Source of the DNA: Amnibacterium flavum | Lineage (GTDB): Bacteria > Actinomycetota > Actinomycetes > Actinomycetales > Microbacteriaceae | NCBI RefSeq assembly: GCF_003097495.1 | Contig: NZ_QEOP01000002.1 | Span: forward strand, 248,001-312,000 | Direction of reading: 5' to 3' | DNA length: 64,000 bases | Shown here: piece after piece, positions 1 to 64,000 of the stretch | Position numbering within the stretch: position 1 is the first letter of the stretch | Layout of the letters: every line of letters starts with the position of its first letter | The notes under the pieces: generated by a model | The model's database searches: none | What the model was told of the DNA's origin: nothing | What the model saw: only the letters and a program-made list of their open reading frames with translations | Translations under genes and position numbers: made by a program

Positions 1-1112
1 ATATACCGCAGGAGATCGCCGAGTTGCGCTCCACTTTCGGCGCGATTCTCGCGGTCGTCGATGTCGACGAACTCCGCGCGAAGGTCGCGGATCTCTCCGA
101 GAAGGCGGGTGCGCCCGACCTCTGGGACGACCCGGCCGCCGCGCAGAAGGTGACCAGCGAGCTCAGTCACGCGCAGGCGCAGCTCGCCAAGCTCGGCAGC
201 ATCGAGCAGCGTCTCGACGACCTCGAGGTCCTGGTCGAGATGGTGGCCGAGGAGAGCGACCCCGCCATCGTCGACGAGAGCGCCGCCGAGATCGGCTCCG
301 AGCTCAAGGGTCTCCAGGCTCTGATGAGCGAGCTCGAGGTGCAGACGCTCCTCAACGGCGAGTACGACGCGCTTCCCGCTGTCATCACCATCCGTGCCGG
401 TGCGGGCGGTGTCGACGCCGCCGACTTCGCCGAGATGCTCCTGCGCATGTACCTGCGCTGGGCGGAGCAGCACAAGTTCCCGGTCAACGTGATGGACACC
501 TCCTACGCCGAGGAGGCCGGCATCAAGTCGGCGACCATCGAGGTCGACGCGCCCTACGCCTTCGGCACGCTGAGCATCGAGGCCGGCACCCACCGGCTGG
601 TGCGCATGAGCCCCTTCAACTCCGCGGGAAAGCGCCAGACGAGCTTCGCCGCCGTCGAGGTCATCCCGCTGATGGAGGAGGCCGGCGAAATCGAGATCCC
701 CGAGAACGACATCCGCGTCGACGTGTTCCGTTCGTCGGGGCCCGGCGGTCAGTCCGTCAACACGACCGACTCCGCGGTGCGTCTCACCCACATCCCGACC
801 GGCACGGTCGTCTCGATGCAGAACGAGAAGAGCCAGATCCAGAACCGTGCCGCCGCCATGCGCGTGCTCCAGTCGCGGCTCATGATCCTCCAGCGCGAGG
901 AGGAGAACGCCAAGAAGAAGGAGCTCGCCGGCAACATCACGGCGAGCTGGGGCGACCAGATCCGCTCGTACGTCCTCGCGCCGTACCAGATGGTCAAGGA
1001 CCTCCGCAGCGAGTACGAGGTCAACAACCCGTCGAACGTGTTCGACGGCGACCTCGACGGCTTCATCAACGCGGGCATCCGGTGGCGCAAACAGGGGGAC
1101 AAAGACGCGTAA
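1..1112 (+). CDS. prfB: Peptide chain release factor 2 (5' end outside window)
   Basis: RF2 recognises UGA and UAA codons in the ribosomal A site and triggers hydrolysis of peptidyl-tRNA. The catalytic GGQ motif (within SGPGGQSVN) is encoded at bases 744-752. The SPF tripeptide that gives RF2 its stop-codon specificity is at 609-617, within [12 protein letters not shown], so this is RF2 and not RF1. The reading frame is open to the window edge (the codons before base 24 read IPQEIAE), and the family normally has a few more residues there, so the true start lies upstream. The TTG at 24 is not a credible start. Because the 5' end is missing I cannot say whether a programmed frameshift exists, although most actinobacterial prfB genes lack one. 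The gene ends with TAA at 1110-1112 and is followed by ftsE, the usual actinobacterial order. Confidence 0.97.
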
Positions 1113-1253
1113 GCGTCGACTCGGAGAAGATCGGTGACGTCCGGCACGCACGGCGCTGTCCCGGCTCCTCAACCTTCAACTCCATTCGAGTAACGTTCGA
1201 CTCCGGGTGTCGCGCGCCGGTCCTCGCGAACTCGTGCATAACCTCGAGTCGCC

Positions 1254-2747
1254 ATGATTCGTTTCGATCGCGTGACCAAGCTGTACTCCGGCAACTCCAA
1301 GCCCGCGCTCAACGGGGTGGATGTCGAGATCAAAGCCGGCGAGTTCGTGTTCCTCGTCGGCGCCTCCGGCAGCGGCAAGTCGAGCTTCCTCCGCCTCGTG
1401 CTGAAGGAGGAGAAGCCCACCTCGGGCGAGATCCACGTGCTGGGGCAGCGCCTCAGCAGCATCTCGAGTCGCAAGATCCCGTATTTCCGGCGCTCGCTCG
1501 GTGTCGTCTTCCAGGACTTCCGTCTGCTCCCCGGTCGCACCGTCTACCAGAACGTGGCGTTCACGCTCCAGGTCATCGGCAAGTCCCGCGGCTTCATCCA
1601 GGAGGCCGTGCCCGACGTGCTGAAGATGGTCGGGCTCGACGGCAAGGCCGAACGGCTCCCGCATGAGCTGTCGGGCGGCGAGCAGCAGCGTGTCGCGATC
1701 GCGCGCGCCGTGGTCAACAAGCCGGCCATCCTGCTGGCCGACGAGCCGACCGGAAACCTCGACCCGACGACGAGCGCCGGGATCATGCAGGTCCTCGAGC
1801 TGATCAACGCCGGTGGCACCACGGTCGTCATGGCGACCCACGACGTCGGCATCGTCGACACGATGAAGCGCCGCGTCATCGAGCTCACCGGCGGCAACAT
1901 CATCCGCGACGAGGTCGAGGGCGGGTACACGACCTCCATCTCGCTGCCCACCATCCCCGGCGCGACTCCTGCGCCGGCTGTGACGGGCGCGGCGGCCTTC
2001 GCTGCGGCCGTAGCCGAAGAGGTCGGCCAGATCGAGCTGCCCACCAGTCCGCGAACCGTGGTCGAGACCTCCGCTCCCGAGCCTCTGCACCCCGTCACCG
2101 CCTCGGTCCCCATCGCCTATCCGGGCGCCGTGCCGACCATGACGGGCGTGATCCCCGTGCAGGGCGATTACGAGCAGTACCTCCCCACCGGGCCGGTCCA
2201 GCCGGTCAGGCCGGCCGCCGCTCCGGCCGCGTCCGCGCCTGCGGCCCAGCCCGCCGAGCGGACGGCTCCGGCTGAGGCTCCCGCGCAGACCGCAGCCCAC
2301 CCGGTGCAGACGGCCCAGGCAGCCCCCGCCGAGCCCGAGGTCCGTACGGCGGCGGAGCCGACGACCACCTCGGCGCCCTTCGGCGTGACCCTGCCCATGG
2401 CCGCGCCGTCGCCCGAGCCGGCCCCCGCTCCGATCGCGGCGGCTTCGACTCCTGCTCCGGCCGCTGCTCCGTCGACGCCGTCGAACGCCGACGACGACCC
2501 TCTGGCCTTCTTGAGGCGCCGCCCCGCAGCCGCGGCGCCGACGGCTCCCGCGCGCGCAGGCGAGACCGCGCCCTCCACCACCGGTCGCACGGGCGCGCAC
2601 GCCGCGGTGCCCCCGGCCTCCCGGCCCGCAGCCGATCCCGGCGTACGCGACGACGACCCTCTCGCTCTCGCCGTCCGGCTCGGACTGCGCAACCACGGTG
2701 CCGCCCCCGAATCCACGGGATCACAGGAAGTTGGACCCACCGAATGA
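1254..2747 (+). CDS. ftsE: Cell-division ATPase FtsE with long Pro/Ala-rich C-terminal extension
   Basis: FtsE is the cytoplasmic ATPase of the FtsEX complex, which couples septal ring assembly to activation of peptidoglycan hydrolases. Residues 1 to about 225 form a complete ABC domain: Walker A GASGSGKSS, signature LSGGEQQRVAIARA, Walker B ILLADEPTG and the H-loop ATHD. Ordinary FtsE proteins stop near residue 225-230. This one continues to 497 with about 270 residues rich in Ala, Pro and Thr, containing two copies of a DDDPLA motif (near residues 413 and 466) followed by Leu/Arg-rich tails. The ATG at 1254 matches the family N-terminus (MIRFDRVTKLY), with no strong Shine-Dalgarno. The stop overlaps the ftsX start as ATGA, so the two are translationally coupled. 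The function of the extension is unknown. Confidence 0.95.
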   Translation: MIRFDRVTKLYSGNSKPALNGVDVEIKAGEFVFLVGASGSGKSSFLRLVLKEEKPTSGEIHVLGQRLSSISSRKIPYFRRSLGVVFQDFRLLPGRTVYQNVAFTLQVIGKSRGFIQEAVPDVLKMVGLDGKAERLPHELSGGEQQRVAIARAVVNKPAILLADEPTGNLDPTTSAGIMQVLELINAGGTTVVMATHDVGIVDTMKRRVIELTGGNIIRDEVEGGYTTSISLPTIPGATPAPAVTGAAAFAAAVAEEVGQIELPTSPRTVVETSAPEPLHPVTASVPIAYPGAVPTMTGVIPVQGDYEQYLPTGPVQPVRPAAAPAASAPAAQPAERTAPAEAPAQTAAHPVQTAQAAPAEPEVRTAAEPTTTSAPFGVTLPMAAPSPEPAPAPIAAASTPAPAAAPSTPSNADDDPLAFLRRRPAAAAPTAPARAGETAPSTTGRTGAHAAVPPASRPAADPGVRDDDPLALAVRLGLRNHGAAPESTGSQEVGPTE

Positions 2748-3661
2748 GATTCGCACTCATCTGGGGCGAGGTCGGTCAGGGCCTCCGTCGCAACCTGTCG
2801 ATGGTCGTCTCGGTGATCCTCGTCACCTTCATCTCACTCACCTTCGTCGGCGCGGCGGGTCTCCTCCAGTTGCAGATCACTCAGATGAAGAGCTTCTGGT
2901 ACGACAAGGCGCAGGTCGCCGTCTACCTCTGCAACGGCACGGTCGGCAGCGAGACCTGTGCGGCCGGCGCGGCGACGCCCGAGCAGGTGCAGGCGGTCAA
3001 GGATCAGCTCGACTCGTCGACCCTCGCCCCGCTGATCGACAAGTACTACTTCGAGTCGCAGGACGACGCCTTCGCGAACTTCAAGGAGCAGTTCGCGGGC
3101 AACGCGGTCGTCGACTACGTCACGCCCGACCTGCTCAATGAGGCGTACTGGATCAACCTCAAGGACCCGTCGCAGGCCGACGTGATCCAGGAGAGTCTCA
3201 CGACCCTGCCCGGTGTCGAGAGCGTGGCCGATCAGCGGCGGCTCCTCGACCAGATCTTCGCGGTGCTCAACACCGCGAGCATCACCGCGATCAGTGTGGC
3301 GGCGATCATGCTGGTGGCCGCGAGCCTGCTGATCTCGACCACCATCCGGTTGTCGGCCTACTCGCGTCGTCGCGAACTCGGCATCATGCGGCTCGTCGGG
3401 GCGTCGAACCGGTTCATCCAGACACCGTTCGTGATCGAGGGGGCCCTGGCGTCCTTGATCGGATCGCTGCTCGCGAGCGCCGTGGTCGTCGCGATCGTGC
3501 AGTTCTTCGTGCAGGGCTATCTCGCTCAGGGGCAGGCTCTGAGCTTCTCCTATGTGACGCTCTCCGACGCGCTGCTCGTGGTGCCCTGCCTGATCCTCCT
3601 CGGCGTCCTCCTCGCCGCCGTGTCGGCGCAGCTGTCGATCCGGCGACATCTCCGAGTCTGA
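2744..3661 (+). CDS. ftsX: Cell-division permease-like protein FtsX
   Basis: FtsX is the membrane partner of FtsE. It transmits ATP hydrolysis to extracellular peptidoglycan hydrolases and does not transport a solute. The 305-residue protein has the expected plan: a short cytoplasmic N-terminus, TM1 (about residues 20-42), a large extracellular domain (about 43-175), and three further TM segments in the C-terminal half, including the FtsX-family stretch YSRRRELGIMRLVGASN between TM2 and TM3. Two Cys residues in the extracellular loop (LCNGTVGSETC) are seen in actinobacterial FtsX and could form a disulphide. The ATG at 2744 overlaps the ftsE stop by four bases. The length is normal for the family. 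Confidence 0.96.
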   Translation: MRFALIWGEVGQGLRRNLSMVVSVILVTFISLTFVGAAGLLQLQITQMKSFWYDKAQVAVYLCNGTVGSETCAAGAATPEQVQAVKDQLDSSTLAPLIDKYYFESQDDAFANFKEQFAGNAVVDYVTPDLLNEAYWINLKDPSQADVIQESLTTLPGVESVADQRRLLDQIFAVLNTASITAISVAAIMLVAASLLISTTIRLSAYSRRRELGIMRLVGASNRFIQTPFVIEGALASLIGSLLASAVVVAIVQFFVQGYLAQGQALSFSYVTLSDALLVVPCLILLGVLLAAVSAQLSIRRHLRV

Positions 3662-3812
3662 TCGCCCGGCGCAGGTCGGAACTCGGGCGGGCCGGAACTT
3701 CGGCTCGCGTTCGGCACCGCGTGAGGTGAGGACGCGGTAGACTCGACGGCTGCCCATCGAGGCGGTATCAGCACGGCGCGAGATGCGCGCCGGTCGAGGA
3801 GGAGGTGTTGTC

Positions 3813-4289
3813 ATGCCCAAGGAGACGGGACGCAAGGTCGTCGCCACCAACCGCAAGGCGCGCCACGATTACTCGATCGAGGACACCTACGAGGCGGGTC
3901 TCGTGCTGTCCGGCACCGAGGTCAAGTCGCTCCGCGAGGGGCGCGCTTCACTCGTCGACGGTTACGCCTTCATCGACGGAGGCGAAGCCTGGCTCGACGC
4001 CGTCTACATCCCCGAGTGGGGTTCCGGGTCGTGGACGAACCACGCGACAAGGCGCAAGCGCAAGCTGCTGCTCCACAAGGAGCAGATCCTGAAGATCAGC
4101 CACCGCATCAAAGACGGCGGCTATACGCTCGTGCCCCTTCAGATCTACTTCAACGAGGGCAAGGCCAAGGTCGAGATCGCGGTCGCGAAGGGCAAGCGCG
4201 AATACGACAAGCGTCAGGCTCTGCGAGAGCGCCAGGACACCCGCGAGGCACAGCGCGCCATCTCGACTCGGCGCAATCTCGGCGACTAG
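3813..4289 (+). CDS. smpB: SsrA-binding protein SmpB
   Basis: SmpB binds the tRNA-like domain of tmRNA and brings it to stalled ribosomes for trans-translation. The 158-residue protein shows the family core: an N-terminal beta-barrel with [19 protein letters not shown], the motif HKEQILKI, and the basic C-terminal tail [16 protein letters not shown] that occupies the empty mRNA channel. The ATG at 3813 ([16 protein letters not shown]) is preceded at a good distance by GAGGAGG (about 3797-3803). An in-frame ATG at 3783 would add ten residues with no ribosome-binding site and is rejected. The RNA partner ssrA is in this window at 10209, about 5.9 kb away; the two are often much closer. Confidence 0.97.
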
Positions 4290-4300
4290 GCCACCTGCCC

Positions 4301-4993
4301 TCAGTGCGCGGTGCCGGTGCTGCGGTAGGCGACTTCCGGACGGCCGGGGGAGCCGTAACGTGGCTGCCTCTCGACGACGCCGTTATCAGCGAGATGCTCG
4401 AGGTAGCGGCGCGCGGTGACGCGCGACATGAGAAGGGCGTCCCCCACCTCGGCTGCCGAGGCGGGCGCGGACGCGGCGCGGATGTGCGCGGACACCGCAT
4501 CAAGAGTGGGCGCGGACAGGCCCTTCGGTAGAGCGGACCGTGCCGCGGGGCTGCGGAAGGCGGCGAGTAGTTCGTCGACCTCGCTCTGCGTCGCGACACT
4601 TCCTGCCGCGCCGCGCTGAGCCCGGTACGCGGCGTACTGCGTGAGCTTGTCGCGGAACGAGGCGAAGGCGAACGGTTTGATCAGGTAGTGCATCGCCCCG
4701 AACGACATCGCCGTCTGCACCGTGTCGATCTGCCGGACGGCCGTAACGGCGATGATGTCGACGTCGATCCCCGAGGCCCGGATGTAGCGCGCAAGATCGA
4801 GTCCGCTCGCGTCGGGCAGGGTCAGGTCGAGCAGTACCAGTTCCACCGGCGTCGGTCTCTGGTCGAGCAGGGCGCGGGCCTCTCGCGCCGTGCGGGCCAC
4901 ACCGCCCACCTCGAATCCGTCCAGCCTCTCGACGTACGCAGCGTGCGCCTGCGCGGTGAGCTGATCATCCTCGACGACCAGTACGCGGATCAT
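4301..4993 (-). CDS. CitB/DcuR-type response regulator
   Basis: Cytoplasmic DNA-binding partner of the sensor kinase immediately upstream (4990-6600). The N-terminal receiver domain (residues 1 to about 120) has the acidic pair EDD near residue 9, the phosphoacceptor Asp in LVLLDLTLPD (near 57), Thr in AVTA and Lys in LIKPF. The C-terminal half (about 130-230) carries the helix-turn-helix of the CitB/DcuR subfamily (ALLMSRVTARRYLEHLADNG), not a LuxR or OmpR domain. The start ATG (4991-4993) overlaps the kinase stop as ATGA, so the two are coupled. Family members mostly control citrate or C4-dicarboxylate uptake, which fits the divergent dctA-type gene. The gene converges with smpB, leaving only 11 bp between stops. 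Confidence 0.92.
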   Translation of the reverse strand: MIRVLVVEDDQLTAQAHAAYVERLDGFEVGGVARTAREARALLDQRPTPVELVLLDLTLPDASGLDLARYIRASGIDVDIIAVTAVRQIDTVQTAMSFGAMHYLIKPFAFASFRDKLTQYAAYRAQRGAAGSVATQSEVDELLAAFRSPAARSALPKGLSAPTLDAVSAHIRAASAPASAAEVGDALLMSRVTARRYLEHLADNGVVERQPRYGSPGRPEVAYRSTGTAH

Positions 4994-6600
4994 CGGATGC
5001 CCCCTGCGCCCGCCGGGAACGTGACCGTGACCGTCGTCGGGCCGGTGTCGTCGAGCGCCACTGTCGCGCCGCGGTCGGACAAGAGGGTGGCCACCACCGC
5101 CAGCCCGATCCCATGAGCCCCCGGTTCTCCGGCTTTGGTCGTCGCGCCCCGCTCGAACCAGTCGGCCTGGTCGCTGACGCCACGTCCCGGACCACTATCC
5201 GAGACCGTGAGCGCCACCCGGCCGCCATCATCGCGCAGGCCGAAATGCACTGATCGGTCGGCCTCGCCGCGCAGTGCTGCTTCGATCGCGTTATCGAGAA
5301 GGTTGCCGACGACGGACACCACCGCCTGAGCGGTCAGAGGAAGAGCGACCCCCGGTTCCGCCGCGACCGACATGGCGACGCCGCGCTCGCTGGCCTGAGC
5401 GGACTTGCCCACCAGCAGTGCTGCCAAGACCGGGTCCGACACCTGCCCCAGTACCGCATCGGTCAGGACCTGGCTGCTCTGCGACGCCTCGGTGACGAGT
5501 GCGATCGCCTCATCCACCCGACCGAGTTCGAGCAGCGAGACGATCGTGTGCAGGGTGTTCGAGTACTCGTGGGCCTGCGACCGGAGCGCGCCGGTCATCG
5601 TGCGCACCGACTGCAGCTCGCCGGAGAGCTGCTCGAGCATGCTCTGGTCGCGCAACGTCATGATCGCCGCTGTCCGGTCGCCCGCCGAGGCCCGTCCGAT
5701 CGTCGTGGTGGGCTCTTGATTGACCAGCAGCACGCGGTCGCCCGCGACGAAGCTCTCCTCGACCACTCGGCGACCGCTTCCGAGCACTTCGGCGAGCCGC
5801 GCATCGATGCCGAGCGCGGTCGGCTCGCGCGGTTCGAGGGAGTCCGGCGCCGGCGGCAGGCCGAGCAGATCAGCGGCCTCATCGTTGTAGAGCACCACCC
5901 GACGGTCTCGATCGGTGAGCACGACGCCCTCGCGGATCGATTGCAGCACCGACTCGTAGAAGTCGACCATGCGCCGCATCTGCTGCGGTCCGAGGGAACC
6001 CGCCGACCGGCGGAGCGAGCGGAGGAGAAGGAGGGCGACGGCGCCGTTGACCGCAACCGTCAGAGCGGTGAGGGCGATGAGGAACGGCACCCGCGGGGCC
6101 AGGATCTCCGCGACGTTCTCCGTCGTCACCCCGGCCGACACGATGCCGACCAGACGACCGTCGACGTCGATCGGAACGACCGCCCGCAGTGATGGACCAA
6201 GGCTTCCGGTGAACGTCTCGGTGATCGTCTCGCCCCGTTGGGCGGCCGTGATCGTGCCCAGGAACCGTTTGCCGATGAGCGACCGATCGGGGTGGGTGAA
6301 GCGGACGCCGTCGGGCGACATGATGGTCACGAAGTCCACCCGGGTGGTCGCCACCAGATCGAGCGCATACGGCTCGAGCGCTGCCGTCGGGTCATCCCCG
6401 AGCAACGCCTCCTGCACTGCCGGATCGGCCGCGACGGTTCTGCTCACCGCCAGGCTGCGCTCGGCTGCCGAATCCTCGGCACGCTGTCGCCCGTCGACGA
6501 TGAGAGCGGCGAGCAGGGCCGCGCCGATGATCAGCGTCGCCGCGAGCTGCAGACCGAAGACGCGGGCCGCGAGGCTCCACGGGCGTCGTCGAGCTGGCAT
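4990..6600 (-). CDS. CitA/DcuS-type sensor histidine kinase
   Basis: Membrane sensor kinase of 536 residues. Visible plan: TM1 near residues 12-32, an extracytoplasmic PDC/Cache-like sensor domain (about 35-175, including the DFVTIMSPDGVRFTHPD segment typical of citrate and dicarboxylate sensors), TM2 (about 177-200), a cytoplasmic PAS domain (about 215-320, VLYNDEAADLLG), a DHp segment with the family phosphoacceptor motif SQAHEYSNTLHTI, and a C-terminal HATPase domain (NLLDNAIEAA; DSGPGRG; GIGLAVV). The ATG at 6598-6600 is preceded by AGGAGG, which settles the start even though the frame stays open for another kilobase. Co-transcribed with the regulator downstream and divergent from dctA, so the likely ligand is a di- or tricarboxylate (inferred from family and context). 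Confidence 0.92.
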   Translation of the reverse strand: MPARRRPWSLAARVFGLQLAATLIIGAALLAALIVDGRQRAEDSAAERSLAVSRTVAADPAVQEALLGDDPTAALEPYALDLVATTRVDFVTIMSPDGVRFTHPDRSLIGKRFLGTITAAQRGETITETFTGSLGPSLRAVVPIDVDGRLVGIVSAGVTTENVAEILAPRVPFLIALTALTVAVNGAVALLLLRSLRRSAGSLGPQQMRRMVDFYESVLQSIREGVVLTDRDRRVVLYNDEAADLLGLPPAPDSLEPREPTALGIDARLAEVLGSGRRVVEESFVAGDRVLLVNQEPTTTIGRASAGDRTAAIMTLRDQSMLEQLSGELQSVRTMTGALRSQAHEYSNTLHTIVSLLELGRVDEAIALVTEASQSSQVLTDAVLGQVSDPVLAALLVGKSAQASERGVAMSVAAEPGVALPLTAQAVVSVVGNLLDNAIEAALRGEADRSVHFGLRDDGGRVALTVSDSGPGRGVSDQADWFERGATTKAGEPGAHGIGLAVVATLLSDRGATVALDDTGPTTVTVTFPAGAGGIR

Positions 6601-6789
6601 GCGCACCTCCTCGTGCCTGGCGTCTGTGGCGGGTAATCGGCCCGAGGCCAGTAAAACAGCTGGCGTGCGGCGGGGTGCCGACCAATATGAACACAACCCC
6701 CGGCCGTGCGGAGCCCGCGAGCAGGCTGTACCGATCTTCTCCCACTTGTGATCGGCCACAACGCTGTGCCGGTCGGATCGGATGTTCTG

Positions 6790-8193
6790 ATGGCAACGAA
6801 GCTGACGACCAGGCGGCGCATCGACCGCAACCATTTCCTCTACCTGTCTGTGATCGTCGCGGTAATCGCCGGAGCGATAGTGGGCCTCGCCGCACCCGAG
6901 ACGGGCGTCGCGCTCAAACCGCTCGGTGACGGTTTCGTCGCTCTCATCCGCATGATGATCGCGCCGGTGATCTTCTGCACCATCGTGATCGGGGTCGGCT
7001 CGATCGCCAAGGCGGCCACCGTCGGCAAGATCGGCGGCCTCGCGCTCGGCTACTTCATCGTCATGTCGACCTTCGCCCTCGGCATCGGGCTCGTCGTCGG
7101 CAACATCCTGCACCCCGGGGCCGGACTGGACATCTCGGGCTCGACGTACGAGATCGAAGGCGAGCCGAAGACCACCACCGACTTCCTGCTCGGCATCATC
7201 CCGACGACCCTGCTCTCGCCGTTGACCGGGGAGAGCGTTCTCCAGGTCCTGTTCGTGGCGCTTCTCGTCGGCTTCGCGCTGCAGTCGATGGGTGCTCGCG
7301 GGACGAAGGCGATCGATGCCATCAAGCTGTTCCAGACCATCGTCTTCCGTGTCCTCTCGATGGTGCTCTGGATCGCACCCGTCGGGGCGTTCGGCGCCAT
7401 CGCCGCGGTCGTGGGCAAGACGGGCGCCGGCGCCCTCGTCAGCCTCGCGACGCTGATGATCGGCTTCTACATCACCTGCGCGCTGTTCATCATCGTCGTG
7501 CTCGGCAGCCTGCTCTGGGCCGTCACCCGGGTGAGCATCTTCTCGATGATGAAGTACCTCGGTCGCGAGTACCTCCTCATCGTCGGAACCTCCTCGAGCG
7601 AGGCAGCCCTGCCCCGCCTGATCGCGAAGATGGAGCACGCCGGGGTCTCGAAACCGGTCGTCGGCATCACGGTGCCGACCGGTTACTCGTTCAACCTCGA
7701 CGGCACCGCCATCTACCTGACGATGGCGTCGCTGTTCATCGCGAGCGCCATGGGCACTCCGCTTTCGATCGGCGAGCAGATCGGTCTACTGCTGTTCATG
7801 ATGATCGCCTCGAAGGGTGCCGCCGGTGTGGCTGGTGCGGGCCTGGCCACGCTGGCCGCCGGTCTGCAGACCTACCGTCCCGATCTCGTCGACGGCGTCG
7901 GCGTCATCGTGGGAATCGACCGCTTCATGTCCGAGGCGCGGGCCGTGACCAACTTCACCGGCAACGCCGTCGCCACACTGCTCATCGGCACCTGGACGAA
8001 GCAGATCGATCGGGAGCAGGTGCGTTCGGTTCTCAGCGGCGACAATCCGTTCGACGAGGCGGCTTTCGCGAAGGGCGACCCGCACGCGACGGATTCTCTC
8101 TCCGAGTCACCGTCCGCAGACGGTCAGATCGACACGGCGGCCATCCGTCAGATCGTCGAGGGTGAGAAGGTCGGACGGGGAACCGCGCGATGA
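6790..8193 (+). CDS. dctA: Dicarboxylate/amino acid:cation symporter (DctA-like)
   Basis: Member of the DAACS (SLC1-like) family, importing C4-dicarboxylates or acidic amino acids with H+ or Na+. The 467-residue protein has eight predicted TM segments and the family signatures: the serine-rich loop GTSSSEAALPRL, the cation and substrate-binding helix motif NLDGTAIY and the hairpin KGAAGVAGAGL. The ATG at 6790 (MATKLTTRRRIDRN) matches the usual N-terminus; an upstream in-frame ATG at 6706 would add an unconserved leader over the intergenic region. It is divergent from a CitA/DcuS-type two-component system, which favours a C4-dicarboxylate substrate over glutamate or aspartate, but the symbol rests on that context. 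The stop overlaps the next start by four bases. Confidence 0.88.
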   Translation: MATKLTTRRRIDRNHFLYLSVIVAVIAGAIVGLAAPETGVALKPLGDGFVALIRMMIAPVIFCTIVIGVGSIAKAATVGKIGGLALGYFIVMSTFALGIGLVVGNILHPGAGLDISGSTYEIEGEPKTTTDFLLGIIPTTLLSPLTGESVLQVLFVALLVGFALQSMGARGTKAIDAIKLFQTIVFRVLSMVLWIAPVGAFGAIAAVVGKTGAGALVSLATLMIGFYITCALFIIVVLGSLLWAVTRVSIFSMMKYLGREYLLIVGTSSSEAALPRLIAKMEHAGVSKPVVGITVPTGYSFNLDGTAIYLTMASLFIASAMGTPLSIGEQIGLLLFMMIASKGAAGVAGAGLATLAAGLQTYRPDLVDGVGVIVGIDRFMSEARAVTNFTGNAVATLLIGTWTKQIDREQVRSVLSGDNPFDEAAFAKGDPHATDSLSESPSADGQIDTAAIRQIVEGEKVGRGTAR

Positions 8194-9044
8194 TCGTCCG
8201 CCCCGGCGCCGCAACGCTCGGTGCAGCCCAGGCCGAGCCGTCCGGCCCGGGGCGTCCGCCGGCCGACCTCTGCCGCTCCTGGCTGCTGTTCCCCGCGACC
8301 CGCATCACCGAGCTGTCGGAGAAGCATCACGTGGCCGATGCGCTCGTCCTCGACCTCGAGGACGGCGTCGCCGAGGGCCGGAAGACGACAGCGCGGGACG
8401 CGGTGGCCGAGTTCCTCGCCGACCGGGAGGCGTGGGTGCGCATCAACGACGCCGCCACAGCGCACTGGTTCGACGACCTCACGGCGATCGCAGGTCTGCC
8501 GGGTCTGCAGGGCGTCGTGCTGGCGAAGGCCGAATCGCCCGACGATGTGCGGCGAACGGCCGAGCTCCTTCCGCCCGGCACCCTGATCGTTCCCATGATC
8601 GAAACCGCGGCATCGCTGCTGCGAGTGGATGGCATCGCGGCGGAGCCGAGCACCTTCCGTCTCGCGTTCGGGGTGGGCGACTTCCGCAGCGACACCGGCA
8701 TCGGCGAGGATCCCCTCGCTCTGGCGTATGCGCGTTCGCGCCTGGTCATCGCCAGCGCGGCGGCCGGGATCCCCGCACCGATCGACGGCCCGTCCCGCTG
8801 CGGTGTCGCGGAGGTTGCGGCTCGTGTCGGGCACGGGCGCGCGATGGGCATGCGAGCGGCTCTCGTCCTCGATCCGACGAACCTGGACGAGGTGCACCGC
8901 GCACTGTCGCCCACCGACGACGAGATCGTGGTGGCCCGTGCGCTGCTCGAGCTGCCCGTGCGGGGAGACGCCGACGGGAGCTATCTCCCCGCGGTGAAGC
9001 GGGCTCGCCGGGTGCTCGCCCTAGCCGAGGCGTACGGGCGCTGA
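8190..9044 (+). CDS. CitE-like HpcH/HpaI-family lyase
   Basis: Predicted TIM-barrel lyase of the citrate-lyase beta-subunit/HpcH-HpaI family, which cleaves or forms C-C bonds in acyl-CoA or 2-oxo-acid substrates. Seen in the 284-residue sequence: RSWLLFPATR at the barrel entrance, the acidic motif LVLDLEDGV, RINDAAT, the metal-binding IPMIET-type strand (IVPMIETAAS) and FGVGDFRSDTG. No citF or citD genes accompany it, so it is a stand-alone CitE-like protein (such as L-malyl-CoA, citramalyl-CoA or oxo-acid lyases) and not part of a citrate lyase complex. Its ATG overlaps the dctA stop (ATGA), tying it to dicarboxylate uptake. The first 25 residues are an unconserved leader, so the start could be slightly further in. 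Confidence 0.85.
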   Translation: MIVRPGAATLGAAQAEPSGPGRPPADLCRSWLLFPATRITELSEKHHVADALVLDLEDGVAEGRKTTARDAVAEFLADREAWVRINDAATAHWFDDLTAIAGLPGLQGVVLAKAESPDDVRRTAELLPPGTLIVPMIETAASLLRVDGIAAEPSTFRLAFGVGDFRSDTGIGEDPLALAYARSRLVIASAAAGIPAPIDGPSRCGVAEVAARVGHGRAMGMRAALVLDPTNLDEVHRALSPTDDEIVVARALLELPVRGDADGSYLPAVKRARRVLALAEAYGR

Positions 9045-9054
9045 CACATTCGCG

Positions 9055-9108
9055 TTTCGCTTCGCTCAACGGGCGGGGCGGGCGGGCGTTTCGCTTCGCT
9101 CAACGGGC
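9055..9108. repeat. Two tandem copies of the TTTCGCTTCGCTCAACGGGC repeat
   Basis: Two identical 20-bp cores start at 9055 and 9089 (34 bp apart), each followed by a GGCGGG-rich tail. They sit between two convergent genes. The same repeat in slightly different form makes up the large array at 14612-15070. The second copy runs into the 3' end of the neighbouring minus-strand gene and supplies its last codons (PAR) and its TGA stop at 9100-9102. Confidence 0.85.
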
Positions 9109-10011
9109 GGGCGGGGCGGCGGCGCGTTCGCGGAGGAGCGCGGCCACCAGGGTCTCGGAGTCTCGCGGACCGAAGTGCTCCAGGGCCTGTTCGTGCAGTC
9201 GTGTCACGAGACGGCTGAGTTCGAACGGGGTCGAGGTCGAGTCGGCGATGCGGCTCACCGTCTGCAACTCCTCGACCACCCGGTCGAATCCGAAGTCGGC
9301 CGAGTAGTCCCCGGCGAGCAGCGGCGCCAGGTGCAGGTCGAGGAATCGGCTGCCGCCCGCGCTGCCGACGAGGGCATCGCCGAGTGCGTCAGGGGCCATG
9401 CCGAGTCGTTCGCCGAGCATGAGGGCCTCTGAAACGGCGACCACCTGCCCGAACCAGAGCAGGTTGGCGAGCAGTTTCACCGTCTGGGCGTCAGACGGAA
9501 CCGGTCCGACCAGGCGCACGCCGCCGGGCGACGCGAGCGGGCCGAGGAGGACTCGGGCATCGGCGACGGCGTCGTCGGCCCCGGCGAGGTGGAAGACGAG
9601 TGTGCCGTCCTCGGCGTTCGCCGGCCCGCCCCCCATCGTGGCGGTCGCCGTGCGCACGCCGTATTCGGCGGCGATCGCGCTGAGCTCATTCGTGAGAACG
9701 GGGTCGCCGCTGGTCAGGTCGAGCCAGAGCGCGCCCTCGGGCAGGTGTCGCAGCAGGCCCGCGTCACCGACGAACGCCGCGCGGATCTCGGCGACCCCGG
9801 GAAGCACGGAGACGAGGATGTCGCTCCGGGCGGCGAGCGATTCCGCATCGGAGACGACAGCTGCGCCGATCGCCGCGGCACCGGCTCGGGCTTCCGTATC
9901 GACGTCGTGCACCGACACGGCGAAGCCCGATGCGAGCAACCGACGACAGATCGGTAGCCCCATCCGCCCGACGCCGAGGACGCCTACCCGAGGCGGTGTC
10001 GGATCATCCAT
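9100..10011 (-). CDS. NAD(P)-dependent beta-hydroxyacid dehydrogenase (HIBADH family)
   Basis: Cytoplasmic oxidoreductase of the 3-hydroxyisobutyrate/tartronate-semialdehyde/6-phosphogluconate dehydrogenase superfamily. The N-terminal Rossmann fold shows VGVLGVGRMGLPICRRL (residues 8-24). The second conserved block is near SGDPVLTNEL, and the catalytic Lys lies in QTVKLLANLLWFG (near residue 177). The C-terminal helical domain is complete; total 303 residues, normal length. The ATG at 10009-10011 fits the family. The last residues PPAR and the stop codon come from an intergenic repeat, so the C-terminus has been replaced or extended by the repeat. It faces the dctA-citE pair. A role in reducing a semialdehyde made by the lyase is possible but not shown. 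Confidence 0.88.
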   Translation of the reverse strand: MDDPTPPRVGVLGVGRMGLPICRRLLASGFAVSVHDVDTEARAGAAAIGAAVVSDAESLAARSDILVSVLPGVAEIRAAFVGDAGLLRHLPEGALWLDLTSGDPVLTNELSAIAAEYGVRTATATMGGGPANAEDGTLVFHLAGADDAVADARVLLGPLASPGGVRLVGPVPSDAQTVKLLANLLWFGQVVAVSEALMLGERLGMAPDALGDALVGSAGGSRFLDLHLAPLLAGDYSADFGFDRVVEELQTVSRIADSTSTPFELSRLVTRLHEQALEHFGPRDSETLVAALLRERAAAPPAR

Positions 10012-10208
10012 GGGCTACCTGCCGATCTGCCGGGGCGCAACCGCTCGATCTGCAGCCGAGGGGGCCGTGAGTGTGGTGGCAGGAATGGTATCGACCGCCG
10101 CGCGGTTGTAGTCTGTGGTGCTGCACTCCGGTGCGGTTTGACAACTCAACAGCGCGATGGTGGCCCCTTCGCAGCAACCGTGCACCGCACGGTCGCGGAG
10201 GCCAGTAC
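10012..10208. other. Leader region upstream of tmRNA
   Basis: Between the start of the minus-strand dehydrogenase and the 5' end of tmRNA. It must hold both promoters. A perfect -35-like TTGACA lies at 10138-10143, but no convincing -10 follows at 16-18 bp, so I do not call the promoter. A hairpin-forming GTGCACCGCACGGTC stretch lies near 10178-10195. No coding potential seen. Confidence 0.5.
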
Positions 10209-10580
10209 GGGGATGATCGGTTTCGACATTGCCTGAATGACCGTGAGAAGCGGGCCGAGGATGCAGGGTTATCTCGTAAACGATCTCTGCAAACCATAGG
10301 TGCCAATTCCAAGCGCACCGACTTCGCTCTCGCTGTCTAAGCCAGAGCCATGAAGTCCGTCAGCCCGGGCGTGTTCCCGTCCCGGTGTCTGGCGTCGATT
10401 AGGGAACTTGCTGCGGTGTTGTGTTTCAGGGCACCGCGGGACTTGAACTGAGACTGGGCTCGTCGATTCAGGCGCTTGCGACAAGTTTCGGAGCCGAGTA
10501 GAACGCTTTCCGCAAGATACGCCCGTAGAAGGCACGGGATTACAGCAATGGACGGGGGTTCAATTCCCCCCATCTCCACT
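10209..10580 (+). ncRNA. ssrA: Transfer-messenger RNA (tmRNA)
   Basis: Rescues ribosomes stalled on broken mRNAs with SmpB and tags the nascent chain for proteolysis. The 5' end GGGGATGATCGGTTTCGACA is diagnostic. The 3' end carries the T-arm GGGGGTTCAATTCCCCCC and CATCTCC, which pairs with the first seven bases to form the acceptor stem. Discriminator A is at 10578; the genome reads CTCCA after it and not CCA, so the mature CCA may be added enzymatically and the exact 3' end is uncertain by a few bases. Length about 370 nt is normal for Actinobacteria. Confidence 0.96.
10302..10340 (+). other. tmRNA tag-peptide reading frame
   Basis: Begins at resume codon GCC (10302-10304) and ends with TAA (10338-10340). 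It encodes ANSKRTDFALAV. The DFALA core is characteristic of actinobacterial tags; the final residue here is Val, where most tags end in Ala-Ala. No start codon is needed because translation resumes on the tmRNA after the alanine charged on the tRNA-like domain. Confidence 0.9.
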
Positions 10581-10647
10581 CCAGGCCACCATCGCGTTGA
10601 CTGAGTCGCCCACCTCCGCTGTTCACCCCGCCGCCGAGGAGCGTTTC

Positions 10648-11010
10648 ATGCCCGACCCCATCGCCTACTTCGAGTCGACGGACACCGTTCACATCGCGAC
10701 CGCGCTGAAGTCCGGCGCAGAGGTCGTGACGCCGATCTGGTCGGTCGTCGTCGACGGTGTGCCCTACATCCGCAACGGTTTCGGCGCCTCCTCGAAATGG
10801 CATCGCAGAGCGCAACGGGCCGGCGGCGCGGCCGTGTTCGTCGACGGCTCCGATCGGTACCCGGTCAGACTCGTCGAGGAGACGGACGCTTCCGTGCTCG
10901 ACGCCGTCGACCGCGCCTACGAGGCGAAGTACGCGAGCTACGGCAGTTCGTTGCAATCGGTCCTCACCCCGAGCGTGCGGGCGAGTACGATCCGGCTCAT
11001 CGTCGAGTAG
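10648..11010 (+). CDS. DUF2255 family protein
   Basis: Small (120 residues) cytoplasmic protein of the DUF2255 type, related in fold to the split-barrel flavin/F420-binding proteins. Typical stretches are TALKSGAEVVTPIWSVVVDG, YIRNGFGASSKWHRRA and KYASYGSS. I choose the ATG at 10648 (MPDPIAYFES) because GAGGAG sits seven bases upstream; an in-frame TTG at 10597 would run into the end of tmRNA. No biochemical role is established for the family. It is followed 38 bp later by an SRPBCC-domain gene in the same direction, probably the same transcript. Confidence 0.8.
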   Translation: MPDPIAYFESTDTVHIATALKSGAEVVTPIWSVVVDGVPYIRNGFGASSKWHRRAQRAGGAAVFVDGSDRYPVRLVEETDASVLDAVDRAYEAKYASYGSSLQSVLTPSVRASTIRLIVE

Positions 11011-11048
11011 CGCTCGCGACACAGCGGCGGCAGGCAGAGAGGACTCCG

Positions 11049-11738
11049 ATGGCTGAGCAGTTCGAAGTCGTTCAGGAAGGCGAGTACCCGGCCTCGCCCG
11101 ACCGCGTCTGGCAGGCCGTCACCGCAGATACGGCCGCGTGGCTCTTCCCCGCAGGAGGGGGAGAGGAGATCGTCTGGGAGCCTCCCACGCACCGCGTGAA
11201 CCGCATGGACGGGCCGGATGGCTGGTTCAATCACCTCGAGCAGGTCATCGAGGCGAGCGCCGACGGTCGCTCATCCCTGCGCTGGGTCCACCGGGGCGTC
11301 CTTCCCCCGGGCACGACCGACGCGACCGGGATCGAACTCCACACCGCCTTCTACCTGCACACCCTCGCCGAGTATCTCGAGCATTTCGATGGACGTCAGG
11401 CCGTTTTCGTCGACGTGCAGGGTCCCTCCGAGTCGATGACGCAGGACGCGTTCGAGGTCGTGCGCGCCGCGATCGGCGTCGACCCCGACGCGGTGGTCGG
11501 CACGATAGCGGAAGGCGAGCTCCCGCTCGTATCGAGCGACGCGATCCTCGATTACTCGAATGCCCACTTCATCGGACTCCGCACCGACGATGCGCTCTAC
11601 CGGTTCTTCGGCCGCAACGCGTTCGGCGGCCCGGTCGGACTCACCGTCCACCACTTCGGTGACGCGGATGCCGACGAGCTTCAGGTCGAGTGGCAGCAGT
11701 GGCTCGACGGACTGTTCGGATCCGACGCTCCGGAGTGA
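11049..11738 (+). CDS. SRPBCC (START/AHSA1-like) domain protein
   Basis: 229-residue soluble protein. The N-terminal half begins EYPASPDRVWQAVTADTAAWLF, the usual entry strand and helix of SRPBCC hydrophobic-ligand-binding folds, followed by WEPPTHRVNRMDGPDGWFNHLEQVI and HTAFYLHTLAEYLEHF. The C-terminal part (about 145-229) resembles a second, weaker SRPBCC-like unit. Ligand unknown. The ATG at 11049 follows GAGAGGA at an acceptable distance. The frame is open further upstream to 10797, but that overlaps the DUF2255 gene and is not conserved-looking. Convergent with the thioredoxin-like gene on the other strand. Confidence 0.75.
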   Translation: MAEQFEVVQEGEYPASPDRVWQAVTADTAAWLFPAGGGEEIVWEPPTHRVNRMDGPDGWFNHLEQVIEASADGRSSLRWVHRGVLPPGTTDATGIELHTAFYLHTLAEYLEHFDGRQAVFVDVQGPSESMTQDAFEVVRAAIGVDPDAVVGTIAEGELPLVSSDAILDYSNAHFIGLRTDDALYRFFGRNAFGGPVGLTVHHFGDADADELQVEWQQWLDGLFGSDAPE

Positions 11739-11766
11739 GCGGCGGTCGTCGCGAGCTTCGCGTCGG

Positions 11767-12057
11767 CTAGGCGAGGTTCTTCGCGATAGCGGCGAGCACC
11801 TGCTCGGACGTCGGCACACCGGTCGCGCGCATGACCTCGGTGCCATCTCCGCCCGTCATGACGACGGTGGGTGTCGACGTGATCCTGTGCTGCTCGCTCT
11901 CGTCGGGCCGGTCGGCGACGTTGACCTCGCGCCAGGTGATCCGGTCGTCGAGCGGCGAGGTGCTGAGGACTGACGCGACGAGGTCGAGCGTGTGCCGGGT
12001 CGACGTGCACGCCCCGCAGAAGCTCGACGAGTAGAGGGTGACCGTCAGTTCCGGCAT
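11767..12057 (-). CDS. Glutaredoxin/mycoredoxin-like thioredoxin-fold protein
   Basis: 96-residue thioredoxin-fold protein with redox motif CGAC in TLYSSSFCGACTSTR (residues 8-22) and the cis-proline loop TSTPTVVM (near 61-68). The size and motif position fit a small thiol-disulphide oxidoreductase of the glutaredoxin or thioredoxin class. Actinobacteria usually use mycothiol, and mycoredoxins carry CxxC in the same place, but CGAC is not the common mycoredoxin CGYC, so the partner thiol is open. Start ATG at 12055-12057. It is divergent from the next gene. Confidence 0.75.
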   Translation of the reverse strand: MPELTVTLYSSSFCGACTSTRHTLDLVASVLSTSPLDDRITWREVNVADRPDESEQHRITSTPTVVMTGGDGTEVMRATGVPTSEQVLAAIAKNLA

Positions 12058-12187
12058 CGCCCGTGTCCTCTCATCGTGCTCACCCAGTGCTCAACCGCAT
12101 TCGAGGAGCAGTTCTTCCCACCTTTGGGGGTGCGGGAGTGCCCGCGAAGACAGGCGCAGCGCGGATTGCCTCGGTACCGTTGACCAT

Positions 12188-12853
12188 ATGCCAGGAGCAA
12201 GCATCGAGTCGCGCGTCAGCGCCGTCGTCGATGCGTGGCTCGCCTGGTTGCCGCGCTGGTCGCCGAGCCTCGCTCGAGCCCGCGCTCGAGTGTGCCGCAA
12301 ATGCCTCGGATCGCCGGTGATCGCCGCCGCAGGGCTCGGGGATGCTCCGCACCAGGTGCAGCACGCGCTCGTCAGTCGGATCCACGCCATCGTCGACGCC
12401 GATGTCGCCGCGTTCACCGCATCCGAGCTGCCGCTGCTCGACGCCGAACTCGACCGCAACGAGGCCGAGCGCCGGGCGTCGCGCCCGTACCGCCCCGAGG
12501 AAGGGCTCGATCACGAGTTCGAGGGGCTCGGCATCGACCCCGAACCGGTTCCGGGCGAACCGTATCTCTTCACCCTCGCCGGACTCGCGGAAGCCGAAGC
12601 GGCGCCCGTTCCCAGCGCCCAGAAGCCGCCGCTCGACGAGGAGTCCAAGGCCCGGCTGCGACACGAGATCTCGCTCGCCGACGATCGTGCTGCTCAGGTC
12701 GGGCAGGCCGCCTGTCTCGCCCTCGTCGACCATCGGGGTCGCATCGCTGCGGCGGTCCACGAGGTCGTCGCCCCGCAGATCGAAGCGCTCATGAGCGACC
12801 TCGGCATGGGCCTCGACGCCCCCGACGCGGGATCAGGCGACCGCCTCCACTGA
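12188..12853 (+). CDS. Hypothetical protein with CRKC motif
   Basis: Not recognised with confidence. 221 residues, soluble, acidic. Features seen: an N-terminal amphipathic segment VVDAWLAWLPRWSPSLARARARV, a Cys pair in VCRKCLGSP (near residue 38-41), an Ala/Glu/Pro-rich middle, and a C-terminal helix VAPQIEALMSDLGMG. No signal peptide or TM segment. The CxxC could bind metal or form a disulphide, but a second pair is missing. The start ATG at 12188 was chosen because the codons upstream cover the promoter region of the divergent thioredoxin-like gene; no clear ribosome-binding site is visible. Codon use is like its neighbours. Confidence 0.65.
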   Translation: MPGASIESRVSAVVDAWLAWLPRWSPSLARARARVCRKCLGSPVIAAAGLGDAPHQVQHALVSRIHAIVDADVAAFTASELPLLDAELDRNEAERRASRPYRPEEGLDHEFEGLGIDPEPVPGEPYLFTLAGLAEAEAAPVPSAQKPPLDEESKARLRHEISLADDRAAQVGQAACLALVDHRGRIAAAVHEVVAPQIEALMSDLGMGLDAPDAGSGDRLH

Positions 12854-13236
12854 CTCGGATATCCCGGGCGCATACGCACGTTCCGGCACGCGCGTCTGTC
12901 CGGAGCGTCCGGTCTCGTGGGTGGGCGTGTCTCCGATGCAGGGATTCGGGCGCGGCAGTTCCGCCGGGTGGTCTGCCGGATTTCACTGATGCCGGGGTGT
13001 GGTCGGCGGTTCCGGTGGGTGGGTTTGTGCCGGTTCCCGGGGTCGGTGGTGGGGGCGTTCCGGGCGGGCGCGCACGTTCCGGCCGGCCCCGGTGCCCGGA
13101 ACGTGCGCGCGATCGGGGCTGAGTTCGGGTGCTCGTATTGCGTTCGAAAAATTGGTTCAAGTAGTGGTCTAATGAACAGTTGATCAGGGCTTATTTGGTC
13201 CGGTCAGTGTCGGTGGTTGGCGGCAGAATCAGGGGT
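12854..13236. other. Gene-free stretch with a 15-bp perfect inverted repeat
   Basis: About 380 bp without a credible gene. It contains a perfect inverted repeat, GCGCGCACGTTCCGG at 13068-13082 and its complement at 13096-13110, with a 13-bp loop. A partial copy of the arm (CGCACGTTCCGG) is at 12876-12887. No T-tract follows, so a classical terminator is not supported. The last 100 bp is AT-richer than its surroundings and probably holds the promoter of the DUF222/HNH gene. Confidence 0.7.
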
Positions 13237-14605
13237 ATGAGCAGCCCCGTCGACCTCCTCAACGAGCGCGTGGGTGCGCTCGCGGGGCTCGTCGAGGGGA
13301 TGCCGTGGGCTGACACCGCCGAGCTGGGGGAGCTGTTGGCGGGGGCGAAGGATGCCACCGTCCTCGATCTCGCCGCCCGGGTGGGGGAGGTCGTCCGGTT
13401 GGCCGACGCGGTCGCCGCCCACATTGCGGGGGAGATCGAACGCCGCTCCGACCGCACCCTCGAGGCCCCGCTCGCGACCCGATTGGGGGAGCGGAACGCT
13501 CCCGCGATGATCGCGTCGATCACCAGGGTGCACGCGACCCGGGCGAGGGACTGGTGCGAGGTCGGGACCCGCCTCAGCCGTCGGACCGCCCTCACCGGGG
13601 AACCGCTCCCGTCGTTGCATCCGGTCGTCGCTGAGTCTGTTGATGACGGGTCGCTCGGGATTGACGCCTCCCGCGTCATTCTCGCAACGCTCCGGCAGGT
13701 CGAACCCTTCACCACTGTCGAGGACCTCGCCGGGTTGGAACGGTTCCTGGTTGACCAGGCGGCCGAGCTGCCGCTCACCGATCTGACGAAACTGTGCCGT
13801 GCATTGCCGGACCGGTTCAACCCCGATGGGATCGAACCCCGCGAAGAAGCCGCCCGAGCACGCGCCGACTTCAGTCATCGCCCACCGGGACGGGACCTAC
13901 AGCAGCGTCATCCACTGGGACACGGAGTCCTACGGTGTCGCCGAAGCGGCCCTCAACGCCCGAATGCGTCCCCGCAAGGTCACCTTCACCGACCCCGACA
14001 CCCCTGGGGGTGATGAGGCGACCCGCGACACCCGGACCATCGGGCAGCGGCGTCTGGACGCGCTGACCTCGATCATGCGGGACTCTTTGCGCGCCGATAC
14101 CGGGGATACCAGCGGGGTCGACACCACCGTCCTCGTCACCATCCCCCTCGAGGCCCTGCTCTCCGGGGTCGGGACCGCGACCTTGTTCGGTGTTGATGCT
14201 CCGATCAGTGCCCGGACGGCACGGCGGATGGCGTGCGATGCGAAGATCATCCCCGTCGTCCTCGACGGGAACTCCCAACCCCTCGACCTCGGCACCGCCC
14301 GCCGCCTCTTCAGCCCCACCCAACGCCAGGCGATGGCTGTTCGGGATGGTGGGTGCGTCTGGCCCGGCTGTGATGAACCGCCCTCACGGTGTCAGTCCGC
14401 GCACGTCACACCCTGGGCCAGTGGGGGACCCACCGATATCCGTAACGGGGTCCTGTTGTGTCCGTTCCATCATCGAAGGTTCGACCTCGACGGATGGGAC
14501 CTCGACACCGACCCTGCTACTGGGACCCGATACTTGATCCCACCCGCCTGGGTCGACGCCCGACGGACACCACGACGCATCAGCCCGAACTCGCTCGCTG
14601 CCTGA
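13237..14605 (+). pseudogene. DUF222 / HNH endonuclease (13E12 family), frameshifted
   Basis: Family members have an N-terminal DUF222 helical domain and a C-terminal HNH nuclease domain and are common repeated genes in Actinobacteria. The DUF222 part runs from the ATG at 13237 (MSSPVDLLNERVG) to about 13870 in one frame. The rest continues in the +1 frame from about 13872 (SVIAHRDGTYSSVIHWD) to TGA at 14603-14605. The HNH domain is intact: CVWPGCDEPPSRCQSAHV, WASGGPTDIRNGVLLCPFHH. The break lies in CGCGCCGACTTCAGTCATCG near 13863-13880, where a single-base indel would restore one frame of about 456 codons. Either the gene is broken or the assembly has an indel. Function in the cell is not established for the family. 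Confidence 0.85.
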
Positions 14606-14611
14606 GTTCCC

Positions 14612-15070
14612 TGCGTTTCGCTGCGCTCAACGGGCGGGGCGGGGCGGCATTCCTCGGGGTCTGCGTTTCGCTGCGCTCAACGGGCGGGCTGCACCGTCCG
14701 CTTTGAGGCCTGCGTTTCGACGGGCTCAACGGGCGGGCGGGGTGGCATTCCTCGGGGTCTGCGTTTCGCTGCGCTCAACGGGCGGGCTGCACCATTCGCC
14801 CTGGGGCCATCGAGTCCTCGGGTCCTGCATTTCGACGAGCTCAACGGGCGGGGGTAGAGCAGTATGTCTCCGGGTCTGCGTTTCGGCGCGCTCAACGAGC
14901 GGGCGAGGTGGAGCGCGTCTCGCGGGCTGCGTTTCGACGAGCTCAACGGGCGGGCGGGGAGGCCCTGCCTCCGGATTGCGTTTAGACGGCTCGATGGTGG
15001 GCCGCTTTGGGCGCGGGGCCTTCGGTTCGACGGGTTCGGCGGGAGGGCGGGGTGGCGTAATCTCGGAGAT
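14612..15070. repeat. Array of about nine degenerate ~50-bp repeat units
   Basis: Units begin TGCGTTTCG with the core TTTCGCTGCGCTCAACGGGC followed by a GGCGGG-rich tail and a variable filler. Unit starts: 14612, 14662, 14711, 14760, 14826, 14877, 14928, 14977 and a poor one at 15021. Spacing is 49-51 bp except for one 66-bp gap. Variants GACGAGCTCAACGGGC and GACGGGCTCAACGGGC occur. Units decay toward the 3' end, next to the PfkB gene. Related copies are at 9055-9108. Fillers are themselves partly repeated (GGCATTCCTCGGGGTC twice). No gene is present in the 485 bp. Confidence 0.9.
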
Positions 15071-15090
15071 CTGCTTCTGGGAGGTGCAGT

Positions 15091-15978
15091 GTGACGGACG
15101 TGCTGGTCATCGGTGAGGCGCTGGTCGACATCGTCGTCAGCGCTCGGGGCATCGAAGAGCACCCTGGCGGTAGTCCCGCGAACGTCGCACTCGGCCTCGG
15201 CCGATTCGGCGCAGAAGTCACCCTGCTCACCGCCATCGCCCCCGACGAGCGCGGCCGCGCGATCGCCGTCCACCTCGAGCAGTCGGGCGTCGTCATCCTT
15301 CCCGAGTCGTACTCCGCAGACCGAACCTCCAGCGCGATCGCCACGATCTCCGCCGACGACGGCTCCGCCGACTACACGTTCGACGTCCTCTGGGATCCCT
15401 CCCGTACCGTCCTCGACATCGCACCCCGCATCGTCCACACCGGCTCCATCGCCGCCTTCCTCCAACCCGGCGCCGACACGGTCCGCGCCCACGTCCGCGA
15501 ACTCGACGCAGACGAGGTGACCTTCGACCCCAACATCCGCCCCGCGCTCATCGGAGACCGGATCGGCGCCGTCGCCACCTTCGAGGAGACCGCGGCCCTC
15601 GCAACCGCCGTGAAGCTCAGCGACGAGGACGCCGCCTGGCTCTACCCCGACGCATCCGCCGACGAAGTGCTCGACCGCATCCTCGCCATCGGCCCCCGGC
15701 TCGCCGTCATCACCCGAGGCGCCGACGGTGCCGTCCTCGCCATCCCCGACGGCCGAGTGGAGGTCGCCGCCGTCTCCGTCGACGTCGTCGACACCATCGG
15801 AGCAGGCGACACCTACATGGCGTCGCTCATCGACTCGCTGCTGCGGTGGCCGTCAGCCGAGCTGACCCTCCCGGTCGTCGAGCTCATCGGAGGCCGCGCC
15901 GCCCGCGCCGCCGCCATCACCGTCTCCCGCGCCGGGGCCGACCTCCCGTGGCGCGACGCGCTGGGAGGCGACGAGTAG
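15091..15978 (+). CDS. PfkB-family carbohydrate kinase
   Basis: Cytosolic ATP-dependent sugar kinase of the ribokinase/fructokinase family, 295 residues. The N-terminal PfkB signature lies in HPGGSPANVALGLGRFGAEV (about residues 24-43); the C-terminal signature with the catalytic Asp and anion hole is VDVVDTIGAGDTYMASLID (about 230-248, GAGD). The GTG at 15091 is chosen because GGGAGG lies eight bases upstream and the protein then begins MTDVLVIGEALVDIV like its relatives. The sugar cannot be read from sequence; fructose or another ketose is the commonest substrate for this subgroup. It stands alone, downstream of the repeat array. Confidence 0.88.
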   Translation: MTDVLVIGEALVDIVVSARGIEEHPGGSPANVALGLGRFGAEVTLLTAIAPDERGRAIAVHLEQSGVVILPESYSADRTSSAIATISADDGSADYTFDVLWDPSRTVLDIAPRIVHTGSIAAFLQPGADTVRAHVRELDADEVTFDPNIRPALIGDRIGAVATFEETAALATAVKLSDEDAAWLYPDASADEVLDRILAIGPRLAVITRGADGAVLAIPDGRVEVAAVSVDVVDTIGAGDTYMASLIDSLLRWPSAELTLPVVELIGGRAARAAAITVSRAGADLPWRDALGGDE

Positions 15979-16020
15979 CTTTCGGCCGGCTCGCAACATG
16001 CGAGGTATACCGTCGGAGGA

Positions 16021-17490
16021 ATGACGGCCGAGCCCCCTGACAGCGCGAAACTCTCCGACCGAGTCCGCTGGCAGGCATTCGGTGTCAGCGTCGCCGTCGC
16101 AGCTCTGACCATCCTCGACCTCTCGAAGGTCAACGTCGGACTCCCGTCGATCGAGAACTCCCTCAATGCGGGCCCCACCGAGCTTCAGACCATCGTCGCC
16201 GGCTACGCCCTCGCGTTCGGACTGACCCTCGTCCCCGCCGGGCGGCTGGGCGACATCCACTCCCGTCGCACCCTGTTCCTCGTCGGCCTCAGCGCCTTCA
16301 CGATCACCAGCCTGCTGTGCGCCCTCGCCCCAACAGCTCCTCTCCTCATCGTCGGCCGCTTCCTCCAGGGAGTCGCGGCCGGAATCCAGATGCCCCAGGT
16401 TTTGGGGCTCATCCAACAGCTGTTCCAAGGCGCGGAACGCGGTCGCGCATTCGGGCTGTTCGGCGCCATCATCGGCCTCTCGACGGCCTTCGGCCCCACC
16501 ATCGGCGGGCTCCTCATCGCGGTCGGCGGAGATCAGGACGGCTGGCGCCTGCTGTTCTGGATGAACGTGCCCCTCGGCATCGCGCTCCTCTACTTCGCCG
16601 CCCGCCTGCTGCCCAGGAAGCAGGTGAAATCGAAGTCGACCGACCTCGACCCGGTCGGCATCCTGCTCCTGGGCGTGGTCGTCCTCACCCTGATGCTGCC
16701 GTTCCTCCTCACAACCGGCGGTCCCGAGGACGATCCGCGCCGCTGGTTCTTCCTCGTCGGCACGGCCGTCTTCGCGACCGGGTTCATCCTGTGGGAGCGC
16801 TCGTACACCGCACGCGGCAAGACTCCGGTCGTCCGATTCGCCCTGTTCCGCCTGAGCTCCTACCGCAACGGGCTCCTCATCGCGACGGTCTACTTCGCGG
16901 CGATTCCCGGAACCTTCCTGCTCACGACCCTCTACCTGCAGCAGGGCCTCGAACTCGCGCCGGTGTTCGCCGGAATGGTCACCATCCCCTTCGCCCTCGC
17001 CTCCGCGGTGACGGCCTGGATCGGCGGCCGGCTCGTCGAGACCCGCGGCCGATCGCTCGTCGTCGTCGGCCTCGCCGTGGTGATCGTCGGCTTCGCCCTG
17101 TCCATCCTCGCGGCGACCCTTCCGCCGCCCGAACTCTCGCCATGGCTGATGTCCGCTGCACTGGCGGTCGCGGGCCTCGGCGGCGGGTTCGTGATCTCGC
17201 CCAACCAGACCCTCACCCTGGCCGAGATCCCCATCACCGACGGCGGTGTCGCCGGATCGATGGCGCAGGTCGGTCAGCGCGTGGGCACTGCGGTCGGTGT
17301 GGCGGCGGTGTCATCGACCTTCTTCGCGACGATCTACGCGGAAGGCTCGGCGACGGACAAGATCACGGTCTACCACGACGCGTTCCGGAGCGGCTCGCTG
17401 GTCGCGCTCGGCCTCATCGTCATCGCCCTGCTGCTCGGATTCTTCGACCTCCGTCAGCGGGCCAAGGGATCAGCGAAGCAGGACGCCTGA
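16021..17490 (+). CDS. MFS transporter, DHA2 (14-TM) type
   Basis: 489-residue drug:H+ antiporter-like exporter in the inner membrane. It has about 14 predicted TM segments. Motif A between TM2 and TM3 is GRLGDIHSRRTLFLVG; the motif C-like antiporter signature in TM5 is IIGLSTAFGPTIGGLL. The ATG at 16021 follows CGGAGGA closely. The hydrophilic N-terminus TAEPPDSAKLSDRVRWQ and the short basic C-terminus are typical. Substrate unknown. The 3' end lies 25 bp from the convergent EamA-type gene, without an obvious hairpin between them. Confidence 0.88.
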   Translation: MTAEPPDSAKLSDRVRWQAFGVSVAVAALTILDLSKVNVGLPSIENSLNAGPTELQTIVAGYALAFGLTLVPAGRLGDIHSRRTLFLVGLSAFTITSLLCALAPTAPLLIVGRFLQGVAAGIQMPQVLGLIQQLFQGAERGRAFGLFGAIIGLSTAFGPTIGGLLIAVGGDQDGWRLLFWMNVPLGIALLYFAARLLPRKQVKSKSTDLDPVGILLLGVVVLTLMLPFLLTTGGPEDDPRRWFFLVGTAVFATGFILWERSYTARGKTPVVRFALFRLSSYRNGLLIATVYFAAIPGTFLLTTLYLQQGLELAPVFAGMVTIPFALASAVTAWIGGRLVETRGRSLVVVGLAVVIVGFALSILAATLPPPELSPWLMSAALAVAGLGGGFVISPNQTLTLAEIPITDGGVAGSMAQVGQRVGTAVGVAAVSSTFFATIYAEGSATDKITVYHDAFRSGSLVALGLIVIALLLGFFDLRQRAKGSAKQDA

Positions 17491-17515
17491 CCTCGGTTCG
17501 GCAGCACGGAGCAGT

Positions 17516-18397
17516 TCAGGCGAGGCTGAGCAGTCCAGCCGCGACGATCGCCAGAGCGACGCCGGCGATCTGGGTGGGCGCCAGTCTCTCGCGCAGCACC
17601 AGGGCGGCGAGCACGACCGTGACGACCGGGTAGAGATTCACGAGCACGGAGACGACCGCGAGCTGTCCGCTCTGGAGCGCGAGCACGATGAGCACGTTGC
17701 TCGCACCCAACAGGACGCCCGCCGCCAGGGTGAGACCGGAAAAGGCTCGGCTCCCGAGGGTCTCCGATGATTCGGCCGCATCCATTCGCTTCAGCCAGGC
17801 CGGTGAGTGCCCGCCCCGCAGGACGAGGGCGACAGGGCCGATCACGATCAGTCCGACGAGCGTGTCGAGCGAGGCGGGAAGTGCACCGGAGCCCTCGGGT
17901 GCCGCGTCGAGCGAGACGATGGAACCGCCGAGCAGAAGACCGGATGCGACGGCGAGAAGAAGGCCGCGCGGCAGCACCCGCTGTCCGTTCCGCGGCTCGG
18001 CGGCGACCAGCAGACCCGCGATGACGGCGGCGGCCACCCCCACCCACCCCTGCAGATTGAGCGAGTCGCCGAGGACGACTGCCGCGACGATGGGGACGAG
18101 CGTGTTGATGAGCGCGATCGACGGTGAGAGCACGCTCATCGGGCCGATGGCGAGCGACCCGTAGAAGGTGACGAACCCCGCGATTCCGAATAGGCCGGCC
18201 AGCACACCCGCCACCACCGTGCCGGGGCTCATCGACCAGGGAAGGAAGAGGAGCGCACTCACGGCGACAACGGTCGCCGAGCAGTAGATGACAGCGGTCG
18301 CAGTGATGCTGCCTCTACGTCGAGCCGCCACAGCCCCGAAGAAATCGGACGAGCCGTAGGCGACGCTCGCGATGAGGGCGAGCAGGATCCCCGTCAC
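17516..18397 (-). CDS. EamA-family (DMT superfamily) transporter
   Basis: 293-residue integral membrane protein with ten predicted TM segments formed by two EamA repeats (about residues 1-135 and 150-290). Characteristic segments are IASVAYGSSDFFGAVAARR in the first helix and NLYPVVTVVLAALVLRERL near the C-terminus. The superfamily exports or imports amino acids, nucleosides and other metabolites; nothing here fixes the substrate. The GTG start (18395-18397) lies nine bases after the stop of the hisN-like gene on the same strand, so the two are probably one transcript. Confidence 0.87.
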   Translation of the reverse strand: MTGILLALIASVAYGSSDFFGAVAARRRGSITATAVIYCSATVVAVSALLFLPWSMSPGTVVAGVLAGLFGIAGFVTFYGSLAIGPMSVLSPSIALINTLVPIVAAVVLGDSLNLQGWVGVAAAVIAGLLVAAEPRNGQRVLPRGLLLAVASGLLLGGSIVSLDAAPEGSGALPASLDTLVGLIVIGPVALVLRGGHSPAWLKRMDAAESSETLGSRAFSGLTLAAGVLLGASNVLIVLALQSGQLAVVSVLVNLYPVVTVVLAALVLRERLAPTQIAGVALAIVAAGLLSLA

Positions 18398-18406
18398 GGC
18401 CCCGGG

Positions 18407-19204
18407 TCAGGGAGCGACGGCAGCGACCGCGGCGTCGTGCAGCAGCCCGTTGCTGGCGAGGGCATCGCCGGCGGAGAAGTCCCGCACCCCCGAGATGGAG
18501 GTGATTCGACCGCCCGCCTCCTCGATGATCGGAGCGAGCGCGGCCAGGTCGTAGACCGCGGGACCGAATTCGCCGACGAGGTCGATCGTGCCCTCCGCGA
18601 CCATCATGTATGCCCAGAAATCGCCGTACGCGCGAGTGCGCCAGACCGTGTCGGCGAGAGCGAGCAGCTGGTCGGTGCGCCCGGCCTTGCGCCAGTACTG
18701 CAGGTCGTTGTAGCTCAGCGATGCGTCGGTCAGGTCGCGCACGCCGGAGACGGAGATGCGGCGCGGCGCGGAGCCCTGTTCGACCACCCAGGCCCCCTGA
18801 CCGCGGGCGGCCCACCAGCGGAGACCGAGCGCAGGGGCACTGACGACGCCGACGACCGGATCTCCATCGACGGCCAGGGCGATGAGGGTTCCCCACACCG
18901 GAACCCCGCGCAGGAAGTTCGCGGTGCCGTCGATCGGGTCGATGATCCACTGCCGCCCCGACTGCAGCTCGCCGCCGAACTCCTCGCCGTACACGGTGTC
19001 GTCAGGTCGCTCCTCGCGGAGGGCGGCGCGCAACGCGTTCTCGACCGCCCGGTCGGCGTCGGTGACAGGGGTGCGGTCGGGCTTCGTCTCGATGGTCAGG
19101 TCGAGGGCGCGGAACCGTGCGAGAGACACCACGTGCGCCATGTCGGCCAGATCGCGAGCGAATCGGAGGTCTTCGGCGAGCTGATCGGGCGTCGGCTGGG
19201 TCAC
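18407..19204 (-). CDS. hisN: Inositol-monophosphatase-family phosphatase, probably histidinol-phosphatase
   Basis: Mg2+-dependent, Li+-sensitive phosphatase fold, 265 residues. Motifs: metal-binding Glu in DTVYGEEFGG, the signature IIDPIDGTANFLRGVPVW (metal Asp residues) and the C-terminal WAYMMVAEGTIDLVGEFGPAVYDLAALAPIIEEAGG. This subfamily contains actinobacterial HisN, which makes histidinol from histidinol-phosphate, and the location in the rsgA-aroA-sigR neighbourhood is the usual one for that gene. An inositol- or other sugar-phosphate substrate cannot be excluded, so the symbol is provisional. GTG start at 19202-19204 (VTQPTPDQLAEDLRFA); nothing upstream is conserved-looking. Confidence 0.85.
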   Translation of the reverse strand: MTQPTPDQLAEDLRFARDLADMAHVVSLARFRALDLTIETKPDRTPVTDADRAVENALRAALREERPDDTVYGEEFGGELQSGRQWIIDPIDGTANFLRGVPVWGTLIALAVDGDPVVGVVSAPALGLRWWAARGQGAWVVEQGSAPRRISVSGVRDLTDASLSYNDLQYWRKAGRTDQLLALADTVWRTRAYGDFWAYMMVAEGTIDLVGEFGPAVYDLAALAPIIEEAGGRITSISGVRDFSAGDALASNGLLHDAAVAAVAP

Positions 19205-19276
19205 CCGTCCACAGTATCGAAGCGCCGCCACGGCGCGCGGGCGCGCGCGGGGGAGCCGGACCGCGATACTGACCGC

Positions 19277-19681
19277 GTGGACTTTCATGAAGTGATGGAG
19301 AACGTCGGTCGAGTCATCGATGCGGCGGGTGTCGCAGCGATCGTGATCGGCGCGCTGCTTGCCGCGTTCTTCGCGGTGGGTCGCATCGTGCAGCGCAAAC
19401 GCGGCGTCTACGGCCCGTTCCGGCGGTTCCTCGGCAGGTCGATCCTGCTCGGGCTCGAACTGCTCGTCGCCGCCGACATCATCCGGACGGTCGCCGTCAC
19501 TCCGACGCTCGAGAGCGTGGGGGTTCTGGGCCTGATCGTCGTGATCCGGACGTTCCTGAGCTTCTCGCTCGAACTCGAGATCACCGGGCGCTGGCCGTGG
19601 CAGAAGCAGCCGGATCCCGACGCCGATCCTGCCGCGGCGGACGCGCCTGCGGACTCCGCCGGGCCGGCGAAGACCGCTTAG
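19277..19681 (+). CDS. DUF1622 family membrane protein
   Basis: 134-residue protein of the DUF1622 type, with three predicted TM segments (about residues 15-38, 57-75 and 80-100), the conserved charged loop GRSILLGLELLVAADIIRTV and the tail IRTFLSFSLELEITGRWPW. The C-terminus is a low-complexity Ala/Asp/Pro stretch. The start is taken at GTG 19277; an internal ATG at 19295 (MENVGRV) is an alternative, and neither has a good ribosome-binding site. The gene lies divergent from the hisN-like gene, and its stop overlaps the rsgA stop by three to four bases in a convergent arrangement. No function is known. Confidence 0.8.
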   Translation: MDFHEVMENVGRVIDAAGVAAIVIGALLAAFFAVGRIVQRKRGVYGPFRRFLGRSILLGLELLVAADIIRTVAVTPTLESVGVLGLIVVIRTFLSFSLELEITGRWPWQKQPDPDADPAAADAPADSAGPAKTA

Positions 19682-20763
19682 TCGGCGGTCGGCTCGGTCT
19701 GCTTCTCCCAATCGCGCTCGGCCTTCGGGTCGAGCGTGGTCAGGATGCGCTGAAGCGAGTCGAGTCGACGCCGTCCGACCTCGCCGAGCTCGCCGTCGCG
19801 GACTCGGTCGACGATCTCCCAGTCGTGCGCCTCGGCGAGCGGCACCTCACCCTCGGGCGGCCCGTCGGTGATCGCGCGGCGGGCGAAGGACTGCATGACG
19901 CTCGCCGGATCGACGTGCCCGAGGCCGAATGAACGGACCCCGGGGGTGTCGATGATCCAGCCCGAGCCGCCCTGGCCGTCACGGACGCGCAGCGAGATCG
20001 TCGAGGACGAGGTGTGACGCCCGCGACCGGTGTGCTCGTTGACGACACCGACGGCCCGGAGCGCCCCGGGAACCAGTGCGTTCACGAGGGTCGACTTGCC
20101 CACTCCCGAATGCCCGACGGCCACCGTGGTGTGCCCGATGAGCCGCTCGTAGAGCGCCTCGAACGGGACCTCGTCGCGGTCCACCTTGACCACGTCGATG
20201 TCGAGGACGGAGAACTCGCCGAGGAATTCGGTGGGGTCGGCGAGGTCGGTCTTGGTCACGACGAGGATGGGTTCGATGCCGGCATCGAACGCGGCGATCA
20301 GGTACCGGTCGACGAGCCCGGTGCGCGGTTCGGGGTTGGCGGCCGCGACGACGATCATCAGCTGGTCGGCGTTGGCCACGACGACCCGCTCGACCTCGTC
20401 GCTGTCGTCGGCGCTGCGCCGCAGGAGGGTGCTGCGCTCCGCGATCCGGACGACCCGCGACAGGGTGCCCTCGTCGCCGGTGAGATCGCCGACGACGTCA
20501 ACGAAATCGCCGGTGACGATGGCGGTCCGGCCGAGTTCGCGCGCACGCTTCGCGGTGATCTCCCGTTCCTCGGGAGTGTTCTCGTCGAGAAGGACGGTGA
20601 GGCGCCCTCGGTCGACGGTGAGGACCCGCCCGCGGACCGCGTCCTCATGCTCGGGGCGCTGCTTCGACCGCGGACGGTTCCCCTTGGGATTGGGGCGGAC
20701 CCGCGCCGCCGACTCGTCGTAGTCGCCGTACGGCTCATCCTCGTCGTCGGTCAGCCAGCTCAT
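19678..20763 (-). CDS. rsgA: Ribosome small subunit-dependent GTPase RsgA
   Basis: Circularly permuted GTPase that proofreads late 30S subunit maturation. 361 residues: an acidic N-terminal leader, an OB-fold (about 40-105), then G4 (VVTKTD), G1 (GHSGVGKSTLVNALV), G2 (GRGRHTSSS) and G3 (IIDTPGVRSFG) in the permuted order. The C-terminal domain normally holds a zinc knuckle (Cys-x-Cys-x-His-x-Cys type); here the corresponding segment, from FARRAITDGPPEGEVPL to AEAHDWEI, has no Cys, and the whole protein has none. The ATG at 20761-20763 lies 13 bp after the aroA stop, so the two are co-transcribed. Confidence 0.93.
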   Translation of the reverse strand: MSWLTDDEDEPYGDYDESAARVRPNPKGNRPRSKQRPEHEDAVRGRVLTVDRGRLTVLLDENTPEEREITAKRARELGRTAIVTGDFVDVVGDLTGDEGTLSRVVRIAERSTLLRRSADDSDEVERVVVANADQLMIVVAAANPEPRTGLVDRYLIAAFDAGIEPILVVTKTDLADPTEFLGEFSVLDIDVVKVDRDEVPFEALYERLIGHTTVAVGHSGVGKSTLVNALVPGALRAVGVVNEHTGRGRHTSSSTISLRVRDGQGGSGWIIDTPGVRSFGLGHVDPASVMQSFARRAITDGPPEGEVPLAEAHDWEIVDRVRDGELGEVGRRRLDSLQRILTTLDPKAERDWEKQTEPTAD

Positions 20764-20776
20764 GCGATGGCGTCGT

Positions 20777-22198
20777 TCATGCGTGCGAAGCTGCGGTTAC
20801 GTCGGTCGGCGAACTGAGTCCCTGCCAGAGCTGGGGGAACTGGGGGAGCGTCTTCGCGGTGGTCGCGATGTCGTCGATCTCGAGATTCGGGACGGCCAGT
20901 CCGACGATGGCCCCGGCGGTCGCCATCCGGTGGTCGTCATAGCTCTGCCACGGTCGACTGCCGAGCGCGATGAGGGCGCGCGGCTCGATGGCGAGCCCGT
21001 CGTCCAGCTCGGTGACGGATCCGCCGAGTTCGTTCAGCTCGGTCGCGAGGGCTGCGAGGCGGTCCGTCTCATGTCCGCGGAGGTGCCCGATACCGGTGAT
21101 CCGGCTGGGGGTGGACCCGAACGCGGCGATCGCGGCGATCGCGGGGGCGAGCTCGCCACCGGTTGACAGGTCGATGTCGGCACCGTCGAACGTCGCGCCG
21201 CCGATGACTCCGCGGCCCCCGTCGACGGTGAGGGCGCCATGGTCGTAGGAGATCTCGGCACCGAACCGGGGGAGGAGCGATCGCAGGTCGTCACCGACCT
21301 GCGTGGTCGAGGAGGGCCAGCCGTCGATGGTGACGGTGCCGCCCGCGATGACCGCGGCGGCCAGGAACGGCGCCGCGTTGGAGAGGTCGGGTTCGATGTC
21401 GAGCTCGCGGCCCTCGATGGTGCTGGGCGGCACGACCCAGACTCCCGTCTCGGGGCTGGTGACCGTGACACCGCGTTCGGCGAGGACGGCGATCGTCATC
21501 TCGATGTGCGGCATGCTCGGGAGGCGCTCGCCCGTGTGTCGCAGGGTCAGCCCCTTCTCGAAGCGAGGCGCCGCGAGGAGCAGACCGGAGACGAACTGGC
21601 TCGACGCCGATGCGTCGATCTCGAGCTCCCCGCCTTCGACGCGTCCCATGCCGTGGACGGTGAACGGGAGGGACCCGCGGCGGTCGTCGACCACATCGAC
21701 CCCGAGCGAGCGGAGCGATTCGATGGTGGTGCGCATGGGTCGGCGTCGAGCGCCGGCGTCGCCGTCGAAGGTGACGGGACCGAACGCGAGGGCTGCGAGC
21801 GGCGGCAGGAAGCGCATCAGCGTTCCGGCCAGACCGCAGTCGATGGAGACCCCGCCTCCGAGCTCGGCGGGTGTGATCCTCAGGTCGGGACCGTAGCCGT
21901 GGTCGGTGCCGTCGATCTCCTCGATCGTGGTCCCGAGCTCGCGAAGCGCATCGATCATGAGGCTCGTGTCCCGCGAGTGGAGCGGGGCGTGCAGCACCGA
22001 TTCGCTCACCGCGAGTGCGGAGAGGACGAGCTCGCGGTTGGTGAGGCTCTTGGAGCCGGGCAGCGTGAGCCGCGCCCGCAGGGGTGCGGTCGCCGTCGGG
22101 GCGGGCCACGCGGGAGCAGGCCCATCGCCCGAGCCGCGGACCTCGAAATCGTCGCCGGGCAGGCGGAACTGCGGCCCGGGTGTTCCCAGAATTCCCAT
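20777..22198 (-). CDS. aroA: 3-phosphoshikimate 1-carboxyvinyltransferase (EPSP synthase)
   Basis: Sixth step of the shikimate pathway: transfers the enolpyruvyl group of PEP to shikimate-3-phosphate. About 473 residues. Substrate-binding motifs: LPGSKSLTNRELVLSALA (residues 48-65 region), DCGLAGTLMRFLPPLAA, DGDAGARRRPM, ASSQFVSGLLL, and the C-terminal TDRLAALATELNELGG and YDDHRMATAGAIVGL. In the class-defining loop this enzyme has LAGTLMRF. The ATG at 22196-22198 has GGGTGG just upstream; a GTG two codons further out (22204) is an equal alternative. First gene of the aroA-rsgA transcript and divergent from a small membrane-protein gene. Confidence 0.95.
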   Translation of the reverse strand: MGILGTPGPQFRLPGDDFEVRGSGDGPAPAWPAPTATAPLRARLTLPGSKSLTNRELVLSALAVSESVLHAPLHSRDTSLMIDALRELGTTIEEIDGTDHGYGPDLRITPAELGGGVSIDCGLAGTLMRFLPPLAALAFGPVTFDGDAGARRRPMRTTIESLRSLGVDVVDDRRGSLPFTVHGMGRVEGGELEIDASASSQFVSGLLLAAPRFEKGLTLRHTGERLPSMPHIEMTIAVLAERGVTVTSPETGVWVVPPSTIEGRELDIEPDLSNAAPFLAAAVIAGGTVTIDGWPSSTTQVGDDLRSLLPRFGAEISYDHGALTVDGGRGVIGGATFDGADIDLSTGGELAPAIAAIAAFGSTPSRITGIGHLRGHETDRLAALATELNELGGSVTELDDGLAIEPRALIALGSRPWQSYDDHRMATAGAIVGLAVPNLEIDDIATTAKTLPQFPQLWQGLSSPTDVTAASHA

Positions 22199-22274
22199 GG
22201 CCACCCAGAGTACCCGGAGCGCCGGTGCCGCTCAGGAGGGCGGTTCGGGATCGGTCTCGTCCTAGAGTCTCCCC

Positions 22275-22544
22275 ATGACAGGCAGACTCCCTGGTCGCGT
22301 CCTCCTCATCTGCGCGATCGTTCTGGTCGTCGTGGGTGCCGGGGTCCTCATCGCCGTGGCCACCGAGCCCGTCTCGTTCGGCTGGACGGCGTACGCGCCG
22401 CTGTCGGAGACCACCTTCACCCCGGTGGTTCGAGGGCTGGAGTCGAGGAACGGCATTCTCGGTGCCGTCCTCCTCGTGATCGGCCTGATGGGACTCGCGT
22501 TCTGGGCAGGACTGCGGGTCGGAGCACGGCGCCGGTCCGGCTGA
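22275..22544 (+). CDS. Small membrane protein, two TM segments
   Basis: 89 residues with two clear TM helices (about 7-30 and 62-82), a short extracytoplasmic loop between (SFGWTAYAPLSETTFTP) and a basic C-terminus ARRRSG. No family recognised. The pattern WTAYAPL followed by a second helix is seen in many short actinobacterial membrane proteins near respiratory genes, but no such genes are here. ATG at 22275 without a strong ribosome-binding site. Lies between the divergent aroA promoter and the SigR promoter. Confidence 0.65.
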   Translation: MTGRLPGRVLLICAIVLVVVGAGVLIAVATEPVSFGWTAYAPLSETTFTPVVRGLESRNGILGAVLLVIGLMGLAFWAGLRVGARRRSG

Positions 22545-22601
22545 TCCCGGGCTCTCGTGGGAACCCATGGGCGTGAATCGACGTTTCGTATCCCCGGCCT
22601 C

Positions 22602-22627
22602 GGAATAGGCCGCGCCCGTGACAGGTT
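22602..22627 (+). promoter_or_regulatory. SigR/SigH-type promoter of sigR
   Basis: GGAAT at 22602-22606 and GTT at 22625-22627 are separated by exactly 18 bases, matching the GGAAT-N18-GTT consensus known for Streptomyces SigR and mycobacterial SigH. It lies 64 bp before the upstream ATG of the sigma gene, so the expected start of transcription is near 22634. This implies the autoregulation known for the family. Confidence 0.85.
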
Positions 22628-22690
22628 CCATTACCTGTGCCGTGCGAACGGCATCACCGAGATGGACATCCACGGGACGAAGGAGGGCTC

Positions 22691-23479
22691 ATGACGCTGA
22701 CGATCGATGCGCCGCCCTCGCGAGTACGCTGGGGTGCGATGAGCACCGCACCGGAACGCCCTGTCGACGTGCACGAGACCGACGCTGAAGCCGAGGTCGA
22801 AGAGACGATCGTCGAAGCAATCGAGGAGACGGCAACCCCGACCTCCGACGAGCTGCGCGCCCTCTTCGAGGAGCAGGCGCTTCCTTTCATCGACCAGCTC
22901 TACGCCGCCGGTCTGCGGATGACGCGCAACCCCGCCGATGCGCAGGACCTCGTTCAGGAGACCTTCGTCAAGGCGTTCGCCGCCTTCGCGGGGTTCACGC
23001 AGGGCACGAACCTCAAGGCGTGGCTCTACCGCATCCTGACGAACACGTTCATCAACAACTACCGCAAGAAGCAGCGCGACCCCTACCAGCACACCATCGA
23101 CGACCTCGAGGACTGGCAGCTGGGCGGCGCCCAATCGACCACGGCGGGGTCGAGCGTCGGACGCTCGGCCGAGGCAGAGGCTATCGACCACCTGCCCGAC
23201 TCGGCGGTGAAGGACGCGCTCCAGGCCGTCCCCGAGGACTTCCGACTGGCGGTGTACTTCGCCGATGTCGAGGGCTTCTCCTACCAGGAGATCGCCGACA
23301 TCATGAAGACCCCCGTCGGCACCGTGATGAGTCGTCTGCACCGCGGTCGCCGCATGCTGCGCGACCTGCTGAGCGATTACGCCGCCGAACGCGGCCTGAG
23401 CGTCGGAGCGACGTCGCGACGTCGCTCTCCCAAGAAGAATGATGACAACACCGACTCTGGCGATGGAGTGGAGCGATGA
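22691..23479 (+). CDS. sigR: ECF RNA polymerase sigma factor SigR/SigH
   Basis: Thiol-oxidative-stress sigma factor released from its anti-sigma factor RsrA when disulphides form. Region 2 is [23 protein letters not shown] to [22 protein letters not shown]; region 4 is [44 protein letters not shown]. The ATG at 22691 has an excellent AAGGAGGG six bases upstream and gives 262 residues. A second in-frame ATG at 22739 ([12 protein letters not shown]) matches the usual N-terminus and would give 246. Both may be used, as known for Streptomyces SigR, which has a longer unstable form. Preceded by a SigR-type promoter and overlapping rsrA by four bases. Confidence 0.94.
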
Positions 23480-23718
23480 GCGATTGCGGTTGCGATAAGG
23501 CCAAGGCCGAACTCGAGGAGTATCTGCACAACGAGCTGCGCGGCGATGAAGCCGCCGACATCCGTGAGCACATGCAGAATTGCGTCGACTGCTCGGGCGA
23601 GCACAAGGTCGGCCTCGTCCTCACCGAAGCGGTGAAGAGGGCCTGCCGCGACACCGCGCCCGAAGAGCTGCGCGTCGTCGTCATGGAGCGCATCCGGGCG
23701 ATCCAGATCACCCACTGA
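23476..23718 (+). CDS. rsrA: Zinc-containing anti-sigma factor RsrA
   Basis: 80-residue redox-sensitive anti-sigma factor that binds SigR under reducing conditions. The ZAS signature His-x3-Cys-x2-Cys is present as [13 protein letters not shown] (about residues 32-44), with the additional N-terminal Cys residues in [21 protein letters not shown], one of which is the usual partner for zinc and disulphide formation. The ATG overlaps the sigR TGA (ATGA), giving coupled synthesis of sigma and anti-sigma. Length is normal for the RsrA/RshA type. Confidence 0.93.
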
Positions 23719-23770
23719 ACGCGGCTGGCTCCCGGGCGATCGCTCGGACCTGCGGCTCCGAAGCACTGCG

Positions 23771-24442
23771 GTGAAAAGATCCGTCGCTCTCCTGATCGCC
23801 TCGTTCGTGGTCGCCGCTCTTGCGGCGTGCTCGACTCCGGCAGCGGCGCCCACCGATGATGTGGCGGCCGGCGACGGCCCTGTCGTCGCCTTCTACGGCG
23901 ACTCCTACACACTCGGCACGGGTGCGAGCGATCCCGACCTCCGTTGGTCGACCGTCATCAGCGAGGAGCGCGGCTGGCGCGAGTACAACCCGAGCGTCAA
24001 CGGGCTCGGCTTCATCAACAACCGTTCGGCCTTCGGCGACGGCAGCGGCGACCTTCCCTCGCTCATCATCGACCAGGACCCCGACATCGTCTTCGTGACG
24101 ATGGGCCTCAACGACAACTTCAGCTACGACTTCGCAGCCGACGAGATCCACGCGCAGATCGATGAGGACCTTCAGCGCCTGCACGACGCGCTCCCCGACG
24201 CGCGCTTCATCGTCGTCGAACCGTTCTGGTACACGGACGAGCGCCCGGAATCGCTCGGCATCATCAGCGGGTGGGTCGAGGACGCCGCCGCCGACATCGG
24301 AGCCGACTACATTCCGGGTGCATCGCACTGGATCGAGGGGCACCCCGAGTGGATGGCCTCCGACGGACTCCACCCCAACGACGAGGGCTACGCCGCGATG
24401 ACGAAGCAGATGGACGCGGCGCTCGACGAGCTGGGGTTGTAG
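23771..24442 (+). CDS. SGNH/GDSL-family lipoprotein hydrolase
   Basis: 223-residue exported lipoprotein. Signal peptide with lipobox ALAACS (Cys near residue 20); the mature part is an SGNH esterase-type domain. Block I is VVAFYGDSYTLG (catalytic Ser in GDS), block III is TMGLNDNFS (Asn) and block V is SDGLHPNDEGY (Asp and His of the catalytic triad). Likely acts on ester bonds in the cell wall or on extracellular esters; substrate unknown. GTG start at 23771. It follows rsrA by 52 bp and may be read from the sigR promoter. A strong hairpin follows the stop. Confidence 0.85.
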   Translation: MKRSVALLIASFVVAALAACSTPAAAPTDDVAAGDGPVVAFYGDSYTLGTGASDPDLRWSTVISEERGWREYNPSVNGLGFINNRSAFGDGSGDLPSLIIDQDPDIVFVTMGLNDNFSYDFAADEIHAQIDEDLQRLHDALPDARFIVVEPFWYTDERPESLGIISGWVEDAAADIGADYIPGASHWIEGHPEWMASDGLHPNDEGYAAMTKQMDAALDELGL

Positions 24443-24456
24443 GCGACTGTCGCGTT

Positions 24457-24490
24457 GCTCAGGGGGCGGCGTTTGGGCCGCCCCCTGAGC
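24457..24490. terminator. Bidirectional hairpin terminator
   Basis: Perfect 14-bp inverted repeat (GCTCAGGGGGCGGC at 24457-24470, complement at 24477-24490) with a 6-base loop. It lies between convergent genes (GDSL lipoprotein and kgd) and so serves both strands. No T-tract, as is common in high-GC Actinobacteria. Confidence 0.8.
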
Positions 24491-24522
24491 GCTCCGAAGC
24501 GGAGGCCTCTGAGGCCGAAATA

Positions 24523-27500
24523 TCAGGCGAGGGCGCGCGAGACCAGCTCCGCCTGCTCCTTCGCGTGACGCTTCGCCGATCCTGCCGCGGGCGAGGCCGC
24601 TGCGGGACGGGACACGACGCGGAGAGTGCGTCCGTGCAGGTGCTTCGACATCTCGAGGCACATGAACGGCCAGCCGCCCTGATTCTCGGGCTCGTCCTGC
24701 GCCCACACCAGCTCGGCGTTCGGGTAGCTGTCGAGCACCGCGTTGAGCTGCTCCGTCGGCAGCGGGTAGAACTGCTCGAGGCGCACGAGCGCGATGTCGA
24801 GGTTCTGATCGCGCTTGCCCAGCTCGGCGGCGAGGTCGTAGTGGATCTTGCCGGAGTGCAGCACCACACGGCGCACGGCGGCGCGGTCGGAGATGCGCGC
24901 ATCGTCGATGACCGGCTCGAAGCGACCGTGGGTGAAGGCGTCGATGTCGCTGGTGGCACCGCGCAGGCGCAGCATCGACTTCGGCGTGAAGACGACGAGC
25001 GGGCGGCGGGGCCGGGCATAGGCCTGACGGCGCAGCAGGTGGAAGTACGACGCGGGCGTCGACGGCTGGGCGACGGTCATGTTGTCCTCGGCGCACATCT
25101 GCAGGTAGCGCTCGATGCGGGCCGACGAGTGGTCAGGGCCCTGACCCTCGTAGCCGTGGGGGAGCAGCAGCACGACGGACGAGCGCTGTCCCCACTTCTG
25201 CTCGGCGGAGGAGATGAACTCGTCGATGATCGTCTGGGCGCCGTTCGCGAAGTCGCCGAACTGCGCCTCCCACAGCACGAGCGCGTCGGGGCGCTCGACC
25301 GAGTAGCCGTACTCGAAGCCCATGGCGGCGTACTCGCTGAGGAGCGAGTCGTAGATCCAGAACTTGGCCTGGTTCTCGCTGAGGTTCGACAGCGGCAGCC
25401 ACTCCTGGCCGTTGAACCGGTCATGGAGGACCGCGTGCCGCGACACGAAGGTGCCGCGACGGCTGTCCTGTCCGGCGAGGCGGACCGGCGTGCCCTCGAC
25501 GAGCAGCGATCCGATGGCGAGGAGTTCGCCGAAGCCCCAGTCGATGTTGCCGCTGCGGCTCATCTCGAGCCGCTTCTTGAGCAGCGCCTGCAGCTTCGGG
25601 TGCACGGTGAAGCCGGCGGGCGGGTTGTCGTGCGCCTCGCCGATCGCGGTGATGACGGATTCGGCGACGGCGGTGCTCTCGGGCTCGCCCTCGGCATCGG
25701 TGCCGCGCTGGGACTCGGGGAGCTCGATATCGGCGACGCTGTCGGACCCGCCCGTGGTGTCGATGATGGGCATCGACGCGGTCTGAGCGGCGTGCGTTTC
25801 AGCGAACGCGCGCTCGAGGCGGTCCTGGAAGTCGCGGTGCGCCTCGTCGTACTCGTCTTGCGTGATGTCCCCGCGGCCGACGAGAGCCTCGGTATAGAGC
25901 TTGCGGACGCTGCGCTTGGCCTCGATGAGGTTGTACATCAGCGGCTGGGTCATCGACGGGTCGTCGCCCTCGTTGTGACCGCGGCGGCGGTAGCAGACGA
26001 GGTCGATGATGACGTCCCGGTGGAACTCCTGGCGGTACTCGTAGGCGAGCTGCGCGACACGGGCGACGGCCTCGGGGTCGTCTCCGTTGACGTGGAAGAT
26101 GGGCGCCTGGATGGTCTTGCCCACGTCGGTCGAGTAGATCGAGCTGCGGCTCTCGCTCGGCGGAGTGGTGAAGCCGACCTGGTTGTTGACGACCAGGTGG
26201 ATCGTCCCACCGGTGCGGTACGCACGCAGCTGGGACATCTGAAGGGTCTCGACGACGACACCCTGACCGGCCATCGCCGCGTCGCCGTGGATGAGGACGG
26301 GCAGCACGTTGAAGGTGCCGGGCGCGAAACGGTCCTGCTTAGCGCGCACGATGCCCTCGAGCACGCCGTCGACGGCTTCGAGGTGCGACGGGTTGGCCGC
26401 GAGGTAGACGGGGATCGATGCTCCGCCGGCGCCCTCATAGGTGCCCTCGGTGCCGAGGTGGTACTTCACGTCACCGGAGCCCTGGACGGTGCGCGGGTCC
26501 TGCGTTCCCTCGAACTCGCGGAAGATCTGACCGTAGGTCTTGCCCGCGATGTTGGTGAGCACGTTGAGACGGCCGCGATGCGCCATGCCGATGGCGACCT
26601 CGGCGAGCTGGTCCTCCGCGGCCTCCTGGATGACGGTGTCGAGCAGGGAGATCAGCGACTCGCTGCCCTCGAGGCTGAACCGCTTCTGCCCCACGTACTT
26701 CGTCTGCAGGAACGTCTCGAACGCCTCGGCCTCGTTGAGCTTGCTGAGGATCCGCATCTGCTCGTCGTGCCGCGGCTTCTCGTAGGGGCGCTCGACCTTG
26801 TCCTGGATCCACTGCCGCTGCTCGGGCACCTGGATGTGCATGTACTCGAGTCCGACGGTGCGGCAGTAGGAGTCGCGGAGGACGCCGAGCACCTCGCGCA
26901 GCTTGGCGGAGCGGCGGTCGGCGAAGCCGGCGACCACGAACTCGCGGTCGAGGTCCCAGAAAGTGAGCCCGTGCGTCTCGATCTCGAGGTCGGGGTGGGT
27001 GCGCTGGCGGTATTCGAGCGGGTCGATGTCGGCCATGAGGTGGCCGCGGACCCGGTAGGCGTTGATGAGCTCGTGCACACGTGCCGTCTTGGAGACGTCA
27101 TCGGCGAGGTCGACGCTGATGTCGGGGTTCCAGTGGATGGGCGCGTAGGGGATGCGCAGCGCGGCGAAGATGTCGTCGTAGAAGCCGCGCTGGCCGATGA
27201 GTAGCTCGTGCACGCGCTTGAGGAACTCGCCCGAACCGGCGCCCTGGATGACGCGGTGGTCGTAGGTCGAGGTGAGCGTGATGGTCTTGCCGATTCCGAG
27301 GTCGACGAGCGTCTTCTCGCTGGACCCCTGGAACTCGGCCGGGTACTCGAGCGCGCCGGCGCCGATGATCGCGCCCTGGCCCTTCATGAGGCGGGGGACC
27401 GAGTGCACGGTGCCGATGCCGCCGGGGTTCGTGAGTGACAGGGTCGTGCCCTGGAAGTCGGACGCCTCGAGCTTGTTGGCGCGGGCCTTGCGCACGAGCG

Positions 27501-28599
27501 CCTCGTAGGCCGCCACGAATTCGCCGAAGTCCATGGTGTCGGCGCGGTTGATGCTGGGGACCAGCAGCGCGCGCGAGCCGTCGGGCTTAGGGATGTCGAT
27601 CGCGATGCCGAGCCCGATGTGCGCGGGCTGCACGATCGACGGCTTGCCGTCGACCTCGGTGTAGTGGACGTTCTGGCTCGGGAACTCCTTGAGCACCTGG
27701 ATGAGCGCCCAGCCGATGAGGTGGGTGAACGAGATCTTGCCGCCGCGCGACCGCTTGAGGTGGTTGTTGATGACGATCCGGTTGTCGATCATCAGCTTGG
27801 CGGGGATCGTGCGAACGCTGGTCGCCGTGGGGATCGAGAGGCTCTGATCCATGTTCGTGGCGAGGGTTTTCGCCATTCCGCGGAGGGGCGATACGGCGTC
27901 GTCCTCGACGGGCGTGGCCGGGCCGCTCTTGGACGCGGCGGGCGCCTGGGCCGGGATCGGCTGCTGGCGGGGTGCGACGGACGTGGTGCGGGCGGCGACC
28001 TTCTCGGAAGGAGCGGAGGCGGCCGACGGGGCGTCGGTCGGTGCCGATGCGCTGGGCGCCGAGGTGGTGGGAGCGGCTGCGGCCGGAGTCTCCGACGAGG
28101 TCTGCGCGGGCGTGGCGGTCGCGGCATCGCTCGTCGTCGGAGCGGAGAAGCCGGGAGCACTGGGCGCACCGGGAGCCGACGGGGCTGATGGCGCCGAGGG
28201 TGCACCGGGCGTGTAGCCGGGAGCGGGCGTCTCGGGTGCGCTCGGGTAGGACGGCTCGGTCGGGGCCGCCGGGTTAGGCTCGGACGGTGTCGGAGCGGTC
28301 GGCTCGTCGGGCGTCGCCGGGTTGGGCTCGGAGGGCGTCGCCGGGTTCGGCTCGGAGGGCTCCGCCGGGTTCGGCTCGCCCGGCTCGGGCGGGTTCGGCT
28401 CGAAGCCGGCCGCGGAGGGGAGCGTGATCGCCCCCGTCTCGGTGTCGACGGGGTGGTAGGCCTCGAGGACCGGCCACCACGACTTGTCGACGGAGTTCTT
28501 GTCATCCAGGAAGCGTTCGTACAGCTCGTCTACGAGCCATTCGTTCGCCCCGAATTCACCGGCTGCACCCTCTTCGGTTCCGGTCACTTGATTCGACAC
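24523..28599 (-). CDS. kgd: Multifunctional 2-oxoglutarate dehydrogenase E1/E2 component (Kgd)
   Basis: Large TCA-cycle enzyme of 1358 residues, typical of Actinobacteria. It fuses an E2-type succinyltransferase domain to a thiamine-diphosphate E1 2-oxoglutarate decarboxylase. Order: N-terminal segment [20 protein letters not shown] (about 15-35), a long low-complexity linker (about 55-235) with repeated EPNPA units followed by Ala/Pro/Ser, the E2 core (about 236-480, active-site DHRVIQG near 446), then the E1 part (about 500-1358, [31 protein letters not shown]). The lipoyl domain is absent, as is normal for this family. The GTG at 28597-28599 starts the usual MSNQVTGT. The linker is considerably longer than I expect for the family. 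Activity in relatives is controlled by the FHA protein GarA, not seen here. Confidence 0.96.
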
Positions 28600-28889
28600 G
28601 GCAACTCGCCCACTCTCGTCTTCGCTCGCGAATCAGACGGGCACTAAGCCTATCCCAGTTCGGGACCTCGGTGGCCCGTTCCAGGGTGCCCCACGGGGTT
28701 GTCGAACAGCTGAACTGACACGCCTGCCCACGGCGGATCCGATGCCGGATCGATCGCGTCAGGACGTGCACAGGGCGCGCTCTCGTATACTGGGCGCACT
28801 CATGGACGACCCTCCGCACGCCCAGTCCCCGACTCGATTTCCCGCCGACTCGCACCCGGCGCGGCACCGTATGAGCGGGGACTGCTGAA

Positions 28890-30263
28890 ATGGACTGGCT
28901 CCTCCTCGGCGTCGGCATCATCCTCACCGTAGGGACGGGATTCTTCGTCGCGTCCGAGTTCGCTCTCGTCAACCTCGACCGCGGTGATCTCGAAGCGCGT
29001 GAGGCGAAGGGCGAACGCCGCCTCGGCAGCACGATCGCCGCGCTCAAGATCACCTCGACTCACCTGTCGAGCGCGCAGCTGGGCATCACGCTCACCACGC
29101 TGCTCACGGGTTACACGATGGAGCCCGCGATCGGGCGGCTGATCGACGTTCCGCTGAACAGCATCGGCATCCCCGACGCGATCGTGGCGCCGATCGGCGT
29201 GGTCATCGGGATCCTCATCGCCACCTTGTTCTCGATGATCATCGGCGAGCTCGTCCCCAAGAACATCGCGCTGGCGCTCCCGCGTGCGACCGCGAAGGTC
29301 GTCATCCCCTTCCAGACGGTGTTCACGATGGTCTTCCGGCCGGCGGTCGCCCTGCTCAACGGAACCGCCAACGGCATCCTCCGCCTGGTCGGCATCGAGC
29401 CCAAGGAGGAGCTGTCCGGCGCGCGCACCGCGGAGGAGCTCAGCTCGCTCGTGCGGCGGTCGGCGACGGCCGGGGTGCTCGACAGCGACACGGCCACGCT
29501 GCTCACCCGGACCCTGGAGTTCACCGACCTGAGCGCGGCCGACGTCATGACGCCGCGACCCCGCCTGGCCGCCCTCGACCGTGGCGACTCGGCCGAGGAC
29601 GTCATCACTCTGGCCCGCCGCACCGGCTACTCGCGCTTCCCGGTCACCGACGGCGGTCTCGACGACATCGTCGGACTCGTGCACGTCAAGCAGGCCGTGG
29701 CCGTGCCGCGGGAGAAGCGCGCGAGCGTGCCGGTCGGCGCCCTGCAGACGCAGGCGCTGCGGGTCCCCGAGACGATGCAGGTCGACACCCTCCTCGGCGA
29801 GCTGCGCGGCACCGGCTACCAGATGGCCGTCGTGGTCGACGAGTACGGCGGAACGGCGGGCGTCGCGACCCTCGAGGACCTCGTCGAGGAACTCGTCGGC
29901 GACCTCGTGGACGAGCACGACCGCACACGGGCGGGAGTCGTCCGGGGCAAGACCTCGACGACCATCCCCGGAAGCCTTCGCCCCGACGAGGTGCTCGAGC
30001 AGTCCGACATCGAGATCCCCGAGGACGGCGCTTACGAGACCATCGCGGGCTACGTGCTGGCCCAGCTCGGGCGCATGGCCAAGGTCGGCGACGAGGTGGA
30101 GCTGCCGACGGGGATCCTGCGCGTGCTGCGCCTCGACGGCCGCCGGATCGACAGACTCCGCTTCACCCCCAAGCCTCCCGAGGACGCGAGCCCTGAACCG
30201 GGCGTAGAACGCGCACCGCGGGGTCGGGCCGGCGGCAACGACAACGGGATCGAAAGAATATGA
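28890..30263 (+). CDS. CNNM/CorC-HlyC family membrane protein (full length)
   Basis: 457 residues in the order CNNM transmembrane domain (DUF21, about 1-195, four TM segments; starts [31 protein letters not shown]), two CBS domains (about 215-335, [14 protein letters not shown] and [25 protein letters not shown]) and a C-terminal CorC_HlyC domain (about 350-435). Often annotated as hemolysin; relatives are Mg2+/Co2+ efflux or regulatory proteins. The CBS pair probably senses ATP-Mg. The stop overlaps the next ATG by four bases; the two form an operon of paralogs, the usual actinobacterial arrangement. Confidence 0.9.
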
Positions 30264-31300
30264 GCGGCGACTGGGCCGGAATCGCATGGCTGGTCGTGCT
30301 GCTCATCGGCAACGGCTTCTTCGTCGCGGCGGAGTTCGCGGTCATCTCGGCGCGGCGCTCGCAGATCGAGCCGCTCGCGGAGAAGGGCAAACGCAGTGCT
30401 CGGACGGCTCTGTGGGCCATGGAGCACGCGACGCTCATGCTGGCGACGTGTCAGCTCGGCATCACCGTGTGCTCGCTGCTGATCCTCAACGTGTCCGAGC
30501 CGGCCATCCACCACCTCCTCGAGGTGCCGCTCGAACTGCTCTCGCTGCCCGAGGCGGCGGTGTCGACGATCTCGTTCATCATCGCGCTGCTCGTCGTCTC
30601 GTACCTGCACGTCGTCATCGGCGAGATGGTGCCGAAGAACATCTCGTTCTCGGTCCCCGACCGTGCGGTCCTGCTGCTCGCGACCCCGCTCGTCTGGATC
30701 GCGACGGTGCTGCGACCGATCATCGCCGCCCTCAACGGAATCGCGAACGGGGTGCTGCGGCTCGCCCGGATCCAGCCCGTCGACGAGGCGGCCAGCACGT
30801 TCACGCTCGAAGAGGTGCAGACGATCGTCGACCGATCGACCCGCGAAGGCGTGCTGAGCGACACGAGCGGCGCCCTCACCATGGCGTTCGAGTTCACCGA
30901 GAAGAAGGTGTCCGACGTCGCGCTCCCCGTGTCGACCCTCGTCACCCTTCCCGAGGACGCGACTCCCGCCGATCTCGAGCGTGCGGTCAGCCAGCACGGG
31001 TTCTCGCGCTACGTGCTCGTCGATGCGCAGAAGGAGCCGGTCGGCTACCTGCATCTGAAGGACGTGCTCGAGCTCGACGACGACGAGTACGACCTGCCCG
31101 TGCCGTCGAAGTTCGTACGGCAGCTCGTGTCGATCTACCAGGGCACCGAGCTGGAGGATGCGCTGGCCACGATGCGCCGTGCGGGTGTTCACCTGGCCCG
31201 TGCGTTCGACGAGACCGGCGCGACGACGGGGGTGCTCTTCCTCGAGGACATCATCGAGGAGCTCGTCGGCGAGGTGCGCGACGCGACCCGTCGCATCTGA
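30260..31300 (+). CDS. CNNM family membrane protein lacking the CorC domain
   Basis: Paralog of the gene just upstream. 346 residues: four-TM CNNM domain (about 1-195; GNGFFVAAEFAVISARRSQIEPL) and two CBS domains (about 210-340; the last motif is TTGVLFLEDIIEELVGEVRD). It ends right after the second CBS domain, so the C-terminal CorC_HlyC domain of its neighbour is absent. The two probably act together, possibly as a heterodimer, in divalent cation homeostasis (inferred from the ATGA overlap and family). A short inverted repeat follows the stop. Confidence 0.88.
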   Translation: MSGDWAGIAWLVVLLIGNGFFVAAEFAVISARRSQIEPLAEKGKRSARTALWAMEHATLMLATCQLGITVCSLLILNVSEPAIHHLLEVPLELLSLPEAAVSTISFIIALLVVSYLHVVIGEMVPKNISFSVPDRAVLLLATPLVWIATVLRPIIAALNGIANGVLRLARIQPVDEAASTFTLEEVQTIVDRSTREGVLSDTSGALTMAFEFTEKKVSDVALPVSTLVTLPEDATPADLERAVSQHGFSRYVLVDAQKEPVGYLHLKDVLELDDDEYDLPVPSKFVRQLVSIYQGTELEDALATMRRAGVHLARAFDETGATTGVLFLEDIIEELVGEVRDATRRI

Positions 31301-31311
31301 CCCGAACCGGG

Positions 31312-31329
31312 ATCAGGTCGGGACCTGAT
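31312..31329. terminator. Short hairpin between convergent genes
   Basis: ATCAGGTC at 31312-31319 and GACCTGAT at 31322-31329 are perfectly complementary; with a realistic 4-base loop the stem is 7 bp. It lies between the CNNM operon and the OYE-family gene that face each other. Weak as a terminator but the only candidate. Confidence 0.5.
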
Positions 31330-31356
31330 TGCGGCCCGGCCGTCGAGAGCCGCGGA

Positions 31357-32451
31357 TCAGCGCCAGCGGGCGCGCTCGTACTGGGCGGGCCAGTAGTCGA
31401 TGTCGACGCCGAGCTCGTGCGCCGCACGGAGCACGAAGTGCGGGTCGCGCATCATCTCGCGACCGAGCGTGACGACATCGGCCTGGCCGGAGAGCAGCAC
31501 GTCCTCGGCCTGGCGCACCTCGGTGATGAGACCGACGGCGCTGACGGGCATGCCGGTCGCCTCGCGCACGCGCTGGGCGAACGGCACCTGGTAGCCCGGC
31601 CCTGCGGTGATCTTGGCGGGCACGAGCCCGCCGCTCGAGACGTCGACGAGGTCGACGCCGGCGTCGCGGACCCAGCCCGCGACGGTCGCGGTCTGCTCGA
31701 CGTCCCAGCCGCCGTCGGTCCAGTCGGTGCCGCTGAAGCGGACCAGGACGGGGACGGTCTCACCGACCCGCTCGCGCACCGCGCGGACGATCCGCAGCAG
31801 GAGGCGGGCCCGGTTCTCCAACGACCCGCCGTACTCGTCGTCGCGCAGGTTGCTGAGAGGGGACAGGAACTGGTGCACGAGGTAGCCGTGCGCGGCGTGG
31901 ATCTCGACCGCGTCGAATCCGGCGTCGACCGAGCGTTCGGCGGCGGCGGCGAAGTCCTCGACGACGGCGTCGATGCCGGGGAGGTCGAGGGCGATGGGCT
32001 CGTCGTATCCCGGGAAGGCGATGGCCGACGCGGAGACGGTCCGCCAGCCGCCCTGATCCGCGGGGAGTGTTCCGGATCCGGCGAGGGGACCCCACTCGGG
32101 ATGCACCGACGCCTTGCGCCCGGCGTGAGCGAGCTGGACCGCGGTCGCGGCCCCCTGCGCGTGCAGGAAGTCGGTGATCCGGCGCCAGGCGGCGACCTGC
32201 TCGTCGTTCCAGATGCCGGTGTCGTGCGGTGAGATGCGGGCGTCGGGTGAGACGCCGGTCGCCTCGGCCATCACCAGACCGGCTCCGCCGGAGGCCATGG
32301 AGCCGAGGTGGACCAGATGCCAGTCGGTGGGGACGCCGTCGCGCTTGTCGACCGTGTACTGGCAGAGAGGAGCGACCCAGATCCGGTTGCGGACGGTCAT
32401 TCCGCGGAGCGTGATGGGGTCGAACAGGGGAGAGGTCACGGTGTCGGTCAC
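31357..32451 (-). CDS. NADH:flavin oxidoreductase, Old Yellow Enzyme family (YqjM-like)
   Basis: 364-residue FMN-dependent TIM-barrel ene-reductase. Features: NRIWVAPLCQYT near residues 22-33, with the redox-tuning Cys that marks the YqjM class; the FMN-binding QLAHAGRKAS; the substrate-binding HAAHGYLVHQFLSPLSNLRDDEYGGSLENR (His pair and Tyr); and the C-terminal VTLGREMMRDPHF. Reduces alpha,beta-unsaturated ketones, aldehydes or lactone-type alkenes with NAD(P)H. It is the first gene of the catabolic island and could supply a reduction step, but it has no island operator, so it may belong to the flanking core. ATG at 32449-32451. Confidence 0.9.
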   Translation of the reverse strand: MTDTVTSPLFDPITLRGMTVRNRIWVAPLCQYTVDKRDGVPTDWHLVHLGSMASGGAGLVMAEATGVSPDARISPHDTGIWNDEQVAAWRRITDFLHAQGAATAVQLAHAGRKASVHPEWGPLAGSGTLPADQGGWRTVSASAIAFPGYDEPIALDLPGIDAVVEDFAAAAERSVDAGFDAVEIHAAHGYLVHQFLSPLSNLRDDEYGGSLENRARLLLRIVRAVRERVGETVPVLVRFSGTDWTDGGWDVEQTATVAGWVRDAGVDLVDVSSGGLVPAKITAGPGYQVPFAQRVREATGMPVSAVGLITEVRQAEDVLLSGQADVVTLGREMMRDPHFVLRAAHELGVDIDYWPAQYERARWR

Positions 32452-32542
32452 CTGTAGGTCAAGTTGCGAGTGCCCCGCTCTCTTCCCGACGACGCCACAT
32501 GGTCAGGAGTCGAGCGGGTCGGACGGCGGGGGAGCGACACGA

Positions 32543-32577
32543 GAGAGGGGGCCGGGCGATGCGCCCGACCCCCTCTC
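32543..32577 (-). terminator. Strong hairpin terminator after SDR gene
   Basis: A 16-bp stem with one mismatch: GAGAGGGGGCCGGGCG at 32543-32558, complement at 32562-32577, 3-base loop. It starts 16 bp beyond the stop of the minus-strand SDR gene (32593) and before the OYE gene on the same strand. Confidence 0.75.
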
Positions 32578-32592
32578 GTCCTGCCCGTTTCG

Positions 32593-33318
32593 TCAGGGGG
32601 CGAGGTAGCCGCCGTCGACGACGAGCGAGGTGCCGGTCACGTAGCTCGACTCATCGCTGGCGAGGAACAGGGCGGCGTAGGCGGTCTCGATCGGCTGACC
32701 GGGGCGGCCGAGAACCGTGCCGGCGATCAGGGCATCGTTGATGTCCTGGGCCTGATCGGCGTTCATCGGCGACAGGATGTAGCCCGGGTGCAGGGAGTTG
32801 CAGCGGACGCCGTCGGCGCCGTAGGTCGCCGCGACGTTCTTGCTGACGTTGAGGATCGCACCCTTCGCGGCCTGGTAGGCGTACGAGCTGGGCACGCCGG
32901 CCAGGCCCCAGATGGACGAGACGTTGATGATCGAACCCGACTTCTTCTCGATCATGTGGGGCAGTACCTCGCGCATGCCGAGGAAGATGCTCTTCAGGTC
33001 GATGTCGAGCACCTTGTCGTAGAGCTCGTTCGAGGTCTCGAGGATGGTCTCGTACTTCACGATCGCGGCGTTGTTGATCAGGATGTCGATCTGGCCGTGC
33101 TCGGCGACGATCGCATCGATGGTCGACTTCCACTCGGTGTCCTGCGTGACGTCCATCTTGACGAAGGTGACGGGGCTGCTCTCGGCGTCCTCGGCATCGA
33201 GCACATCCGCCGAGATGACGGCCTTCGCGCCTTCGCGCATGAACAGTTCGGCCATCTCGCGGCCCTGGCCGCGAGCGGCTCCGGTGATGAGGGCGACTTT
33301 TCCGGTGAGGCGGTCCAT
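32593..33318 (-). CDS. SDR family oxidoreductase (1 of 3 in island)
   Basis: 241-residue classical short-chain dehydrogenase/reductase. Cofactor motif TGAARGQG (residues 12-19), DILINNAAIV, catalytic Ser in NVSSIWGLAG, and Tyr/Lys in YQAAKGAIL. The Asp after beta-2 (SADVLDAED) favours NAD(H). C-terminal VTGTSLVVDGGYLAP. It is most similar in this window to the divergently transcribed SDR at 33496 (shared SSIWGLA and GGYLA ending), so the two probably arose by duplication. ATG at 33316-33318; upstream lies a copy of the island palindrome. Substrate probably a secondary alcohol or hydroxy acid from the island pathway (inferred). Confidence 0.9.
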   Translation of the reverse strand: MDRLTGKVALITGAARGQGREMAELFMREGAKAVISADVLDAEDAESSPVTFVKMDVTQDTEWKSTIDAIVAEHGQIDILINNAAIVKYETILETSNELYDKVLDIDLKSIFLGMREVLPHMIEKKSGSIINVSSIWGLAGVPSSYAYQAAKGAILNVSKNVAATYGADGVRCNSLHPGYILSPMNADQAQDINDALIAGTVLGRPGQPIETAYAALFLASDESSYVTGTSLVVDGGYLAP

Positions 33319-33391
33319 TTACTTCTCTTCTCTCTGTTTGTTGCTGGCTTGGGTGGGTGACGGGATCGCCGAGCCCGGCGGATCCGAACAC

Positions 33392-33406
33392 GTATGATCG
33401 TCATAC
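33392..33406. promoter_or_regulatory. Island operator A (GTATGATCGTCATAC)
   Basis: Near-perfect palindrome between the divergent SDR genes, 74 bp before one start and 90 bp before the other. On the opposite strand it reads TTGTATGACGATCATACG, sharing a 16-base core with operator C at 42945. Probable binding site of the GntR regulator encoded at 48242 (inferred from shared sites and gene content). Confidence 0.75.
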
Positions 33407-33495
33407 AATCTGCGGCGCGAGCCAGGACTGCGGGGACCTCGACGAGAGCCCCCGTCCGCGCGTTCGTCCCGCACATCACTCAATGAGGAGGATCC

Positions 33496-34218
33496 ATGGG
33501 AAAGCTCACGGGCAAGGTGGCGCTGGTATCGGGCGCGGCGCAGGGCATGGGGCGAGCCACCGCCGAACTGCTCGCCGACGAGGGGGCGATCGTCTACGGC
33601 GGTGACGTCGTCCAGCCGACCGACGCGGAGGGGAGCCCTGTGCGCTTCGTCCACCTCGACGTCGCCGACGAGGCCTCGTGGGCGCAGGTCGTGAGTGGCA
33701 TCGAGTCCGACAGCGGCCGACTCGACGTCCTGGTCAACAACGCGGGCGTGATCGCCTACGAGCCGATCCTCGAGACCACCCTCGAGTCGTGGAACCGCGT
33801 CATGTCCGTCGACCTCACCGGCATCTTCCTCGGCATGCGCGAGAGCATCCCGCTGATGCGCGATTCCGGTGGCGGCTCGATCATCAACTTCTCGTCGATC
33901 TGGGGACTCGCGGCCGTGTCGGGCGCGCACGCCTACCACGTGGCCAAGGGCGCGATCGGCAACATGAGCAAGAACGTCGCGGTCACCCATGCGGCCGACG
34001 GGATCCGGGTGAACTCCATCCACCCCGGCCACATCAACACCCCGCTCACCGAACGTCAGGACGAAGCCGTGAGCGCCGTCGTGATCGGTAAGACCGCGCT
34101 CAAGCGCGCCGGAGAGGCGTCCGAGGTCGCGAAGGCCGTGCTCTTCCTCGCCACCGACGATTCGAGCTACGTCACCGGCACCGAGGTCATCGTCGACGGC
34201 GGCTACCTCGCCCAGTGA
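33496..34218 (+). CDS. SDR family oxidoreductase (2 of 3 in island)
   Basis: 240-residue classical SDR, paralog of the divergent gene at 32593. Cofactor motif SGAAQGMG (residues 11-18), Asp at the end of beta-2 (GGDVVQPTDAE) pointing to NAD, DVLVNNAGVI, catalytic SSIWGLAAVSGAHAYHVAKGA with Ser, Tyr and Lys, and ending DGGYLAQ. The ATG at 33496 has GAGGAGG about seven bases upstream. Shares the operator region 33392-33406 with its paralog, so both are likely switched together. Followed by a hairpin that also ends the ABC transporter operon on the other strand. Confidence 0.9.
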   Translation: MGKLTGKVALVSGAAQGMGRATAELLADEGAIVYGGDVVQPTDAEGSPVRFVHLDVADEASWAQVVSGIESDSGRLDVLVNNAGVIAYEPILETTLESWNRVMSVDLTGIFLGMRESIPLMRDSGGGSIINFSSIWGLAAVSGAHAYHVAKGAIGNMSKNVAVTHAADGIRVNSIHPGHINTPLTERQDEAVSAVVIGKTALKRAGEASEVAKAVLFLATDDSSYVTGTEVIVDGGYLAQ

Positions 34219-34223
34219 CGCCA

Positions 34224-34251
34224 GGCCGGCGCGGCTGATCATGCGCCGGCC
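34224..34251. terminator. Bidirectional hairpin terminator
   Basis: GGCCGGCGC at 34224-34232 pairs perfectly with GCGCCGGCC at 34243-34251 (9 bp, 10-base loop). It lies between the SDR gene and the convergent permease gene and overlaps the permease stop codon. Confidence 0.6.
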
Positions 34252-35315
34252 ACTCGACGCGAGCCGGCGCTCGGAGCACGTCCGCCGGCTCGCGCGAGCC
34301 GCCTCGTGTTGAAGGCGTCGAGCAGCACGGCGACGAAGATCAACACACCCTGCATGAACTGGACGAGGAACGGGCTCACGTTGAGCAGGGTCAGCCCGTT
34401 GTTGATGACGCCGATGAGCAGCACGCCGACCAGGGTCCCGAGCATGCTGCCCTTGCCGCCGAAGAGGCTCGTGCCGCCGATGACGATGGCGGCGATCACC
34501 TGGAGTTCGACGCCGTTGCCGCCCGTCGGGGTCGCGGAGCCGAGTCGGCCGACGAGCACGATCGAGGCGAGACCCACGCAGACGCCCGCGATGACGTAGA
34601 CGAGGAACGTGACGCGGCTGACGTTGATGCCCGCGAGGCGGGCCGCCTCTCGATTGCCTCCGACCGCGAACACCTTGTGCCCGAACACCGTCTTGGTGAG
34701 CAGCAGGTGGCCGAGGATGAATACGCCGAGGGTCAGGAGAGCCGAGATCGGGATACCGGCGACGGTTCCGCCACCCAGCACGGTGAAATCGGTGGGCAGG
34801 TTGTACACGCTCTGGCCCTGGCTCACCTGCAGGGTCAGTCCCCGGGCCATTCCGAGGACGGCGAGCGTCACGATGAAGGGTGCGAGCCGCAGCCACGTGA
34901 TGGACGCCCCGTTGAACGCTCCGACGCCGATCGCGACGACGACGGCGACGAGCATGCCGACGAAGCCGCTCTGGCCCGACTGCATCGCGAGTCCGGCGAG
35001 GATTCCCGAGAGCCCGAGCGCCGAGCCGACCGACAGGTCGATGCCGCCGGTGATGATGATGAGCGTCCCGCCGACGGCGGCGATGCCGACGACCGCCGAC
35101 TGGGCGACGATGTTGTAGATGTTGCTGGTCGTCAGGAACCGGTCGGAGACGATGCTCATGATGATGATGCAGATCAGCAGCGCGATCGTGATCGCGCTCG
35201 TCGAGCTCCCGAACAGGCGGGCGAGCACGGCGTTGGTCCTCGTGCCGTTCTGACCCGGGCCTCCGCCGGGATCGGAGCGGGAAGTGGACTGGGGGAGCGG
35301 AGTAGTGGCGGTCAT
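34239..35315 (-). CDS. CUT2-type ABC transporter permease (system 1)
   Basis: 358-residue RbsC-like inner-membrane permease (BPD_transp_2 family) with 9-10 predicted TM segments. The family motif with the EAA-like loop is seen in GGNREAARLAGINVSRV, and GGIDLSVGSALGLSGIL is the typical TM3 region. The N-terminal 35 residues are hydrophilic. Imports a sugar or related polar small molecule with the ATPase at 35341-36825; the paired binding-protein gene upstream carries a nonsense codon. ATG at 35313-35315. Last gene of its transcript on the minus strand. Confidence 0.9.
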   Translation of the reverse strand: MTATTPLPQSTSRSDPGGGPGQNGTRTNAVLARLFGSSTSAITIALLICIIIMSIVSDRFLTTSNIYNIVAQSAVVGIAAVGGTLIIITGGIDLSVGSALGLSGILAGLAMQSGQSGFVGMLVAVVVAIGVGAFNGASITWLRLAPFIVTLAVLGMARGLTLQVSQGQSVYNLPTDFTVLGGGTVAGIPISALLTLGVFILGHLLLTKTVFGHKVFAVGGNREAARLAGINVSRVTFLVYVIAGVCVGLASIVLVGRLGSATPTGGNGVELQVIAAIVIGGTSLFGGKGSMLGTLVGVLLIGVINNGLTLLNVSPFLVQFMQGVLIFVAVLLDAFNTRRLARAGGRAPSAGSRRVAGA

Positions 35316-35340
35316 CGCTATTCCTTAGACGAGAGGGCGG

Positions 35341-36825
35341 TCATCCGACCGAGGCTGAGGTGAGGATTGCTTCGCGATCGAAGTCGCGTCGAGGGACTTC
35401 GCGGACGATGCGTCCGCCGCGCAGCACGTAGATGCGGTCGGACATGGCGAGCACCTCGTCGGTGTCGGAGCTGGTCAACAGGACGCAGGCGCCCTCTCCG
35501 GCCAGGGTGAGGACCTCGTCGTAGATGCTCGACTTCGCTCCGATGTCCACGCCGCGCGTGGGGTCGTCGAGCAGAATCACCCGAGGGGCACCATCGGCGA
35601 CGCGAGCGAGGATCAGCTTCTGCTGGTTCCCGCCCGACAGTGTTCCGACGATCTGCGCCCCGCTGTCCGCCTTGACCCCGTAACGGGCGATGTTCGCCCC
35701 GCTGAAGCGAGAGAGCCGTCGAGAGCTGAGGACCCCGAGGCGTGAGACCCGGTTGTACAGGCCCAGGATGAGGTTGTCCCGGATGGCTGCCGCGAGCAGC
35801 AATCCCTCCCGCTTCCTGTCCTCCGGGGCGTACCGGATGCCGAGAGCGCGTGCCGAGGCGATGTGTCCCGGCCGCGTCGCCGCACCGTCGACGGACACCC
35901 TGCCGCTGTGCGCCCGGGTCGCGCCGGCGATCGCCTTCATCAGCTCGGTCCGGCCGGCGCCGTCGAGTCCGACGAGGCCGACGATCTCGCTCGCACCCGC
36001 GTGCAGCGTCGCCGAGCGGACGCCCGGAGCGTCGAGGTCATCGACCTGGAGGAGAGCGGGACCGATCGTCCGCTCCGTCCAGGGGTAGGCACTCTCGAGG
36101 TCCTTCGCGAGCATGGCCTTCACGAGCTCCGGTTCCGTCCACTCCCCGATCGGACGCTGCGCGACGACGGCACCGTCCCTCATGACCACGATGTCGTCGG
36201 CGATCTCGAACATCTCGGCGAGGTGGTGGCTGATGTAGAGGATGGCGAGCCCCTGCGCGCGCAGGTCCTGGATGGTCTTCAGGAGGTTGATCACGTCGGC
36301 CTCCGGCAGCGACGAGGTCGGCTCGTCGAAGATCAGGACTCGAGCGTCCCGGGCCAGACAGCGGGCGATCTCGACGAGCTGCCGCTGCGCGATGGTGAGG
36401 GTGCGCACCGGACGGGTCACGTCGAGGTGGCCGAGCCCGACCCGGGCGAGTGCCGCGCGTGCGGCGGCCCGCCCGGCTCGAGCACGGGTCACCCCGAGAG
36501 TCGAGGAGACCCGGCCGAGCAGCAGGTTGTCCGCGATGCTCATGTCCGGGATGTCGGTGAGTTCCTGGTAGATCGCGCTCACCCCCGCCTTGATGACTCC
36601 GCCCGGGTCGGAGGGCAGTGGCTGCCCTCCGACCCGGACCTCGCCGCTGTCGGCGATCACGGCGCCCGAGAGCACCTTGATCAGCGTCGACTTGCCCGCG
36701 CCGTTCTCGCCGGCCAGCCCCGTGATGGTTCCCGCCCGGAGATCGAACGACACGCGGTCGAGGGCGGTCACCCCCGGATAGTGCTTGGACACGTCGAGGA
36801 ACTCGACGACGACGGGCTCGGTCAT
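35341..36825 (-). CDS. CUT2-type ABC transporter ATPase (system 1)
   Basis: 494-residue RbsA/MglA-like protein with two fused ABC domains. First half: Walker A GENGAGKSTLI, signature LTIAQRQLVEIARCLA, Walker B VLIFDEPTSSL. Second half: degenerate Walker A GLDGAGRTELM (typical of this family), signature LSGGNQQKLILARV, Walker B VILLDDPTRGVD. The ATG at 36823-36825 overlaps the last base of the binding-protein stop (TAATG), so it is translated right after it. The frame is open further upstream but enters the binding-protein gene. Confidence 0.92.
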   Translation of the reverse strand: MTEPVVVEFLDVSKHYPGVTALDRVSFDLRAGTITGLAGENGAGKSTLIKVLSGAVIADSGEVRVGGQPLPSDPGGVIKAGVSAIYQELTDIPDMSIADNLLLGRVSSTLGVTRARAGRAAARAALARVGLGHLDVTRPVRTLTIAQRQLVEIARCLARDARVLIFDEPTSSLPEADVINLLKTIQDLRAQGLAILYISHHLAEMFEIADDIVVMRDGAVVAQRPIGEWTEPELVKAMLAKDLESAYPWTERTIGPALLQVDDLDAPGVRSATLHAGASEIVGLVGLDGAGRTELMKAIAGATRAHSGRVSVDGAATRPGHIASARALGIRYAPEDRKREGLLLAAAIRDNLILGLYNRVSRLGVLSSRRLSRFSGANIARYGVKADSGAQIVGTLSGGNQQKLILARVADGAPRVILLDDPTRGVDIGAKSSIYDEVLTLAGEGACVLLTSSDTDEVLAMSDRIYVLRGGRIVREVPRRDFDREAILTSASVG

Positions 36826-37892
36826 TACTTGACTTCGTCCGCCCAGATGCCGTACTCGGCGACCTCGTCGGAGTCGATGTTGTCGGTGCGGATGACCTGC
36901 AGCGGCCATTCGATCGACTCGATCGAGTCGGTTTTGCCGTTCTCCTTGTCGACGATGCGCTGAACCATCAGCTGGCCCATCTTCACGAAGTTCTGGCTGA
37001 TGGTCGCGTCCTGGGATCCGTCGCGGATTCCGTCGATCGCGGGCTTGGCCCCGTCGACTCCGATGACGTAGATGTGGTCGGGGTCGCCGACCGGCGCGAA
37101 CCGGCCCGCCGCCTTGATGGCGGTGATGGCACCGTATGCCTCGGCGTCGTTGGCGCCGTACACCGCGTCGATCTCGGGGTTCGCCTGCAGGATGCCGGTC
37201 ATCACCTGGTTGGACTTGTCGGTGTCCCAGCCGCCGTCCTGGCTGGCCACGATCTTGATGTCGGGGTACTCGGCGAGCACGTCGACGAAACCCTTCTCAC
37301 GTCCGGTTGCGGCGAGGGTGCCGGCGAGGCCCTGGATATCGACGACGTTGCCCTTGGGGGATCCGTACTTCTCGGTGAGGAACTCGACGATCTGCTCGGC
37401 GGCGAGCTTCCCGCCCTCCTCGTGACTCATGCTGAACGTCGCGGTGACGGGGACGCCGATGGTGTCGGCGATGGCGATGACGGGAACCCCGGCCGCCTCG
37501 GCCGCTTCGACCGCCGGGGCGATGGCGGTGCCGTCGGCGGGGGTGATCACGATATAGGTGGCGCCCTGGGTCAGCAGTCACTGGACGTCGGAGATCTGCT
37601 GGTTCGGGTCGAGGTTCGCGTTGGTCGAGATGAACTTGTACCCGTTCTTCTCGGCCTCCTCCTTCTGGCCCTGGATGATGCCGGCGAAGGCGGGATTCGC
37701 GACCGTGTAGGTGGAGTAGCCGATGACCACCTCGCCGCTGTCGGAGCCTCCCGAGCCGCCCGCCGCGCCCTCCGTCGCCCCCGTGGCGGAGCACGAGGCG
37801 AGAAGCGCCGCTGCTGTCAGCGCGAGTGCGGAGAGTGCACCCCTGCGGGCGAGTCGCCCGCCTCTGCCGTTGTTGGAACCGTTCTGCGTCAT
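36825..37892 (-). pseudogene. ABC transporter substrate-binding lipoprotein with in-frame TGA (system 1)
   Basis: Periplasmic-binding-protein-1 family (RbsB-like) lipoprotein. The start at 37890-37892 gives MTQNGSNNGRGG, a signal peptide and the lipobox LLASCS. The mature domain begins EVVIGYSTYTVANPAFAGI and runs to DPNQQISDVQ, then TGA (37578-37580, codon 105), after which the same frame continues LLTQGATYIVITPADG to EYGIWADEVK and TAA at 36825-36827. Without the TGA the protein would be 355 residues, normal for the family. One base change from TGG (Trp) explains it. No good start follows the TGA, so the protein is probably lost unless the codon is read through or the base is a sequencing error. 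Confidence 0.88.
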
Positions 37893-37920
37893 TGCATTCG
37901 TCCTGTTCTCGGTTGTGTGA

Positions 37921-37967
37921 CCGGCCGTCGGGCGTGCACCACCGCGAAGTGGAGGCCCGACGGCCGG
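37921..37967 (-). terminator. Hairpin between the two ABC transporter operons
   Basis: Perfect 13-bp inverted repeat (CCGGCCGTCGGGC at 37921-37933, complement at 37955-37967) with a 21-base loop. It follows the end of the system-2 operon (permease stop at 38084) and lies 29 bp before the start of the system-1 binding protein. It may end system-2 transcripts or attenuate read-through. Confidence 0.65.
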
Positions 37968-38083
37968 GTGAAGCGGTTCCGCTCTCGCCCGCGCTCTGGA
38001 GGCGGGGTCGCCCGACGGTGATCGGGTCAATGACCGGATATTGGTGGACTCGGCCGGTGGATGCGCGGCCAGCAGGATCGCTG

Positions 38084-39100
38084 CTAGGCCTTCGCATACC
38101 TCCGGGCGAGTGTCGACAGTCCGACCGCGAGCACGAGGATCGCGCCCTTGAAGATCGGCTGGAAGAAGGTGGGGGCTCCGAAGATCGACAGACCGTTGAA
38201 GCCGACCGCGATGATGAGCACGCCGACGAGCGTTCCGACGATGTGGAACTCGCCGTCGCGCAGGGTCGCCGAACCGAGGAACACGGCCGCGAACGCGTCG
38301 AGCAGGTAGCCGTCGGCCGCGGCGAGGGTGCCGGATCCGAGCAGCGACGACAGCAGGATGCCGGTCAGTGCGGCGCAGACACCGGCGGTCGCGAAGGCGA
38401 AGATCTTCACCCGGTCGACCCGGATGCCGGAGAGTCGCGCGGCTTCGATGTTGCCGCCCACCGCCTGCATCTTCTGACCGAGATCGGTCCTGTTGAGGAT
38501 GATCCAGAGGATCGCGAGCACGACGATCATGATGATGATCGGATTCGGGATCCCGACCAGCAGCTTGCCGAGGGAGATCTGGATGAACTCGGCGGGCACG
38601 CCCGCGGCGATCGGGAACGCGCTGTACGCGAAGCCGACACCCGTGAGTATGGTGCCGACGCCCAATGTCGCGATCACCGCGTTGATCCGCACTTTCGTGA
38701 CGAGGAAACCGCTGGTGGTGCCGATCGCGGCACCGATGAGCAGCACGAGCGGCACGCCGATGAGCACGGGCAGGCTGTCCCGGGCGATGAAGCCGACGAC
38801 GAGGAGACCCGCGAAGCTCGCGACGTAGCCGATGCTCAGGTCGAACTCGCCGACGACCAGGGTCATCGTCAGTCCGGCCGCGATGATGGCGGTCAGCGAC
38901 GACTGGTTGAGGATGTTGAGGAAGTTCGGCAGCGTCAGGAACGTCGTGGGGGAGCGGATGCTGAACACCACGATCATCGCCGCGAGTCCGACCAGCGTGC
39001 CGTAGCGCGAGAGCAGGACCAGGAAGAGGCGACGGCGTCGGTGTCGATCGGTGATCTCCGGTCCGGTCACCGCCTTCTCCTTGGTGAGTGTGGCGTTCAT
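38084..39100 (-). CDS. CUT2-type ABC transporter permease (system 2)
   Basis: 338-residue RbsC-like permease. Signature stretches: TLVVGEFDLSIGYVASFAGLL, VGGNIEAARLSGIRVDRVK and GTLVGVLIIAVGFNGLSIFG. About nine to ten TM segments. The chosen ATG (39098-39100, MNATLTKEKAV) overlaps the ATPase stop as ATGA and has GGAGGAG a few bases upstream; the open frame continues into the ATPase gene and is rejected. Last gene of the four-gene system-2 operon that begins at 42763. Confidence 0.92.
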   Translation of the reverse strand: MNATLTKEKAVTGPEITDRHRRRRLFLVLLSRYGTLVGLAAMIVVFSIRSPTTFLTLPNFLNILNQSSLTAIIAAGLTMTLVVGEFDLSIGYVASFAGLLVVGFIARDSLPVLIGVPLVLLIGAAIGTTSGFLVTKVRINAVIATLGVGTILTGVGFAYSAFPIAAGVPAEFIQISLGKLLVGIPNPIIIMIVVLAILWIILNRTDLGQKMQAVGGNIEAARLSGIRVDRVKIFAFATAGVCAALTGILLSSLLGSGTLAAADGYLLDAFAAVFLGSATLRDGEFHIVGTLVGVLIIAVGFNGLSIFGAPTFFQPIFKGAILVLAVGLSTLARRYAKA

Positions 39101-40629
39101 TCGTCTCCTCCTTGGTCGGTGTGCGCGTAGCTGAGTTCGATGATCTTGTTCTCGGTGATCTCGTCGCCGACGAGTTCGCCGCTGACGTTGCCCTCGCTGA
39201 GGACGACGACCCGGTCGCACAGCGACGCGAGCTCTTCGACGTCCGACGAGATGACGACTGTTCCGACGCCGTCGTCCGCCAGTCGGCGGATGGCGTCGTG
39301 GATCTCCTGCCGGGCGCCGATGTCGACTCCGCGGGACGGCTCGTCGAGGAACAGCACCTTCATCTCGGGGCGGAGCCAGCGGGCGATAAGAGCCTTCTGC
39401 TGATTTCCGCCGGAGAGTCCGCCGATCACCTGGTTCGGGCCGGGGGTCTTGATCCGGAGTTGGTCGATGAGGCCCAGCGCGCGGGTGCGCGACTTGGCTC
39501 CGCTCATGAAGGGGAGGCCGGGGACGGAGCGCAACGACTTGAGCACGCCGACGTTGATGTTCCAGCCGACCGACTTGTCGAGCATGAGGCCCTGGGAGCG
39601 TCGCTCCTCCGGGACGAGCCCGATGCCGGCGTTGACGGCGGCGGGAACGGAGCGCGGGGGCACGGGCTTGCCCTCGAGTTCGAACGACCCGCTGTCGAGC
39701 TTGTCGGCCCCGAACGCCAGGCGGGCGACCTCGGTACGGCCTGCTCCGACGAGACCGCCGAGGCCGAGCACCTCGCCGCGGTAGACGTCGAACGAGACGT
39801 CCTTCACCATGCGCCCCGCGGCGACGTTGCGGGCGGAGAAGAGGGGAGTGTCGCGCACGATGGGGCCGCGATCGACCCGCGCGGCCGCGGTGACCTCGCG
39901 GCCGGCGATGGCGCGCACGAGTCCGCGCTTGTCCAGGCCGCCGCGCACCTCGCGGTCGGTGACCTTGCCGTCGCGGAAGACGGTGATCCGGTCGGAGAGG
40001 TCGAGGACCTCGTCGAGCCGGTGCGAGACGTAGAGGATCGCGACGCCGTCGGAGGCGAGGTCGCGGATGATGTCGAAGAGCTGACTGCTCTCGTTGTCGG
40101 AGAGCGACGCGGTCGGCTCGTCCATGGCGATCATGTTGGCGTCGCGCACGAGGGCCTTCGCGATCATGACGAGCCAGCGCTCGGCGACCGACAGTTCGTC
40201 GACGCGACGGTCCAGTGAGAAGTTCACGCCGACGCGCTCGGCGGCCTCCGCGGCTTTGCGGCGTGACTTGCGCCAGTCGATGAGTCCGAGACGGGTGGCC
40301 TTCTTGGTGCCCAGCAGCATGTTCTGCACCGCGTTGAAGTGCGGGACGAGGTTGAGCTCCTGGTGGATGAACGCGAGTCCGGCGTCCTCCGCGTCGCGGG
40401 GTGCGGCGATCTTCACCTCCTCGCCGTCGATGGTGACGACGCCCTCGTCAGGGGTGGTGACCCCGGCGAGGCAGCGGATGAGCGTGGACTTGCCGGCGCC
40501 GTTGGCGCCGACGAGTCCGTGCACCTCACCGCGGTGGATGTCGAGATCCACCGCGGTGAGGGCCTGCGCTCCTCCGAACTGCTTGCTCAGGCCGCGGACG
40601 GTGAGCCACGCGGCGCTTTCGCTCTGCAT
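39097..40629 (-). CDS. CUT2-type ABC transporter ATPase (system 2)
   Basis: 510-residue double-ABC ATPase of the RbsA/MglA type. First domain: GANGAGKSTLIRCLAG, LSVAERWLVMIAKALV, MIAMDEPTASL. Second domain: GLVGAGRTEVARL (degenerate Walker A, normal here), LSGGNQQKALIARWL, VLFLDEPSRGVD. Energises uptake through the permease at 38084. ATG at 40627-40629. The gap of 60 bp to the upstream binding-protein gene contains an imperfect duplication of GGTGACGGGCTTATCAGGTG/GATGACGGGCCTGTCAGGTG. Confidence 0.92.
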   Translation of the reverse strand: MQSESAAWLTVRGLSKQFGGAQALTAVDLDIHRGEVHGLVGANGAGKSTLIRCLAGVTTPDEGVVTIDGEEVKIAAPRDAEDAGLAFIHQELNLVPHFNAVQNMLLGTKKATRLGLIDWRKSRRKAAEAAERVGVNFSLDRRVDELSVAERWLVMIAKALVRDANMIAMDEPTASLSDNESSQLFDIIRDLASDGVAILYVSHRLDEVLDLSDRITVFRDGKVTDREVRGGLDKRGLVRAIAGREVTAAARVDRGPIVRDTPLFSARNVAAGRMVKDVSFDVYRGEVLGLGGLVGAGRTEVARLAFGADKLDSGSFELEGKPVPPRSVPAAVNAGIGLVPEERRSQGLMLDKSVGWNINVGVLKSLRSVPGLPFMSGAKSRTRALGLIDQLRIKTPGPNQVIGGLSGGNQQKALIARWLRPEMKVLFLDEPSRGVDIGARQEIHDAIRRLADDGVGTVVISSDVEELASLCDRVVVLSEGNVSGELVGDEITENKIIELSYAHTDQGGDE

Positions 40630-40689
40630 TCGGTGTTGCTCCTTGGATGTGTCAGGTGATGACGGGCCTGTCAGGTGGTGACGGGCTTA

Positions 40690-41670
40690 TCAGGTGAGGG
40701 CGTCGGGGTGCTCTTCCAGGAAGCCGTCGATCGTCTCGGAGTCCACGAGGACACCGGGGACGTCGATGGTCTTCGGCTCCCACGAGTCGGGAGCGTCGGT
40801 GTAGTCGAGGATCGCCTGCATCAGCTCGACACCCTCGGTGTTGCCGTCCTGCCAGATGATCTGCGTCATCGAGCCGTCCTTGACCGCCTGCAGGGCGTTG
40901 GGCGCTCCGTTGATCGAGTAGACCTTCACATCGGTGCGGCCGGCCTGCTTGAGTGCGGCGACGGCGCCCATGCCGGGCTCATCCCATGCTCCCCAGATGG
41001 CGTAGTTGCCCTGTCCTTCGGGGTGGCTGGCGAGCCATGCCGAGGTGAACGCGGTGCCGTCCTCGACCTGGCCGGGGATCGCGACCTCGTTGGCGGTCAC
41101 GGTGATGCCCTTGTCCTTGGCGATGGCCTCATCGAAGGCCATGCCGCGGTAGAGGCAGAGAACACCCGTGTGGTACGTGAGGGCCAGGATGTCGCCCTCG
41201 TCGCCGAAGTCGTCGAGGAGCGCGTTGACCGAGTCCTCGCCCACCTTGAGCGCGCTCGTCGTGGCGATGATGCCGTCGACGAGCTCGCCGCCCCAGCTGA
41301 CGACGGGGATGCCCGCCGACGTGGCGGAGGCGAGGCCCGCGCCGATGGAGCTGCTCGCGAACGCCGAGACGAGGATCGCGTCGACCTTCTGAGTCGTCGA
41401 GAAGGTGGTCATCGCGGCGTTGGCCTTGTCGGGGCTGCCCTGGGTGTCGGTGACGACGACCTTCCAGCCGGCGTCCTCCGCCGTCTTGGTCGCGCCGTCG
41501 ATGACCGCCGCGTTGAGCGCGTCGGTGGCGACGAGTGCCACGATGCCGAGCGTCTTCTGCCCGCTATCGCCGCCGTCGGTCGAGCCGCCGGTGCCGGCGT
41601 CGGCGCTGCACCCCGCGAGGGCGAGCGCTGCGACGGCGACGAGCGCCGTCAGGAACTTCTTCTGCTTCAT
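40690..41670 (-). CDS. ABC transporter substrate-binding lipoprotein (system 2, copy 1)
   Basis: 326-residue periplasmic-binding-protein-1 family lipoprotein: signal peptide MKQKKFLTALVAVAALALAGC with lipobox LAGC (a Cys near residue 21), a Gly/Thr/Asp-rich linker, then the bilobed binding domain (TLGIVALVATDALNAAVIDGATKTAEDAGWKV). About half of its recognisable positions match the protein at 41786, including the ending VLVDSETIDGFLEEHPDAL, so the two are a tandem duplication. Two Cys residues (VLCLYRGMAFDEA region) are unusual for a secreted domain of this type. The ligand is unknown. Confidence 0.9.
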   Translation of the reverse strand: MKQKKFLTALVAVAALALAGCSADAGTGGSTDGGDSGQKTLGIVALVATDALNAAVIDGATKTAEDAGWKVVVTDTQGSPDKANAAMTTFSTTQKVDAILVSAFASSSIGAGLASATSAGIPVVSWGGELVDGIIATTSALKVGEDSVNALLDDFGDEGDILALTYHTGVLCLYRGMAFDEAIAKDKGITVTANEVAIPGQVEDGTAFTSAWLASHPEGQGNYAIWGAWDEPGMGAVAALKQAGRTDVKVYSINGAPNALQAVKDGSMTQIIWQDGNTEGVELMQAILDYTDAPDSWEPKTIDVPGVLVDSETIDGFLEEHPDALT

Positions 41671-41785
41671 TACAGTCCGTTTCCGTTAGTGGGTCTGGAT
41701 CGACCCGGGTCTTCGCTGACCTGCGCGATTGAGCCCGCGCGAGCGGAGGAGGGTGCCTGTGTCGGGTGCCTCCTCCGCAGGGCTG

Positions 41786-42763
41786 TCACTTCACCGCGTT
41801 GGGGTGCTCCTCGATGAACTGGTCGACGTTCGTCGCGTCCACGACGACGCCGTCGATCTTGATCGTCTGCCCCTCGGCGGACGGGTCGGGGTTCTCCGTG
41901 TAGTCGAGGAGGGCCTGCATGAGTGCCGCGCCCTCGTCCTCGGACGGCTGCCAGACGACCGACGTCACGACGCCTTCCTTGACGTCGAGGATGCCGGGTG
42001 CGCTGCCGTTGGTCGAGAAGGTCTTGACGTCGGTGCGGCCCGCCTGGGCGAGTGCGGAGACGATGCCCTCCATGGGCTCGTCCCAGCAGGTCCAGATGCC
42101 GTAGTTGCCCTCGCCTGCCGGGTGGCTGGCGAGCCATGAGGTGGTGAAGTTGGCGGCCGACTGCTGCTGGCCCGGCACGACGACCTCGTTATAGGTGACC
42201 TCGAGGCCGGGCACCTTCGCGACGGCGGCGTCGAACTCATTCTGGTGATCGAGGCACAGCTTGCCGGGGTGGAAGGTGAGCGCGAGCAGGTCGCCCTCTG
42301 TTCCCATCGCGTCGACGAGGGCCTTGGCCGAGGCGGCGCCAACCGCCTCGTTGCTGGTCGTGGCGATGATGCCGGGGGCGAGTCCACCGCCCCAGCTGAT
42401 GACGGGGACATCGGCCGCCTGCGCTGCGGCGAGCCCCGCGTTGATGGCGCTGGAGGCGAAGACGAGAACGAAGATCCCGCCGACGCCCTGCGTCGCGTAG
42501 GAGCTCATCGCCGCGTTCGCCTGATCGGCGTTGCCCTGGGTGTCAGTGACCTTGACCTCCCAGCCGGCATCCTCCGCGACCTGGGTCGCTCCGCGGATCG
42601 CCTGCTGGTTGATCGCGTTGTTGCCGATGTAGGCGACGATCCCGAGGACCTTCGATCCGCCGGCTGTGTCGGTTCCCGCGTCGCCGCCGCCTGCGTCGGT
42701 CGAGCAGGCTGCGAGGACTATCGCCGCCGCGGCGGCGATGACAGCGAGTGCTGTGCGCTTCAT
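41786..42763 (-). CDS. ABC transporter substrate-binding lipoprotein (system 2, copy 2)
   Basis: 325-residue paralog of the gene at 40690: signal peptide MKRTALAVIAAAAAIVLAAC with lipobox LAAC, then KVLGIVAYIGNNAINQQAIRGATQ and the same C-terminal pattern VDATNVDQFIEEHPNAVK. The ATG at 42761-42763 is preceded by AAGAGGTG; the frame remains open further upstream through the promoter region, which is rejected. It is first in the operon copy2-copy1-ATPase-permease. Operator B lies 55 bp upstream. Two binding proteins for one permease suggest two related ligands or dose increase. Confidence 0.9.
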   Translation of the reverse strand: MKRTALAVIAAAAAIVLAACSTDAGGGDAGTDTAGGSKVLGIVAYIGNNAINQQAIRGATQVAEDAGWEVKVTDTQGNADQANAAMSSYATQGVGGIFVLVFASSAINAGLAAAQAADVPVISWGGGLAPGIIATTSNEAVGAASAKALVDAMGTEGDLLALTFHPGKLCLDHQNEFDAAVAKVPGLEVTYNEVVVPGQQQSAANFTTSWLASHPAGEGNYGIWTCWDEPMEGIVSALAQAGRTDVKTFSTNGSAPGILDVKEGVVTSVVWQPSEDEGAALMQALLDYTENPDPSAEGQTIKIDGVVVDATNVDQFIEEHPNAVK

Positions 42764-42817
42764 TGCAAGTACACCTCTTCGTGTAGGGGGGATGCCTCTC
42801 GGCAGATTATTGGACCG

Positions 42818-42832
42818 TATGATTGTCCGACA
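42818..42832. promoter_or_regulatory. Island operator B (diverged copy)
   Basis: Reads GTATGATTGTCCGAC, followed by AATC. One half-site matches the other operators exactly (GTATGA); the other half is altered (TCCGAC for TCATAC). It overlaps a separate perfect palindrome GATTGTC-c-GACAATC (42822-42836). It lies 55 bp before the binding-protein start at 42763, on the minus-strand side of the divergent region. Confidence 0.65.
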
Positions 42833-42944
42833 ATCAGGCCTATTGTGGGAGCCGGTGATCGGGATGTCAAGGAGGCTTCCGGATCGTGTCCGGACTCCGA
42901 CAGAGTTGGTCGTCGGTGCTCCGATTGCCACTCTTGCAGGTTTT

Positions 42945-42959
42945 GTATGACGATCATAT
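42945..42959. promoter_or_regulatory. Island operator C (GTATGACGATCATAT)
   Basis: Part of TTTTGTATGACGATCATATAG, 80 bp before the GTG of the first metallo-beta-lactamase-fold gene at 43039. Shares the 16-base core TTGTATGACGATCATA with operator A read from the other strand. B and C are 127 bp apart in the same divergent promoter region. Confidence 0.75.
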
Positions 42960-43038
42960 AGTCATGCAACTAGCGGGTATCGGAGCCCACCACCGGACGG
43001 CGATGTCGCCGTCCGAACCACGAAACGAAGGAGTTAAC

Positions 43039-43842
43039 GTGTCGGAATCCGTGTCATCAGACCTGTCGGTCTGGGAGGTCAAGTACGGCGAGCGGGTTGT
43101 GCGCAAGAGCGATGTGCTCAATGACTACGCGCAGTACGGCCTGCCTGATGGCGACCTCGACATGAACTACAACTTCTGGGTGATCCGTTCGGGGGACAGC
43201 ATCGTTCTGCTCGACACCGGCTACGACATCCCCAAGTTCGACTGGCTCGGCGAGATCAGCGTCACTCCCACCCCCGAGGCGCTCGAGATCCTCGGCATCG
43301 ACCCGCTCGATGTCGACATGGTGATCACGAGCCACTACCACTACGACCACATCGGCTACCTCGGCCTGTTCGAGAACGCCAAGGTCGTGTCGGGTCAGGC
43401 CGAGTACGACTACTGGATCGGCAAGCTCGAAGCCGGCGCTCTCGAGGGCGAGTTCTCGACTCCCGACGACCTCGCACCCGTCGTCAAGGCGCGCGACGAG
43501 GGGCGTCTGGTCCTCGTGAGCGAGCCGACCGAGGTGTTCCCCGGTATCACGGTGTACCCGATCGGCGGGCACTGCCCGGGCGAGCTGCTCACTCACATCG
43601 AGACCAAGGACGGCGGCCTCATCATGAGCGTCGACGCGGCTCACTTCTACGAGCAGATCGAGAACGAGTGGCCCTTCTTCGCCTTCACCGACCTGCAGGA
43701 GATGAAGGACGGCCTGCACTTCATCAACGAGCTCGCAGCCAAGACCGGAGCGACCGTCGTGCCGGGTCACGACGCCCGCGTCCGCGACCGCTTCCCGGCG
43801 GCTCCCGGCGCAGCCGGCGCCATCGCGACAGTCCTGGCCTGA
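43039..43842 (+). CDS. Metallo-beta-lactamase-fold hydrolase, lactonase-like (1)
   Basis: 267-residue MBL-fold enzyme. The two-metal site is seen in ITSHYHYDHIGYLG (HxHxDH, near residues 98-103), with further ligands His in PIGGHCPGELL, Asp in MSVDAAHFY and His in VVPGHDARV. The arrangement, including the Tyr-rich FYEQIENEWPFF segment, resembles N-acyl-homoserine and gamma-butyrolactone lactonases (AiiA/AttM/BlcC group). The GTG at 43039 is set by AAGGAG seven bases upstream (MSESVSSDLSVWEVKYG); the open frame before it covers the operator. First gene of a likely eleven-gene transcript to 51273. Substrate unknown. Confidence 0.88.
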   Translation: MSESVSSDLSVWEVKYGERVVRKSDVLNDYAQYGLPDGDLDMNYNFWVIRSGDSIVLLDTGYDIPKFDWLGEISVTPTPEALEILGIDPLDVDMVITSHYHYDHIGYLGLFENAKVVSGQAEYDYWIGKLEAGALEGEFSTPDDLAPVVKARDEGRLVLVSEPTEVFPGITVYPIGGHCPGELLTHIETKDGGLIMSVDAAHFYEQIENEWPFFAFTDLQEMKDGLHFINELAAKTGATVVPGHDARVRDRFPAAPGAAGAIATVLA

Positions 43843-43885
43843 GGAAGAGAACCATGAAGACCCCAGTTGCCCCTCGGACACCGAG

Positions 43886-44689
43886 GTGACCGCGCCCTAC
43901 GTCGTCACCATCGCCAAGTACGGCACGAGGAGCACCCTCCGCAGCGACGTCTACCTGAACCATCACCTCTACCACGAGGCCGATGGACCCATCGACATGG
44001 ACTACTTCTTCTGGGTGATCCGGAACGACGAGACCACGATCGTCGTCGACACCGGGTATTCGCGTCAGGGCGGCGAAGCGCGGAAGCGCACGACGCTGAT
44101 GAGCCCGCCCGAGCTGTTCGCTGCGCTCGGAGTCGACCCGGCCACGTCTCCCGACATCATCCTGACCCACGCCCACTACGACCACATGGGCAACCTGGAC
44201 CACTTCCCGAGCTCGACCATCTACATGTCCCGCGTCGAGTACGAGTTCTGGACCGGGGCGAACGCCAAGCAGGTGCTCTTCCATCACTCCATCGAGGACT
44301 CCGAGATGGATGGGTTGGCGGCTGCGTTCGCCGAGGGACGAGTGCGATTCCTCGACGAGTCCCCGGAGATCGCGCCCGGCATCGAGGTCATCGAGATCGG
44401 CGGTCACACGCCCGGTCAGGCGATCGTGAAGGTCGACACGGCCGTCGGAGTCGTGCTGCTCGCCAGTGACTCCGCCCATTACTACGAGGAGTACGAGGCC
44501 GACATGCCTTTCATGGCGGTCGCCGATCTGGTGCGCATGTACGACGGATTCGCGCTCGTTCGCGAGATGGTCGCCAGCGGCGAGGTGCAGCACGTCGTCT
44601 CGGGTCACGATCCGTCGACCCTCGATCGCTTCACGCGCGTCGACGGCGAGCTGCACGCTCTCGTCGCGACGGTCGGCGAGGTGCGCTGA
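43886..44689 (+). CDS. Metallo-beta-lactamase-fold hydrolase, lactonase-like (2)
   Basis: 267-residue paralog of the preceding enzyme. Metal motif ILTHAHYDHMGNLDHF (near residues 94-99), EIGGHTPGQAIV, LLASDSAHYYEEYEADMPF and VVSGHDPSTLDRF. The 43-bp gap holds an ATG at 43855 with a good ribosome-binding site (GGAAGAG) that opens an 11-codon frame MKTPVAPRTPR ending in a TGA that overlaps the GTG at 43886. Adding one base in the CCCC run near 43870 would join them into MKTPVAPSDTEVTAPYVV, so either the gene starts at GTG by coupling to the leader frame, or a small deletion shortened the N-terminus. The active site is unaffected. Confidence 0.86.
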   Translation: MTAPYVVTIAKYGTRSTLRSDVYLNHHLYHEADGPIDMDYFFWVIRNDETTIVVDTGYSRQGGEARKRTTLMSPPELFAALGVDPATSPDIILTHAHYDHMGNLDHFPSSTIYMSRVEYEFWTGANAKQVLFHHSIEDSEMDGLAAAFAEGRVRFLDESPEIAPGIEVIEIGGHTPGQAIVKVDTAVGVVLLASDSAHYYEEYEADMPFMAVADLVRMYDGFALVREMVASGEVQHVVSGHDPSTLDRFTRVDGELHALVATVGEVR

Positions 44690-45543
44690 TGGCCGGCAGA
44701 TTCGACGGGCTCGTCGCGATCGTGACCGGTGCCGCGGGCGGACTGGGTCGTGCATCGGCCGAGCGGCTCTCCGCCGACGGCGCGAACGTCGTCGTCGTCG
44801 ACATCGACGCGGCGGGTGCCGAAGCGGTCGCGGCGTCGCTGCCGACCGAGTCCATCGCCGTGCGTGCCGACATCTCCTCCGAGGCGGACGTCGAGGCCTA
44901 CATGGCGGCAGCGGTCGAACGCTTCGGCCGCGTCGACCTCTACCACCTCAACGCCGGCATCTTCGGCAGCTTCGCGAGCCTGCCCGACCTCGAGCTCGCC
45001 GACTTCGAACGCGTCATGTCGGTCAACGTGCTGGGCCAGTTCCTCGGTCTGCGCGCCGCATTCCGGCAGTACCGGATCCAGGGGGGCGCCGGAAACATCG
45101 TGCTCACCGCCTCGATCGCAGGACTCACCGGAAGTGCGGATCTTCTGCCGTACCAGACGTCGAAGCACGCCGTGAACGGCCTCGTGCACGGTGCCGCCGT
45201 CTACGGAGGCCCGCTCGGGATCCGCGTCAACGCGGTCGCTCCCGGCATCGTGCCGACCGATCTCTTCGCGGCCGCCGCGACCACCAAGGGCGGCAAGAAC
45301 GACATGGAGCGCAGGGCGTCGACGACACCACTGCGCCGGGCGGGAACCGCCGCGGAGATCGCGGGGGTCGCCGCATTCCTGCTGAGCGACGACTCCGCCT
45401 ACGTGACGGGGCAGATCGTCTCGGCCGACGGCGGCGCGACCGTCGTCAACACGGTGCGGCCCGCGGGCGGCGCGGGTGCATGGGACACCGATCCCGTCGA
45501 CCGCGCGATGTACGGGGACGACTGGAACGGAAGAGCGCTATGA
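44689..45543 (+). CDS. SDR family oxidoreductase (3 of 3 in island)
   Basis: 284-residue SDR. Cofactor motif TGAAGGLG, acidic VDIDAAGAEA after beta-2 (NAD preference), LYHLNAGIFG, catalytic Ser in TASIAG and Tyr/Lys in YQTSKHAVNGL, then RVNAVAPGIVPTDLF. A C-terminal extension of about 25 residues after DGGATVV (RPAGGAGAWDTDPVDRAMYG) is unusual for the family. The ATG overlaps the previous stop (TGATG). Probably oxidises the hydroxyl group exposed by the lactonase-like enzymes (inferred from order in the operon). Confidence 0.89.
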   Translation: MAGRFDGLVAIVTGAAGGLGRASAERLSADGANVVVVDIDAAGAEAVAASLPTESIAVRADISSEADVEAYMAAAVERFGRVDLYHLNAGIFGSFASLPDLELADFERVMSVNVLGQFLGLRAAFRQYRIQGGAGNIVLTASIAGLTGSADLLPYQTSKHAVNGLVHGAAVYGGPLGIRVNAVAPGIVPTDLFAAAATTKGGKNDMERRASTTPLRRAGTAAEIAGVAAFLLSDDSAYVTGQIVSADGGATVVNTVRPAGGAGAWDTDPVDRAMYGDDWNGRAL

Positions 45544-46466
45544 GTGGAGAGACAGACGTGACGGACAAACGGATCGGATTCATCGGGCTCGGCAACATGG
45601 GCGGCCGGATGACGGGCTCCATCGTCCGAACCGGACACGAGGTGATCGGCTACGACGCCAAGACCGACAACATCGCCGCGGCGGGTGCGGTCGCCGCGGA
45701 CTCCGTCGCCGATCTGGCGGCGCGCACCGACGTGGTGCTCCTGTCGCTTCCCGACAGCAAGGTCGTCGAAGCCGTCGTGTACGGAGACACCGGACTGCTC
45801 GCCAGCTCGCGCTCGGGCCAGGTCGTCGTCGACCTCAGCACCTCGTCGCCCGAGTCGACCCGGCGCATCGCCGAGGACTTCGCAGCACGCGGGGTGAGCT
45901 ACCTCGACGCCGGGATCTCGGGGGGTGCCGCGCTCGCCGAGAAGGGGCAGCTCACGCTGATGGTCGGCGGAGACAGCGACGTCCTCGACAGCGTGCGCGA
46001 CGTGCTCGACCTGTTCTCCCGCGACGTGTTCTACACGGGCGAGAGCGGAGCGGGCCACACCACCAAACTGCTCAACAACTTCCTCAACGCCGTCGCCCTC
46101 TCGGCGACCGCGGAGGTGATGGTCGCCGCGAAGAAGGCGGGCCTCGACCTCGCGACCGTGCTCGAGGTGTTCAACAAGAGCTCGGGCGTCAACTTCGCCA
46201 CCCTCAACCGGTTCCCGAAGATCATCACGGGCGACTACCTCAAGGGCGGCCTCACCAACACGCTGATGCTGAAGGACGTGACCCTGTACGCCGACCTCCT
46301 CGGCCGGCTGGGCGTCGCGAGCCTCAATTCGGCGGGTCCCATGGCCAGCTTCGGTCTCGCTCGAGCCCTCGGCTACGCCGATGAGATCAGCAACACGGTC
46401 GTCGACGCGATCGGCGACATCTCGGGCGGCGTCCGCCTGCACGAGGCGGGGGAGTCGAAGTCATGA
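45540..46466 (+). CDS. NAD(P)-dependent beta-hydroxyacid dehydrogenase (island copy 1)
   Basis: 308 residues, 3-hydroxyisobutyrate/GHB-reductase family. Rossmann motif RIGFIGLGNMGGRM (residues 11-24), substrate loop LDAGISGGAALAEKGQLTLMVGG, catalytic Lys in GHTTKLLNNFLNAVAL (near 176). The family includes enzymes on tartronate semialdehyde, 3-hydroxyisobutyrate and succinic semialdehyde. The ATG at 45540 overlaps the SDR stop (ATGA); a GTG at 45558 with GGAGAG upstream is a possible second start. Sits mid-operon between SDR and cupin genes. Confidence 0.9.
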   Translation: MSGETDVTDKRIGFIGLGNMGGRMTGSIVRTGHEVIGYDAKTDNIAAAGAVAADSVADLAARTDVVLLSLPDSKVVEAVVYGDTGLLASSRSGQVVVDLSTSSPESTRRIAEDFAARGVSYLDAGISGGAALAEKGQLTLMVGGDSDVLDSVRDVLDLFSRDVFYTGESGAGHTTKLLNNFLNAVALSATAEVMVAAKKAGLDLATVLEVFNKSSGVNFATLNRFPKIITGDYLKGGLTNTLMLKDVTLYADLLGRLGVASLNSAGPMASFGLARALGYADEISNTVVDAIGDISGGVRLHEAGESKS

Positions 46467-46864
46467 TCATCGTGCACCCCGAGGGTCAGGCGGGCACCGC
46501 CGGCAAGCAGGGCTCGCAGTTCACCGGTCAGGCCTTCCCGTACCTCACTCTGCCGAGCACGGACGGGATCGTCATCAACACGGTCAACTTCACCCCGGGT
46601 GCCCGCACCTTCTGGCACACGCACGAGCGGGGCCAGATCCTGCAGATCGTCGCGGGCCGCGGGCTCACCCAGGTCGAGGGCGGCCCGGTCGAGATCCTCC
46701 GTGCCGGTGACACCGTCTGGATCCCCGCCGGTGAGAAGCACTGGCACGGCGCCGCTCCCGACTCCTTCATGACCCACACGGCAATCTCGCTCGGCACGAC
46801 CGACTGGGCAGACCCCGTCGACGACGCCGACTACCTCACCTCAGAGAATCAGGACAGGTCATGA
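46463..46864 (+). CDS. Single-domain cupin protein
   Basis: 133-residue cupin (beta-barrel) protein. Motif 1 is FTPGARTFWHTHERGQILQIVAGRG (two His and a possible Gln/Glu metal ligand) and motif 2 is AGDTVWIPAGEKHWHGA. This resembles the quercetin-dioxygenase-like or YhhW-like small cupins that often accompany carboxymuconolactone-decarboxylase genes, as here. Possible roles are isomerase, lactonase or dioxygenase; sequence alone does not decide. Overlaps both neighbours by four bases. Confidence 0.87.
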   Translation: MIIVHPEGQAGTAGKQGSQFTGQAFPYLTLPSTDGIVINTVNFTPGARTFWHTHERGQILQIVAGRGLTQVEGGPVEILRAGDTVWIPAGEKHWHGAAPDSFMTHTAISLGTTDWADPVDDADYLTSENQDRS

Positions 46865-47259
46865 CCGACGACACCACCCACCGCGCGACCTACGACGACG
46901 GCCTCAGGGTCCGCAAAGAGGTGCTCGGCGCCGACCACGTCGAGCGCTCCCTCGCTCAGGCCTCGGAGTTCTCCCGTCCCATCCAGGAGCTCGTGACGGA
47001 GTACTGCTGGGGTGTCGTCTGGACCGACGACGCACTGGACCGCAAGTCCCGCAGCCTGATCAACCTCGCCATGCTGACCGCGCTCAACCGTTCGCACGAG
47101 CTGTCGGTGCACGTGAAGGGCGCCCTGAACAACGGGGTCACCCCGGCCGAGATCCAGGCGGTGCTCATGCAGACCGCGATCTACGTCGGCGTCCCCGCCG
47201 CGCTCGAGTCGTTCCGGATCGCCGAGAAGGTCCTCAAGGAGCAGGGGCACGATGTCTGA
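46861..47259 (+). CDS. Carboxymuconolactone decarboxylase family protein (PcaC-like)
   Basis: 132-residue single-domain protein close to gamma-carboxymuconolactone decarboxylase. It starts YDDGLRVRKEVLGADHVERSL and contains WTDDALDRKSRSLINLAMLTALNR, HELSVHVKGALNNGVTPAEIQAVLMQTAIYVGVPAALESF, the PcaC pattern including the His of HVKGAL. No CxxC redox motif, so it is not AhpD-like. The protocatechuate ring-cleavage genes that normally accompany pcaC are absent, so a related but different decarboxylation or lactone step is likely. Overlaps the previous and next genes. Confidence 0.9.
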   Translation: MTDDTTHRATYDDGLRVRKEVLGADHVERSLAQASEFSRPIQELVTEYCWGVVWTDDALDRKSRSLINLAMLTALNRSHELSVHVKGALNNGVTPAEIQAVLMQTAIYVGVPAALESFRIAEKVLKEQGHDV

Positions 47260-48193
47260 TCCGGCACAGATCCGCCGGGTCGGCTTCGTCGGCCTCGGCA
47301 ACATGGGCGGCCCGATGGTCGCGCGTCTTCTGGGCGACGGCTTCGAAGTGGTCGCCTACGACACCGCGCCCGCGGCGATCGAGCGTGCGGTCGAGGGCGG
47401 CGCGGTCGGCGCAAACGCTCTCGAGGACGCCGCGCGCGGCACCGACGCGATCGTGCTCATGCTGCCGAACTCGGCGATCGTGACCGCCGTCGTCGAGCAG
47501 CTGCGGAGTGCCGGGGCACTCGCCGAGGGGCTGGTCGTCATCGACATGAGCTCGTCGGAGCCGCAGCGCACCCGCGAGCTGGCCGCCGAGCTCGCGCAGT
47601 CGGGAGTCGCGCTCGTGGACGCACCGGTGTCCGGGGGAGTGCGCGGTGCCGTCGGCGGCAAGCTGACCATCATGGTCGGAGCCGACGACGAGCAGCTCGC
47701 GCGAGTCCGACCCGTTCTCGAGAGTCTCGGAACGGTCCGCCACGCCGGTGCCGTCGGTGCCGGCCACGCGATCAAAGCGCTCAACAACCTCCTCTCGGCG
47801 AGCCATCTGCTCGCCACCGCCGAAGCCATGGCGGCCGGCACACGCTTCGGACTCGACCCCGACGTCATGCTCGCCGTCTTCAACGGCTCCAGCGGCAAGA
47901 GCGGATCGACCGAGAACAAGTACCCCAACTTCATCCGAACCGGTCGCTACGACTCGGGCTTCGGGCTGCGCCTGATGCTCAAGGACATGCGGATCGCCAC
48001 CTCCCTCGCCGAGCAGGAGGGCGTACCCGCCCGGCTCGGGGTCGAGGCGGTCGAACTCTGGAGCGAGGCCGCCGAGAGTCTCGAGCCGACCGCCGACCAC
48101 ACCGAGATCGCGCGGTGGATCGACCAGCTCGTGCCCCCGTCGGACGGGATAACGGCGCCCCCGCCTCCCGGGACGGGGCCTATGACCAGCTGA
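47252..48193 (+). CDS. NAD(P)-dependent beta-hydroxyacid dehydrogenase (island copy 2)
   Basis: 313 residues, same superfamily as the genes at 9100 and 45540. Rossmann VGFVGLGNMGGPMVARLL (residues 10-27), substrate loop VDAPVSGGVRGAVGGKLTIMVG (close to true 3-hydroxyisobutyrate dehydrogenases), catalytic Lys in GHAIKALNNLLSASHLL. Starts eight bases inside the previous gene (ATG at 47252). The C-terminal tail PPSDGITAPPPPGTGPMTS is low-complexity. Two such enzymes in one operon suggest two successive or alternative hydroxy-acid substrates. Confidence 0.9.
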   Translation: MSDPAQIRRVGFVGLGNMGGPMVARLLGDGFEVVAYDTAPAAIERAVEGGAVGANALEDAARGTDAIVLMLPNSAIVTAVVEQLRSAGALAEGLVVIDMSSSEPQRTRELAAELAQSGVALVDAPVSGGVRGAVGGKLTIMVGADDEQLARVRPVLESLGTVRHAGAVGAGHAIKALNNLLSASHLLATAEAMAAGTRFGLDPDVMLAVFNGSSGKSGSTENKYPNFIRTGRYDSGFGLRLMLKDMRIATSLAEQEGVPARLGVEAVELWSEAAESLEPTADHTEIARWIDQLVPPSDGITAPPPPGTGPMTS

Positions 48194-48241
48194 CCCTGCC
48201 GAGGACCAGGAAAATCCGAACCACCTACCTATAGTGATGCC

Positions 48242-48952
48242 ATGACCCAGACCAACTCCCTCTCAGAAGCGTGGGTAGCCGAACCCATGGGCCGCGTCGC
48301 CGCGCCCATCCGGGAACAGGTGATCGCCGCTCTGCGACAGGCGATCCTCGACTTCCAGCTGAAGCCGGGGCAGCGCTTGGTCGAGCGAGAGCTCATCGAG
48401 CAACTCGGTGTCTCCCGCACGACGATCCGCGAGGCTCTTCGCGAGCTCGCCTCCGAGGGGCTCGTCACGGTCGTGCCGCAGCGCGGCGCCATGGTGAGCG
48501 CGCCCTCGCTCGACGAGGCGATGGATCTCTACGAGATCCGGGCCGCACTCGAGTCCCTCGTGGTCAAGCACTTCGTCGAGCGGGCCTCCGACGACGAGGT
48601 GCGCGCACTCGCGGCGACCGTCGAGGAGCTCGCCCAGGTCTCGGAGACGACGGACGACGTCCGGGCGATCCTCGCGGCGAAGGACAAGTTCTACGGTGTC
48701 CTGATCCCCGGGGCTCGAAGCGCTGCACTCCAGCAGCTCATCGACGGCATCCGGGCGCGCGTTCAGATGCTGCGCGCCACGTCGCTGTCGAACCCGGGCC
48801 GGCCCGTCGAGGTCGTCGCCGAGCTCCGTGCGGTCGCCGAGGCGATCGCTCGCCGCGACGCCGACAGTGCATCGGAGCTGTGCGCAGCTCACGTGCGCAA
48901 GGCCGCGATGACCGCGCTGCACGCACTGCAGGAGACCGACGCCGACGAATAG
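48242..48952 (+). CDS. GntR-family transcriptional regulator, FCD (FadR) subgroup
   Basis: 236-residue regulator. N-terminal winged helix (about 20-88): IREQVIAALRQAILDFQLKPGQRL, LIEQLGVSRTTIREALRELASEGLV. C-terminal all-helical FCD ligand-binding domain (about 95-225): MDLYEIRAALESLVVKHF, with His in LCAAHVRKA among the usual metal and ligand residues. It is the only regulator in the island, so it is the best candidate for the TTGTATGACGATCATA sites at 33392, 42818, 42945 and 52134. Members usually repress and are released by a pathway carboxylic acid. ATG at 48242, 48 bp after the previous gene. Confidence 0.9.
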   Translation: MTQTNSLSEAWVAEPMGRVAAPIREQVIAALRQAILDFQLKPGQRLVERELIEQLGVSRTTIREALRELASEGLVTVVPQRGAMVSAPSLDEAMDLYEIRAALESLVVKHFVERASDDEVRALAATVEELAQVSETTDDVRAILAAKDKFYGVLIPGARSAALQQLIDGIRARVQMLRATSLSNPGRPVEVVAELRAVAEAIARRDADSASELCAAHVRKAAMTALHALQETDADE

Positions 48953-49018
48953 TCCGGCCGGTCGGGTTCGCAATTCCCGAGTCCTTCTGTTTCCCGACCC
49001 CATGAACAGGAGAACACA

Positions 49019-49816
49019 ATGACATTGACCCCGCGCCAACAAGAGATCAAAGACGAATTCATCCGGGTGCGCGGCACCTGGGGCGACAGCTGGCAGAGCA
49101 TCCTCGAACTCGACGCCGAGTTCCTCGAGACCTACCTGAACTTCTCGGCCGTGCCGTGGCGCAAGAACCACCTGGACACGAAGACCAAGGAGTTCATCTA
49201 CATCGTCGTCGACTCCGCGGCCACCCACATGTACGCGCCCGGCGTCCGTCAGCACATCAAGGCGGCCCTGGCCGCAGGGGCCACCCCTGCCGAGATCATG
49301 GAGGTGCTCGAATGCACCGCCACGCTCGGCATCCACGCGATGAACCTCGGCGTCCCGGTCCTCACCGAGATCCTCGCGGAGAAGGGTATCCGCACCGAGC
49401 CGGCCGAGCTCGACGAGTACCAGGAACGACTCAAGGCCGACTTCACCGAGAAGCGCGGCTACTGGAACCCGACGTGGGACGAGATGCTCGAGCTCGACCC
49501 GCAGCTGTTCGAGGCGTACACCGCGTTCTCCTCGCACCCGTGGGTCGCGGGCACGCTCAGCCCGAAGGTGCGCGAGTTCATCTACATGGCATTCGACACC
49601 TCCTCGACGCACCTCTACCGAGTCGGTCTCAAACTGCACATCGAGAACGCGCTCGGCTACGGGGCGACGGTGGGCGAGATCCTCGAGGTGATGGAGATCG
49701 CCAGCGTCATCGGAATCCACACGGTCACGATGTCGGCGCCGATCCTCCAGGAGGAGATCGCCGCCCTCGCCGCCCAGAACGCCGAGAGCGCGCAGAACGC
49801 CGAGGCCGGCGAATGA
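49019..49816 (+). CDS. Double-domain carboxymuconolactone decarboxylase family protein (1)
   Basis: 265 residues made of two CMD-fold repeats: the first about 20-135 (KNHLDTKTKEFIYIVVDSAATHMYAPGVRQHI, GATPAEIMEVLECTATLGIHAMN), the second about 145-255 (GATVGEILEVMEIASVIGIHTV). Each repeat keeps the His of the ATHxY motif; no CxxC pair is present. Closely similar to the convergent protein at 51337. The ATG at 49019 has an AGGAG about ten bases upstream. Probably continues the island operon after gntR, though the 66-bp gap could hold its own promoter. Enzymatic role unknown. Confidence 0.86.
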   Translation: MTLTPRQQEIKDEFIRVRGTWGDSWQSILELDAEFLETYLNFSAVPWRKNHLDTKTKEFIYIVVDSAATHMYAPGVRQHIKAALAAGATPAEIMEVLECTATLGIHAMNLGVPVLTEILAEKGIRTEPAELDEYQERLKADFTEKRGYWNPTWDEMLELDPQLFEAYTAFSSHPWVAGTLSPKVREFIYMAFDTSSTHLYRVGLKLHIENALGYGATVGEILEVMEIASVIGIHTVTMSAPILQEEIAALAAQNAESAQNAEAGE

Positions 49817-51273
49817 GCGCCGATCGCGCGTCGGCCATCGCCGCCGCCCCGACCGGGCTGCTGCGCGGGGGATCCTGGGTCGCCTCGAGCACGGGAGCCG
49901 AGTTCGACGTTCTCGACCCGGCCACGGAGGAGCCGATCGTGGGGGTCGCCGACGCGTCCGTCGAGGATGCGCTCGCCGCCCTGGACGTCGCGACAGCCAC
50001 TCAGCGGAGCTGGGCTGCGACCCCGCCCCGTGAGCGCGGCGAGATCCTGCGCCGGACCTACGAGATCATGACCGAGCGCAACGAGGTCCTCGCGACGCTC
50101 ATGACCATGGAGATGGGCAAGCCGCTCGCGGAGTCGCGGGCCGAGGTGGCCTATGCGGCCGACTTCTTCCGCTGGTTCTCCGAGGAGGCGGTGCGGCTCG
50201 ACGGCACCTGGTCGACGGCGCCCGACGGCAAGTCCCGCATCGTCACCATGAAGCAGCCGGTCGGTCCGTGCCTGTTCGTGACGCCGTGGAACTTCCCGCT
50301 CGCGATGGGGGCGCGCAAGATCGGGCCCGCTATCGCGGCGGGCTGCACCGTGCTGGTCAAGCCGGCCAAGCAGACGCCACTGTCGATGCTCGCGCTCGCC
50401 GCGATCATGCGAGAGGCAGGGCTGCCCGACGGGGTTCTGGCGACGCTGACGACCTCGGCATCGCAGGCGGTGGTGAGCGCGCTCATCGCCGACCCGCGTC
50501 TGCGCAAGCTCTCCTTCACCGGGTCGACCGAGGTGGGGCGCTCGCTCGCGGAGCAGTCGGCCGGCACGCTGCTGCGCGTCTCGCTCGAACTGGGCGGCAA
50601 CGCCCCGTTCATCGTGTTCGACGATGCCGACATCGATGCCGCGATCGACGGTGCCATGCTGGCGAAGCTCCGCAATAACGGCGAGGCCTGCACGGCGGCG
50701 AACCGCTTCTACGTGCAGGAGGGCATCGCCGACGAGTTCACCCGCCGCCTGGCCGAGCGCTTCGGCGAGCTCGTCGTCGGCGCCGGTCTGGACGACGGCG
50801 TCACCCTCGGCCCGCTCATCGACCGCGGCGCCGTCGACAAGGTCGCCGAGCTGGTCTCCGACGCCGTCGAGTCGGGCGCCCGCGTCGTGACGAGCGTCGG
50901 GCGCGACGGCGGTGCCGGCTACTTCTCGCCGGCGTCGGTCATCGATCGCGTCGATCCAGGGGCCAGGATCGTGACGGAGGAGATCTTCGGACCGGTCGCG
51001 CCGATCGTGCGCTTCACCGACGAGGAGCAGGTGCTCCGCTGGGCGAACTCCTCCGAGTACGGGCTCGCCGGCTACCTCTTCACACGCGACCTGTCGCGCG
51101 CGATCCGTGTCGGCGAGGCGCTCGAGGTCGGGATGATCGGCATCAACCGCGGGGTGCTGTCCAACCCGGCGGCACCGTTCGGTGGGGTCAAGGCGAGCGG
51201 CTACGGCCGCGAGGGCGGCCATGTCGGCATCGACGAGTACGTCGAGATCAAGTACCTGTCGCTTCAGATCTGA
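49813..51273 (+). CDS. NAD(P)-dependent succinate-semialdehyde-type aldehyde dehydrogenase
   Basis: 486-residue aldehyde dehydrogenase of the GabD/AttK type. TPWNFPLAMGARKIGPAIAAGCTVLVKPA binds the cofactor and carries the oxyanion Asn; the general-base Glu is in LELGGNAPFIVF (near 259) and the catalytic Cys in NNGEACTAANRF (near 292); EEIFGPVAPI and PFGGVKASGYGREGG complete the family set. The expected product is a carboxylate such as succinate, entering the TCA cycle. ATG overlaps the previous stop (ATGA). Its presence with two lactonase-like enzymes recalls the Agrobacterium attKLM (blcABC) gamma-butyrolactone pathway. A hairpin follows the gene. Confidence 0.92.
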   Translation: MSADRASAIAAAPTGLLRGGSWVASSTGAEFDVLDPATEEPIVGVADASVEDALAALDVATATQRSWAATPPRERGEILRRTYEIMTERNEVLATLMTMEMGKPLAESRAEVAYAADFFRWFSEEAVRLDGTWSTAPDGKSRIVTMKQPVGPCLFVTPWNFPLAMGARKIGPAIAAGCTVLVKPAKQTPLSMLALAAIMREAGLPDGVLATLTTSASQAVVSALIADPRLRKLSFTGSTEVGRSLAEQSAGTLLRVSLELGGNAPFIVFDDADIDAAIDGAMLAKLRNNGEACTAANRFYVQEGIADEFTRRLAERFGELVVGAGLDDGVTLGPLIDRGAVDKVAELVSDAVESGARVVTSVGRDGGAGYFSPASVIDRVDPGARIVTEEIFGPVAPIVRFTDEEQVLRWANSSEYGLAGYLFTRDLSRAIRVGEALEVGMIGINRGVLSNPAAPFGGVKASGYGREGGHVGIDEYVEIKYLSLQI

Positions 51274-51280
51274 CCTCGTG

Positions 51281-51322
51281 CCGGCCCGCGCCGCCCCGGA
51301 TCCACCGGGTGGCGCGGGCCGG
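51281..51322. terminator. Bidirectional hairpin terminator at island end
   Basis: CCGGCCCGCGCC at 51281-51292 pairs perfectly with GGCGCGGGCCGG at 51311-51322 (12 bp; the inside can pair further through CCGG/CCGG). Lies seven bases after the aldehyde dehydrogenase stop and before the convergent CMD gene. Confidence 0.75.
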
Positions 51323-51336
51323 GATGGCGGGCTCGG

Positions 51337-52098
51337 TCAGAGCTCGATACCGCGGCGGTCCAGCTCTTCGGACAGGATCGGCACCGCGGTCGTGACCGCG
51401 TGGATGCCGATGACCGAGGCGATCTCCATCACCTCGAGGATCTCGCCGACGGTCGCGCCGTGCTTCAGCGCATTGCGGATGTGCAGCTTCGTGCCGGGCA
51501 CGTAGAGGTGAGTCGCGGCGATGTCGTAGCTGATGTAGATCAGCTCCTTCTCGGCCGGCGTGAGAGTGCCGGTTCGCCAGGGGACCGTCGAGAACTCCGT
51601 GTAGGCCCCGAACATCTCGGGGTCGAGCTCGAGCATCTCATTCCAGAAGTCGTGCCAGTAGCCGCGGACGTCGGTGAACTCCTGCTTGAGCTCCTCCTGG
51701 TACTCGGTCAGGGGAGCGGGACCCGTGCGACCGTTCTCCTCGAGCACCTCGACGAGCAGTGGGACGCCGATGTTCATGGCGTGGATGCCGAGTGTCGCCG
51801 CCAGCTCGAGCACCTCGAGGATCTCGGCAGGGGTCGCCCCGAAGTCGAGCGCCGCCTTGATGTGGGGGAGGATCCCCGGGACGTGCAGGTGGGTCGCCGC
51901 GGCGTTGATCGAGATGTAGCAGAGCTCCTTGAATTTGGGGCTCAGATGGTTCTTCCGCCACGGGACCATGTACATGCGGTGGTATGCCGCGACGAAGTCG
52001 GGATCGATCTTCAGCACCGATTCCCAGGGCTCGCCCCAGAATCCGCGCTCGGCGACGAACTGCGCCTTGATCTGCTCCTGATGTTCGGTCAGTGCCAC
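51337..52098 (-). CDS. Double-domain carboxymuconolactone decarboxylase family protein (2)
   Basis: 253 residues, two CMD repeats, a paralog of the protein at 49019 (shared WRKNHL, ATHLxVPG, IKAALDFGATPAEILEVLELAATLGIHAMN, and the second GATVGEILEVMEIASVIGIHAV). No CxxC. GTG start at 52096-52098 with GAAGGAG upstream. Operator D lies 36 bp before it, so it is controlled with the rest of the island though transcribed toward it from the far edge. Function unknown; it marks the right boundary of the regulon. Confidence 0.86.
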   Translation of the reverse strand: MALTEHQEQIKAQFVAERGFWGEPWESVLKIDPDFVAAYHRMYMVPWRKNHLSPKFKELCYISINAAATHLHVPGILPHIKAALDFGATPAEILEVLELAATLGIHAMNIGVPLLVEVLEENGRTGPAPLTEYQEELKQEFTDVRGYWHDFWNEMLELDPEMFGAYTEFSTVPWRTGTLTPAEKELIYISYDIAATHLYVPGTKLHIRNALKHGATVGEILEVMEIASVIGIHAVTTAVPILSEELDRRGIEL

Positions 52099-52133
52099 GT
52101 GCCAACTCCTTCGTCGGGTTCTCTCCCTGGACT

Positions 52134-52148
52134 ATATGACCGTCATAC
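52134..52148. promoter_or_regulatory. Island operator D (ATATGACCGTCATAC)
   Basis: Reverse complement TTGTATGACGGTCATATAG differs from operator C by one base in 19. It lies 36 bp before the CMD start at 52098 and 61 bp before the divergent NAD(P)HX dehydratase gene, which as a housekeeping gene is probably not its target. Confidence 0.75.
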
Positions 52149-52208
52149 AATCGCGCGCAAACGAGGTTCGTTCTCCTTGCTGACGGTGCCGAAGCCTAGG
52201 GTGAATGC

Positions 52209-53045
52209 ATGGCGAACTCGTGGCGCGACTGGACCGAAGCGGAGACCGCGGAGTGGCTGCGGGTCCCGATCGCCGGCGACGACAAGTACTCCCGCGGCGT
52301 CGTCGGCGTCGTCACAGGATCCGCGCGATATCCGGGTGCCGCCGTCCTCGGCGTCGAGGCCGCGGCGCGATCGGGCGCGGGGATGATCCGCTACCTCGGC
52401 GACGCCGCAGCGGCGCGCCTCGTCCTGCAGCGCCGTCCCGAGGTCGTCACGGTCCCCGGTCGCGTGCAGTCCTGGCTCATCGGCTCGGGCACCGACCGCG
52501 CCGACCGGAGCGAGGCGGAGGACCTCGCCTTCGGAGAATGGCTCGATCAGGGGCTGCCGACCGTACTCGACGCCGGGGCGCTCGACCTGGTCAGCAGGTC
52601 GACGGGCCCGACGGTCGTCACGCCTCACGCCGGCGAGCTGGTGGGGATGCTCAGCGAACTCGGCTTCGACGTCGAACGCGACGCGATCGAGCGGGATCCC
52701 GAGACGTGGGCGCGGCGGGCTGCCGACGGCGCACAGGTGGTCGTCCTCCTCAAAGGGAACGTGACCCACGTCGTCGCGCCCGATTCGGTCGGCGTGCGCG
52801 TGCAGGCGGGTTCGCCGTGGCTCGCGACGGCCGGTTCGGGCGATGTGCTGGGCGGCATCCTCGGTGCGCTCCTCGCCGCCCATTCCGAGCGGATCCAGGC
52901 TGAGCCCGAGCATCTCACCGCGGTGGCGGCAGCGGCGGCTCGGCTCCACGGGCGGGCGGGCGATCTCGCCTCGGGCGGTGGGCCGATCGTCGCGCTCGAC
53001 ATCGCGGAGCGCATCCGCGCCGCATTCGTGGATCTGGCTTCATAG
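52209..53045 (+). CDS. nnrD: ADP-dependent NAD(P)H-hydrate dehydratase
   Basis: Repairs hydrated NAD(P)H using ADP. 278 residues of the ribokinase-like carbohydrate-kinase fold: KYSRGVVGVVTGSARYPGAAVLGVEAAARSGAGMIRY near the N-terminus, TPHAGELVGML, and the C-terminal WLATAGSGDVLGGILGALLA with the catalytic Asp. Only the dehydratase half is present; the epimerase half (NnrE) that is fused in many bacteria is missing here. ATG at 52209. Alone in its direction between operator D and the flavin module. Confidence 0.9.
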   Translation: MANSWRDWTEAETAEWLRVPIAGDDKYSRGVVGVVTGSARYPGAAVLGVEAAARSGAGMIRYLGDAAAARLVLQRRPEVVTVPGRVQSWLIGSGTDRADRSEAEDLAFGEWLDQGLPTVLDAGALDLVSRSTGPTVVTPHAGELVGMLSELGFDVERDAIERDPETWARRAADGAQVVVLLKGNVTHVVAPDSVGVRVQAGSPWLATAGSGDVLGGILGALLAAHSERIQAEPEHLTAVAAAAARLHGRAGDLASGGGPIVALDIAERIRAAFVDLAS

Positions 53046-53155
53046 GAAGCTCTTCGATACCCGCCAGTTTCGCCCGGACATCGCTGGTTAGGTTGGTTGA
53101 CAGGACAACCAGTCCGTGCCGAATCGCACTCTGACGCAATCACGAGGAGCCCGCC

Positions 53156-53659
53156 ATGACCACGACCCGCCCCCGTCCGCTCGCCCGAGCGGGATTCGCC
53201 ACCATTGCCGGCCTCGGACTGCTCGGCACGCTCGCCGCGTGCACCCCGACCCAGGCGGAGGCGGAGCCGACGACCGGCACCGACGACAGCAGGACGAGCA
53301 CGGAGGCGACGACCGCGCCGAGTGCGAGCGCCGAGAGCACCGACGGTGCGACGGGCTCGGGCAGCTACACCGACGGCACCTACGACGCCGAGGGCAGCTA
53401 CCTCTCGCCGGGCGGCAACGAGTCCATCTCCGTCTCGATCACCCTCGAGGGCGACGTCGTGACCGCGGTCACCGTCACCCCCGAGGCCACGAGCGGGAAC
53501 GCGGTGCAGTACCAGAAGGCGTTCGCCTCCGGCATCGCCGCCGAGGTCGTCGGCAAGAACATCGACGACCTGTCCGTCGACAAGGTCTCGGGATCGTCGC
53601 TGACCAGCGGCGGCTTCAACGAGGCCGTCAAGACGATCAAGGCTGATGCCGGCAGCTGA
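53156..53659 (+). CDS. FMN-binding-domain lipoprotein
   Basis: 167-residue secreted lipoprotein: signal peptide with lipobox TLAACT (Cys near residue 28), a Ser/Thr/Glu-rich linker (about 35-70), then an FMN_bind-type domain (YTDGTYDAEGSYLSPGG to the end). The flavinylation motif appears as KVSGSSLTSGGFN; the likely acceptor Thr is residue 150 (codon 53603-53605). The next gene is the ApbE transferase that attaches FMN to such threonines, and the one after is a membrane RnfD-like/FNR fusion, so this protein is probably an extracytoplasmic covalent-flavin electron carrier. ATG at 53156 after GAGGAG. The last 14 bases overlap apbE. Confidence 0.85.
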   Translation: MTTTRPRPLARAGFATIAGLGLLGTLAACTPTQAEAEPTTGTDDSRTSTEATTAPSASAESTDGATGSGSYTDGTYDAEGSYLSPGGNESISVSITLEGDVVTAVTVTPEATSGNAVQYQKAFASGIAAEVVGKNIDDLSVDKVSGSSLTSGGFNEAVKTIKADAGS

Positions 53660-54533
53660 CCGGAGGCACCACACGCTCCGCTTCGACGCGATCGGCACCG
53701 CGTGGCAGATCGACAGCGATGTGCTCCTCGCGCCGCATCAGACGCGCGAGGTGCACGACCTCGTCGAACGGTTCGATCTGGCCTACTCGCGGTTTCGCGC
53801 CGACTCGCTCGTCACACGGCTCGCCGAGCACGGCGGAAGCGTGACCTTCCCCGCTGACCTGCCGCCGCTGGTCGAGGTGTACGACGCGCTGTTCGACGCG
53901 ACCGACGGCGCGATGACCCCGCTCGTCGGCCTGTCCCTCGAGCGGCTCGGCTACGACGCGGGCTACAGTCTCACGCCGAGCGGCGACCCGATCGCGAGTC
54001 TCGACTGGCGCAGCGGTGTCGCGGTCGACGGCAGCACCGTCACCGCGACGGCCCCGGTGCTGATCGACTTCGGCGCTGCAGGCAAGGGATACCTGGTCGA
54101 CCTCGTCGCCGGCCTCCTCGCGCGGCTCGGCCTGCCGCGGGTCACCATCGACGCCAGCGGCGACCTCCTGCACCGCGCCGAGGGACCGCTGCGAGTCGCA
54201 CTCGAGCATCCGTACGATCCGAGCACGGCGATCGGGGTCCTCGAGATCGGCGGGGGAGCGATCTGCGGCTCTGCGACCAACCGCCGCGCCTGGGGCTCCG
54301 GCCTCCACCACGTCCTCGACGGCCTGACCGGCCTGCCCGTCGACGAGGTCGCCGCCACCTGGGCTGTCGCCGACGACGCGCTGCACGCCGACGCGCTGGC
54401 CACCGCTCTCTTCTTCGCCGATGCCGATACGCTCGCGGGGCGCACCGGCTGGCGGTTCGAGGCGGTCCGCATGTTCACCGATGGCCGCGTCGAGACGACG
54501 CCCGGCCTGCCAGGAGAGGTCTTCACCCGATGA
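53646..54533 (+). CDS. apbE: FAD:protein FMN transferase
   Basis: Transfers FMN from FAD to a Thr of target proteins such as the neighbouring FMN-binding lipoprotein. 295 residues. Seen: FDAIGTAWQID near the N-terminus, FDLAYSRFRADSLVTRL, the FAD/Mg segment VLIDFGAAGKGYLVDLVAGLL, TIDASGDLLH and the C-terminal WAVADDALHADALATALFF. No signal peptide, so it is either cytoplasmic or exported in another way; this matters because its presumed target is outside. ATG at 53646, overlapping both neighbours (14 bp and 4 bp). Confidence 0.9.
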   Translation: MPAADRRHHTLRFDAIGTAWQIDSDVLLAPHQTREVHDLVERFDLAYSRFRADSLVTRLAEHGGSVTFPADLPPLVEVYDALFDATDGAMTPLVGLSLERLGYDAGYSLTPSGDPIASLDWRSGVAVDGSTVTATAPVLIDFGAAGKGYLVDLVAGLLARLGLPRVTIDASGDLLHRAEGPLRVALEHPYDPSTAIGVLEIGGGAICGSATNRRAWGSGLHHVLDGLTGLPVDEVAATWAVADDALHADALATALFFADADTLAGRTGWRFEAVRMFTDGRVETTPGLPGEVFTR

Positions 54534-56035
54534 CAGCCGTCGCCACCCTCCTCGACCGGATCACCGGCCGGTTCACCATGTACCGGCTCATGACGATCGT
54601 GCTCGGCGCCCTGCTCGTGCTCGCGCTCATCCTGTCGGCGTCCGGTCAGCTCTTCTACTCCCCGGTGGCCCTGCTCGCCTCGGCCGCCGTCGCGATCGCC
54701 GTCACCTGGGGCGCCTCGCGTCTGCTCGGCCTGCTGTTCCGGGTTCCCGTGCACGGCGAGTCGTCGATCATCACCGGCCTCCTCGTCTTCTTCCTGCTGC
54801 TGCCCACCGCCGAGCCGGTCGGGTTGGCCATCATCGGGCTCGCGGCGCTGCTCGCCGCCGCCTCGAAGTTCGCCATCGCCGTGGGCGGTCGGCACCTGCT
54901 GAACCCCGCCGCCGCCGGCGTCTTCCTCGTCACACTCACCGGTGCGGGAGCCGAGGGGTGGTGGGTGGCCACACCGCAGATGCTCCCGCTCGTCGTCATC
55001 GGCGCGATCCTCGTGCTGTGGCGCACCCGCACCCATCTCGTCGGGCTCACCTTCATGGCGCTCGCCACGGTGTTCATCGTGCTGGGCCTCGTCCGGTTCG
55101 GCACCGACCCCCTCGTCGCCCTCGGCCAGGCGCTCGGTTCGTACCCGATCGTGTTCCTCGGCGCGTTCATGCTGTCCGAGCCGCTGACGCTCCCACCCCG
55201 CCGTCGTCAGCAACTCGTCGTGGCCGCGGTCGTCGCCGTGCTCTTCGCGCTCCCGCTGTTCGTCACCATCAGCTTCGGCACCTTCAATCTCAGTCAGGCC
55301 TTCGCACTGCTCGTCGGCAACCTCGTCGCCGCCGCGCTCGCGATCCCCGTGGGTCTGACCCTGCGCTACCGCGGCTCGCGTCCCGTCGGCTCCGACGCGG
55401 TCGAGTACCGGTTCGGTGTCTCGCGCCCACCACGACGGGCTCACCGGCCCGGTCAGTACCTCGAGCTGCAGCTTCCCGGGGTGCGCGGAGACGTCCGCGG
55501 CTCACGACGGCATCTCTCGATCGTGTCGGGACCCGAGGACCCGGGCGAGGTCCGGGTGGCGGTGCGCGTACCGGAGCGGCCGAGCGCCTTCAAACGCGCT
55601 CTCTCCTCGATGGAGCCCGGGGCGATCGCCCGGGCCACCTGGGTCGGCGGCGACTTCGTGCTGCCGGACGACCGTGACGCACCTGTCGTCCTCATCGCCG
55701 GCGGCATCGGCGTCACCCCGTTCGTCGCCGAGCTCGGTGCGGGGCGCGACGCCGTGCTCGTCGTGCGGGCGCGCTCCTACGACGAGCTGATCTACCGTGA
55801 TGAGATCGAGAGGTCGGGTGCGCGGGTGGTGCTCGTCTCACCGGACACGGGCGAGAGCCTGCCCGCCGGCTGGACCCGTGTCGACGAGCTCGAGGGCGCC
55901 TTGGCCGCGGTGCCCGACATCGCGAGCCGTGAGGCCTACGTGTCGGGTGCGCCGCTCTTCGTCGACCGCTCGCGGGGAGCGCTCCGTGCCGCAGGCGTGA
56001 AGCGGATCCGCACGGACCGCTTCTCCGGCTACTGA
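54530..56035 (+). CDS. RnfD/NqrB-like membrane domain fused to ferredoxin-NAD(P) reductase domain
   Basis: 501 residues. The N-terminal 285 residues have about eight to ten TM segments and resemble the RnfD/NqrB transport domain (HGESSIITGLLVFFLLLP, GRHLLNPAAAGVFLVTL, LGSYPIVFLGAFMLSEPLTLPP). The C-terminal domain (about 295-501) is a flavoprotein reductase of the FNR class: FAD motif HRPGQYLELQLPG and RRHLSIVSGP, NAD(P) motif APVVLIAGGIGVTPFVAELG, end RIRTDRFSGY. No iron-sulphur motif. The combination suggests electron transfer from NAD(P)H across the membrane to the flavinylated lipoprotein. ATG at 54530 overlaps apbE (ATGA). Confidence 0.88.
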   Translation: MTAVATLLDRITGRFTMYRLMTIVLGALLVLALILSASGQLFYSPVALLASAAVAIAVTWGASRLLGLLFRVPVHGESSIITGLLVFFLLLPTAEPVGLAIIGLAALLAAASKFAIAVGGRHLLNPAAAGVFLVTLTGAGAEGWWVATPQMLPLVVIGAILVLWRTRTHLVGLTFMALATVFIVLGLVRFGTDPLVALGQALGSYPIVFLGAFMLSEPLTLPPRRRQQLVVAAVVAVLFALPLFVTISFGTFNLSQAFALLVGNLVAAALAIPVGLTLRYRGSRPVGSDAVEYRFGVSRPPRRAHRPGQYLELQLPGVRGDVRGSRRHLSIVSGPEDPGEVRVAVRVPERPSAFKRALSSMEPGAIARATWVGGDFVLPDDRDAPVVLIAGGIGVTPFVAELGAGRDAVLVVRARSYDELIYRDEIERSGARVVLVSPDTGESLPAGWTRVDELEGALAAVPDIASREAYVSGAPLFVDRSRGALRAAGVKRIRTDRFSGY

Positions 56036-56132
56036 TCCGACCCGCGGGCCGCGGGGCGGGCGCAGCGCGGTGGCCGGACCCGCGGTCCCCGCTGGGGTAG
56101 CGTGCTCTGGTGCGACCGGTTCGGAGGCGGGC

Positions 56133-57392
56133 ATGACGAAGCCTCAGAGGTCGTTGCGATCGACCGCCGCGGGGCCGATCGGACTATGGGCGACGTTCCT
56201 CGTCGTGCACGGGGTGCTGGCCTACATCAACCTCAACGACACCGTCCACCTCCCATTCGGCGACGTCGTCAACGTCTACCGGTTCTGGATGGACTACGCG
56301 GTCGACAACGGTGTGCTCGTGGGCATCGACACCTCGTGGGTGTACCCGATCGGCGCCCTGCTGCCGATGGGGGCGGCGATGCTGTTCGGCTCGGCGCACT
56401 ACGGCGAGACCTGGCTCGTGCTGGTCACGATCCTCGACGCGATCGCGGTGGCGGTCCTGCTCAGCCGCAGTCGCGCGGCGGCCTGGTGGTGGATCGTCTT
56501 CCTCGCGGCGCTCGGACCGGTCGCGGTCGCACGCATCGACGGCGTGACCGCGCCGATCGCCCTGGTCGCCGTCGTCTGGCTGCTCGATCGGCCGGTGGTC
56601 GCCGGCGTGCTCCTCGGGCTGGCGACGTGGATCAAGATCTGGCCCGCCGCTCTCATCGGGGCCGCGATCCTGGCCGTCCGACAACGGGCACGGATCCTGA
56701 TCGGATCCCTCGCCGCGACCGCGGTCATCCTCGCGGCGGCGATCGCCATCGGCGGGTCCCGCGGCCTGTTCAGCTTCATCCTCGAGCAGACGGGGCGCGG
56801 ACTGCAGGTCGAGGCGCCGATCAGCAGCTGGTGGCTCTGGGGGGCCGCTCTGCACCTCGACGGCTACGCCGTCTACTACGACACCGACATCCTCACCTAC
56901 CAGGTCGCGGGCCCCGGCACCCAGTCCCTTGCCGCGGTGATGACACCCGTGCTGGTTCTCGTGGTCGCGGCCATCGCCGCCCTCGTCCTCATCGCGCTGC
57001 GGCGGGGTGCCGACCCGGTCGAGCTTCTCATCGAGGCGTCGTTCGCACTCGTGCTCGCCCTCATCGTGGTCAACAAGGTCGGGTCGCCGCAGTTCGTCGG
57101 CTGGCTCGCCGCGCCGGTCGTGCTCGGAATCCTGCACGGGCGGGCGGTGTCCGGTCGGCGTGCGGTCGCGGTGCTCGTCGTCGCCGTTCTCACCCAGATC
57201 GTCTATCCCTGGGCTTACAACGGGATCGTGCTCGCCGAGCCGGCGGCCGTGCTCGTGCTGGGGGCGAGGAATCTCCTGTTCCTCGTGCTGCTCGCGCAGG
57301 CGGTCGGTGCACTCGTGCGGCTGGCCGCAGCGGGGCGGAGAGTCGTGATCGAGCCCACCCGCGAGGACGTCGCCCAGTCCGACCCGGTGTGA
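56133..57392 (+). CDS. GT87-like (DUF2029) integral membrane protein
   Basis: 419 residues with about ten to twelve TM segments. Segment DVVNVYRFWMDYAV followed by WVYPIGALLPMGAAMLF and GLATWIKIWPAALIGAAIL is typical of mannosyltransferase-like GT87/DUF2029 proteins that use polyprenyl-phosphate sugars. The acidic loop D-x-D-like pattern seen in some members is not clear here. The ATG at 56133 (MTKPQRSLRST) has GGAGG upstream; an earlier ATG at 56070 gives an unconserved leader. Probable cell-envelope glycosyltransferase (family inference). Confidence 0.78.
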   Translation: MTKPQRSLRSTAAGPIGLWATFLVVHGVLAYINLNDTVHLPFGDVVNVYRFWMDYAVDNGVLVGIDTSWVYPIGALLPMGAAMLFGSAHYGETWLVLVTILDAIAVAVLLSRSRAAAWWWIVFLAALGPVAVARIDGVTAPIALVAVVWLLDRPVVAGVLLGLATWIKIWPAALIGAAILAVRQRARILIGSLAATAVILAAAIAIGGSRGLFSFILEQTGRGLQVEAPISSWWLWGAALHLDGYAVYYDTDILTYQVAGPGTQSLAAVMTPVLVLVVAAIAALVLIALRRGADPVELLIEASFALVLALIVVNKVGSPQFVGWLAAPVVLGILHGRAVSGRRAVAVLVVAVLTQIVYPWAYNGIVLAEPAAVLVLGARNLLFLVLLAQAVGALVRLAAAGRRVVIEPTREDVAQSDPV

Positions 57393-57461
57393 CGAGCGCG
57401 GGTTCGTGTCAGAGTGGATCGCATTGGTCGGCGACCGCCGCAGACCGGTGAGGAGACGGAC

Positions 57462-57788
57462 ATGCTCGTAGCGTTCTCGGTCGCACCCAGCGGCGGCGAG
57501 GGTCCCGACGCGTCGGTGCACGATGCGGTGGCGGATGCGGTCCGCATCGTCCGCGAATCGGGCCTGCCGAACCACACCGATTCGATGTTCACGACCATCG
57601 AGGGGGACTGGGACGAGGTCTTCGATGTCATCCGCCGCGCCACCGACGCGGTCGGCCGGCACGGGTCCCGCGTCTCGCTGGTCCTCAAGGCGGACATCCG
57701 GCCCGGCTACTCCGGCGAGCTCGAAGGCAAGGTCGAACGCCTGGAGAAGGCGCTCGAGGGCGGGCGCGAGAGCTACTCGGTCGTATAG
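57462..57788 (+). CDS. Thiamine-binding protein (MTH1187/YkoF-like)
   Basis: 108 residues of the thiamine-binding/DUF77 fold: MLVAFSVAPSGGEGPDASVHDAVADAV, the ligand-region ESGLPNHTDSMFTTIEGDWDEVFDVI and RVSLVLKADIRPGYSGELEGKVERLE. The family forms dimers or tetramers of ferredoxin-like folds that bind thiamine or its pyrimidine part. The ATG at 57462 has GAGGAG eight bases upstream. Its 3' end is crossed by the decayed regulator gene on the other strand by 16 bp. Confidence 0.85.
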   Translation: MLVAFSVAPSGGEGPDASVHDAVADAVRIVRESGLPNHTDSMFTTIEGDWDEVFDVIRRATDAVGRHGSRVSLVLKADIRPGYSGELEGKVERLEKALEGGRESYSVV

Positions 57789-58020
57789 CCGAGGCGGGCC
57801 GACATGCCCCGCGCCGCATCGCGGATCGCGCCGCCGATCTCATCGATCGACATCCCGACGAGGCTGTCGGCGGGCGGGGACGGTGTGGGCGCTCCGGCGC
57901 ACCGCCCGGTCGCATCGAATGATGGTCCGGCGATGCCCGTGTTGTTCTGCACCCGGCGCCCGGGGCTGTAGGTGCAGCCGAGCTCGCGGTCGTGGGCGAG
58001 CTGGGACGGGCGATACCGTG
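57773..58020 (-). pseudogene. Remnant of an IclR-type regulator C-terminus
   Basis: About 80 codons on the minus strand read ELGCTYSPGRRVQNNTG, IAGPSFDATGRCAGAP and SIDEIGGAIRDAARGMSARLGY. This pattern (aromatic-SPG-x-x, then APxFDATGR, then a final helix before GYTTE) is what the end of an IclR effector domain looks like. No DNA-binding domain, start codon or upstream part is present; the sequence before about 58020 is unrelated. I read it as a decayed 3' fragment. The call is tentative because the family match is by pattern only. Confidence 0.5.
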
Positions 58021-58107
58021 GCCGTCGTCGATGGCGTGGTCGAATTCCTCGGCTGATCGACCGGCGTGCAGCCCGGTCGGCGAGCCGTCGTGGGGCGAGG
58101 GTTATCG

Positions 58108-59406
58108 TTGAGTCGTACCTGCGGCATCGGAGCCGTCCGACTCTCGACTCCGCAAAGGCCGCCCCCGTTGCTCTCGCCCGCCCGCACCCGCTTCGCCCTC
58201 CTGGCACTCGCTCTCGGCGGCTTCGGCATCGGCTGCACCGAGTTCGTGGCGATCGGCCTGCTGCCCGATCTGGCGCGCGATCTGCTGCCCGGCGTCTACG
58301 CGGTCAACCCCGAGGACGCCAACGCCCAGGCGGGCGCCCTCATCGCCGCCTACGCGGCGGGCGTCGTCGTCGGAGCGCCGACGATCGCGGCGTTCGCGGC
58401 CCGGTTCTCCCGCAAGAAGCTCCTGATCGGGCTCACGATCTGGTTCGCGCTCGCGACCTTCGCCTCAGCGCTGCTGCCGAGCTTCGGTCTCGTGCTGGTC
58501 GCCCGGTTCGTGGCTGCCCTCCCGCATGGTGCCTACTTCGGTGTCGCCTCGCTCGTCGCGACCTCGCTGATGGGGCCCGGCAACCGCGGCCGGGGAGTCG
58601 CGTTCGTCATCGGCGGTCTCACGATCGCGAACGTCATCGGGGTCCCGTCGATCACCTGGCTGGGACAGCAGACCAGCTGGCGGGTGGCCTATGTGGCCGT
58701 CGGCGTCGTGTTCGCCCTCACCTCGCTCGCGGTGATCCTCGCCGTTCCGCGGATGGCGGCCAACCCGGGTGCGACGGTCCGCAACGAGCTGCGCGCGTTC
58801 ACGGTGCCGCAGGTGTGGTTCGCCCTCGCGATCGGGGCGATCGGGTTCGGTGGACTCTTCTCCGCGTACACCTACGTGTCGCCGATCGCGACCGATGTGG
58901 CGCGTTTGCCCGTCGAGGTGGTCCCTCTGCTGCTCATCGCGTTCGGCGTCGGCATGACCATCGGCAACTTCGTCGGCGGCCACTACGTCGACAGGGGAGT
59001 CAAGCGCGCCATCATCGTCTTCTTCGTGGGTGTGATCGCCTCGCTCGCCGGCCTGCTGCTGACCGCCTCGGTGCCCATCCTGCTGTTCGTCTTCATCTTC
59101 CTGATCGGTGCGACCTCGTCGGCGCTGTCTCCGGCGATCCAGGTCCGCCTGATGGACGTCGCCGGTGACAGTCAGACGATCGCCGCCGCGATCAACCACT
59201 CGTCGCTCAACATCGGCAACGCGCTGGGCGCGTACCTCGGCGGGCTCACCATCGCCGCGGGTCTCGGCTACCTGTCGCCGATCGTGGTCGGGCTCCTGCT
59301 GAGCATCGCCGGCGTGGTGCTCGCACTGGTCGCGTTCGTCTTCGACCGCCGCGCCACCGCCCGCGAGGTCCCGGCCGCCCAGGCCGTCCCCATCGACGCC
59401 CTCTGA
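58108..59406 (+). CDS. MFS transporter, DHA1 (12-TM) type, AraJ-like
   Basis: About 432 residues with 12 TM segments. TM1 has GGFGIGCTEFVAIGLLPDLARDL, the pattern of AraJ and related sugar/drug efflux proteins; the TM2-TM3 loop is AAFAARFSRKKLLIGLT; central loop after TM6 includes ILAVPRMAANPGATVRNELRAF. Exporter of unknown substrate. The start is uncertain: TTG at 58108 (GAGG seven bases upstream) is preferred, TTG at 58168 (MLSPARTRF) is closest to the conserved region, and the ATG at 58066 would add a long Arg-rich leader. Confidence 0.82.
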   Translation: MSRTCGIGAVRLSTPQRPPPLLSPARTRFALLALALGGFGIGCTEFVAIGLLPDLARDLLPGVYAVNPEDANAQAGALIAAYAAGVVVGAPTIAAFAARFSRKKLLIGLTIWFALATFASALLPSFGLVLVARFVAALPHGAYFGVASLVATSLMGPGNRGRGVAFVIGGLTIANVIGVPSITWLGQQTSWRVAYVAVGVVFALTSLAVILAVPRMAANPGATVRNELRAFTVPQVWFALAIGAIGFGGLFSAYTYVSPIATDVARLPVEVVPLLLIAFGVGMTIGNFVGGHYVDRGVKRAIIVFFVGVIASLAGLLLTASVPILLFVFIFLIGATSSALSPAIQVRLMDVAGDSQTIAAAINHSSLNIGNALGAYLGGLTIAAGLGYLSPIVVGLLLSIAGVVLALVAFVFDRRATAREVPAAQAVPIDAL

Positions 59407-59472
59407 CCCGCCCGCCGAGTTCGCACCCCCGCCGCCCCCGCCCTCGGGCTCTCCTCCCTCGGTCCTCGCGCT

Positions 59473-60004
59473 CAGCAGGAATGTCGACGCTTCAGCAGGT
59501 GCGGATCCGGGATTCATTCCTGCTGAGCCGCCGGGGTTCCTGCTGAGCGCGAGGGGGCCGGAGGCCGCGGCCAGGGGAGGGTGGCCCTGTCGCTCAGCAG
59601 GCGGAATCCCGGCTTTTCCCTCGCTCAGCAGGCGGAAGTTCGTTCAGCAGGTGGAATGAGGCGGATTTCACCTGCTGGCGGGTCTTTCACCTGCTGAGCG
59701 AGAGTGACGGGTGCGTTCGGCAGGAATGTCGACGCTTCAGCAGGTGCCGATCCGGGAATTGTTCCTGCTGGGGTGTCGGGGCTCCTGCTGAGCGCGAGGG
59801 ACCCGGAGGTCGCGGCCGGGGTGTGGGTGGCCCTGTCGCTCAGCAGGCGGAAACGCGTTCAGCAGGGCTAATGAGCGGATTTCACCTGCTGGCGGGTTTT
59901 TCACCTGCTGAGCGAGAGTGACCGATGCGTTCGGCAGGAATGTCGGCGCTTCAGCAGGGGCGGATCCGGGATTCGTTCCTGCTGGGGCGTCGGGGTTCCT
60001 GCTG
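59473..60004. repeat. Structured array of CAGCAGG/CCTGCTG heptamers
   Basis: Gene-free 690-bp gap (59407-60096). Exact CAGCAGG starts at 59473, 59493, 59595, 59626, 59645, 59738, 59841, 59860, 59952; exact CCTGCTG starts at 59519, 59539, 59671, 59690, 59764, 59784, 59885, 59904, 59978, 59998. Two CGGCAGG variants (59718, 59932) complete the pairs. Heptamers come as direct pairs 19-20 bp apart, each plus-oriented pair followed by a minus-oriented pair, giving nested hairpins, for example CTCGCTCAGCAGG at 59620 with its complement at 59690-59702 (13 bp) and CAGCAGGTG/CACCTGCTG inside it. Two module types alternate 1-2-1-2-1. Confidence 0.92.
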
Positions 60005-60034
60005 AGCGCGAGGGCGGGTGTTCGGTCGCGCGCG

Positions 60035-60078
60035 AGAGCGGCCAGGCCCCGCACGGGTGCGATGGGCCTGGCCGCTCT
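60035..60078 (-). terminator. Strong hairpin terminator of the two-regulator operon
   Basis: Perfect 15-bp inverted repeat (AGAGCGGCCAGGCCC at 60035-60049, complement at 60064-60078) with a 14-base loop, starting 18 bp after the stop of the minus-strand regulator gene at 60097. Confidence 0.8.
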
Positions 60079-60096
60079 CCGAAGTCGGGTGTCGAC

Positions 60097-60750
60097 TCAG
60101 TCGGTCTGGAGGAGGATGCCGTCCTGGATGGCGCGCTTGCGCAGCGCCACCTTCGTTCCCACATCGAAGCCCGCGACCCGGTACTTCTCGCGAATGCGCT
60201 TGAGGTACGACTTCGCCGTCTCCTCCGAGATGCCGAGCTCGTACGCGACCGTCTTCACGGGCTCGCCGCCGCCGTAGAGGGCCATCACCCGGCGCTCCTG
60301 GGCGCTGAGCTTCGGGGCACCGCCGATGTCGCCGGCGTTCAGGGCCAGGTCGAGCTCAGCCGAGATGAACGACTCGCCCCGCGACGCGTTGCGGATGGCC
60401 TGAACGATCATCGACGCCTCCTCGCTCTTCACGAGGTAGCCGAGCGCGCCGGCGGCGAGTGCCTCGCGCACCACGTTCGGCTCGGAGTAGGTGCTCATCA
60501 GCACCGTGGCGACACCCGTCGTCTTCAACGTCGACAGCTTGAGCGAGATCGGGATGTTGTCCTTGAGGTCGAGGTCGAGGAGCACGACGTCGACGGGGAA
60601 CTGAGGGTGCGTGAGCAGCTCGGGCCACGTCGTCACGGCGGCGACCATGTCGATGTCGCCCGCGGCGTTGCGGATCCACTCGGTGAGAGCACCGAGAAGC
60701 ATCTTGTGGTCGTCGACGACGGCGAGAGAGATGCGGGATGGGTCGGTCAC
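60097..60750 (-). CDS. NarL/FixJ-type response regulator (1)
   Basis: 217 residues. Receiver domain (about 1-125): acidic pair in LAVVDDHKMLLGAL, phosphoacceptor Asp in VVLLDLDLKDN (near 55), Thr/Ser in VLMSTYSE, Lys in GYLVKSEE. C-terminal LuxR-type helix-turn-helix (about 145-210): LSAQERRVMALYGGGEPVKTVAYELGISEETAKSYLKRIREKYR. GTG start at 60748-60750 with AGGAGG upstream. Last gene of the operon and a paralog of the regulator at 63424 (matching LDLxLxDNIPxSxKL and TxKSYxKRxRxKYR segments). Confidence 0.92.
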   Translation of the reverse strand: MTDPSRISLAVVDDHKMLLGALTEWIRNAAGDIDMVAAVTTWPELLTHPQFPVDVVLLDLDLKDNIPISLKLSTLKTTGVATVLMSTYSEPNVVREALAAGALGYLVKSEEASMIVQAIRNASRGESFISAELDLALNAGDIGGAPKLSAQERRVMALYGGGEPVKTVAYELGISEETAKSYLKRIREKYRVAGFDVGTKVALRKRAIQDGILLQTD

Positions 60751-60784
60751 TGTGTCCTCCTGAGCGAGCGATGGGCCGGATTGG

Positions 60785-62104
60785 TCATGAGTCCGCCGGG
60801 TTGTCGGCGACGCACTCGATTTCGACACGGAGACTTCCTGCACGCATCGAGTCGACGTGCTTGCCCACTCGACGGATAGCATCCCATGTCGCCGGGTCGA
60901 CGCGACCGCGCGCCACACCCGTGGTTTCAATGGTTATCGGAACCAGAACCTTGTGCAGCGGGCCCATGTCGCGGTCCGCGGCGACGGGTCCGAGCGTGAG
61001 CTTCAGGGTGCGACCCTGCTTCGCCGCCTTCGTGCCCGCCTCGCCCGCGAGCAGCCACACGGCGGAGAACAGCCCGTCGCGCTGACGCGGGTCGAGCAGA
61101 CCGGCGAGCGTGCCCGGATCGCTGAGGGTGACACGGCGGCCGAGCATCTCGGACTCGGTGATCGCGTGATGCAGCCAGGTCTCCCGCCGACCCTCGATGA
61201 GGTGCAGACGGAGCTCGGTCGCGAGCGACGCCGACCGCTGGGCGAGCTTGGGCTCGAGGGGGAGCGGCGTCGCCCCGCTGGCGATGCCCTCGAGCAGCTG
61301 CTCCGCCGCGAGGTCGAGGCGGGCGAGCTCCTCCGACGCGAGCATTCCGACCGCGTATCGGGGCGCCGAGACGGTGCTCTGGACGAGCACCCGGTCGAGT
61401 TCGAGGGTGACCATGCGCCGGAAGCCGCGGACGATGAGCGAGCCGAGGAGCGCGGGCAGCACCGCGAGGCACAGCATCGAGACGGTCGGTACGAGGTTGT
61501 CGAACTCGATCGTGCCGTCGAGGAGATCCGCGGCGAACAGGGTCACCCCGACGACGGCCGCCGCGACCCACAGCTCCCGCGCAGCCCGCACGGCGACGAC
61601 CGCGACGAGACCCACACCGGCTGCGATGGCAGCCGAGGCCGTGCCGGCGACATCGTGCAGCGGCCAGATCGCGACCAGGTCCAGGGCGATGACGCCGGCC
61701 AGGCCGACGAGGAAGCCGATGAACATGCCGTCGGGCAGGCGGTCGTCGTTCTGCCGGATGACGATCCCGACCGCGACGAGCAGGCCCGCGAACAGCAGCC
61801 AGGCGGCGATCGCGGCGAGCGGGACCGGGTACACGGCCCACAGCTCGACGAACCGGCCGAGGCTGAAGACCGCGAGGGTTACGCAGACGAACATGGCGCC
61901 GATGCCGAGCAAGCCGGTGCCGAGGCTGCCCGCGTGCTCGTCGAGGATCCGGGAACCGGCGGAACGGGTGATGCGGACCGAGCGGGCGCGGCCCTTGCCC
62001 CGGCCCTTGCCGGGCTTCTGGGCGACGGTGCCGAGCGTGTTCTCCTCGACGCCGTCGTCGGACGGTTCCGACGGCCCACTGGCGAGATCGGCGATCGAGG
62101 TCAT
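60785..62104 (-). CDS. Uncharacterised membrane protein of the two-component operon
   Basis: 439 residues; not recognised. N-terminus (1-50) is hydrophilic and very basic (KPGKGRGKGRARSVRITR). Seven or eight TM segments span about 60-235, followed by a soluble domain (about 240-439) with a helical region AEQLLEGIASG to ELRLHLIEGRRETWLHHAITESE and a final beta-rich part LKLTLGPVAAD to LRVEIECVAD. The layout (membrane domain plus cytoplasmic helices plus a terminal alpha/beta unit) looks like a histidine kinase whose catalytic motifs are gone: I see no H-box or N/G boxes. It overlaps the kinase stop (ATGA) and may modulate that kinase (inferred). Confidence 0.75.
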   Translation of the reverse strand: MTSIADLASGPSEPSDDGVEENTLGTVAQKPGKGRGKGRARSVRITRSAGSRILDEHAGSLGTGLLGIGAMFVCVTLAVFSLGRFVELWAVYPVPLAAIAAWLLFAGLLVAVGIVIRQNDDRLPDGMFIGFLVGLAGVIALDLVAIWPLHDVAGTASAAIAAGVGLVAVVAVRAARELWVAAAVVGVTLFAADLLDGTIEFDNLVPTVSMLCLAVLPALLGSLIVRGFRRMVTLELDRVLVQSTVSAPRYAVGMLASEELARLDLAAEQLLEGIASGATPLPLEPKLAQRSASLATELRLHLIEGRRETWLHHAITESEMLGRRVTLSDPGTLAGLLDPRQRDGLFSAVWLLAGEAGTKAAKQGRTLKLTLGPVAADRDMGPLHKVLVPITIETTGVARGRVDPATWDAIRRVGKHVDSMRAGSLRVEIECVADNPADS

Positions 62105-63351
62105 TTCGGCACCTCCAGAACGACGGTGGTGCCAGATCCGGGAGCGGAGAAGACCCTCACGTTGCCGCCGACCTCTCGCAGCCGCGCGACGACCGACTCC
62201 TTGAAGCCGAGCCGGCCCTCGCTGATCGTCGACTGGTCGAATCCGACGCCGTTGTCGGTGACCATCGCCCGGATGGTGGTGTCGTCATCGGTGATGGTCA
62301 CATGAGCCTCCTCGACGCCCGCGTGCCGACGGACGTTCTCGAGGCACTCGGCCAGTGAGCCGAGGAAGGCGTCGAGGATGTGGCCGGGCAGCAGCACCTG
62401 ACCGGTGCCGTGCCAGCTGACCGAGAGGCCCATCCGGCCGAAGCGCTGCTTGACCGCCTCGAGCGTGTTGCCGAGCGTCGACTCCTCGACGGGCGTTTTG
62501 AGGTTGTACTCCGCCGCCGCCGCGGGCAGGGGAGCGGTGCCGAGGCGCAGCTGACGCAGCAGCCGGGCATCGTCGCCGGCCTGCTGGACCATCGCATCGG
62601 TGGAGACCCCGAGGCCTTGATGCGCGAGCAGTGTGAGGCTGGCGAGGACCGTGTCGTGCAGGAGGCGGGCGCCCTGGCGGCGCTGCGCCTCGGTCTCGCT
62701 CGCCTGCCGTTCCGCGCGGTGCGCGCGTCCGATGTTGGAGATGCGCCGGGCCGCCCGGACCACGCCGACCCCGAGCAGCGACCCGAGTGTGCTGGCGACG
62801 GCCCAACCGGCGACGACGGCGCCGAGAGTCACCAGGCCGTCAGGCGCGGCGAGTGCGGAGAACAGCGTCGCGGCGAGTGTCGCCGCGAAGGCGGCGGCGA
62901 GCAGCAGCATGCGTCCGAGCGAGGTGACGAGCACGATCGCGACGCTGGCGGTCGTCCACGATGCGAGGAACCGGATCGCGGTCTCGGCTCCGTCGGTGAG
63001 ACCCGTGGGACTCGCGCCCACCCCGGTGATCGGGGCGAGGAGGCCCGTGCTCGCGAAGTGGACGAGCAGGATGATCGCGTCACCCGAGAGGACGGCGACG
63101 CCCATCCAGACGAGCGAGCCCGAGACTCCGACGCGGTAGAGGCCGGCGAAGAGCAGGGCGAAGAACGGCAGCAGGACCGCGAGGGAACCGAGCTCGATGG
63201 TCCCCGGGAGGACGAGGCAGAGAAGCGCGGCGGCAGCGCCGACGATCCCCAGCAGCCGCGCACTGCGGCGGAGGAGTCTGTCGCGTTCCTTGACTATTCG
63301 TTCCATCGGGGTTTCCGGGTCGGTTCGCGCCGCAGGCTTCGCGGCGACCAC
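62101..63351 (-). CDS. NarX-like sensor histidine kinase
   Basis: About 416 residues. N-terminal membrane part with six to seven TM segments (about 35-200), no extracellular domain of note, then the HisKA_3-type dimerisation segment with phosphoacceptor His in RQGARLLHDTVLASLTLLAHQG, and a HATPase_c domain: N-box LAECLENVRRHAG, G1 VTDNGVGFD, G2 RLGFKESVVARL and the end GSGTTVVLEVPK. Phosphorylates one or both flanking NarL-type regulators. The GTG at 63351 is taken as start; the ATG at 63306 (MERIVKERDRLLRRS) is a good alternative. Overlaps the membrane-protein gene by four bases. Confidence 0.88.
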   Translation of the reverse strand: MVAAKPAARTDPETPMERIVKERDRLLRRSARLLGIVGAAAALLCLVLPGTIELGSLAVLLPFFALLFAGLYRVGVSGSLVWMGVAVLSGDAIILLVHFASTGLLAPITGVGASPTGLTDGAETAIRFLASWTTASVAIVLVTSLGRMLLLAAAFAATLAATLFSALAAPDGLVTLGAVVAGWAVASTLGSLLGVGVVRAARRISNIGRAHRAERQASETEAQRRQGARLLHDTVLASLTLLAHQGLGVSTDAMVQQAGDDARLLRQLRLGTAPLPAAAAEYNLKTPVEESTLGNTLEAVKQRFGRMGLSVSWHGTGQVLLPGHILDAFLGSLAECLENVRRHAGVEEAHVTITDDDTTIRAMVTDNGVGFDQSTISEGRLGFKESVVARLREVGGNVRVFSAPGSGTTVVLEVPK

Positions 63352-63423
63352 ATGCTGACACCCTTGTGCCCTGAAATGGGGGTGCCACTCCGATACGACA
63401 CGCCCCCGTCACCCTCCAGGTCC

Positions 63424-64000
63424 CTACTCGGGAGTGATCCAGCCTTCGCGGATGGCATGCCTGCGGAGCAGGTTCTTGGTGCCGAGGTCGATGCCGATCG
63501 CCCGGTATTTCCGCCGCGCGCGCTTGATGTAGGACTTGATCGTCTCCTCGGTGGTGTCCATGTCGCTGGCCACCTCCTTGATGGAGCGGCCGGCCGCGTA
63601 GAGCACGAGCGCGCGGTGCTCCTGACGGCCGAGGCCCGGATCCTCGGCGTTCTGGAAGTCGGCGAGGGCACGGCGGACGGCGTCGCTGAACTCGGTCGTG
63701 CCCTCCGCGGCCGCGAGGACGGTGGCGATGAGGGTCTCGGTCGACTCCGACTTCGCGATGAACGCGGCGGCGCCGGCCTGGATCGCCCCGTGGATGGACG
63801 CCGAATCGGTGTGCCGGCTGATGATGACCGTGCGGGCCCCGGCGGAGTTGAGCGCGCGGAGCTTGGTGGAGACCGGGATGTTGTCCTCGAGGTTGAGATC
63901 GAGGATGACGACATCGACGGGGAACTCGGCGTGCGAGAGGAGGGCGCCCCACGACGACACGGTTGCGACGACGTCGATCGGCGTGCGCGACGAACCGAGC
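63424..64000 (-). CDS. NarL/FixJ-type response regulator (2), 5' end outside window
   Basis: First gene of the operon; the frame is open to the window edge (it reads LGSSRTPIDVVATVSSWGALL at the N-terminal side), so the first 15-25 residues are missing. Visible: phosphoacceptor Asp in VVILDLNLEDN, Ser/Thr in VIISRHTD, Lys in AFIAKSES, and the LuxR-type helix-turn-helix GRQEHRALVLYAAGRSIKEVASDMDTTEETIKSYIKRARRKYRAIGI. Paralog of the regulator at 60097. The 72-bp gap to the kinase gene shows no terminator. Confidence 0.9.
   Translation of the reverse strand, partial: LGSSRTPIDVVATVSSWGALLSHAEFPVDVVILDLNLEDNIPVSTKLRALNSAGARTVIISRHTDSASIHGAIQAGAAAFIAKSESTETLIATVLAAAEGTTEFSDAVRRALADFQNAEDPGLGRQEHRALVLYAAGRSIKEVASDMDTTEETIKSYIKRARRKYRAIGIDLGTKNLLRRHAIREGWITPE

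Follow-up and report, generated by a model that had tools for sequence, protein, structure and literature searches.

A dispersed palindromic element with a fixed heptamer geometry and its linkage to a clade of DUF559 genes in Naasia and Amnibacterium

The heptamer array at 59473-60004 of the window (the whole 64-kb stretch of DNA analysed, G000:C2:248001-312000) is probably a non-autonomous palindromic element present as five solo copies in a row, its heptamers most likely being bound by a DUF559 protein, here called X, of the same genome. The element belongs to a dispersed family of fixed geometry, its heptamers are conserved, and its copies lie mostly at gene 3′ ends; elements bracket all loci of the X clade, the geometry recurs, with different heptamers, at DUF559 genes outside that clade, most of the bracketed units tested are most similar to the solo elements of the genome they lie in, and genomes lacking the family lack X too.

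Nineteen exact CAGCAGG/CCTGCTG heptamers and two one-base variants (CGGCAGG, at 59718 and 59932) were counted again in the array, as the original prediction had reported, and its description of direct pairs 19-20 bp apart followed by mirrored pairs, with two module types alternating 1-2-1-2-1, agreed with the layouts of all five modules. Each module is an unstranded palindrome of 86-89 bp in which a direct heptamer pair, spaced 19 or 20 bp, is followed by a centre of 26 bp (25 in one) and the mirror image. Module 1 (59465..59553), with the layout (spacing/centre/spacing) 20/26/20 at 59473, has the 8-bp termini CTCGCGCT/AGCGCGAG and an RNA fold of −63.5 kcal/mol (z −8.5); module 2 (59618..59704) is 19/26/19 at 59626; module 3 (59710..59798) and module 5 (59924..60012) are both 20/26/20, at 59718 and 59932 respectively, and have CGGCAGG as first heptamer; and module 4 (59833..59918), 19/25/19 at 59841, has a centre one base short. 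An extra outer heptamer was found as a single copy on the plus strand at 59595..59601, 31 bp outside module 2. The same +31 heptamer was observed at other type-19 copies of G000. Many type-19 copies (among them those at L021, L022, L024, L025, L028 and L029) have such an outer heptamer, and layouts reach 31-19-26-19-31, with four and sometimes six heptamers per element.

The heptamer pair occurred eight times in the window, all within the array, and not once in 100 dinucleotide shuffles; heptamers on their own are frequent, with 50 in the window versus 8.5 expected, so the array signal resides in the pairing and spacing and not in the heptamer alone. Tandem Repeats Finder (TRF) covered the array in part (59621-60014, a 214-bp unit in 1.8 copies with 90% matches). 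Two convergent genes face the array: an MFS transporter gene (58066..59406, plus strand, start codon uncertain, best NCBIfam match Cmx/CmrA-like and below cut-off), which ends 66 bp ahead of the first array heptamer, and a gene for a NarL/LuxR-type response regulator (60097..60930, minus strand, best NCBIfam matches response regulators and all below cut-off), whose uncertain start was placed at 60750 by the gene caller used here. CAGCAG is the site of the type III restriction enzyme EcoP15I; no reason was seen to tie the heptamers to it, because the seventh base is conserved too. A second repeat family, GCGTTTCG..GCTCAACGGGCGGG, forms tandem arrays at 9052-9119 and 14611-14956 of the window.

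More copies across the G000 genome were found by the heptamer-pair pattern, dispersed as the search suggested in the original prediction might have found them, but with fixed and not random spacing. A three-heptamer pattern matched five of nine genomes of the genus, with none for the reversed control, and in the family as a whole 13 of 398 genomes from four of 85 genera; among the matches listed in named records, most were from Naasia and Amnibacterium, and G000 is congeneric with the Naasia-genus genomes G003, G004, G006 and G008. A sequence-only profile built from 62 CAGCAGG-family copies yielded at least 50-156 rows in seven Naasia-genus genomes and at least 30-132 in six Amnibacterium-genus genomes, 148 candidates being scored per genome, so that rich genomes may be undercounted, and about two rows corresponding to one copy because the element is palindromic. 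Two genomes from genus g72, one of them Plantibacter, had 21 and 23 rows, and the other 15 genomes searched had 0-4, among them G001, G002 and G024 with two or three rows each and best E values of 0.001-0.004. Nine matches outside Naasia and Amnibacterium were inspected by eye, of which most were coding-like or other hairpins and one, L122 of Plantibacter flavus, is a relative of the element. Three matches in viral contigs were judged by eye, none of them element-like, and Rfam gave nothing above its gathering scores, its six weak microRNA-model matches all lying below. The JABBOB contigs (L097, L112 and others) titled Acidobacteria bacterium G2_29 correspond to G237 of the Amnibacterium genus and are probably mislabelled. 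A different repeat at L235:836-900 has dozens of matches in G002, a genome without CAGCAGG elements, and several in G008.

Among 159 copies, 100 had the layout 20/26/20 and 53 the layout 19/26/19. Most loci had been fetched by a pattern fixing one arm at 19-20 bp, so the free arm provides the fair test of geometry. Given three exact heptamers, the fourth was exact in 198 of 251 matches, and in 243 of 251 it kept the mirrored spacing precisely and had no more than one mismatch (one element being countable twice, once on each strand), yet the spacers matched the consensus of their own genome at only ∼64-71%, bearing out the selection on spacing that the original prediction had proposed. Divergence between neighbouring array copies was 2.5% in heptamers (27/1092), 15.0% in the loop (111/741), 23.9% in spacers (240/1006) and 44% in the outside flank (408/924), as determined on the 39 of 44 pairs with a spacer-plus-loop identity of at least 60% (the five below 60% were dropped); these copies had been found via their heptamers, and so the fourth-heptamer test on the 251 matches is the fairer one. 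In G007 (L188-L203) and G005 (L205), many copies carry exact heptamers at three positions, spaced 19 or 20 and then 44-45 bp, as would result from the loss of an inner site in one of the two arms.

The partner gene X encodes 303 aa at G000:C1:1035741-1036649, outside the window, and lies between two elements. Its product has a DUF559 domain (PF04480, 37 bits versus the Pfam cut-off of 20.6) and sub-threshold matches to the MTES_1575 nuclease and AbiEi_4. A protein search of 18 genomes retrieved X relatives at 42-60% identity, plus remnants, and the profile matched on both sides of 13 of 13 X-clade loci, in 11 genomes. Eight of these, in G004, G006, G007, G237 (two), G188, G318 and G127, had been selected for their protein homology before any element was known at them, and the profile found every one bracketed; G007 passed by profile alone (E 2e-5 and 2e-4) and failed the heptamer-blind and strict pair tests. 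At the G349 locus one element was already known, and its gene fragments (39-41% identity) were put in the X clade by synteny only; the remaining four came from element loci, three of which had supplied four of the 62 profile rows. Heptamer pairs had been found at just two of 30 DUF559 loci by a strict pair test, and the link with DUF559 was at first judged weak, a judgement that was reversed because of the protein search and the profile. By synteny the 13 X loci occupy four genomic places, of which six Naasia-genus genomes share one, Amnibacterium has two and G003 has one to itself; they are thus not 13 independent events, and G001 and G002 have kept the shared Naasia-genus place without X. 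X looks like a vertically inherited gene and not a mobile one.

Within the two genera, 11 of 13 genomes with elements were found to have X or a remnant of it, as against none of three without elements. The element-bearing genomes without detected X were G005 (68% complete) and G281; G008, G127 and G349 had X remnants or fragments only, with elements still present. When unit elements were scored against solo profiles from which they had been excluded, the own genome ranked best in six of nine units and second in three, four of the 13 units not being scored. G003 has two element subfamilies, and each brackets one of its two X genes, with a match in both spacing and sequence. The units of G004 and G006 carry CAACAG- heptamers and most sampled solo copies there carry CAGCAGG, a sample biased by having been found through similarity to CAGCAGG. 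At L235:3239-4150, the element adjoining X overlaps its stop codon and supplies the stop and a C-terminal SLSR tail. A glyoxalase-family gene (L123:1561-1947, MAG SP80_2) also lies between two elements, so that bracketing is not exclusive to DUF559.

The geometry was also found with other sequences, by a heptamer-blind search for four near-equal heptamers of any sequence in mirrored arrangement, which gave 0, 1 and 0 chance matches in three mononucleotide shuffles of 215 kb. In G024, which has no convincing CAGCAGG elements, perfect GTGTAGG tetrads flank a DUF559 gene on both sides, and another perfect GTGTAGG tetrad lies ∼350 bp beyond another unit of that genome; GCGTAGG and GTTCAGG tetrads occur at other DUF559 genes. 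At a two-sided score of at most 11 mismatches of 56, nine of ten intact X genes and eight of 25 other DUF559 genes were bracketed, compared with none of 700 mononucleotide shuffles and none of 19 control loci, and most of the eight non-X genes had heptamers other than CAGCAGG; a score of 12 added two more DUF559 genes and four shuffles, and 15 of the 25 other genes scored worse. In a tree of DUF559 proteins, which took in the 25 non-X genes with retrieved DNA and left out three remnant X genes, the ten intact X genes formed one clade with a support of 100/100, the GTGTAGG/GCGTAGG trio of G024, G281 and G318 grouped at 96/89, and the CAACAG- pair of G004 and G006 at 100/95. Of the non-X DUF559 loci read with the CAGCAGG profile, only L320 (Plantibacter genus) was positive on both sides; L293 had one element ∼1 kb off, and L286 and L329 had weak one-sided matches. 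None of three DUF559 genes on Tsukamurella plasmids was bracketed. The bracketing rule therefore covers part of the DUF559 family only, given these three and the 15 of 25 other genes that were negative.

Among the alternatives, the one that survives best, though we hold it unlikely, is a host-function element at gene ends of the REP/BIME type, with a conserved nucleoid or termination protein or gyrase binding the heptamers between convergent genes and the placement at DUF559 genes incidental. The genomic placement of the copies and the protection of their heptamers in situ are in its favour. None of the 159 copies fell within genes called by a simple codon-usage script; the copies are intergenic, mostly at gene 3′ ends, and their junctions were 65 convergent, 41 tandem and 9 divergent (8 more lay at locus edges), as against 66, 367 and 105 element-free ones, a strong preference for convergent junctions (Fisher odds ratio 9.3, p = 1e-22); at tandem junctions the element lay nearer the stop of the upstream gene in 33 of 41. 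A host role does not, however, predict that one nuclease clade is bracketed at 13 of 13 loci, that further DUF559 genes show the geometry with different heptamers, or that the family is lacking in close relatives with the same neighbouring genes.

The positions of the copies mostly differ between species. Over 123 sites in ten genomes, no two sites in different genomes were flanked by homologues on both sides, and a few had one neighbour in common. The junction of the MFS transporter and response regulator genes held no heptamer pair, by eye, in any of the eight other genus genomes, so that the conservation in relatives on which the original prediction hung was seen for the family (seven of nine genus genomes) and not for the array's own place. 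That junction (L226-L233) holds other palindromes in other species, by eye, for example AACTGCCCAGTTCTGCCG in G001 and CTACTCGACGACC repeats in G002. One place behind a dehydrogenase-like gene is shared by four species, each with its own element version, and the element beside X is of type 19 in G000 versus type 20 in G008. No convincing target-site duplication was found in 128 combinations of boundary and length, a test of low power in high-GC flanks, and the clearest combinations above the within-genome shuffles rest on 2-6 of 158 copies.

We consider it improbable that the DUF559 unit is instead a defence or self-regulation module, of which the flanking palindromes would be operators or protected sites and the dispersed ones its sites and not products of transposition. 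In PADLOC, X gave weak matches to AbiEi and homing-endonuclease models (E 2e-5 to 9e-4) and a second DUF559 protein gave none; two relatives encoded on plasmids carry the annotation AbiEi-family antitoxin domain protein; and the nuclease motif is conserved, a point that speaks for the preferred reading as well, with E209, D236 and H253 present in all 35 aligned proteins, D248 in 34 and E246 in 33, residues that by family analogy may be catalytic. A PDB sequence search gave three matches, all weak (E 0.02-0.03) and one to an endonuclease-like protein over the nuclease domain, and the structure predicted for one X protein as a monomer had a mean pLDDT of 41.5, too low for use. Against such a module, the two elements are ∼1 kb apart and leave room for little besides X, and the dispersed copies are mostly at different places between species, with lineage-specific termini and spacers, which points to copying.

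That the repeats serve as RNA hairpins, either as bidirectional terminators or as stabilisers of 3′ ends, is in our estimate very improbable, even though twelve modules folded at −38 to −79 kcal/mol and the copies lie at 3′ ends. The palindromic consensus of termini and spacers is lineage-specific, and strong covariation across lineages therefore follows (score 0.310 versus 0.144 shuffled). Within genomes, by contrast, the two arms of a copy did not covary beyond the consensus, by either Watson-Crick or G-U pairing (all pooled z within 1.5), and among spacer pairs G-U, at 8.9%, was not more frequent than A-C, at 10.0%; no terminator-like site of a stem plus T run was found in 59300-60150, and a hairpin has no need of invariant heptamers. 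Arms that decay independently after a symmetric start, with heptamers and spacing held, are the pattern expected of protein-binding sites in DNA, and what is selected thus looks, by its sequence pattern, to be DNA sites rather than RNA pairing. The interpretation given in the original prediction is therefore supported in its first part, selection on heptamers and spacing over the intervening sequence, and unsupported in its second, nested RNA hairpins as the conserved entity, stable as the folds of single copies are. Chance or an assembly artefact, namely GC-rich repeats fortuitously near DUF559 genes, is hardly credible: heptamers are common, and G003 is so rich in copies that some gene between two elements is expected, but a two-sided score of at most 11 was reached by none of the 700 mononucleotide shuffles or 19 control loci, and the eight homology-chosen X loci were all bracketed.

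Under the preferred reading, in which X binds the heptamers of its own genome, a mechanism can be proposed for how such a repeat might spread. The protein is predicted to have an AbiEi-like N-terminal region and a DUF559/MTES_1575 nuclease domain of the PD-(D/E)XK type. The N-terminus would bind the heptamers as a multimer, whose geometry would set the 19/20-26-19/20 spacing; the nuclease would nick or cut at the palindrome, and repair or replication could then copy the palindrome to new places. The new copies that survive would chiefly be those landing close after a stop codon where two genes converge, and arrays like that at 59473-60004 could arise by tandem duplication. The linkage of gene and element is observed; binding, cutting and mobilisation by the nuclease, and the part played by the N-terminus, are what we infer from it.

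Such a system would, as best read by analogy, be REPIN/RAYT-like but built on an unrelated nuclease. As described in the consulted parts of the respective papers, RAYT genes are bracketed by REPs, in E. coli by BIME-2 on both sides (PMC2817692), and each of three RAYTs in P. fluorescens SBW25 has REPIN clusters next to it (PMC3116915). To the extent covered by those parts, the present repeats resemble REPIN/RAYT systems (REPtrons) in being extragenic palindromes of tens of copies, with clusters and lineage-specific subfamilies, and in bracketing a low-copy, vertically inherited enzyme gene, with subfamily and enzyme paired within one genome (PMC2817692, PMC3116915). They differ in that the bracketed enzyme is a DUF559 protein and the repeat a heptamer tetrad of 86-89 bp, compared with REPs of 20-40 bp. 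A Y1 HUH tyrosine transposase (PF01797, RAYT-type) was detected in none of 20 genomes, compared with five of 14 control genomes, and neither a GTAG nor a CGTC tag is present in the consensus of the 62 CAGCAGG-family copies; the letters GTAG do occur in the GTGTAGG and GCGTAGG heptamers, though there they recur in each of the four sites and do not mark the palindrome foot as a tag would. Because the repeats lack both the transposase and the tag, the system is an analogue of REPIN/RAYT and not a member; it is the absence of the defining enzyme that sets it apart, and by behaviour alone these would be REPtron-like repeats. According to the portion of PMC3733652 consulted, REPs are found preferentially at unidirectional and convergent junctions, and those with a CGTC tag have no association with transposase genes; the present elements share with the CGTC-tagged REPs of that portion palindromic repeats at gene ends without a transposase, and differ in tag and size and in the bracketed nuclease gene, which that portion does not report (PMC3733652).

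Arrays of alternating palindrome units and a junction preference are likewise features of E. coli BIMEs, the gyrase- and IHF-binding REP mosaics, as far as the consulted parts of the literature describe them, from which our elements are distinguished by the four-heptamer geometry and the lack of a RAYT. MITEs are short, non-autonomous, dispersed inverted-repeat elements that share their ends with a longer gene-bearing unit. Here too, a short dispersed non-autonomous inverted-repeat element exists beside a gene-bearing unit with elements on both sides, which would be a candidate autonomous relative and is syntenic between species; unlike in MITEs, no target-site duplication was found, the gene-bearing unit has no known transposase, and the entire element, not its ends alone, is palindromic.

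The statement in the original prediction that no known element family matched was in accord with the literature and databases searched: among the listed titles and abstract openings, in a search whose scope left aside subscription journals and preprints, none joined DUF559 to palindromic repeats and none concerned repeats of Naasia or Amnibacterium. We know of no established function of DUF559 proteins. The linkage of a palindrome to a predicted nuclease suggests a kind of mobile repeat that we have not found described. Whether a wider generalisation holds seems to us evenly balanced, namely that a repeat class has arisen in convergence with REPIN/RAYT, its heptamer tetrad (fixed 19-26-19) being recognised and its palindrome spread by a DUF559/VSR-like PD-(D/E)XK nuclease, with heptamer specificity evolving with the protein, and that many actinobacterial DUF559 genes may own a repeat family. 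If true, a clade of DUF559 proteins would gain a function as keepers and spreaders of a palindromic repeat, a second and unrelated enzymatic solution to the REPIN/RAYT arrangement would exist, and one class of intergenic repeats in high-GC actinobacteria would be explained. Paired nuclease-heptamer specificities would then also be readable from sequence; the heptamer types observed were CAGCAGG, CAACAGG, GAGCAGG, CGGCAGG, GTGTAGG, GCGTAGG and GTTCAGG, among others.
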